28,776 nt of DNA from IMG/VR virus record IMGVR_UViG_3300047498_000046, positions 1 to 28,776 of that record. The stretch is one strand, 5' to 3'. A model generated the notes under the pieces. The model saw nothing but the letters and a program-made list of their open reading frames with translations, searched no databases and was not told the DNA's origin. Made by a program: the position numbers and the translations under genes. The DNA comes from a virus. Shown here in pieces: positions 1 through 28,776 of this stretch (the first letter of the stretch is position 1; each line of letters opens with the position of its first letter).

Positions 1-1
1 C

Positions 2-568
2 AAGGCCGAAGGATCGCAGCATCGGGAGCTGGATGGCCTGCCTGGCATTCCTAAATTCCCTAAGCATGTAAAGGTCTATTCCGGTGATATCCATCTTTCG
101 CAAGTGGTTCTATGGGGCGCGCCTATTACTTATGTTGGGGCGCCGCATCGCGTGCGTTATGGTGACGATCACATATGCCGCATGCTTGCTTTGGATAGTG
201 AGACGTATGAGATTGCCGAGGAGCTGGTTCTGGATTCCCCGCTTAAAGCCGTTATCGATATCAGTTCCCTGGAGCAATTTAAAGGGCTCGGCCTGGCCCC
301 CGGTGATATGGTCCGGGTGCGATTTACTATTCCTCCTAATCGAATTGAGCAATGGGCTGTCGAGGAAGCTGATCTTAGAGAAATAGCGTCCCAGGCCGGG
401 ATCACCCTTGCGTCCATAGAGCCTATTGTTGAGCAATATGGCGAGGAAGATCAGGCCATCGAAGGGTTTGATAAGGACCCGCGGTCTGTGCTGGAAGCTT
501 TTGCGAAGGAAGAGGGGCTTGACCAGGGCTTGATTGATGCCGGCCTGGCCCTCCTGGCTGCTCCATGA
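2..568 (+). CDS. SbcD/Mre11-like (T4 gp47-type) nuclease subunit, C-terminal part
   Basis: This is the 3' part of a gene that enters from the left edge; 188 residues are visible, read continuously from base 2. The visible part includes the last phosphoesterase motif, YSGDIHLSQ (about window residues 27-35), followed by a beta-strand segment with VGAPHRVRYGDD, which is typical of the end of the Mre11/SbcD catalytic domain. The rest is an acidic capping region. In this family the motif is usually GHxH; here the first His is Asp, while the second His (residue 31) is kept. The stop overlaps the start of the next gene (ATGA), and that gene encodes the matching SbcC/Rad50-like ATPase. The pair is therefore expected to form a double-strand-break processing nuclease acting in phage recombination and replication. 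A GTG at 104 could be called as a start, but it lies inside the domain and is unlikely. Confidence 0.82.
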   Translation, partial: KAEGSQHRELDGLPGIPKFPKHVKVYSGDIHLSQVVLWGAPITYVGAPHRVRYGDDHICRMLALDSETYEIAEELVLDSPLKAVIDISSLEQFKGLGLAPGDMVRVRFTIPPNRIEQWAVEEADLREIASQAGITLASIEPIVEQYGEEDQAIEGFDKDPRSVLEAFAKEEGLDQGLIDAGLALLAAP

Positions 569-2343
569 AGCGCATTCAGCTTGTCCATCTAACGCTGCAG
601 GGCTTCAAATCCTACCGCAAGACCACCCATATCGATTTCCCCGATGGGGGCTTTAATTTCCTGGGCGGGGCCAATGAGGTTGATCCTAAGCTCGGCAGCA
701 ATGGCGCGGGCAAGTCCACGCTATGGGAAGCGTTATGCTGGTGCCTATATGGGACAGGCATTAAGGGGGCCAAAGCTTCCGATCTGGCAAGCTGGGGCTT
801 TAAGCGCCCTTACGCGGCCACGGAGCTGCGCGTAGACGGGGTTGCGGTCGAAATCATTAGGGAAGGCAACCCGGACCGCTTGACCCTTGCTGGCGAGCCT
901 TGCACGCAGGCCCAGCTTGATGCCTATCTGGGACTGACCAAAGCGCGCTTTACCCAGTCGGTGTTGTTTGGGCAGGGCGCTAAGCTCTTCATGGACATGA
1001 GCGCGGCCGACCGCGGGGAGTTGCTGGATGAGGTTCTTGACCTGCAGCTATGGCAGAGCCTGGCCGATGCGGCCGGCAAAAAAGCCAAGAGCTTAGGTCT
1101 GGTCGAGCAGCAGGCCTTGCGGGACATTGCCCATGTATCCGGCCAGCTCGAAGGCTTATCCGACATTGAGGAGCTGCAGGCGCAGGATGCGCAATGGCTA
1201 GCTGCCAAGACCGAGGAGCTGGAAGCGCTGCTGCAGCAGATGGATGCGGATGACCTGGCAAAGCAGACCAAACAGCAACAGCTTATTAAGACCTGGGCAA
1301 GTCCCCCGACTGATTTGCTGGCGCAGATCGCAGCTTGCGAGGAGGAAGTCCATAAGGCCAAGCTGCTGCAGCAGACCTCCGTGGATAAGCTGGACGCAGC
1401 GCTGCAGCTAGAAAAATTCTATGACGAGCATAGTGACTGTCCAACCTGCCATCAGGCTATTACTCCTGCCTTTAGTAAGCAGGAGCGCGCCAGGCTAAGA
1501 CAAGGAATCGACCGGCTTAATGCATCCGAGCAAGAGCTTGCCAAAACTATCCAGGAAGGGGAAGCGCTGCTGCGAAATTTGCGCCAGCAGCAGCGCGAGC
1601 TTGAACAAGGGGCTTACGATGCCAAGGCCGCTAACCGCGCGCTGCAGGCCGAGATTGATGCCCTGGACCGCGGTATGGCCCGTGCGCTTGCGCAGGCTGA
1701 AGCACTCGAGCGGGAAATGGAATCGCCCCCCTTTGCTGCACAGATTGCTACCCTAAGCGCTACTAAAGCGCGCCTGGAAGCAGAACTGGCGGGTTTGAAT
1801 CTGCATTGCAATGCGACCCAGGCCAGCTACCGGCATATGGATTACTGGCGCAGCGGCTTTAAGAAGGTCAGACTATTTCTCATTCGCCAAGCGCTGGACA
1901 TGCTCCAGCTTGAAACCATTGCGGCCGCTGCGGTCCTGGGGTTGGTCGGCTGGGATGTCAAGTTTGTTACCGAGACCGAGACCAAATCCGGGACCATCAA
2001 GTCAGGAGTGCAGGTCTTGGTCGGCTCGCCCGATGCCCCGTCCGGCCGGGTGTTGACCTCCGGTGGTGAAGAGCAGCGGGTCAAGCTTGCGGTCTCCTTG
2101 GGCTTCTCAAATATGATCCAGCGCATGGCCGGGATCGATTGGCGGATGGAGGTCTGGGACGAGCCCACGAATTGGTTGAGCGCTGAGGGTATAGACGACC
2201 TTATGGAATGCTTACGCTACCGCGCACAAACGACCGGCAAAGCGGTCTGGATTGTCGACCACCGCGTGCTGGATTCGACTATATTTGATAACCGCTGGCT
2301 GATGCGGAAGACTGAACAAGGCTCATCATTGGAGGTCCTATGA
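565..2343 (+). CDS. SbcC/Rad50-like (T4 gp46-type) recombination ATPase with zinc hook
   Basis: This 592-residue ABC/SMC-type ATPase is about the size of T4 gp46 and far shorter than bacterial SbcC. It has a Walker A motif GSNGAGKST (44-52), a Q-loop QSVLFGQ (about 131), and two coiled-coil arms (about 160-290 and 300-420). Between the arms is a zinc hook CPTC with Cys292 and Cys295. A signature motif TSGGEEQRVKLA lies near 497, a Walker B with D-loop VWDEPTNWLS near 530, and a H-loop IVDHR near 563. Such ATPases dimerise through the hook and control the Mre11/SbcD nuclease at DNA ends. The ATG overlaps the stop of the SbcD-like gene by four bases, implying translational coupling. All ATPase motifs are intact, so the protein should be functional. 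Confidence 0.95.
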   Translation: MKRIQLVHLTLQGFKSYRKTTHIDFPDGGFNFLGGANEVDPKLGSNGAGKSTLWEALCWCLYGTGIKGAKASDLASWGFKRPYAATELRVDGVAVEIIREGNPDRLTLAGEPCTQAQLDAYLGLTKARFTQSVLFGQGAKLFMDMSAADRGELLDEVLDLQLWQSLADAAGKKAKSLGLVEQQALRDIAHVSGQLEGLSDIEELQAQDAQWLAAKTEELEALLQQMDADDLAKQTKQQQLIKTWASPPTDLLAQIAACEEEVHKAKLLQQTSVDKLDAALQLEKFYDEHSDCPTCHQAITPAFSKQERARLRQGIDRLNASEQELAKTIQEGEALLRNLRQQQRELEQGAYDAKAANRALQAEIDALDRGMARALAQAEALEREMESPPFAAQIATLSATKARLEAELAGLNLHCNATQASYRHMDYWRSGFKKVRLFLIRQALDMLQLETIAAAAVLGLVGWDVKFVTETETKSGTIKSGVQVLVGSPDAPSGRVLTSGGEEQRVKLAVSLGFSNMIQRMAGIDWRMEVWDEPTNWLSAEGIDDLMECLRYRAQTTGKAVWIVDHRVLDSTIFDNRWLMRKTEQGSSLEVL

Positions 2344-2788
2344 AAATTTATGCGCAGCGTTATCACGACTTTTCATTCGGCCATCGGGTCGCGGGGCATG
2401 AAAATTGCTGCGCGTTCCTGCACGGCCACAACTTGCGCATCACTTTCAAATGCGAAGCGCCCAAGCTGGACGCGTCGGCCGGGTCATCGACTTCAGCGTC
2501 ATTAAGACGCTGCTCTGCGATTGGTTGGAGGATAACTGGGACCACCGGTTCTTGCTTTGGGAACAGGACCCAATGCTTCCGGCCAAGATCACCGACTCGC
2601 GCTTTGCGGATTACCAGCGAACCTATGGGGATGAAAGCTGGGAACTTGATGCGCTATCCCCAGCCTATCTGACTGCGCTAATCAATGATGCGGTCGAGCC
2701 GGAAAGGGATGAAGACCTATGGAATGAGCGCTTGCAAGAAATCTCAGATATCAAATCCCGTATATCCAAAGTCGCCGAAGAATTCTGA
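2340..2788 (+). CDS. queD: QueD-like 6-carboxytetrahydropterin synthase (T-fold), reading frame broken once
   Basis: The N-terminal part, in the frame starting at ATG 2340 (GGAGG five bases upstream), contains FSFGHR and CCAFLHGHN. These match the zinc-binding histidines and catalytic cysteine of the QueD/6-pyruvoyl-tetrahydropterin synthase family. Near 2475 the homology passes to the -1 frame, which continues with GRVIDFSVIK and WDHRFLL, the expected next motifs, and ends at 2788. Joined as ...KLDAS-GRVIDFS..., the protein has about 149 residues. Read literally, the first frame runs on to 2672 as unrelated sequence. No slippery heptamer is visible at the join, so a one-base deletion or a sequencing error is more likely than programmed shifting. 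The usual PTAEN-like C-terminal motif is not obvious. QueD makes a queuosine/7-deazaguanine precursor; some phages use that pathway to modify DNA, but no other pathway gene lies in this window. Confidence 0.75.
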
Positions 2789-2801
2789 CTAGGGGAGAGT
2801 A

Positions 2802-4214
2802 ATGCCTAACCAGCTACTGCAGGGAGCGATAGAGGAAAATACGCTGACGCTCCTTTGCTGGAGCGACCTCTACGCCCCTGACCTGACCCTGCGCTTATCC
2901 CCCGAGCTATTCAGCACGCGGGCCTACAAAGACATTGCGGAAGCTGCATTCGCGCATATTGAGCGCTACGGCAAAGCGCCGGCGCTGCACCTTTGGGATT
3001 TACTGGAGGTCAAGCTTCGCAGGGGCGATGAAGGCAAGCTGCTCCGGTCGACCCTGGAGCAGATGAAGGAGCTAAACGAAACCCTGCAACCGCAGTTCGT
3101 GCTAGACTCCCTTGACCATTTCATATCCAAGCGGCGCCTTATCATGGCGCTGGAGGCAGCTACCGACGCAGCGCATGGGGATGATCTGGGTGCTGCGCAA
3201 GCTGCGCTGCAGACCTATGAGCCGCTGTCTGGCGATGCGGAGGATGGCCTATGGCTGCATGATGGCGAAGCTATGGCCGCAGAGCTGGATGTACTGGAGG
3301 AGGATTTTTTCTCATCCGGGGTCGAGGAGTTGGACCGCAGGGGATGCCGGCCGGCAAGGGGCACGCTGACGACATTGGTCGCCCCAGCTAAGCGGGGCAA
3401 GTCCTGGTGGTGTAATGCGGTCGCACGCGCTGGATTGCAGCATCGCAAGAAGGTATTGCATATATCCTTGGAGAACTCTAGGCGGGTAGTGGCCAAGCGC
3501 TACATCCAGACCTTTCTTGCCATGTCTACCGAGGAAATCAGCGACAATCGCATTACGACTTTCTTGCGTGATGCTGGCAGCGACCGGATCAAGGATATGG
3601 TCCCAGTGACTCTGCCCGCGCCTGAAATCGCCAATGCTGCAAACAAGCGCTATGTCGCAAATAAGCTGTCGCAATTCAGCGCGCGGGCCAAGCTGCATAT
3701 CAAGGCTTTCCCATCCGGGACCTTAACCATTGCAACGCTTAATGGCTATCTGGACAAGCTGGACCGCAAATATAATTTCCGGCCGGACCTCATCATCCTT
3801 GACTATCCCGATTTGATGGCGGTCGACCGCAAGAATATGCGCCTGGATTTGGGACGCATATTTGTGGAACTGCGCGGGGTCGCATCGCAGCGCAACTGCG
3901 CCATCTGCGCGCCGACCCAGGGCAGCCGGGAGTCCTCGACCGCCAAGGTCGTCGGAGCCAATCAGGTGGCCGAGGATTGGTCGAAGATCATGACCGCGGA
4001 TACCATCCTGACCTACAGCCAGACCGCGTCCGAAAAGAAAGTCGGACTTGCCCGTTTATTGGTCGCGGCCGCGCGCGAGGCCAAGGACGGCTATTTGGTG
4101 CTGATCACCCAAAATTATAAGACCGGGCAATTCTGCTTGGACAGCACTTACCTGAGCGACTATATGGAAGAGACCGCGGAGCGCTTTATCAAGGCCGAAA
4201 AAGATGGTGACTAG
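2802..4214 (+). CDS. DnaB-type replicative DNA helicase
   Basis: This 470-residue protein has the layout of a DnaB/RecA-fold replicative helicase. An N-terminal helical region (1-110, with the DnaB-like stretch LSPELFSTRAYKDIAE) is followed by a linker and a RecA core. The Walker A is APAKRGKS (194-201, Lys200), a form where the first Gly is Ala. Walker B is LIILDYPDL with Asp334. A later segment with APTQGSRES corresponds to the polar motif H3, and AAREAKDGYLV to the region holding the arginine finger. It should act as the hexameric fork helicase. The start has a clear GGGGAG site seven bases upstream. The gene lies between recombination genes and another helicase and overlaps the next gene by 11 bases. 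I see no primase domain or zinc motif, so a primase must be encoded elsewhere or come from the host. Confidence 0.88.
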   Translation: MPNQLLQGAIEENTLTLLCWSDLYAPDLTLRLSPELFSTRAYKDIAEAAFAHIERYGKAPALHLWDLLEVKLRRGDEGKLLRSTLEQMKELNETLQPQFVLDSLDHFISKRRLIMALEAATDAAHGDDLGAAQAALQTYEPLSGDAEDGLWLHDGEAMAAELDVLEEDFFSSGVEELDRRGCRPARGTLTTLVAPAKRGKSWWCNAVARAGLQHRKKVLHISLENSRRVVAKRYIQTFLAMSTEEISDNRITTFLRDAGSDRIKDMVPVTLPAPEIANAANKRYVANKLSQFSARAKLHIKAFPSGTLTIATLNGYLDKLDRKYNFRPDLIILDYPDLMAVDRKNMRLDLGRIFVELRGVASQRNCAICAPTQGSRESSTAKVVGANQVAEDWSKIMTADTILTYSQTASEKKVGLARLLVAAAREAKDGYLVLITQNYKTGQFCLDSTYLSDYMEETAERFIKAEKDGD

Positions 4215-5754
4215 CCCCGACGCTTTGCAAAAGTTCCGGGAGCGCCATCTTCCGCTGCTGCCGGATTTTAAGGACATGCCCCCGGCCAAGCTGCACCAGC
4301 TTATAAAGGACACAACCGGCCTGGAGCTTAGCCCGAAAAGCAAGCTGCGGCCGCATCAGCTCAATGGGCTTGCATTTGCGCTTTATGTCAAGCGGGGCTT
4401 GCTGCTCTTTGATATGCAGCTCGGCAAAACATTGATCGCCCTGGTATGGGCCGAGCATCTCAAAGCCTGCGGATTCTGGGAGGGGACCGGTCTTATCATT
4501 GCACATGCCCCCGTCGGTCTGGATATATGGGAAGCGCAACTTGCGCAGCATTGCGACCTGACCGGGATAGCGGTCCGCACCAACTGGGAGGATTTCGTCA
4601 ACGCGATCGAGGCAGCGCCGGATTTTATCATCATGACTTGGTCGGGACTGCAGGCCATATTCACCGAAAAGCGCTTAAGCCGAAAGAAAGTCCCCAAGCT
4701 ATATGCAGATAAGCCTGCGCTTGCGATGGCGGCTGAATTTTTCAGCTTATGCATCATCGACGAGATCGACCGGGTGCAGGACCCTTTTGGCCTTTGGTTT
4801 AACTTGGCCGCCCAGATTACCGCGCGCTGCGATTTCCGCTTGGGGTTGACCGGCACGCTGGTCGGTCGCGACGTCTACAAGATATGGGGACCCTGCTTCC
4901 TGATCGACAGCGGGGAGGCTTTTGGGACCAATTTTCTTTTTTTCAAGGAGGCCTATGGCAAAAAGGTCTGGAACTATGCTCGCAAGATCGATGAGCCGGT
5001 CTTCGATAAGACCTATATGCCGATCGTCCAACAAAAGCTTGGCAGCTTTTCGCTAAGCTATAAGCGCTCAGAAACCGGATCGGATGTAGTCGAGCAGCGC
5101 GGCAGTATTGATCTGCGTATGCGCGGGGAGCAAAAAAAATTTTACAATGAGGCCATCAAAGGCTTTATAGCCACCGGTCTTGATGACCGAGTAGCGATCG
5201 GTCATATCCACATGCGCCTGCGGCAAATCTCTGCAGGCTATTTGCCTTTTGAGGATACTAGCGGGACCAAACGCTTGTTGCGCTTTAAGGATGATGTCAA
5301 ATTTGAATGGTTCCGGGATTGGCTGGAGCGCTTCGATGGGTTGCCCACCATTATCTTTCACCAATACACCTACACCGGCGAGTTGCTTGTGCGGGAGCTG
5401 GACAAGGCCAAAGTCAAGCATGGATGGTTGCATGGGGCAACGAAAGACAGCTCCGCTATGGTCGCGGATTTCCAAGCTGGCCGATCTAGCGTTATGGTGG
5501 CGCAGAATCAAAAGGGCAGTGCGTCCCTGATGCTCAATCGCGCGGATTATGTTTTATTTTTTGAGGGACCAAGCGATGCGCGCACGCGGGCGCAGGCAGA
5601 GGCCCGGCCCAAAAATGACCGCAGGACTCGGCCTCTTTTTATAGACGATATAATTTGCTCCCCGGTCGACCGCCAAGTCCTGGAACACGTCCAAGATGGC
5701 AAGGATGTTCTGCGGATGGTCACCGCCGGCGCAATTCGCAAGCTGCTTGTATAG
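4204..5754 (+). CDS. SNF2-like SF2 helicase/ATPase
   Basis: This 516-residue superfamily 2 ATPase begins with KLRPHQLNGLAFAL, the Q-motif-like entry of SNF2-type enzymes. Walker A is DMQLGKT with Lys75, Walker B is the DEAH-like box IIDEID (Asp186-Glu187), and motif III is GLTGT near 218. The second RecA-like lobe shows IIFHQYTYTGELLV, GATKDSS and MVAQNQKGSASLML. It ends with a motif VI-like RAQAEARPKNDRR that corresponds to the QxxGRxxR arginine motif with the Gly replaced. Phage proteins of this type accompany replication or recombination modules as translocases or branch-processing helicases. The ATG lies inside the 3' end of the DnaB-like gene, so the two are probably translationally coupled. 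The exact role is inferred from context. Confidence 0.87.
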   Translation: MVTSPDALQKFRERHLPLLPDFKDMPPAKLHQLIKDTTGLELSPKSKLRPHQLNGLAFALYVKRGLLLFDMQLGKTLIALVWAEHLKACGFWEGTGLIIAHAPVGLDIWEAQLAQHCDLTGIAVRTNWEDFVNAIEAAPDFIIMTWSGLQAIFTEKRLSRKKVPKLYADKPALAMAAEFFSLCIIDEIDRVQDPFGLWFNLAAQITARCDFRLGLTGTLVGRDVYKIWGPCFLIDSGEAFGTNFLFFKEAYGKKVWNYARKIDEPVFDKTYMPIVQQKLGSFSLSYKRSETGSDVVEQRGSIDLRMRGEQKKFYNEAIKGFIATGLDDRVAIGHIHMRLRQISAGYLPFEDTSGTKRLLRFKDDVKFEWFRDWLERFDGLPTIIFHQYTYTGELLVRELDKAKVKHGWLHGATKDSSAMVADFQAGRSSVMVAQNQKGSASLMLNRADYVLFFEGPSDARTRAQAEARPKNDRRTRPLFIDDIICSPVDRQVLEHVQDGKDVLRMVTAGAIRKLLV

Positions 5755-5762
5755 GAATTATC

Positions 5763-6308
5763 ATGTCCCTGTTTCACAACCATGAGCCGACCGCGGAATT
5801 TTCAGCAGATGGATGCTATCGCTGGAAGCTAACGCGAGGTGACCAGAGCGCGCGTTGCCTGCATTGGATTTGCTTGAACCCATCGAAAGCAGGCATCTCG
5901 ATTGAAGACCCGTCTACGCGCCGCATTGGCGGTTTTACTTGGGACCTTGGATATAATGGCTACACGCTGCATAATCTTTTTGCCGTTTGCGCGACTGATC
6001 CCCGTGCAATGATGGACCTGCCCGACCCAGTAGGCGCTGAAAACCACGCCTATATCATGCGCTTACTCGATCGAGCCCTCGACCGGAAAGAACCTGTCAT
6101 CTGCGCTTGGGGCAATGACGGGACTTATATGGACCAAGCTAATACCATGCTGGGTTGGTTGGAAGTCTTACCGCCCTGGCAGCTTTGGTGCTTGGGTCTT
6201 ACTAAGCAGGGGCAGCCGCTGCATCCGCTTTATGTCCCACGCGCTGCCAGGTTTATTCGGATGGATGGCAAGCCCCATAAATATCCCATAGAAGGAAATC
6301 GCGAATGA
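5763..6308 (+). CDS. DUF1643 domain protein
   Basis: This 181-residue protein matches the DUF1643 family along its length. It has CLNPSKAG near residue 38, DPSTRR near 49, then GYNGYTLHNLFAV, and a central VICAWGNDG. These are the conserved blocks of the family (normally NPSTAD..DPT.R and W..G). The biochemical function of DUF1643 is not established. The ATG at 5763 was chosen because AGGA lies six bases upstream and the conserved region begins soon after. A longer in-frame start at 5655 would overlap the helicase gene by 100 bases and add an unrelated, basic N-terminus. The stop overlaps the next gene by four bases (ATGA), linking it to the MazG-like enzyme. It is soluble, with no signal or membrane segment. 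Confidence 0.85.
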   Translation: MSLFHNHEPTAEFSADGCYRWKLTRGDQSARCLHWICLNPSKAGISIEDPSTRRIGGFTWDLGYNGYTLHNLFAVCATDPRAMMDLPDPVGAENHAYIMRLLDRALDRKEPVICAWGNDGTYMDQANTMLGWLEVLPPWQLWCLGLTKQGQPLHPLYVPRAARFIRMDGKPHKYPIEGNRE

Positions 6309-6721
6309 GCGCTGTCCGAGTCGTCCGTTTTTATCGCAAGACCCGGCAAAAGCTGGTCGGCCAGTTTGTCCGACGTAGCTGGGGCCAGGTATCCCTATAT
6401 GACCCCCAGGAGCGCGCCAGACGGGTCCTGGAGGAAGCCTGGGAGCTTGCCCAGGCGGAGGGGTTGACCCTGGAGGAAGGCTGCGCGCTGGGGGCTTTTG
6501 TATTTGCTAAGCCGGTCGGTAAAGCCCCCCAGGAGGCAGCAGGGGTCGCGGTCACCCTTATGGCCTGGGCGGAATGCTATGATCTGGACCTGGAGGACCT
6601 GGAGCAGGCTGAGGTTGAACGCATCCTAGCGCTTCCCCTGGCCCAGCTTAGGGCCAAGCATCAACTAAAAGTGGAGGCCGGGGTCGGCATTCCGCTTGCA
6701 AAGCTCGCGACTAACCGCTAA
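6305..6721 (+). CDS. MazG-like nucleotide pyrophosphohydrolase
   Basis: This 138-residue, mostly helical protein carries the all-alpha NTP pyrophosphohydrolase pattern. Near residues 43-48 is LEEAWELAQ, the EExxE metal-binding helix. The loop GKAPQEAAGVAVTLMAWAE (about 72-90) corresponds to the second helix of the MazG-like/PRA-PH subgroup, in which QEaaGVavTL replaces the ExxD of classical MazG. Enzymes of this fold hydrolyse NTPs or dNTPs to monophosphates. Phage members are thought to clean nucleotide pools or blunt alarmone signalling. The N-terminal ~35 residues are basic and not part of the fold. The start overlaps the DUF1643 stop; the next gene follows after 36 bases. The substrate cannot be read from the sequence. 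Confidence 0.72.
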   Translation: MSAVRVVRFYRKTRQKLVGQFVRRSWGQVSLYDPQERARRVLEEAWELAQAEGLTLEEGCALGAFVFAKPVGKAPQEAAGVAVTLMAWAECYDLDLEDLEQAEVERILALPLAQLRAKHQLKVEAGVGIPLAKLATNR

Positions 6722-6757
6722 GCTTGCCCATCTTTAACCGACCGAAGGGAGAACCCG

Positions 6758-8494
6758 ATGGCTATCGCTCGCCGAATTTTTGACAAGAGCCTGTTGCTGG
6801 ATACCGCGCTGACCGCCCCCGAAAAGAAATGGGAGCACATCCAGGACGCGACCCCCCGCCCTCATGCGGGCTTTGTTTACCAGCCCCGCAAGCCAGGCTT
6901 TGTCCCCAGCCCCCAGCAAGCGGCCTTCTTTGCTTTTGTCCGAAGCGGGTCGGGCAATTGCATCTTGCGTGCGGTGGCAGGTGCGGGCAAGACCACCACG
7001 CTGATCCAGGCTTTGAAGCTCATGGATGGCCAAGTCTTCTTTGGCGCCTATAACAAAAAGATCGCTGAGGAGATCAAGCTGAAGGCGGGCCAAGCCAAGG
7101 TCGACCGCCCCGGTATCTACATCTCGACCATGCACGCAGCGGGCTTTCGCACCTGGATGCAGGTCTATAAGAGTAGCCGGGTCGACGATAAAAAAGTGAT
7201 GCAGCTTGTCGACGCCATGGTCCGCGCCCAGCGCTTGAAAGCCTCGGAATGTCAAGTCGCATCCCTGGCCGATCAATACCGGCGCCTGGCTGACCAGATC
7301 AACGATTCCATGACCTTTATCACCAAGATGGTTTCTTTTGGGAAGCAATATCTGATCGGCATTACCTCCGATCTGCATGCGGATCGGCCTTGGGTGACCT
7401 TAGTTGAGCATTTCAGCGCTGACGAGGAGCTGCCCGGCGGTGTTGAGGTCTTAACCGCGCTAACCTGGGTACGGGAAATTTATCAGCAATCCATCGACCG
7501 CTGCAAAGAGATCATCGACTTTGATGATATGATCTTCGCCCCGCTGTTTTTTAATTGCCGCTTTTTCAAGTATGACTGGGTCTTAGGTGATGAATGGCAG
7601 GACACCAATCCCGCGCGCTTGGAGATGGCTTGCCGCATGCTCAAATATAATGGCCGCTTCCTGGGGGTAGGGGACGAGCGCCAGGCCATTTATGGCTTCG
7701 CCGGTGCTGGCGCGGATTCCCTTGCAAAAACTATTGAGCGGTTGAATTGCAAGATTTTGCCGTTGACAGTCACCTACCGCTGCGCCCAGGATATCGTGGC
7801 CCATGCCCATCAATGGGTCGACCATATCCAAGCACATCCCAGCGCGCCCAAGGGGGTCGTGCGGCCGGCCAAAATAGACCCCGCGGTCAAGACCCCTGAC
7901 AATAAGGTGGTCCCCTGGTTCCTGCAGGATGCGCCAAGCGTCGATGATGCAGTGCTATGCAGGTTTACTAAGCCCCTCATCGTGACCGCCTATGGGATAC
8001 TGAGGGCCGGCGTCGCAGCTAAGGTAGAGGGCCGGGATTTGGGGTTAGGGCTTTGTAAGCTGGCGCAGCGTTGGAAGATCAGCCGCATCGACAGCCTGGA
8101 TGCCAAGCTGGATGAATATCTGGCCAATGAAGTCCGCAAAGCGCAAATAGCCAAGAATACCAAGCGGGAAGATGAGGTTATAGACTGCGTTACGACCCTG
8201 CGGATCTTTATGGACCGCTGCAGGGAGCAAAAGCTTAATGACATTCCCAGCTTAGTGCGGGAAATCAATTCGCTGTTTGCGGATAATGTCACAGGGGCGG
8301 TCGTGCTGTCGACCGGCCATAAAGCCAAGGGCCGGGAATGGCCCCGGGTCTTCTGGATTCAGCATACTGACCGGCCGGGCCGGGGTGCTGATGATTGGCG
8401 AACGTTCGAAGAGTCCAACATCAAATATGTGATTACCACGCGCGCCATCGCAGAACTGGTGCTGGTTCCCGAAGTTAAAAAGGATCAAGCTTAA
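6758..8494 (+). CDS. UvrD/Rep-like SF1 DNA helicase
   Basis: This 578-residue superfamily 1 helicase opens the motor with SPQQAAFFAF (Q motif). Walker A is AVAGAGKTTT with Lys78, and motif Ia is FFGAYNKKIAEE. Motif II is LGDEWQDTNPAR (Asp278-Glu279), the classical UvrD DExxQD signature with Trp at the fourth position. Motif III is GVGDERQAIYGFAGA. Motif IV lies near LPLTVTYRC, and the late motif V region is LSTGHKAKGREW. The family moves 3' to 5' on single-stranded DNA in repair and replication. A strong AAGGGAG site sits six bases before ATG 6758. It is the third helicase in this operon, and its stop overlaps the start of the small zinc-ribbon gene (TAATG). Confidence 0.92.
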   Translation: MAIARRIFDKSLLLDTALTAPEKKWEHIQDATPRPHAGFVYQPRKPGFVPSPQQAAFFAFVRSGSGNCILRAVAGAGKTTTLIQALKLMDGQVFFGAYNKKIAEEIKLKAGQAKVDRPGIYISTMHAAGFRTWMQVYKSSRVDDKKVMQLVDAMVRAQRLKASECQVASLADQYRRLADQINDSMTFITKMVSFGKQYLIGITSDLHADRPWVTLVEHFSADEELPGGVEVLTALTWVREIYQQSIDRCKEIIDFDDMIFAPLFFNCRFFKYDWVLGDEWQDTNPARLEMACRMLKYNGRFLGVGDERQAIYGFAGAGADSLAKTIERLNCKILPLTVTYRCAQDIVAHAHQWVDHIQAHPSAPKGVVRPAKIDPAVKTPDNKVVPWFLQDAPSVDDAVLCRFTKPLIVTAYGILRAGVAAKVEGRDLGLGLCKLAQRWKISRIDSLDAKLDEYLANEVRKAQIAKNTKREDEVIDCVTTLRIFMDRCREQKLNDIPSLVREINSLFADNVTGAVVLSTGHKAKGREWPRVFWIQHTDRPGRGADDWRTFEESNIKYVITTRAIAELVLVPEVKKDQA

Positions 8495-8619
8495 TGCTTT
8501 ACTGGACTTGCCCAAGGTGCACCGGGAAGACCCTGGTGCACCTGCTGCATTGCAGTGCATGCGGAGAGCACCGGCCAGCTCCTCCGCCTAAGCCGACCAA
8601 ACCTCAGCCAAATTCATAA
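8494..8619 (+). CDS. Small zinc-ribbon protein (41 aa)
   Basis: This short gene begins at ATG 8494 inside the stop of the SF1 helicase (TAATG); an AAGGA lies about nine bases upstream. Its first half has two CxxC knuckles, CPRC (Cys6, Cys9) and CSAC (Cys20, Cys23), spaced like a small rubredoxin-type zinc ribbon. The second half is a proline- and lysine-rich tail, RPAPPPKPTKPQPNS. The function is unknown; small ribbons of this type often bind nucleic acid or partner proteins. It is the last gene of the plus operon, and its 3' end overlaps the convergent adhesin gene by 16 bases. A strong hairpin lies inside it. Being so short, it could be spurious, but the two CxxC pairs and the coupled start support it. 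Confidence 0.62.
   Translation: MLYWTCPRCTGKTLVHLLHCSACGEHRPAPPPKPTKPQPNS
8516..8542. terminator. Hairpin at the convergence of the two operons
   Basis: The palindromic octamer GGTGCACC occurs at 8516-8523 and again at 8535-8542. The bases between them add a GGG/CCC pair around an AAGA loop, giving an 11-bp stem with a single bulged T at 8534. No T-run follows on either strand, so it is not a textbook intrinsic terminator. Its place between converging operons suggests termination or 3'-end protection in either direction. It lies within the zinc-ribbon coding sequence. Confidence 0.4.
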
Positions 8620-9542
8620 ACAACCACATAGCCATTAGCGCCGGCAGCACCAGCAAGGTTGCTGGTATCGGTGTTGTTGCTGCCGCCAGTTGCGCCGCAG
8701 CCCGGATAAGCGCCAGCAATGGCGGGATTGCTTTGGGTATCATTTTTAAGAGTGCCCCCAGGAGGCTGATTTCCATAAATGGATGATCCCCCCGCTCCGG
8801 CCTGGATAAGCAGGGAAGATGCTCCTGGGGCCGCTGCAGCGCCGATAGTATTTATTTGAATATCCGAAGCACCAGTGACTGTGCATACCACCGTTTGCGC
8901 CAAGCCAGTTGCGATGATAGCACCAGAAGCGGTAGTCTGTGCTGATCCTTTGGTGCCGCCAGCCCCGCCTGGTGCTGATATCAAGCTACCAAAGGTAGTA
9001 GTTCCGCCTTGGTTGCCGTTATTATTTCCCGCTCCTCCTCCGGTCCCGCCAAGGCCTAGCGTGACTGCGATCCCCCCGGTGAAGCCTGAAGTAAATTGGG
9101 CTCGCGCAAAAGAACCAGCTTGACCGCCCCCGCTTACCGCGTTTTGCATGTTGCTGCATGCTTGGGTTCCGCCGGAGCCGCCCCCGCCGCCCACAGCTTC
9201 GACTAATATAAAGCGCGCTAACGGGTTTGCGGTATAGGTCCCATTAGCGGCAAAGCGCTGAGTGCCTATCCAGCGCCCTTGCACCGCTGCGGTAAAAGCT
9301 GTCAGCAGCCCAGCGATGGAGCCATTATCTACCATGGGTAGGCCAGATTGCTGGACCGCAAATGCTGCGATCATAGCGGCGATAGAGGTCCCCTGTCGCA
9401 TGGCTTTATTAAAGCGCGCAGAGCTGGCAATGGTATCCGCGGTCTCGCCTGCCGCGAGCGCTGCATACGCAGCATAACTTGTTTGAGTTTCAATGTTGGT
9501 AGAGCTGTTTGCGAATACTAAATAGTCGTTTTCCACGGTCAT
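8604..9542 (-). CDS. Glycine-rich tail fibre / receptor-binding adhesin
   Basis: This 312-residue protein has an N-terminal part (1-100) rich in Ala, Ser and Thr, probably a trimeric or attachment region. It is followed by a long glycine-rich C-terminus (about 115-312) with blocks such as VGGGGGSGG, GLGGTGGGAGNNNGNQGG and QPPGG, and closes with ANGYVVVYEFG. This ending is typical of glycine-rich phage adhesins, in which Gly-rich segments pack as polyglycine-II helices and the loops contact the receptor. GAAGG lies about eight bases before the ATG. It is the last gene of the minus-strand tail block, after the baseplate genes, where host-recognition proteins usually sit. No separate fibre chaperone gene is seen. 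The receptor cannot be predicted. Confidence 0.75.
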   Translation of the reverse strand: MTVENDYLVFANSSTNIETQTSYAAYAALAAGETADTIASSARFNKAMRQGTSIAAMIAAFAVQQSGLPMVDNGSIAGLLTAFTAAVQGRWIGTQRFAANGTYTANPLARFILVEAVGGGGGSGGTQACSNMQNAVSGGGQAGSFARAQFTSGFTGGIAVTLGLGGTGGGAGNNNGNQGGTTTFGSLISAPGGAGGTKGSAQTTASGAIIATGLAQTVVCTVTGASDIQINTIGAAAAPGASSLLIQAGAGGSSIYGNQPPGGTLKNDTQSNPAIAGAYPGCGATGGSNNTDTSNLAGAAGANGYVVVYEFG

Positions 9543-9554
9543 GCTAAGAAGCCT

Positions 9555-10148
9555 TCAAGCTGCGGTGTAGGTTGCGGTGACGCCCATCGGCTTGATGGTC
9601 AAGGTCCCTTGCAAAAAGAGTTGCTTTATGACCGGGGTGTAAGGGCCGGTCAGGGTATAGGACATGGTCATATTTTGGTTGTCTGAATACTTGATCGCGC
9701 AACCAGGAAATAGGGTGGGAAAAAGATTCAGGAGAACGCTGCTAAGGGCCGCATTGGTCCCGCTGCAAGCATTGTAAGCCACCTTGAGCTGCAATACCGC
9801 ACGATAGATTGGATCAGCAAGCTGCGTTAAACCGGTGGTGGGGTCAAATGGCCCAAACCAATAGCCCTGATCCCATCCCAGCCCGGTCGTGTCCCAGGTA
9901 AAGAATACGCTGGGAAGCGGAGTAGCAAGGGTCCTGCTGAAACCTATCCAAAGTCCGACTTGGTCAAGCTGCGCCCCGACCGCTTGCTGCAAGTCGAATT
10001 GCAGGTAAAGCTGGTTCAAAAAAGCCTGGATATCCAGGAAGGGTTGCAGCGAAACCACCAAGCTCGCGAGGAATTTTGGCTTGTTACGATGCTCCGAAGT
10101 AACCCGGCCAAGATAAGTCAGCAGCGAACCCGTAATTACCTGGCTCAT
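9555..10148 (-). CDS. DUF2612 baseplate/tail-fibre attachment protein
   Basis: This 197-residue protein begins at ATG 10148, which overlaps the stop of the J-like gene (ATGA); a longer in-frame start 33 bases upstream adds only a basic stretch. The segment AVGAQLDQVGLWIGFSR (about 50-66) is the hallmark of DUF2612/gpI-like proteins, which sit at the baseplate periphery and connect wedge proteins to fibres. The next part has an aromatic stretch, TWDTTGLGWDQGYWFG, then DPIYRAVLQLKVAYNACSGT, also typical of this family. The position between baseplate J and the adhesin fits a fibre-connecting role. It is cytoplasmic until assembly and has no signal peptide. Confidence 0.8.
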   Translation of the reverse strand: MSQVITGSLLTYLGRVTSEHRNKPKFLASLVVSLQPFLDIQAFLNQLYLQFDLQQAVGAQLDQVGLWIGFSRTLATPLPSVFFTWDTTGLGWDQGYWFGPFDPTTGLTQLADPIYRAVLQLKVAYNACSGTNAALSSVLLNLFPTLFPGCAIKYSDNQNMTMSYTLTGPYTPVIKQLFLQGTLTIKPMGVTATYTAA

Positions 10149-11344
10149 GTCGCGGTCACCGTGATATTTGCGACAGCGCAAGTCGCAGCTTCATTATAGG
10201 CGATCACGATATTAGAGGCCGCTAGGCCACCCGTTCCGGTCCTCGATATCTGAATGGAGCCCACATCATAGGTGGAGGCCCCGGTCCCGCCATTTAGATT
10301 GGCCGGCAGCATCAGCCGGTTCAAATAGACGTCCCCGCCAATCGGAAGCGCTGAGATATAAGCCGCAACCGCTGCGGCAATCTGCCCCCCAATTACCGTT
10401 GTATAGCCACCGCCTGGAATGGTCGAGGCCAGCACCACGATGGCTACCGTTATGGTGACCTCCGTGGGTGCTGAATATTCAATGGTCTGATTATTGCCGA
10501 ACGCATCCAAAACTACCTGCGAAATGGTCCCGAAAGTCCCACAACCAGGGTCTTTATAGAGCTGGATCGTCTGCGCGATCGTTAGCGCATTACCGCCTTC
10601 GATCACCACCGCGATGCTATTGGCTGGAACCCCGCCGACAGTCCCGCTGGTATCATTTTCCACGATGCTTAGTCGGCCTCCGCTATTGATGGCTAGCAAA
10701 GCTCCCTGCAACCCCTGGATTTGCGTCTCGGAAGGTTGTGCAACCGATTGTCCCTGACGAATACGCAGCGCCCCGTCCAGCTCCACCGCATTGCCGGGGA
10801 TGGCAGCGGTCGCAGCTATCGCGGATTGCCATCCCTGCTGCGGATTTGCGATCTCAAAAGTTTGAGGGGCAGCGGTAATGGCCCCTGGGGTCAAACAGGT
10901 AGCGGTTACTGTAATAGACCCGGACCCTGGAATAACTACCAATGCAGGCAGGGACCATTGGTAGTTATTGGAATCCGTAATAATCCCCGAATAAATGGAG
11001 CTTTCAACCGTTCCAGCTATGGCAACCGGTATGGTCGAATTGCTGGGGGTGTTACGGGTAAGCCCATTAATCTTGACTACGCTGGAAAGACCAGCTCCTT
11101 GCGCGGTGGCCGGGCTGAAATTATTGTAGGCCGCTATGCAAGCAGAATTGCAATCATTTACCGCGGTCGCCAGAATCGCAAGAAATTGGTAGTCCTGGGT
11201 ATCATTCCCCAAGTAAACATCGGTGCCATAGATCGCTTGGTATTGCGTCAGAAAATAAGTCAGCACATCCGAATAAGCTGGAGCATGGATGCCAGCGCTA
11301 TCGACATAACAAACTATGGAGGTGGCTGCATTACTGCCCGACAT
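10145..11344 (-). CDS. Baseplate J-like wedge protein
   Basis: This 399-residue protein matches the baseplate J/gp47-like family. It has an N-terminal helical region that includes a stretch like DYQFLAILATAVNDCNSACIAAYNNFSPATAQG (about 49-80), where J proteins carry their conserved helices. The following VVKINGLTRN and the threonine- and glycine-rich beta domain TVESSIYSGIITDSNN match the family's next blocks. A middle segment, GNAVELDGALRIRQ, corresponds to the usual ETDEELR.R region. J-like proteins build the wedge arms that change shape when the sheath contracts. The 5' end overlaps the gp25-like gene by 14 bases and its 3' end overlaps the DUF2612 gene, as expected in a coupled baseplate operon. 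Confidence 0.88.
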   Translation of the reverse strand: MSGSNAATSIVCYVDSAGIHAPAYSDVLTYFLTQYQAIYGTDVYLGNDTQDYQFLAILATAVNDCNSACIAAYNNFSPATAQGAGLSSVVKINGLTRNTPSNSTIPVAIAGTVESSIYSGIITDSNNYQWSLPALVVIPGSGSITVTATCLTPGAITAAPQTFEIANPQQGWQSAIAATAAIPGNAVELDGALRIRQGQSVAQPSETQIQGLQGALLAINSGGRLSIVENDTSGTVGGVPANSIAVVIEGGNALTIAQTIQLYKDPGCGTFGTISQVVLDAFGNNQTIEYSAPTEVTITVAIVVLASTIPGGGYTTVIGGQIAAAVAAYISALPIGGDVYLNRLMLPANLNGGTGASTYDVGSIQISRTGTGGLAASNIVIAYNEAATCAVANITVTAT

Positions 11345-11705
11345 TTAGGTTTACCTCTACATCTGCGGGTTCGCTGTATTGGGTCTCGACCGTGCAGCTT
11401 ATGGTCAGGCTTCGCAGCGCGCTATTGTAGCTGCTGGAATACGTCCCGGTGACAATTCCGGTCACCCCTTGGGTTCCCAGGATGCGCGCTTGGATCACTT
11501 TGTCATAGAGCCCTGCGGTATATTTTCCCAGCACCGAACCGTCCCAATCAGTCCCGTCGTTCGTATCCAGGAACCATTCCCCCAGGAATAACAGCAAACG
11601 CGTTTGCACTATCTGCGCAACGGCAGCAGAACTATTCACAAGGAAGTTGCTCTGGCTTTGACCAAAGGTCATGTCTCCATTTGCGTCTAATGCGCGGACT
11701 CTCAT
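11331..11705 (-). CDS. gp25-like baseplate wedge protein
   Basis: This 124-residue protein fits the small wedge protein that precedes J in contractile-tail operons. After MRVRALDANGDMTFGQ comes SSAAVAQIVQTRLLLFLGEWF (about 27-47), where gp25/W-like proteins have their conserved helix with a late Trp. It then has a region DNDGT-like (LDTNDGTDWDG) and a beta-rich C-terminus. It lacks the EPR motif of T4 gp25, so it belongs to a diverged branch. Its start overlaps the spike gene's stop (ATGA) and its 3' end overlaps the J gene. It likely joins the sheath-proximal core of the baseplate. The family assignment rests largely on position, size and the central helix. Confidence 0.7.
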   Translation of the reverse strand: MRVRALDANGDMTFGQSQSNFLVNSSAAVAQIVQTRLLLFLGEWFLDTNDGTDWDGSVLGKYTAGLYDKVIQARILGTQGVTGIVTGTYSSSYNSALRSLTISCTVETQYSEPADVEVNLNVGQ

Positions 11706-12349
11706 AGCGGTGGTCCCGTGTTGCTACCGCCGGTGCTGACCCCGGAATGCTCATGAGTAGAGCCGACATTATGGCCATTATTGGTCAGCGTTCCGGTGAT
11801 ATTGGTATTGCCTATGAGGTTGATCCCCCCCGGCGCTACGACATTAATGACCTTGGTCACCGGATTGATCTCCTGATAGGTGGTCCCATCGATGGACCGG
11901 AACTGCGCGGTGGTGGTCGATACCGCGGTCAAAGCCCGCGCCAGGCTGCGGGGGCCAACGATCGCAAACCCATCCGATAGATCATGCAAGCGCTGATCGG
12001 TCTGGGTCTGCACCCCACCGAGCTGGAACCAGCCGTCAATGCAGCGGTCAGCGAAAATAACGAGGCACTCATCACCTTTGGCAAGGGGGAGGGTCAAGAC
12101 GCAGCCCCCGCCGCCCATGAAGCAGACAGGGACATCCAGCAATAGCGGAAGCTGGGTATCCACGCTCGATCCATCAGGCTGCGCGACCTTGCTTTTGATG
12201 GACGGGAGCACTGTGACAGTTCCAGCGACATCATCGTAACTTTGAATGATCCCTGGCAAAGCGCTCCATAGTTCAGCGGACAAGGCTGCTAAAGCCATGC
12301 GCTGGACCTCTTCAGGGTCATTATAGCGTTCTCTGGGATCGATGCTCAT
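11702..12349 (-). CDS. Gp138-like membrane-puncturing spike protein
   Basis: This 215-residue protein starts at ATG 12349, which overlaps the hub gene's stop (ATGA); a longer in-frame start exists at 12430 but would run into the hub gene. The N-terminal part, with WSALPGIIQSYDDVAGTVTVLPSI, and the central VPVCFMGGGGCVLTLPLAKGDECLVIF form the OB-fold of gp138-family spikes. A beta-helical region follows (VTKVINVVAPGGINLIGNTNI). The C-terminal tip has THEHSG, with His199 and His201 in an HxH arrangement that in related spikes binds an iron ion at the apex. It forms the trimeric needle under the baseplate hub that pierces the outer membrane. Confidence 0.86.
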   Translation of the reverse strand: MSIDPRERYNDPEEVQRMALAALSAELWSALPGIIQSYDDVAGTVTVLPSIKSKVAQPDGSSVDTQLPLLLDVPVCFMGGGGCVLTLPLAKGDECLVIFADRCIDGWFQLGGVQTQTDQRLHDLSDGFAIVGPRSLARALTAVSTTTAQFRSIDGTTYQEINPVTKVINVVAPGGINLIGNTNITGTLTNNGHNVGSTHEHSGVSTGGSNTGPPL

Positions 12350-13296
12350 GCTGGTCCGATCGTATCGATATAGGTCCCGGTGATGGGAAGCGGGGAGGTC
12401 GCGCCGACGCAGATGATGTGATTGTACCAATCATTGCCCCGCGTATCCCCATGACGCTCTAGCCAATAAACCCGGTAGAAGCCATCATTTTCAATGGTAG
12501 GAACAAGCTGCAATGCGGTATAATCAGTGCTAAGCACGAATTGCTGGATATCTTTGTTATTAATCTGCAAGAATGACCCTGGAACTACCCGAGGGTCCAG
12601 CAGAGTTTGCAAGTCGATGCCGTCCAGGGTCTGCTGCGGAAAACCGATCAAGCCGGTCGCAGCATTGACTACGATCGCTTCACCGGCCAGCCCCCCATCC
12701 TTGGCAACTGTTGTGGTCTGGCCATTATAAATCGACCAGTCACAATTATTATTGAGCGCCAGCTTGCGGCCGAATGCGCGGGACATCCCAAACATGACCT
12801 TGCCGCGCGCGGCCCTGACCGCTGAAAATACCACATTTTGTCCGGCAGAAACGCCGTAAAGCGCGAGCGACTGGGTTACTTGCTTAGCAACATCCTGCTG
12901 CGTCCAGCCGGCCGCGAGCGAGGTATTAATGACTCCATAGTTGTAAGCTTGGTCACTATCGGCCGCGATGATTTCGATATAAGTGTCGGTCGCATTATCC
13001 CGGCCGGTACGGACCTGTCGGATTGTTCCAGAAAAAATCAAACCAAAATTGCTTTGGTATCCAGCACTAAGCTGGACTTGACCCCCATCGGGCTGCGTAG
13101 CGCTCGGGGATAAAGCCTTAACCGTATTTGCAGTTGCGTCGGATAGGTTAAAAACTTTTATGATGGCTGTCTGCGGCGTTTGAATGGTCGCCCGCGTCAC
13201 CGTAAAAACGATATGCATTTCTGATAAGTCAAGAGAATTACCGCCAGCAGCGGGACCGACCTGAAGACTGCATGCGCGCAGATATTGGACGCTCAT
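12346..13296 (-). CDS. Baseplate hub protein
   Basis: This 316-residue, beta-rich protein lies between the plug and spike genes, the position of the hub (gp27/gpD-like) on which the spike trimer sits. It begins MSVQYLRACSLQVG and has an early beta sandwich (about 1-110) with IIKVFNLSDATANTVKAL, a stretch common in phage hub proteins. A helical insertion, WTQQDVAKQVTQSLALYG (about 131-148), is typical of tube-like hub folds. The C-terminal half contains LLDPRVVPGSFLQINN, which resembles hub segments linking to the tube. No lysozyme motif is present; that activity appears in the tape measure. ATGA overlaps join it on both sides. Confidence 0.72.
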   Translation of the reverse strand: MSVQYLRACSLQVGPAAGGNSLDLSEMHIVFTVTRATIQTPQTAIIKVFNLSDATANTVKALSPSATQPDGGQVQLSAGYQSNFGLIFSGTIRQVRTGRDNATDTYIEIIAADSDQAYNYGVINTSLAAGWTQQDVAKQVTQSLALYGVSAGQNVVFSAVRAARGKVMFGMSRAFGRKLALNNNCDWSIYNGQTTTVAKDGGLAGEAIVVNAATGLIGFPQQTLDGIDLQTLLDPRVVPGSFLQINNKDIQQFVLSTDYTALQLVPTIENDGFYRVYWLERHGDTRGNDWYNHIICVGATSPLPITGTYIDTIGPA

Positions 13297-13790
13297 GGAT
13301 TGGCCATAAAGTAAAGATGCGCGGTTAGCCCCAGATTCTCATAAGTGGGGGTATTCAAAGGCGCCTCATCGGTGGCCACAAAAAAAGCAAGCCCCAATCC
13401 CAGATACGCGAATTGCGCCAGCAGGTCCAAGCCAGTTACGAGCGGAACGCTGGAGAGAATTGGAACTCCAGCAGCAGTAAACATATCAAAACACCAACCA
13501 CTAAAACTAATTGCTGCTGTTATGGTTTGCGGTTCAACGGTCAGCGCCCCACTGCTTGCTACCGAGAGATTTCCAGACCCTAGCACGGAAATAGGCCCGA
13601 CTAGCTGCTCCACTATGTTTATGGTTTCAGCATTCAGTACCACGATGGGATTGGATACCTCGGTATTTCCAAGCGAAAGCGTAACGTCCCGAAAAATAAA
13701 CTGGAAACGATATTGCGTCCCAAACAGATTAATGTTGAACTTCTGCGGGCTCGGCGTTAGCGGGATTTCATAAGCAACAAAATTGCTCAT
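13293..13790 (-). CDS. Baseplate plug protein, Pam3 gp18-like (DUF6983)
   Basis: This 165-residue protein opens with YEIPLTPSPQKFNINLFGTQYRFQFIFRD, then an extended beta region, and ends with LVTGLDLLAQFAYLGLGLAFFV and YENLGLTAHLYFM. The opening (IPLxPxxQxFxIxLxGxxYxFxxxFRD) and the closing segment match the family named for the plug gp18 of cyanophage Pam3, which closes the tube inside the simplified baseplate. The protein is hydrophobic near residues 118-140, but this is part of the fold rather than a clear membrane helix. Its place between the Dit-like protein and the hub agrees with that role. It is linked to both neighbours by ATGA overlaps. Confidence 0.77.
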   Translation of the reverse strand: MSNFVAYEIPLTPSPQKFNINLFGTQYRFQFIFRDVTLSLGNTEVSNPIVVLNAETINIVEQLVGPISVLGSGNLSVASSGALTVEPQTITAAISFSGWCFDMFTAAGVPILSSVPLVTGLDLLAQFAYLGLGLAFFVATDEAPLNTPTYENLGLTAHLYFMANP

Positions 13791-14404
13791 GGCATTGTAA
13801 CCCCAAAAGCTTGCAATGCTTGGGCGCCGGCCTGCTGCGATGACAGCAAATAAGATTGGTTGCTGCCACCAAGCGCGCTCTGCGATCCATTATCTATTAC
13901 GGGTGCGGTTTGCTGCGGAGTGACATGCTGGTCCTGGGGCGGCAAAGTCGTTGCCGCGGTCTGGACAATAATGATCTCGCGGCATTGCAAAGTCGCAGGA
14001 AGCGAATAAGCAGTTTGCGCGTTAGTTTGCGCGGTTATAGATTCGATCAGCGCGTTTTTATATATGCGCTTGCCGGTCACGATAGTTATGTATTGACGGT
14101 TTTTCTGAAGCGTTAATAGCTGATTATAAATCCCATTGATATAGCTTTCCGAAAAATCAAAAAGCAATGCCTGGGTATTGCTCCACAGACATTGGATCAT
14201 AAATTCATTGGGATTTATGAAAGCATGGTCGGTGATGGATGCGCCCTGCTCTACCGGATGATCTGTGATGGTCAGGGTATCGGTATGATCCTCTTCGATC
14301 ACTACCCCAGGGATAAGGGTTCCAATCGACCGATTAGTCCCGCTAAATATGCCAATAAAGCTGGCAGCGGACAGCGCTCCTGCAAGGGCAAGACTTTCGC
14401 CCAT
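13787..14404 (-). CDS. Dit-like baseplate protein
   Basis: This 205-residue protein carries the N-terminal Dit-like domain found in small contractile-tail baseplates. The typical run TLIPGVVIEEDHTDTLTITDHPVEQGASITDHAF (about 29-62) includes the key pattern of a charged strand followed by DHPVExGxxIxDHA. Next is a helical stretch with YNQLLTLQKNRQYITIVTG and a strand pair ending near residue 145. The C-terminal 60 residues are low-complexity and rich in Gln, Ser and Ala, probably flexible. Such proteins link the tape-measure end and tube to the baseplate. The ATG overlaps the tape-measure stop (TAATG). Confidence 0.8.
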   Translation of the reverse strand: MGESLALAGALSAASFIGIFSGTNRSIGTLIPGVVIEEDHTDTLTITDHPVEQGASITDHAFINPNEFMIQCLWSNTQALLFDFSESYINGIYNQLLTLQKNRQYITIVTGKRIYKNALIESITAQTNAQTAYSLPATLQCREIIIVQTAATTLPPQDQHVTPQQTAPVIDNGSQSALGGSNQSYLLSSQQAGAQALQAFGVTMP

Positions 14405-16422
14405 TAGTGACCCCCATCCACGGCAGACTTAATGTTGCGGGCAAGACCGGTATTGACTCTTCCCTGATGATCCGCAAGCTGCTGAGCGGTCACGCTGGAA
14501 GGAGCAGTAATGGTAGTCTTTTGATTGATGGTAACGCTAGCAGCTTGCCTGGATGCGGTAGGGGCGCCATAGCTGGCATCCAGAGCCATCGCGGTTTTTG
14601 CGCGATTGGTCGCGGCCTCCATCTGCGCTGCCGGACGTTCTCCAAGAACCGAAACAATTGCTGCATCCTGCCCAGCATTGTATTTGTTGCTATGGAGCAA
14701 ACGACCCGCCGCTGCTGCTCCACTATCGCCGGTCAACCCATTCAATTCATCGCTGTAAAATTTGAGCTGTTCCTCAAAAGTCGATTGCTGGATGGGATGC
14801 CCAAAAATCTTCTGGAAAGCGGCCTGACGATCCGGGTGCCATTGGCCAATACCGTAAGCGTTGCCCCCATCACCAACTTGAGTTGGATCAAGCTGGCTGT
14901 CTTCTCCCAGCATATTAGCAAGTATGCCTTGGATGTCGGCTGTCGACCAACCTAATCCCCCAAGAACTTGATATGCGGTTTGGATACGCTTAGTAAGCAT
15001 ATCCTGGGCACCTCTGCTTTGATCTCCGGCCGACACTGGCGGGTTGGATACCAACCCGCTGCCAATGCTATGCGCTGCGTAAATAGCGCCGCCGGCAGCC
15101 AGCACGGCTCCGGCCCCGATGGCCGCAGGGACGCTAATGACAGCAGCCGCTACTCCGCCCGATGCATCTGCCGCAGCTATCGAAGGGGCATCCGCTGCTG
15201 CAACCCCTGGTAAACGAATTGCAGCAAGCGCTTTGGCCACCTTTGCGATGACCGATAGGATACCAAGCAACCATTTACCGCCAAAATAAATTAAGAAGCC
15301 TTCAAAGACCCCGTAGAAGCCATCTTTCGATTGAAACCAAGCAACAAAAGCCTTGACCTTTTCAATATCCGGTTCCCATTTGGACCAGTCAATTAAGCTC
15401 TTGCCACCATTTTTCCAGGTCTCATAGTCCTGATATAGGAGAAGCAGAGCTGCCGCCAAGCCAAGCACCAGCCCGATAGGGGAAATGAGGAAGGCTGCAT
15501 TAAGCGCGCGCCAGGCGAGAATCATCCCCGCGGTCGCTTCGATCCAATGCTGCTGCGTCGGGGTAAGCGTCAGAAAAGCCTTGTAAAGCTTATCCAGGAT
15601 TTCAAATGCGGTGGTGATAATGCCGGTAAAACCATAACCGATGGCAACAATGGCTTTTGCAACCGCAACAAGAATATTAGAGATATTTCCAAAGTTAGCG
15701 ACCAACGCGGTGCGGAAACGTTCGATGTCCCCACCCAGCGCACCGGATAACGCGGACTCTGCCTTGATGCCCAGGATTTCAAAAGCAGCTCCCAGCTCTC
15801 GAAGCTGCACCATAAATTGATGCGCTTGAGAGGCGCCCCCGCCGCTATCCAGGCCGGCCGTCGTATACATTTTTTTGTATGCTTCCGCATATTGGCCCAT
15901 ACCATTGATCATGGCAAAAAGGGTATTCTGGTCGATGCCGAGCATGGACGCGTAACGCTGCGCCATGTAGATTGGCATGCTCGCAAATTTCTGGCCAAGG
16001 TCCGCAAGAATGGCGGTCTCATCGCGCGGCTTACCGTTAGCCGAAGTAGCGACTCCCAAGCTATTGATCAGGGAAGCAGCAGCCGGGGAGGAGCGCAGAA
16101 AGTTCGCAAGGTTTTCAAGGGAGGCCTGCGCAGCAGAAGCGCTCGATCCCATTTGTGCAGCGGCAAAACCGATGGCTTGGATATTCTCAACGGAGGTGTT
16201 GGTCCTCTGCGAAACAAAATAGAGCTTCTCCATTCCGTCCGCAATTTTAGCAACCGCTGCCACCACTGCCGTTGCTGCCGCTTCAGCCGCAGCACCCAGC
16301 TCGACCGCTTTTAGGGTCGCTGTCGCAAGAGTAGCGGAGAACTTTGCTTCTGATGCTGCATCGACCTGAAAGCCGATGGCAATAAGAAAATCCTTCAGTA
16401 CCCCGGATGCTGTATCTGGCAT
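14404..16422 (-). CDS. Tail tape measure protein with C-terminal lysozyme domain
   Basis: This 672-residue protein is the longest in the tail block and directly follows the frameshifted chaperone genes, the standard position of the tape measure. The N-terminal 290 residues are alanine-rich and helical. Hydrophobic segments lie near 300-333 (ISPIGLVLGLAAALLLLY) and 435-460. The region from about 478 is a phage tail-tip lysozyme-like domain: GWSTADIQGILANMLGEDSQ with a probable catalytic Glu507, then GNAYGIGQWHPDRQAAF. It should set tail length (roughly 100 nm by the 1.5 angstrom per residue rule), pass into the host, and locally cut peptidoglycan. Its ATG overlaps the stop of the -1 frame chaperone extension (TAATG). 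Confidence 0.9.
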   Translation of the reverse strand: MPDTASGVLKDFLIAIGFQVDAASEAKFSATLATATLKAVELGAAAEAAATAVVAAVAKIADGMEKLYFVSQRTNTSVENIQAIGFAAAQMGSSASAAQASLENLANFLRSSPAAASLINSLGVATSANGKPRDETAILADLGQKFASMPIYMAQRYASMLGIDQNTLFAMINGMGQYAEAYKKMYTTAGLDSGGGASQAHQFMVQLRELGAAFEILGIKAESALSGALGGDIERFRTALVANFGNISNILVAVAKAIVAIGYGFTGIITTAFEILDKLYKAFLTLTPTQQHWIEATAGMILAWRALNAAFLISPIGLVLGLAAALLLLYQDYETWKNGGKSLIDWSKWEPDIEKVKAFVAWFQSKDGFYGVFEGFLIYFGGKWLLGILSVIAKVAKALAAIRLPGVAAADAPSIAAADASGGVAAAVISVPAAIGAGAVLAAGGAIYAAHSIGSGLVSNPPVSAGDQSRGAQDMLTKRIQTAYQVLGGLGWSTADIQGILANMLGEDSQLDPTQVGDGGNAYGIGQWHPDRQAAFQKIFGHPIQQSTFEEQLKFYSDELNGLTGDSGAAAAGRLLHSNKYNAGQDAAIVSVLGERPAAQMEAATNRAKTAMALDASYGAPTASRQAASVTINQKTTITAPSSVTAQQLADHQGRVNTGLARNIKSAVDGGH

Positions 16423-17050
16423 TAGGATTTAACCTTGTTCGCTGCCCGGAGCCGCGTCTCGTTTTCTTCACGCACGTCCAGGTATTCATTCATGCGCGCG
16501 ATATCCTCCAAGGTCAAGCTACCATCCAGCAAGCTTTCATACTTGCAGAATCCAGCATCTACCGGCCGCATGACATAGCTCTCCCCGTTTGGCAGCTCAA
16601 GGAAAACTATGTCGGCGTCGGCCCCTTCGCTTGGCGTGCGGGTAAACTCGAAAGGGCGTCGGGAAAAAAACCGCCCAAGTTCTCCGCCACCACCTGCGCA
16701 ATGATCTGTATCAAGGTCATCAAATCCAAATCATTGTATTGCAAGGTATTCGCTTGCGCATTCCAGATGCTTACCCAGCGATCCGCGTCCGCGCGCTTAA
16801 CCACCTTGACGCAATTTTCAAGGATGTACTGGAAATGCTCATCGCTTAAGGATGCCAGCGCGTTGGCAATGGGCTCAAAACTCTCCTTAAGCATTTCCGC
16901 GTCCAGCGGCTGCCCCGGCTGGGGACGCATCTTTGCCAGGCCGGTCAAGGATGCGACAATGGGGAGCAGCTTGCGCATAACCTGCGCTTGCTTGAAGACA
17001 TCCATCTTGCTGGTGGAATATTTCTGATCCTTTATGCTGAACTCAACCAT
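16422..17050 (-). CDS. Tail assembly chaperone, -1 frameshift fusion (gpGT-like)
   Basis: Translation of the chaperone gene to TTT at 16664-16666, a one-base backward slip, and continuation in the -1 frame gives 209 residues: 129 in the zero frame and 80 new ones. The new part reads through RRPFEFTRTPSEGADAD, then LPNGESYVMRPVDAGFC and YESLLDGSLTLEDIARMN, and ends in a charged helix before TAA at 16422-16424. This extension has strong protein character and fills the gap between the short form and the tape measure, with no good start codon or ribosome site of its own. By analogy with lambda gpGT, the T part recruits tube subunits to the tape measure. An internal ATG within SYVMRP is an alternative start but is less likely. 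Confidence 0.8.
16607..17050 (-). CDS. Tail assembly chaperone, short form (gpG-like)
   Basis: This 147-residue protein lies between the tube and tape-measure genes, the position of lambda gpG-like chaperones. It is mainly helical, with MDVFKQAQVMRKLLPIVASL (16-35), a middle EPIANALASLSDEHFQYILENCVKVV, and LMTLIQIIAQVVAENLGGFF, as seen in chaperones of DUF3383/DUF3277 phages. It starts at 17050, sharing one base with the tube gene's stop (TAATG). Near codons 127-129 it contains GGT TTT TTT, a T TTT TTT slippery site. In the zero frame, translation continues 18 residues beyond the slip and stops at 16607. Slippage gives the longer form described separately. It should coat the tape measure before tube polymerisation and not be in the virion. 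Confidence 0.83.
   Translation of the reverse strand: MVEFSIKDQKYSTSKMDVFKQAQVMRKLLPIVASLTGLAKMRPQPGQPLDAEMLKESFEPIANALASLSDEHFQYILENCVKVVKRADADRWVSIWNAQANTLQYNDLDLMTLIQIIAQVVAENLGGFFPDALSSLPARQAKGPTPT
16621..16657 (-). promoter_or_regulatory. Stem-loop downstream of the slippery site
   Basis: Six bases after the slippery T-run, the minus-strand RNA has GCCCTTTCG (16657-16649), which pairs with CGAAGGGGC (16629-16621). This gives a 9-bp stem with one G-U pair and a 19-base loop. The six-base spacer falls in the range usual for stimulators of -1 frameshifting. Confidence 0.65.
16664..16670 (-). promoter_or_regulatory. -1 ribosomal frameshift slippery heptamer (T TTT TTT)
   Basis: On the minus strand the zero-frame codons GGT TTT TTT CCC contain the canonical heptamer T TTT TTT. 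After a -1 slip the next codon read is TCC, and the new frame stays open to 16422. The site is at the 3' end of a gpG-like gene just before the tape measure, where most tailed phages have such a site. Confidence 0.85.
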
Positions 17051-17490
17051 TAGACGTAGGTCCCCAAGAAGCCATCAATGAAGATGACGTTGAAATCCCA
17101 AACGTTCATGCCCCCATCCTTGGCATATTTCAGGTTCGGGCGCTTCTTGAAAGCTGCCTGTCGGCCGGTGGAAATATCCCCCTGCGTATTGGTGACCGTG
17201 ATGACGTTCTGCCCATAGAGCGAGCTGGAAGCGGTCTGCAAATCATACATCGCGCTGAGCAATGCATTCGCGGGCGAGGTCTTCAGCAGAGAAACCGAGA
17301 TGGTCCCGGATTTCCCGGCATGTAATGAGTGCATGCCTGTTCCATCAGCACCAATGGTCATGGTGCCTTTATCCTCGTTCATCGCGACTGTGAGACCCTC
17401 TTCCGAGACCCCCCCGCTACTACCCAGGGTAATAGCCCCGCCCGGCCCAACAATGGATGCGGAGACATCTAAAAAACTATAAGTAGCCAT
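17050..17490 (-). CDS. Tail tube protein (DUF3277)
   Basis: This 146-residue protein is a good match to DUF3277, the tube protein partner of DUF3383 sheaths. The start MATYSFLDVSASIVGPGG is followed by EDKGTMTIGADGTGMHSLHAGKSGTISVSLLKTSPANALLSAMY (about 39-82), which contains the family's best-known conserved run (KGTMTIGADGxGMHSLHxGKSG). The C-terminus has GRQAAFKKRPNLKYAKDGG and a final strand pair. It is a compact beta sandwich expected to form hexameric rings stacked into the inner tail tube. AAGGGG lies about eight bases before the ATG. It follows the sheath gene by 20 bases and shares one base with the chaperone start. Confidence 0.92.
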   Translation of the reverse strand: MATYSFLDVSASIVGPGGAITLGSSGGVSEEGLTVAMNEDKGTMTIGADGTGMHSLHAGKSGTISVSLLKTSPANALLSAMYDLQTASSSLYGQNVITVTNTQGDISTGRQAAFKKRPNLKYAKDGGMNVWDFNVIFIDGFLGTYV

Positions 17491-17510
17491 TGCAGAAAAC
17501 CCCTTCTACT

Positions 17511-19016
17511 TTATTGATTGACCTGAATAGAGACAGAAGCGGAATGGATCGCTCCGCCAAGCTTGACCGCGGCCTGGATCGGTGGAGCGACTCGAGTGAC
17601 GCGGCTGGCTTGGGATTGCTGCGCAACAGGCTGCGCGTAGATATAGAAGCCCTGGTTCAGCGTTTGACCGGTGACGATGGCCCCGAAAGAAGGCCCATTC
17701 CAAACCCCCGGTGCGATAAAGCCATTGCGCACCCCTTCCGCAAAAGTGTTAGCCAGAGTGGTAACCAGGACGTTAACGCCTGCATCAGTCTGCGGCAGCT
17801 TGGTTCCAGCGGTAGCCAGCGCGTTGAAGAGGTCCGTCTGCGCCTGATTTTGCAACCAATCGCAGCCTTGCCGAACATCAAAGAAGGTCCCGCTAAACAT
17901 GGTTCCCTGCTGAATGATGGAAGCACCATTCTGATAAGTGACGTAGACGTTCCAGTTTTTGCCGGCCGCAGCGCTCGCTTGCGCCTCAGTCAAAAGTTCT
18001 GGAATGGTTCCAGGCTCGGTCTGGAACTTCATGGTCAGGGTAGTCTTGCTGCCCAGGAAGTTGATGGAAGATACCCGTCCCATGAACGAGGCAATCGCGT
18101 AGGGGTTGGTTGAGGAGTACTGACCAAAGGTCCTGGTATAGCCTGATTGTGTTAAGAAAGTCCCCAGATCATTGGTGACTGATGCGTTGATGGCTGCGGT
18201 ATTTTGCGTCGTGATGCCGTAAATGCGCGAAGGGGTCGCGGCTTCAATATAGGCCGCATTGGCCTCATGCTGGGCATCAGTGATGCTGGTATCAGCAAAG
18301 GTTGCCATATACCAGTCATTGGATATGGCTGCCAAGGCTTGTAGCGCGACCAACGGGGTTTCCAGCGCTTGGCCCTGGACGATGCTCCCGCTCTGGCTTG
18401 AAGCAAGCCCTAAAAGCGAAGTGATGTCCACACCGGAACCAGTCGGGCTGGCAAAGGTTATGGTCGCAGCCGAACCGGTGGCTGTGGTCGTGATATCAAA
18501 CCGGCTGTAATTCGCATTCCATACCGCGGTCGCAACCGAGGCCAATGCGGTGGAGAGGATGCCTGCAACCGCATTCAAGCTTGTCGCGCCGCTGAAATTT
18601 ACGGCCGATAAAGTCTTGACCGTACCGCCGATAGTGATCTGCGTGGAGCCATTGGTAATAGCCGTGAAAAGAGAAAGAAGCTGCTGCGCCGGCGTCAGGA
18701 TAGCGCCATGCAACCAGCCCGGCTGGGCGGTCTTGGCCCATGCACCAATGTAGGCGAAAGCCGGGGTCGGACTTTGACTGAAAAAGCTTTGCAGCGCCAG
18801 ATATTCTGGGGTAGTGGATGCAAAGTCCAGACCGACCGCTGTGATGCCGTTATAGCTGCGCAAGCGCTGGCCAACGTCGATGATCCCGCTGCCCCCGATG
18901 AAGAGCGCTGCGCCAAAATTGCGCGGCTGCGACCCCGACGGGGTAAGGGAGACGGTAAGCGCGATAACATCGCTGACCGATAGGCCGGTTTGATAGGTTG
19001 TGACGCTGCCGCTCAT
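17511..19016 (-). CDS. Tail sheath protein (DUF3383)
   Basis: This 501-residue protein belongs to the DUF3383 family of contractile sheath proteins. It opens with a segment around VIALTVSLTPSGSQPRNFGAALFIGGS (17-43), where the family has PRNFG and a short strand. Its middle is an inserted, Ser/Thr- and Ala-rich domain (about 100-250), and its C-terminal half has GRVSSINFLGSKTTLTMKFQTEPGT and LTEAQASAAAGKNWNVYVTYQNG (about 305-360), both conserved. The C-terminal handshake strands are rich in Val and Gln. Its presence shows that the tail is contractile. It is preceded by AGGAG six bases before the ATG and followed by the tube gene in the usual order. Confidence 0.93.
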   Translation of the reverse strand: MSGSVTTYQTGLSVSDVIALTVSLTPSGSQPRNFGAALFIGGSGIIDVGQRLRSYNGITAVGLDFASTTPEYLALQSFFSQSPTPAFAYIGAWAKTAQPGWLHGAILTPAQQLLSLFTAITNGSTQITIGGTVKTLSAVNFSGATSLNAVAGILSTALASVATAVWNANYSRFDITTTATGSAATITFASPTGSGVDITSLLGLASSQSGSIVQGQALETPLVALQALAAISNDWYMATFADTSITDAQHEANAAYIEAATPSRIYGITTQNTAAINASVTNDLGTFLTQSGYTRTFGQYSSTNPYAIASFMGRVSSINFLGSKTTLTMKFQTEPGTIPELLTEAQASAAAGKNWNVYVTYQNGASIIQQGTMFSGTFFDVRQGCDWLQNQAQTDLFNALATAGTKLPQTDAGVNVLVTTLANTFAEGVRNGFIAPGVWNGPSFGAIVTGQTLNQGFYIYAQPVAQQSQASRVTRVAPPIQAAVKLGGAIHSASVSIQVNQ

Positions 19017-19025
19017 TGCGATCTC

Positions 19026-19616
19026 CTAAGAACTAAAAGTAATATTTGGGTTGATTGCGCTGGTCGTGCCTGGCGCGTTTATGCTGACGATATTTTCAAC
19101 GTTATAGGTCCTGGTCAGCGGCCTTCGAAATAACATCGGAAGATCGACACGTTTGATCCATTGCGCATTAATTAAGTCCGGAACCAGGATTGGTTCCTTG
19201 GCGTCGATGAATGAAATATCCTTCATCCCCAACGCTTCCCTGTTTTGCGCTACATAGAAAGCGGTCCCTATCAAGCTGCTATTTGCGCTTGCATTAGGAC
19301 CATAAGTTGAAACCAGCACTTTAATATATTCATGACGAGTAACCGCCAATCCAGGTTCCAACAAAGCGTTGAATGTCTGCTGGGGAAAATCCTCCGCAGG
19401 GAAAGTCTGGATGGCAAAAGCGCACCAATCAACGGCAGCCGCAAGCTGATTTGGTGCTTTGGGCTGCCAGGCCGGCCGAACGTATTGAGGAGGCATCCCA
19501 CTGACCCCGACAAAGGCATCATGGAAAATATCTTCCAGGGCATTATCATAAGCGACCGGAGAGGAGGTCGGGAGAAGATAGCCCCCGGTTGCGCTGCTAT
19601 TACCCGGCATTACCAT
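19026..19616 (-). CDS. Neck/tail terminator protein, gp12-like
   Basis: This 196-residue protein fits the phage neck terminator gp12-like (LIC_12616-type) family. After a Gly/Ser-rich leader it has DNALEDIFHDAFVGVSGMPPQYVRPAWQPKAPNQ (about 24-57), then VDWCAFAIQTFPAEDFPQ. In this family the helix is followed by a VRPRWQPxPPxQP turn and a TDWCAF motif. The next region, TRHEYIKVLVSTYGPNA, also belongs to the fold. These proteins cap the tail tube at its head end, and here the gene immediately precedes the sheath. Two close starts exist, 19616 and 19610; GGGGTG is better spaced for the second. It overlaps the upstream gene by 17 bases. Confidence 0.82.
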   Translation of the reverse strand: MVMPGNSSATGGYLLPTSSPVAYDNALEDIFHDAFVGVSGMPPQYVRPAWQPKAPNQLAAAVDWCAFAIQTFPAEDFPQQTFNALLEPGLAVTRHEYIKVLVSTYGPNASANSSLIGTAFYVAQNREALGMKDISFIDAKEPILVPDLINAQWIKRVDLPMLFRRPLTRTYNVENIVSINAPGTTSAINPNITFSS

Positions 19617-20004
19617 TCACCCCGTCGGTTCCCTGGCTCTCCAGGCTTTGCAGGACGCAAACCGCATGACAAAAACCCGCGCCGAAATGCTGCCAATCGT
19701 CCAAACGCTCAGCGACCATATAAGTAGAATTCTTCCAAAGGATGAGATCCGCTTGCAACAAAGTAGTTGCGATCTGCAATGGGGCTTTGGTCCATATCTC
19801 AATCGCGCCAGAAACATTAGTCAAGTTCGGGAAAAGCTTTAAGGTTTGTCCGCTGGCCGGCTGCACCGAGCCATAGGCTTTCTTAATCACTCGATTATTC
19901 TGTGCACGGCCTTTGGCATCGACCTGCTCCAAGCGCCGAACATATTGGAAGCGATCACATAGGTCGGGATCACTAAGCAACTCGGTGATGTCAAGATTAG
20001 CCAA
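19600..20004 (-). CDS. Putative neck / head-tail joining protein
   Basis: This is a protein of 134 residues if translation starts at TTG 20004. That start lies within the upstream stop region (overlap of eight bases) and has AAGGGA about seven bases upstream. An ATG at 20064 would add 20 residues lacking family character. The sequence has an early helix, DITELLSDPDLCDRFQYVRR, a basic stretch with KGRAQNNR, and a beta region ending with WQHFGAGFCHAVCVLQSL. I do not recognise a named domain. It lies in the neck block between a gp10-like completion protein and the gp12-like terminator, so a structural role at the head-tail joint is likely but inferred from position alone. Confidence 0.6.
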   Translation of the reverse strand: MANLDITELLSDPDLCDRFQYVRRLEQVDAKGRAQNNRVIKKAYGSVQPASGQTLKLFPNLTNVSGAIEIWTKAPLQIATTLLQADLILWKNSTYMVAERLDDWQHFGAGFCHAVCVLQSLESQGTDGVNGNAG

Positions 20005-20578
20005 TATCTTTTCCCTTATAGCGCAGCACAAAGGTGATCGCGTTGCGCATCGATCCAGTATCAACTAAAATGGTAATCGCCCCCTGAATGCGCTGGACAA
20101 TCCCGATGCCTGCGGCCCGCTCAGCCGGAGTAATCTGGTCATGCAGCAAAGACCGCTGGGTCTTATCGGAAAGCTTGGCAAATCGCGCGGCCAAGGTGCT
20201 AGGGGCAAGGGGAGCGAAATTCTGCTCGTTTATGACTTCCCTGACGCTGTTTACAGCGCGTAATCCCAAGCGGGTGAGGATTGATCGCACCCCACCCTTA
20301 TCCCCCGCTAGAGCAGCCTCTCCTGCCTTGCCTAAGCTTGCAGTGATCTGGTCTTTCAAGCGATCCACCCCAGGAACCAGGAAGGGTCGGGGTGGAAGAT
20401 TATGGGAAGGCTCACCATTCTCCAAAACATAACCAATCACGGCATTACTTGCCGGCCCGTCCTGACGGCCAGCACCCTCGCCGGGAATACCAACCATGAC
20501 CTGGGTATTGCGCAAATAGTCCAGCGCTCCCAGAATATCCGCGCTGTTATCTGCTATGATTGTTAGACCAATTTTCAT
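19997..20578 (-). CDS. Head-tail completion protein, HK97 gp10-like
   Basis: This 193-residue protein looks like a gp10-like/virion-morphogenesis neck protein. It has an N-terminal strand region with QVMVGIPGEGAGR, a conserved middle NAVIGYVLENGEPSHNLPPRPFLVPGVDRLK (about 45-75) including the PPRPFL turn usual for this group, a long helical stretch rich in charged residues, and a C-terminal strand pair with ILVDTGSMRNAITF. The TGxxRNxIT block is a family signature. Such proteins complete the head-tail connector and help attach preassembled tails. It starts by ATGA overlap with the DUF4054 gene's stop and overlaps the next gene by eight bases. Confidence 0.75.
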   Translation of the reverse strand: MKIGLTIIADNSADILGALDYLRNTQVMVGIPGEGAGRQDGPASNAVIGYVLENGEPSHNLPPRPFLVPGVDRLKDQITASLGKAGEAALAGDKGGVRSILTRLGLRAVNSVREVINEQNFAPLAPSTLAARFAKLSDKTQRSLLHDQITPAERAAGIGIVQRIQGAITILVDTGSMRNAITFVLRYKGKDIG

Positions 20579-21048
20579 TGTCCACCGATCTGCCCGGTCA
20601 AGACCCCAAAGGGTCGCCCAGGCCAGCAGCCGCCTGATACCTGCACGGGGCCAGCTCCTGCCAGCCTGGCAAAGCGCAGATAGCGTTTACCGAAGCTGGT
20701 TAAATTCCAATGCCCCCCGCCTGGCTCAATGGCCCCGCTCGTGTCATAAGACATGTTTCCACCGCCCACCCCCTTGCTGGCAACCTGCCCCCCGCGCTGG
20801 CCCATAATGGCTCCCGCTTCCGCATCCTGCGCATCCTGAGCATCCAGAGTGAGAAAGTGCGCGGTATACCAGCAAATCCCCATAGTAAGCATCTGCTGCC
20901 AGCGGTTTGGGTCAAGCGAATTAGTCCCCAGCAACAAATAAGAGGCAATGCTGGCCTGGGGATATTTGCTAGTATCCTGGGAAAAAGCTGGAAGCTGCTC
21001 CAGGAATTGCTCCACGGTCACCGCTGGAATGTTATTGAACCCGCTCAT
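20575..21048 (-). CDS. DUF4054 head-tail adaptor
   Basis: This 157-residue protein belongs to DUF4054, a connector family found directly after capsid genes in phages of this type. Its N-terminal helical part reads VEQFLEQLPAFSQDTSKYPQASIASYLLLG (about 12-41), followed by WQQMLTMGICWYTAHFLTLD. The C-terminal half includes GQVASKGVGGGNMSYD and HWNLTSFGKRYLRFARLAG, where the family has SxxVGxxSVSYD and a final helix WxxTxYGxxYLxL. The protein probably forms a 12-fold ring beneath the portal. AAGGA lies seven bases before ATG 21048. It is downstream of an STY1053-like gene and coupled to the gp10-like gene by ATGA. Confidence 0.85.
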   Translation of the reverse strand: MSGFNNIPAVTVEQFLEQLPAFSQDTSKYPQASIASYLLLGTNSLDPNRWQQMLTMGICWYTAHFLTLDAQDAQDAEAGAIMGQRGGQVASKGVGGGNMSYDTSGAIEPGGGHWNLTSFGKRYLRFARLAGAGPVQVSGGCWPGRPFGVLTGQIGGQ

Positions 21049-21051
21049 GAC

Positions 21052-21558
21052 TTAATCCTTGGTGATTGGTCGCCGCGCAATCTTTGTTTTGCCCTGCTCA
21101 CCAGCGGGATCGTTGGCCCCATCACCAAAGCCTTCCTGCCCATTGGAAGCTCCTTCCGGTCCACCAGTAATATTGCCCTGCTCTGCGTTATCCTTGGGGT
21201 CGATGCTTTCGCGATTCGCAGTCAAGTCTGGAGGCGCTGGCGGGCCTGGCTTGCGATTGCGCTCCTCATTGGCTTTAGCCTTTACTTGGGCCTCAGCCTC
21301 CTCATAAAGCGCGACCGCTTCGGCCAAAGCGCTGCGGCGGGAATCTACCAGCATCTTCATGGCCCGCGCATGTTCGACCGTGCCGGGGACAAGAGCTGTC
21401 TTTGGCGGTGCGTCGCTATGCGCTTTGACATACCAATGCTCCGCAACACGGGCAGGCCATTCATAGTCACCGGGTTCGATCTGCTCGGTGGTCCCGTTAT
21501 CATGGGTCAAGGTGAATTTCTTTACGATTTTCACCTTGACCATTTGCTCTTCAGCCAT
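21052..21558 (-). CDS. STY1053-like phage protein
   Basis: This 168-residue protein has an N-terminal small beta module, VKIVKKFTLTHDNGTTEQIEPGDYEWPARVAEHWYVKAHS (8-47). It follows the pattern of STY1053-family phage proteins (xxFTLTxDDGxxxxFxxGxHxVPxxVAEHWYVxAHx). These short proteins are encoded beside major capsid genes; their role is uncertain, possibly in head assembly or the neck. Residues 60-110 form a charged helix, and the last 60 are a disordered stretch rich in Gly, Pro, Asn and Glu. AAGGAG lies seven bases before the ATG. The disordered tail could be processed or flexible in the virion. Confidence 0.72.
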   Translation of the reverse strand: MAEEQMVKVKIVKKFTLTHDNGTTEQIEPGDYEWPARVAEHWYVKAHSDAPPKTALVPGTVEHARAMKMLVDSRRSALAEAVALYEEAEAQVKAKANEERNRKPGPPAPPDLTANRESIDPKDNAEQGNITGGPEGASNGQEGFGDGANDPAGEQGKTKIARRPITKD

Positions 21559-21596
21559 TTTGTGCGCTCCTTATAGTTTACTGCATTCCGACTAGC

Positions 21597-22637
21597 TCAG
21601 ATTCCATCCATATAGCCAACGGTTTCCGGATAGACGAACTCCATCACCCCGAGCCGGCCAAAATAGGTGCAAAGCTGGTAGATGGAGCGATACTCCAGCG
21701 GAGTGCGCTGCAAGGGGACCATCGGGAACCGGACCCGGTCGATATCCTGGGTATAGGCGCACATGCGATTGGTGCCGCCAACTCCGCGACCAATAGCCCA
21801 TTTGACCGGCTGGATGTCCAGCGGGACGCCGTTGGCCGTCATGGAAAGCGAGTTTTCCTTAAGAAATGCGAGGATGGAACGTTCGCCGGCCGTGGAAACT
21901 TTGGTCGAAACCAAATAACCAAAGTTGGTGGGCGGAAGCAGTAGCTTGCGCGGCATGACCGCCCAGCCCGATGCGGTCCAGACCGAAGTCAAAAGCTGAT
22001 TGACGTCGGCCAGAATTTCATCGGGGGTCTTGGTGGTCCAGAGCGGTGAGCCCGCTCCCCCATTTGGGGCGTTGGTGATGGTACCGACGCCGGTATAGTT
22101 CAGCAGGCCCGGCTGATTGAAGGTCGTGTCGCCGATATAAACCTGCTCATCGGTATCCATCTGGTGCTTGAGCCGCAGCGCATCGAACTTCTGCGCATCG
22201 ACCGGCCGGCCAAGCTTCTGGCTGGAAACCAATTCGGGGATGGTGTATTTGATCTCCAAGCCCCAGAGATACAGCGGGTGAATGGTCTTGCCGATGTCCA
22301 GCGCAACGCCGGAGATGGCATTCGCATCCTTGCTGATCCAGGACTTGCCGCCTGGAATGATACCGCCGGCGGACGCAAAGCTGGAATTGGTAAAGCTGGA
22401 CTGCTCATCCTCAATGCCCACATCCTCGCGGAGATTGATGTCGCGACCCCAGGTCACCGCAACCAGCGGATCATGCAGCTTTTGGTCGAGACGTTCCAGC
22501 TCTCCTACAAGAAAGGCGCCGGTACCATCAATGGTCAGTTTGTCGTAGGTCATACCGACCGACTGCGAGTCGGTGAGCAACCGCCGGTGACGCGTCGGGG
22601 TCAGGGCGGTACCATCCGCCGCAATCAATTTGGTCAT
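21597..22637 (-). CDS. Major capsid protein (DUF2184)
   Basis: This 346-residue protein is a DUF2184-type HK97-fold major capsid protein. It lies at the expected place after the cement gene and before the connector genes. Features include an N-terminal arm (1-40), the conserved ELERLDQKLHDPLVAVTWGRDI (about 47-68), a region with KTIHPLYLWGLEIKYTIPELVSSQKLGRP (about 117-145), and DALRLKHQMDTDEQVYIGD (about 151-169). The C-terminus carries RMCAYTQDIDRVRFPMVPLQRTPLEYRSIYQLCTYFGRLGVMEFVYPETVGYMDGI (292-346), typical of the P-domain end, with the closing GVxxxYPETVxYxDGI. The AAGGAG about nine bases upstream is strong, in keeping with high expression. I see no internal cleavage signature. Confidence 0.93.
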   Translation of the reverse strand: MTKLIAADGTALTPTRHRRLLTDSQSVGMTYDKLTIDGTGAFLVGELERLDQKLHDPLVAVTWGRDINLREDVGIEDEQSSFTNSSFASAGGIIPGGKSWISKDANAISGVALDIGKTIHPLYLWGLEIKYTIPELVSSQKLGRPVDAQKFDALRLKHQMDTDEQVYIGDTTFNQPGLLNYTGVGTITNAPNGGAGSPLWTTKTPDEILADVNQLLTSVWTASGWAVMPRKLLLPPTNFGYLVSTKVSTAGERSILAFLKENSLSMTANGVPLDIQPVKWAIGRGVGGTNRMCAYTQDIDRVRFPMVPLQRTPLEYRSIYQLCTYFGRLGVMEFVYPETVGYMDGI

Positions 22638-22679
22638 TGTAATAATCTCCTTAAAGAGTGAAAAGCCAACCGGGTTGCG

Positions 22680-23177
22680 TTAGATGTTGAATGCGATTTC
22701 CGTGATACCATTGGCATCGGCCGGCCCGGTGAAGACCGCATTGGCCGCGATGAGACCTGACCCCGCCGCAGCTTCGACGCCGCCTTGAAGAAGCAGACCA
22801 GTGAAGCCCGAGATGCGCACATAGACCGGGGCACCCTTGACCGCTGCGGTGGCGTTTTGCAACAACACCGTCATATAGCCGCGCCGCAACACATCGCAAG
22901 CACCCTGCGCTTCCGCGGTCGAGACGCCCAACACCGGAGCTTGGAGCGAATCCTGGATCGGATAGGGGCGAACCAGGAAGCCGTAGATCGCGGTATCGCC
23001 GGTGGCCGGCAGACGGATCTGGCCGGTCGCTGCATCGGGCAAAACGCCGACGCCAAACGCTACCGGGGCATTGGCATTGCCGGCCGGCGTGATAACCTGG
23101 GGTTCGATGGTCGCGATTTCAGCACGGTTAACATCGCCGGGAATCCCCGCCGGCATCCGGAAAGTAAATGCAGTCAT
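22680..23177 (-). CDS. Capsid cement/decoration protein, Gp24-like
   Basis: This 165-residue, beta-rich protein with few charged residues resembles structural cement protein Gp24. It opens FTFRMPAGIPGDVNRAEIATIEPQV (4-28), with the family's GxxGDVxRxxxxTIEP pattern. It then has VAFGVGVLPDAATGQIRLPATGDTAIYGFLVRPYP and a central GACDVLRRGYMTVLLQN, where the family has RxGYMxV. Such proteins bind the outside of the capsid lattice at three-fold sites and stabilise it. It is encoded just before the major capsid protein and has a perfect AAGGAG eight bases before the ATG. No signal peptide is present. Confidence 0.82.
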   Translation of the reverse strand: MTAFTFRMPAGIPGDVNRAEIATIEPQVITPAGNANAPVAFGVGVLPDAATGQIRLPATGDTAIYGFLVRPYPIQDSLQAPVLGVSTAEAQGACDVLRRGYMTVLLQNATAAVKGAPVYVRISGFTGLLLQGGVEAAAGSGLIAANAVFTGPADANGITEIAFNI

Positions 23178-23217
23178 TGAAGAAGCTCCTTATGTATTGT
23201 CAGACTTTCCGACGGGT

Positions 23218-24702
23218 TTAATTCCAGGCCTTGGCGTTGCGGGCATTGATCTCCGCGATGGACGGGGTTTTCTGCTGGCAAAAAGTCATGGCCCCCACCT
23301 GGGTAACCCCAGGGACCGCCCCACCGCGGTTCTTGTCCAGCGCATTGTGCTGGCGGACCAGCTCGGAGGCGCCGGCAAACATATCGGCCAGCTTATCGCA
23401 GCTCATGGCCTTGATATCCGGGGCATCGCCGGTCAGCGGCCGGATGATGGGGCCGAGGTCTTTATTATCCAGCGCATTGCCCAGCGCGCGGCGCTTCATC
23501 GCGCACATTGCGTCTTGCGTAAGCTTGAAGTTCGCCCGCGCATCGAAAGTATGCAGGCGAATGCCGGGGGAAAGAATTTCGGCGCGACTAACAGTTTCCT
23601 GATAAGCTGCCGCAAGCGAGCTGGAATCCTTGACGGCCAAGCGATCTTTCGTAGACCCGTTATCGTCATCATCCTCCGGGTTCTTGCCCTCGGCCGCATC
23701 GCGCATGCGCTTATCAGCGGCTTCGCGCTCTGCCTTCTCCTTTTCCTCATCCTTGGCTTTGCGATCTTTCTTCAGCCGGTCCATGGTCTTGGAATAGGCA
23801 TCCTTCATGCGGGAATCCTTCATGCGGGAATCCATCGCGCGGTCGCCGGTGCATTCCTGCATATCATCCATGCGCGCTGCCATCTCGCCGATCGCATCCA
23901 TGACCTCCGACATATCGGGCGAAATGCCATCGTCAGTGCCAGGGCCGGCCATGTGAATATGAACGCCGCCAGGGGTGTCGTCGTCATCGGGCTCCGCTGC
24001 ATCGCCGGAAAGCACCTCGGCCAAGGCCATCTTGCTGGCCTCTTCATCCTTGGTTGAAATGGCAAGCATGAGCTTATCCATTGCGGTCGAACGCGCCAGC
24101 TTACGGCGCAATTTGTTGGTCGTAACGGCGCGAACTACCATCTCTTTATCTCCGATTGCGCAGCGGGGTCCACAACGGCCCCGATCTACAAGTGCTACGT
24201 GATTGCCAATAATCCCCAGCTGTCGGCCCATGCCTGGACTGGTCTCTTCGTAATCGCAGTCGTACCCACTGGATACTTCTGCAATTTCCTTAGCGCGAAT
24301 AGCCGCAATAACATCGGGTGCCGTAATCAGCAAATCAGCCAACATCAGATCAGCTTGCTGACCTTCACCGCGCCTGGGGTGCATGACAGTGCCGATTGCA
24401 AACAGCGACCAATTCTCAGGGGTAACCGGACCTGGCGGATGATCCAGGGTAACCGGCTTGCCTGCAAAACTTGAAAGCGCAGCATCGCTAAAAAGCGCAG
24501 TCTCATCGCGGGAGATATGCACAATACCATCCGGACCACCTGCAATGCCTACCTCTTCAGGTAGATATTGCAGCGTTCCCAGGCGACCGATGGGAACATT
24601 TTCGCAAAGCAGGAAGCCTTCCGGGGTCAGGCTTTGGGTCGGACCAAGCTGCTCCACCGTAAAAAACTTCGAAGCCTTGTCAACAGTCAAACGCTTCCTC
24701 AT
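23218..24702 (-). CDS. DUF2213 capsid maturation protease with scaffold-like C-terminus
   Basis: This 494-residue protein has an N-terminal DUF2213 domain (about 1-190). Recognisable runs are TPEGFLLCENVPIGRLGTLQYLPEE, FAGKPVTLDHP and EIAEVSSGYDCDYEE, ending with GNHVALVDRGRCGP; this is the prohead-protease-like block seen upstream of DUF2184 capsids. The candidate catalytic residues are in VTLDHP and SSGYDCDY. Residues 200-340 are acidic and very charged, with the repeats SRMKDSRMKD and a coiled-coil KKDRKAKDEEKEKAERE. The C-terminal 150 residues are helical. A protease fused to a scaffold is a common design: the scaffold shapes the procapsid and is then degraded. The start overlaps the upstream spanin gene's stop (ATGA), linking lysis and head genes. 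Confidence 0.84.
   Translation of the reverse strand: MRKRLTVDKASKFFTVEQLGPTQSLTPEGFLLCENVPIGRLGTLQYLPEEVGIAGGPDGIVHISRDETALFSDAALSSFAGKPVTLDHPPGPVTPENWSLFAIGTVMHPRRGEGQQADLMLADLLITAPDVIAAIRAKEIAEVSSGYDCDYEETSPGMGRQLGIIGNHVALVDRGRCGPRCAIGDKEMVVRAVTTNKLRRKLARSTAMDKLMLAISTKDEEASKMALAEVLSGDAAEPDDDDTPGGVHIHMAGPGTDDGISPDMSEVMDAIGEMAARMDDMQECTGDRAMDSRMKDSRMKDAYSKTMDRLKKDRKAKDEEKEKAEREAADKRMRDAAEGKNPEDDDDNGSTKDRLAVKDSSSLAAAYQETVSRAEILSPGIRLHTFDARANFKLTQDAMCAMKRRALGNALDNKDLGPIIRPLTGDAPDIKAMSCDKLADMFAGASELVRQHNALDKNRGGAVPGVTQVGAMTFCQQKTPSIAEINARNAKAWN
23801..23830. repeat. Tandem 15-bp repeat, two copies
   Basis: Two perfect copies of TCCTTCATGCGGGAA lie head to tail at 23801-23815 and 23816-23830, followed by a decayed partial copy. 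On the minus strand they encode repeated SRMKD units in the charged scaffold region of the DUF2213 protein, preserving its reading frame. Confidence 0.9.
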
Positions 24703-25079
24703 GGATCAGCACCTCCAAGCGCTGCTAAATCCGCCCTGCATTGGTCAGCAGCCACCAGCAGCTTCGTCGCATATGCAAGAATCTGCTTGGTTGCAAGCGT
24801 TTTGGGAAATGCAGGATCAGCAGGACATTGCAAGCGATCCTGCGCGATGATGGTTTTGACTCGTTCGACTTTGGTGAACACTTGCACCGAATCGATGACC
24901 TGGGGCGCTGCCGGGGGTGGATAAGGTAGCGGGGAAGCGGCCTTACAAGCGCATCCCGCTACCAATAAGTAAAGCCATAGGCTGCTACTGGCCGTGCCCG
25001 GTTTGAGCCTTAATGTCTGCAACGCTTTGCTGGAGCTGCGCGAGCTGCGTTGAGATGGAATATGCAATAGTCTGCTCAT
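24699..25079 (-). CDS. Rz1-like outer-membrane spanin (lipoprotein)
   Basis: This protein has a lipobox, LLVAGCA, with Cys43 counting from ATG 25079, followed by a proline-rich segment (SPLPYPPPAAP) as in Rz1-type o-spanins. Its C-terminus carries LQCPADPAFP and ILAYATKLLVAADQCRADLAAL, matching a common phage lysis-protein pattern with a Cys, then P..P, then CR..L. The 42-residue leader from the ATG is long for a lipoprotein; a TTG at 25022 would give a leader of normal length (Cys at 24) but has no obvious ribosome site. The 5' end overlaps the small membrane gene upstream, as spanin genes often do. Together they should fuse inner and outer membranes at the end of lysis. Confidence 0.63.
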   Translation of the reverse strand: MSRLLHIPSQRSSRSSSKALQTLRLKPGTASSSLWLYLLVAGCACKAASPLPYPPPAAPQVIDSVQVFTKVERVKTIIAQDRLQCPADPAFPKTLATKQILAYATKLLVAADQCRADLAALGGADP

Positions 25080-25257
25080 CTGACTGGGCCTTGATTAATT
25101 GCGCGATCTCCTGGCCTTGGTATTGCTGGGTCGCGACCAGGGTCGAATTATTATTCGCGAAGCTGTAGATGACTGCGCCGCAACCGAACAAAACGCTGAC
25201 CCAGGGGATCAACTGCTTGATGATTGCCGTGGCCTCCGAGTGCTCGGGATCTGGCAT
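24985..25257 (-). CDS. Small membrane protein, putative inner-membrane spanin
   Basis: This 90-residue protein starts at ATG 25257 behind a clear GAGGAG (seven bases). One membrane segment, LIPWVSVLFGCGAVIYSF (about 16-33), is followed by a periplasmic, glutamine-rich helical region (40-85: QGQEIAQLIKAQSDEQ, QLAQLQQSVADIKAQ) likely to form a coiled coil. This is the build of an i-spanin, though shorter than most (about 150 residues). The overlap of its 3' end with the lipoprotein gene in another frame is typical of Rz/Rz1 pairs. An alternative start at 25284 adds nine residues and nearly touches the upstream stop. It could instead be a small holin; the neighbouring lipoprotein favours spanin. 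Confidence 0.6.
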   Translation of the reverse strand: MPDPEHSEATAIIKQLIPWVSVLFGCGAVIYSFANNNSTLVATQQYQGQEIAQLIKAQSDEQTIAYSISTQLAQLQQSVADIKAQTGHGQ

Positions 25258-25285
25258 TGGTAGCTCCTCTGGTAGGTCTAGCATT

Positions 25286-26065
25286 TTATGAGGCCCCCAA
25301 ACCAAGGATACCGCGCTGGGACTGAATAATTTCATCCAGCGCTTGCATGGAGTAGCCAGACGGGCTTAAATGAGTCGTTTTATCAATCCAGTTTCGCCGG
25401 AGCAGGGTCATACCTTCCGACATATATTTCAGCATCCAGTCCCTGCTAGCCATGACATAGCCGTTCCAGGTCGCGATACGGAACCAATCCCGCTGGGCGG
25501 TCGCGCCCACCAGCAGCGTATCATGGCCCCCTAAGCTACCGGGGGCATTGTCCAGGTTCTTCCATAGCCCGGAATAGAATTCTTCATCCGAGCCTTCCGG
25601 CAATTCCACCCCAAGCTCCTGCGGACCGAAGATGGCCAGCATGCGGGTGAGGGTATCCAGGTCACCACCTTCGATTTGCGCAAAAGCATCCAGCTTGTCG
25701 AAAGCCCCATTTGCGCTGATCGAAAAGCCCTCATTCATCCAGAAGATGTTTTTGGCCAGCAGCACCAGCCCATCGTCATTGGCCTTGGTGACCGGGTTAT
25801 AGCCTGCGGCGCGACTATAGTTATCGATGCTGCAGCTAACATCCGGGATCTCCATGGCACCATTTAGATTGGTGATGAATTGCTGATGATGCAAGCTGGT
25901 TGCGATCGTGCAGCAGCCGCAGATGTCATTCCCCAGCATGGGGATGCTGGTCACCGTGCCGGACCAGTCGATAGCACCAAGGGGGGCAGGCGCTGTCATA
26001 AAGGTTTTTGCCAGGGCAAGCCCGGCATGAAATTCAGGGGTCTTCTTGCCTAAAAAAAGCTGCAC
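25286..26065 (-). CDS. Papain-fold (C1-like) cysteine peptidase, candidate lytic enzyme
   Basis: This 259-residue protein starts with GTG 26065 behind GGGAGG (eight bases). It has IPMLGNDICGCCTIATSLHH (41-60), in which Cys52 holds the place of the catalytic cysteine of papain-like enzymes (GND..G.CT.A..H is a recurring form in phage proteins). Next come GGHDTLLVGA with His181 and ATWNGY with Asn201, completing a Cys-His-Asn triad. There is no signal peptide, so it would need a holin to leave the cytoplasm. It is flanked by a lipoprotein and holin-like gene upstream and spanin-like genes downstream, so an endolysin role (peptidoglycan peptide bond cleavage) is plausible, but a virion or regulatory peptidase cannot be excluded. 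Confidence 0.65.
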   Translation of the reverse strand: MQLFLGKKTPEFHAGLALAKTFMTAPAPLGAIDWSGTVTSIPMLGNDICGCCTIATSLHHQQFITNLNGAMEIPDVSCSIDNYSRAAGYNPVTKANDDGLVLLAKNIFWMNEGFSISANGAFDKLDAFAQIEGGDLDTLTRMLAIFGPQELGVELPEGSDEEFYSGLWKNLDNAPGSLGGHDTLLVGATAQRDWFRIATWNGYVMASRDWMLKYMSEGMTLLRRNWIDKTTHLSPSGYSMQALDEIIQSQRGILGLGAS

Positions 26066-26093
26066 GGCGTCATCCTCCCAAAACGATGCAGGA

Positions 26094-26130
26094 CCCCGTC
26101 AGGCAGCGCTACAAACGCGCCCTGACGGGG
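26094..26130 (-). terminator. Strong hairpin between lipoprotein and peptidase genes
   Basis: Perfect 10-base arms CCCCGTCAGG (26094-26103) and CCTGACGGGG (26121-26130) enclose a further GCGC/GCGC pair (26106-26109, 26117-26120) with a two-base bulge. No U-run follows on the minus strand. It ends 14 bases before the peptidase gene's ribosome site, so it may attenuate, protect or process the message rather than end it. Confidence 0.5.
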
Positions 26131-26141
26131 GGTTTAGCTGC

Positions 26142-26636
26142 TTAAGCGGCCTGGAGGATGGTGCGCGCCTGACCGGGGGCATACTTGGAAGCTACAGGGG
26201 CAGCGGCCAGCAACCCGACCGCAGCGAGCAGGCCGGGGAGCAGAGAGTTTGCAGCTTCGAGGACCTCCAGCACGCCAGGCGGCAGCAGGGCGTTCACCGG
26301 GGGAGCAGTCGCAATGGCCAAAGCTTCGCCGATGTAGGTTTTGATCTGCGAAACGATGGGGCCGGCCTGGGCAACCGAAATGCCGGATACGATAGCGCTG
26401 CCGACCGAGGCCGCTTCCGAGACATAGTTTTCCAGCTCGGTCAAGGTTGTGGTGGGAATGCCGGTCAAGGCTTGGATGGTCGGCAGCTCCTTGGAGAATG
26501 CGCTGGCAACCAGCTCCGCATCGGAGACCGCGGTCTGGGCAAGCTGCTGTGCGGTCTGCCCAGCGCAAGCTGCCAGGACCAGGGAAGCGGCAAGAAGCGC
26601 GCTGGACCCGCGCAAGATGTTACGGCGACTTTGCAT
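26142..26636 (-). CDS. Tat-type lipoprotein of unknown function
   Basis: This 164-residue protein has an N-terminal twin-arginine signal, SRRNILRG (3-10), fitting the S-R-R-x-[FLI]-L-K consensus. A hydrophobic stretch then leads to a lipobox, LVLAAC, with Cys24. The mature part is helical and rich in Ala, Val and Leu, with no recognisable domain. A phage-encoded Tat lipoprotein is unusual. It could alter the cell envelope (for example superinfection exclusion) or assist lysis; neither can be decided here. The gene sits between the holin-like and peptidase genes with 12 and 76 bases to its neighbours. AAGGA lies about nine bases before ATG 26636. Confidence 0.7.
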   Translation of the reverse strand: MQSRRNILRGSSALLAASLVLAACAGQTAQQLAQTAVSDAELVASAFSKELPTIQALTGIPTTTLTELENYVSEAASVGSAIVSGISVAQAGPIVSQIKTYIGEALAIATAPPVNALLPPGVLEVLEAANSLLPGLLAAVGLLAAAPVASKYAPGQARTILQAA

Positions 26637-26648
26637 GAGGGGATTTCC

Positions 26649-27161
26649 TTATTTTGCAGGAGTTGGGACGGAAGCGGCCGGTGGGATAAGGGCAATCTGC
26701 ACCGCCCCGTCGATCCGCGCCGCAATGGTGGCCGGGGTGACATTCTTCAGCTTCATGGCAGCAAGCGTGCTGTCTGACAGCGTATTCAGAATGTTGGCCA
26801 CGGTAGCATTCTGAACATCAATTGGCTTGACCGTGCTGGGAGCTTTGGCCAATGCAGAGATCACCGACTGGCTGCCTGAATTGACCAGCAAGTCGAGAAT
26901 GTTCGCCGCATTGGAGCCGGCCGCCAGCTTGAAATGAGCCTTGGCCCATATTGCCAATATGCCAAGGATAGTCGGGATGGCCGCGGTGGCCACCCCGATG
27001 ACGAGCTGGAGCCAGGGTGAGATGTCGAAGGTATTGCTGGCAACAGCGGTGGTCTGGGCATGAGCGGGATGCGCAAATAGCAGCGCAAGCAACCCAAGCA
27101 GGAAGAACATAAAAACGACGAACCGGGCAAAGCCCCGGTCCAAAGTAATGGCCTTAAGCAT
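26649..27161 (-). CDS. Exported membrane protein, holin-like
   Basis: This 170-residue protein has an N-terminal hydrophobic stretch (13-33, VVFMFFLLGLLALLFAHPAHA) ending in an AHAQ-type signal cleavage site. A second membrane segment, LQLVIGVATAAIPTILGILAIWAKA (about 51-75), follows. The C-terminal 95 residues are predicted helical and soluble (TLAAMKLKNVTPATIAARIDGAVQIALI). If the first stretch is cleaved, it is a single-span protein; if not, it is a two-span holin. Some phage holin families have such an extended C-terminal domain. The position next to a peptidase and spanin-like genes supports a holin role, but no signature motif confirms it. GGAGA lies six bases before the ATG. Confidence 0.6.
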   Translation of the reverse strand: MLKAITLDRGFARFVVFMFFLLGLLALLFAHPAHAQTTAVASNTFDISPWLQLVIGVATAAIPTILGILAIWAKAHFKLAAGSNAANILDLLVNSGSQSVISALAKAPSTVKPIDVQNATVANILNTLSDSTLAAMKLKNVTPATIAARIDGAVQIALIPPAASVPTPAK

Positions 27162-27190
27162 GCGTTTTCTCCAGGTGGTTGAGGAAGCCT

Positions 27191-27793
27191 TTAGCTGCCG
27201 GATTCAGTCCATTCGATCCAGCAGTCAAGCGAGGTGCCGGCCGCAAAGCTGGTCGCGTTGGCGTTCAGCGCAAAAATCTGGTTGACCCCGCGCAGGACAT
27301 CTTCCTTATCATTCTGCAGCCCATAGTTCTGGGTCCAGGGATAAGGCGCTGGCACTGCGTTTGCCGGAGCGGTCCCGAGATATTCGGAACGATAGGCCCC
27401 GATCAAGGTCCCAAGCGTTGCTGGGTTGGCGGTGTAGCCCGTCGCGACCGCGGTGGCCGCTGCATCATTGGAATCCATCGGCACCGCGGTCGCGGTCGTG
27501 GAGGTCCCGCCGGTATCGGCAGTGGAGCGATCCAGCACATAAATACGATCAGTAGCGGCCGCGGTGGAAATGCCCTGGCACTGGACGTTCTTAATGTGGA
27601 CCACCATGGTGGCAGATCCACTCAAGGTCAAGAAATCAGTCGCCGAGGATGCGGGCACCAGTGCGGTAAAGTTTGCCGAATAGGTGGCAACACGCTGCGG
27701 GATGGAAATCGTGCTGGCGGAAGGCCCGGCAAATGCGTAAGTGGGGAGCAATCCCAAAGCGAGTGCGCTCAGAAAGCCAAAAAGTTTTTTCAT
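27191..27793 (-). CDS. Secreted protein resembling phage virion proteins
   Basis: This 200-residue protein has a Sec signal peptide (MKKLFGFLSALALGLLPTYAFA, cleavage near residue 22). The mature part has FTALVPASSATDFLTLSGSA, then RIYVLDRSTADTGGTSTTATAVPMDSNDAAATAVATGYTANP, and ends in NQIFALNANATSFAAGTSLDCWIEWTE. This pattern (PASSATDFxTixGSAT; VxxRSTAxTGGTSTxxTAVPxDSNxxAATA; IEWTE) recurs in phage and prophage proteins of unknown, presumably virion-surface, function, as far as I recall. The signal peptide is the odd part, as virion proteins normally lack one. GGAGA stands ahead of the ATG at 27793. Function unknown; it might be displayed on or released from the host cell. Confidence 0.65.
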   Translation of the reverse strand: MKKLFGFLSALALGLLPTYAFAGPSASTISIPQRVATYSANFTALVPASSATDFLTLSGSATMVVHIKNVQCQGISTAAATDRIYVLDRSTADTGGTSTTATAVPMDSNDAAATAVATGYTANPATLGTLIGAYRSEYLGTAPANAVPAPYPWTQNYGLQNDKEDVLRGVNQIFALNANATSFAAGTSLDCWIEWTESGS

Positions 27794-27827
27794 TGCAATC
27801 TCCGATGAATGCTGAAGGGTGAAGCGA

Positions 27828-28079
27828 TTAGCCCAAATGGGCGCGGATAGTGCGGGCCAGGCGCTCCATCCGAGGACTGAGGCCGGCCGGGATTTGGGCG
27901 ATCTTGCCTAGGGCAAGCGCGATATCGTCTTCAATCTGCTTTTCCCAGTCGGCGACACTGGGCTGGCCGGTATCGCCGACCTTGGCCACAGGGGGCTGGG
28001 TGACCTGCTGCGCTTGTGGCGGCAAATTCTTAACATCGCGGATGGGTTCTTCGTCTGCTTTGGGTTTTTCATCGGTCAT
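27828..28079 (-). CDS. Hypothetical small acidic protein
   Basis: This 83-residue protein is not assigned to a family. The first half is charged and proline/glutamine-rich (MTDEKPKADEEPIRDV, LPPQAQQVTQPPVAK), likely disordered. The second half is a helix, DWEKQIEDDIALALGKIAQI, then a basic C-terminus, SPRMERLARTIRAHLG. There is no signal peptide or membrane segment, unlike its neighbours. A good AGGAG lies nine bases before the ATG. The layout (disordered N-terminus, amphipathic helical end) suggests a small adaptor or regulator, but nothing in the sequence decides this. Confidence 0.62.
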   Translation of the reverse strand: MTDEKPKADEEPIRDVKNLPPQAQQVTQPPVAKVGDTGQPSVADWEKQIEDDIALALGKIAQIPAGLSPRMERLARTIRAHLG

Positions 28080-28091
28080 TTGATATTACTC

Positions 28092-28667
28092 CTATTGCGC
28101 GGTTATCGAAAAAGTCTCCCTCGCCGGCACGCCAATCGCTGAGTCCGTTCCGGTGATGGTCACGGAAAGCGTGCCAGCAGCGGGCGGCGTGCCGGTGAAA
28201 GTGTTGCCGGAAAACGAGAGCCACGGAGGCAGCGGATTGCCATTTGCCAGCGTAGCGCTGTAAGTAATTGCATCTCCCGCGTAGCCGGTGAACTGGCTTA
28301 CGGTCACGATATCGGCGGTTTGTTTCAGCACGGTCTGAGCGCCCATCTGGCTGAAAGTCGGCGTGACCGCTGCGGTAGATAGTAGGGAGGACTTCTCCAC
28401 TGGTGTCAGGTCAGCCGCGCCACCCGTAACGGTCGTGGGGTAGCCGTACTGCCCGCCCTGCCAGACCTCGATCAGCGCTGTGCCGTCCGCGAGGGTGTGT
28501 TCAGGCCACCAGTAGAGCGTGCCGCCCTGGCAATTCACGGCGGCGCAATACGCGGCGTTGCGGGTGTTTGCGGCGGTGATGGAGGGTTCGGGGAGATAGA
28601 AGTGGGGGCCGTCCGCAAACGCGAGGCTGGGCAGCAGGGTTAGAACGAGGGCGAGGGTACGTGTCAT
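28092..28667 (-). CDS. Secreted protein with Ig-like (putative cadherin/He_PIG type) domain
   Basis: This 191-residue protein has a Sec signal peptide ([18 protein letters not shown], cleaved near residue 18). A first part has two cysteines and an aromatic pattern ([18 protein letters not shown]). The final 70 residues form an Ig-like repeat with [42 protein letters not shown]; the PxWLxF...FxGTPxxAGT signature is that of the putative-Ig He_PIG family, common in surface and phage adhesion proteins. Its ATG overlaps the stop of the gene entering from the right (ATGA), with GGAG seven bases before. It may attach to cell surfaces or other proteins. It is encoded first in this run of exported proteins. 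Confidence 0.72.
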
Positions 28668-28776
28668 TGAGTGACTCCCGCGATGCCGAAGAACGTGGCT
28701 TCGGATAAATCAATGGTTTTTCTGTTGAATGCACTTGAGATAGACGAGAAAAATAATGCTTCTGAGAGGTTGCCGG
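28664..28776 (-). CDS. Partial gene at right edge (C-terminus only)
   Basis: The last 36 residues of a gene running in from the right end are visible. They end GVTQ before TGA at 28664-28666, which overlaps the next ATG by the ATGA pattern used throughout this operon. The visible part contains two similar runs, LSEALFF and LSEATFF, around [14 protein letters not shown] cannot assign a family from this fragment. Upstream genes in such phages are usually terminase, portal and minor head proteins, but this C-terminus is not recognisably one of them. Confidence 0.5.

Follow-up and report, generated by a model that had tools for sequence, protein, structure and literature searches.

A run of predicted exported proteins in an uncultured myovirus-type phage, best read as a lysis cassette beside exported accessory proteins

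Four of five adjacent genes at one end of an uncultured phage contig carry predicted export signals, and the best-supported reading of this run is that it consists of two modules side by side, a lysis cassette and a group of exported accessory proteins. Judged from their sequences, the accessory proteins, encoded by genes 27191 and 28092 (genes are named here by their first coordinate), look like virion-type domains with an added signal, a point absent from an earlier note on this DNA.

A dense run of export signals

The window, by which we mean the whole stretch of DNA analyzed, is a linear IMG/VR record of 28,776 bases from a myovirus-type phage. Its minus strand encodes sheath, tape measure, baseplate, head protease, cement, and major capsid proteins, and its plus strand encodes replication genes; this replication block includes an SbcC-like ATPase gene (phrog_77, positions 565-2343). 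No cultured phage close to the window at the DNA level was found. Genes were called from codon usage with our own script, which yielded 36, and signals were scored with our own von Heijne-type weight matrix, which is distinct from SignalP, together with rules for the n-, h-, and c-regions. Export signals fell on exactly four of the 36 called genes, all within one five-gene run:

28092..28667, minus strand: exported protein, Ig-like, 191 aa; Sec signal with cleavage after residue 18, between AFA and D (score 6.8)
27828..28079, minus strand: small acidic protein, 83 aa, no export signal
27191..27793, minus strand: exported jelly-roll protein, 200 aa; Sec signal with cleavage after residue 22, between AFA and G (score 12.4)
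26649..27161, minus strand: Holin_LLH-like protein, 170 aa; Sec signal with cleavage after residue 35, between AHA and Q (score 13.4)
26142..26636, minus strand: small lipoprotein, candidate Tat substrate, 164 aa; twin arginine SRRNIL, lipobox LAAC24

A plausible ribosome site accompanies each of the four signal-bearing ORFs, all of which lie on the minus strand, and their spacing in the run is 12-34 bases. The earlier note had described four export signals here and called their density unusual, and both points hold: the ORFs exist, all four are flagged, no other called gene is, and against a background signal rate of 2.8% (1116 genes of relatives), the probability of finding at least four among five adjacent genes is about 3e-6. 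The Ig-like domain that it placed in the run is also there, as a He_PIG match in 28092. Its assignment of a Tat signal with lipobox to 26142 stands for the lipobox, while Tat export is suggested by the SRRNIL motif only.

The lysis cassette

Downstream of the left half of the run lie three further genes:

25286..26065, minus strand: papain-like cysteine peptidase candidate, 259 aa, no signal; Cys52 and His181 conserved
24985..25335, minus strand: i-spanin, Rz-like; one transmembrane segment at 37-56 and a long C-terminal part (phrog_1327, E 0.0052)
24699..25079, minus strand: o-spanin, Rz1-like; lipobox LVAGC (phrog_456/11951, weak, E ~0.4; 0.38 for phrog_456)

The two envelope-directed spanin-like genes, at 24985-25335 and 24699-25079, lie downstream of the run and were absent from the earlier note. 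The o-spanin and i-spanin genes share 95 bases, as in the two-component Rz/Rz1 layout. In 26649, a transmembrane segment at residues 50-73 follows the signal and precedes a C-terminal domain, and the gene sits in a lysis cassette, as the Holin_LLH layout expects. The Holin_LLH profile (PF09682) gave no match to the window protein and a weak one, below the cut-off of 24.9, to its homolog in comparison locus L003 (14.0 bits, E 0.069); this homolog (L003:5995-6408) is 64% identical to 26649 but lacks a signal. The signal peptide predicted on the holin-like protein is the unusual feature of the cassette, and it would put the N terminus of that protein outside.

The lipoprotein 26142 is not beside a receptor-binding gene and follows the holin-like gene both in the window and in L003, where its counterpart retains the twin arginine and the lipobox at 29% identity. 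Tat-like motifs, by motif comparison only, read SRRNIL in 26142, LRRNLIK in L003, and SRRLVVG in L013. Searches of Pfam, PHROGs, and NCBIfam gave no family name for 27191, 26649, or 26142. For 25286, Cys52 and His181 are conserved in a three-way alignment and the catalytic Asn is not; its profile matched a cysteine protease in the PDB weakly (3ois, E 0.0036), it is 27% identical to a protein of MW202816 that adjoins an amidase, and an AF2 model from two sequences reached a pLDDT of 28.7. It is possibly an endolysin or an accessory peptidase.

Gene order in relatives points the same way. L003 has the holin-like protein, the lipoprotein with twin arginine and lipobox, and a relative of the cysteine peptidase in succession. 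In MW202816 (L004), the order is a protein with a signal and additional hydrophobic segments, then a lipoprotein, then an amidase, and finally the relative of the peptidase. The series 26649, 26142, 25286, and 24985/24699 fits a lysis cassette in which the lipoprotein and the peptidase have putative roles. Ahead of the holin-like gene of L003 lie four genes with signal-like N termini (L003:523-5957), two of them long, one matching a tail-fiber PHROG and the other a pectin-lyase PHROG.

A neighborhood comparison indicates that the four signal-bearing genes do not travel together. L003 carries the homologs of 26649 and 26142 beside lysis genes and has none of 27191 or 28092, L004 is analogous, and in other phages homologs of 27191 occupy a slot among the head genes without lysis genes. 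The proposal that the four form a set acting as a unit on the host envelope is not supported, given this split between lysis and head-gene contexts; what survives of it is that the products are envelope directed, which their signals support and, for 27191, so independently do cysteine pairs that track the signal, and that a role in lysis fits the left half (26649 and 26142). In the right half, superinfection exclusion or surface action may apply.

The jelly-roll and Ig-like proteins and their slot among the head genes

The downstream end of the slot in question is the head maturation protease gene, followed in the window by two further head genes:

23218..24702, minus strand: DUF2213 head maturation protease (PF09979, 152.7 bits; phrog_1961, phrog_12864)
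22680..23177, minus strand: capsid cement protein (PF23982, 97.5 bits; PF22758, 82.1 bits)
21597..22637, minus strand: major capsid protein (phrog_264, E 6e-83)

The AF2 model of 27191 is all-beta with a pLDDT of 88.6. Among the viral proteins that share this fold by Foldseek, the top match was in uncultured Caudovirales (E 2e-15), and PDB entries for capsid jelly rolls matched weakly. An alignment-based scan found relatives in 344 IMG/VR loci, of which 80 were kept. Many of these relatives are C-terminal domains of long fiber-like proteins without a signal, and others, with a signal, are encoded directly upstream of the DUF2213 protease gene (L007, L010, L019/L021). A Pelotomaculum MAG (L080) also has a homolog directly upstream of the DUF2213 protease gene, without a signal, and searches for the family in 385 and 398 genomes returned only this known MAG. 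Single-sequence scans with 28092, 25286, and 27191 gave no confirmed viral loci, and tblastn against cultured phages returned no match for 27191, 28092, 26649, L086, L090, or L157, to which masking of Thr/Ala-rich low-complexity sequence may contribute. 27191 matched neither PF11133 nor any PHROG and has only its genomic slot in common with the PF11133 head fiber. A strong hairpin lies inside its coding region (27443-27494, minus strand; −51.5 kcal/mol over 101 nt, z −4.4).

28092 has an N-terminal domain with Cys41 and Cys46 and a C-terminal He_PIG domain (PF05345, 37.6 bits, curated cut-off 24). Its ATG overlaps by four bases the TGA of an upstream gene truncated by the contig end. The C terminus encoded by that gene is unlike a minor head protein, so the head-gene slot probably continues past the contig end. 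Since neither sequence scans of viral loci nor tblastn in cultured phages found a relative of 28092, its membership in the slot group rests on its position and on Cys41/Cys46.

Relatives were also collected by the major capsid protein, which gave 72 IMG/VR loci. Of 35 loci for which the capsid protein was the sole criterion, 6 carry a signal-bearing gene in the slot between the minor head and head protease genes, and in such capsid-picked loci signal-bearing genes are enriched there (6/41 in the slot versus 17/653 elsewhere, odds ratio 6.4, p 0.0014). Similar signal-bearing runs occur in L162, L167, L168, L170, L171, and L172, and a second slot family has the motif QTYPxxxPTYIP directly after the cleavage site. 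Signal-bearing proteins in relatives match tail-fiber or virion families. Cultured relatives mostly have an empty slot or other genes in it: Edwardsiella phage ZHS has a PF11133 head fiber there without a signal, and in Pbunavirus PB1, Pam3, SEN34, BUCTT20, EKP1, Magia, and others, it is empty or holds no signal-bearing gene.

Several further observations concern this slot and its surroundings. The run in L172 (6001-12429) encodes signal-bearing proteins with 4, 12, 4, and 14 cysteines, the last of which matches virion-structural and tail-fiber PHROGs. A second site, just upstream of the sheath gene region, holds tandem signal-bearing fiber-like genes (L007:17156-20708, L046:3830-8760), and one gene at this site in L007 combines He_PIG with a GDSL esterase domain. 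In L014 and L032, genes that by eye look like GIY-YIG endonucleases lie between the minor head and head protease genes.

Some major capsid proteins also open with a signal-like hydrophobic arm before the conserved domain (L008:9773-10984, L010:6975-8102, L051:9881-10993), as do those of L009 and L078, which group with L008. The arm is likely a cleaved or variable one, and because such arms exist, a signal score alone proves nothing.

Cysteine pairs follow the signal

An alignment of 48 representatives of the 27191 family at 70% identity contains 16 members with a Sec signal and 32 without. A cysteine pair on either of two antiparallel-strand registers is present in 12 of the 16 signal-bearing members and in none of the others (Fisher 2.6e-8, kinship ignored). 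Eight signal-bearing members have the pair in columns 54/199 and L116 has it in 56/197, the neighboring rung of the same ladder (sum 253); L133 and L150 use columns 38/181 and L019 uses 36/183, again one ladder (sum 219). Ladder adjacency was taken from these column sums, as expected for antiparallel strands, rather than from coordinates. The exceptions are L085, L121, L129, and L160, which bear a signal without a pair. In 27191 itself, a disulfide is predicted between Cys72 and Cys191, joining strands 63-75 and 188-199.

On a tree built without the pair columns, and with signal labels partly assigned by eye, a minimum of nine changes is needed for the signal and of five for the pair; supported branches by themselves force only three changes of the signal. 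The 54/199 pair belongs to one clade of eight, the pairs have about four origins phylogenetically, and an independent-pair test on the tree gave 2:0, which is not significant. Across all slot proteins, even and odd cysteine counts stand at 24:1 with a signal and 12:13 without, counts to which loci selected for these families and a small number of near-duplicates contribute. The overall cysteine percentage does not differ significantly between signal-bearing and other genes (p 0.13), so that only parity and position differ. Because a disulfide makes sense only in an oxidizing compartment, the pairs support real export of the 27191 family.

Possible roles of the exported proteins

Because tailed phages put their particles together in the reducing cytoplasm, secretion signals and disulfides are unexpected on fiber or decoration proteins. 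Four features can be read from sequence: the export signals, the jelly-roll fold of the 27191 model, the position of the slot in relatives, and cysteine pairs that accompany the signals. They suggest that virion-appendage-type modules are routed through Sec in many uncultured phages. For the window, we consider it fairly probable that a lysis cassette stands beside Sec-exported appendage-type accessory proteins. If 28092 and 27191 are Ig-like and jelly-roll domains of the virion-appendage type that acquired Sec signal peptides, they would be moved into the periplasm during late expression, where they would lose the signal and form their disulfide, and they would be released at lysis.

What they would do then is less certain. 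Our tentative leading choice is that they would serve outside the cytoplasm as soluble adhesins that bind host envelope or debris, sparing progeny or blocking re-adsorption, with an effect resembling that of T5 Llp. We lean slightly to this because such phages also encode ordinary fibers and because the cytoplasm is where the virions of tailed phages are assembled. A close second, itself doubtful, is attachment to virions after lysis, which is nearly as likely since the fold and the slot are common to appendage-type proteins.

This second reading can be put more fully as virion appendages that mature outside the cytoplasm and join the progeny as late head fibers or decorations when lysis mixes periplasm and cytoplasm. 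Signal-less homologs use the same fold in the same slot (L080, for example), ZHS has its PF11133 head fiber there, and signal-bearing proteins elsewhere match tail-fiber and virion families, but virions of tailed phages are built in the cytoplasm and ordinary fibers coexist with the signal-bearing ones (window 8604-9542; L188), so we regard it as a real contender that is nonetheless unlikely. The broader proposition that in many uncultured tailed phages genuine appendages, such as head fibers and tail spikes, are Sec-routed, folded and oxidized in the periplasm, and added at or after lysis in a two-compartment assembly seems somewhat less likely still. Searches of the open literature, with subscription journals mostly outside their reach, turned up no description of Sec signals on the fibers or decoration proteins of tailed phages, or of a two-compartment route.

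The remaining explanations are less likely. A single unit of all four proteins that acts on the envelope in superinfection exclusion or surface display would suit genes that are adjacent, closely spaced, and all signal-bearing, but it is improbable given that the holin-like gene and the lipoprotein gene keep to lysis genes (L003) and the jelly roll to head genes, and a late gene position speaks against early exclusion. We give as little credence to the idea that all are lysis proteins, with 27191 and 28092 regulating or assisting from the periplasm as, for instance, antiholin-like or spanin-helper factors; they do stand directly ahead of the holin-like gene in the window, with 29 bases between, and signal-bearing proteins precede that gene in L003 too, but most slot proteins of relatives lie between minor head and protease with no adjoining lysis gene, and their homologs are fiber-like. 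Least likely of all is that the N termini only resemble signals and are hydrophobic arms with no part in export, as those on the capsid proteins of L008, L010, and L051 may be, since the proteins at issue have AXA cleavage sites, signal-tracking cysteine pairs on matched strand registers, and the 24:1 excess of even cysteine counts.

Matched signal and predicted disulfide features recur in a defined slot across many uncultured phages. Either soluble adhesins shape the surroundings of the lysed cell, or particles are finished outside the cytoplasm, and both possibilities bear on superinfection, on the loss of progeny to debris, and on the annotation of "hypothetical" genes in head regions.

Comparison with known systems

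The cassette genes resemble known lysis components in layout. Like Rz/Rz1 spanins, 24985 and 24699 encode a transmembrane protein and a lipoprotein from overlapping genes, with a weak sequence match (E 0.0052). Like Holin_LLH proteins (PF09682), 26649 is small, with a single transmembrane segment followed by a C-terminal domain, and lies in a lysis cassette, but it falls below the curated cut-off and adds a cleavable signal, so that the likeness is one of working and not of membership. Host Sec is used for lysis proteins in the case of fOg44 Lys44 and of SAR endolysins (PMC6116005). There, the endolysin is exported, whereas in the window the signal is on the holin-like and appendage-type proteins and the peptidase 25286 has none.

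The phi29-type head fiber PF11133 and the T4 Hoc-type Ig decorations are likewise beta or Ig-like proteins with an accessory role, and their genes lie among head genes. They differ in that 27191 and 28092 bear export signals, and 27191 matches neither PF11133 nor a PHROG; we know of no export signals on known head fiber or decoration proteins. The Llp protein of T5 and BF23 is a phage-made exported lipoprotein whose presumed role is to block the receptor and keep progeny from being lost to debris (PMC4728585). It is encoded beside a receptor-binding gene, unlike 27191 and 28092, which lack a lipobox and lie among head genes. The lipoprotein 26142 lacks the receptor-binding-gene neighborhood of the Llp/Cor type but shares the lipobox (LAAC24), and 27191 and 28092 share with Llp that they are phage-made and, by prediction, exported.
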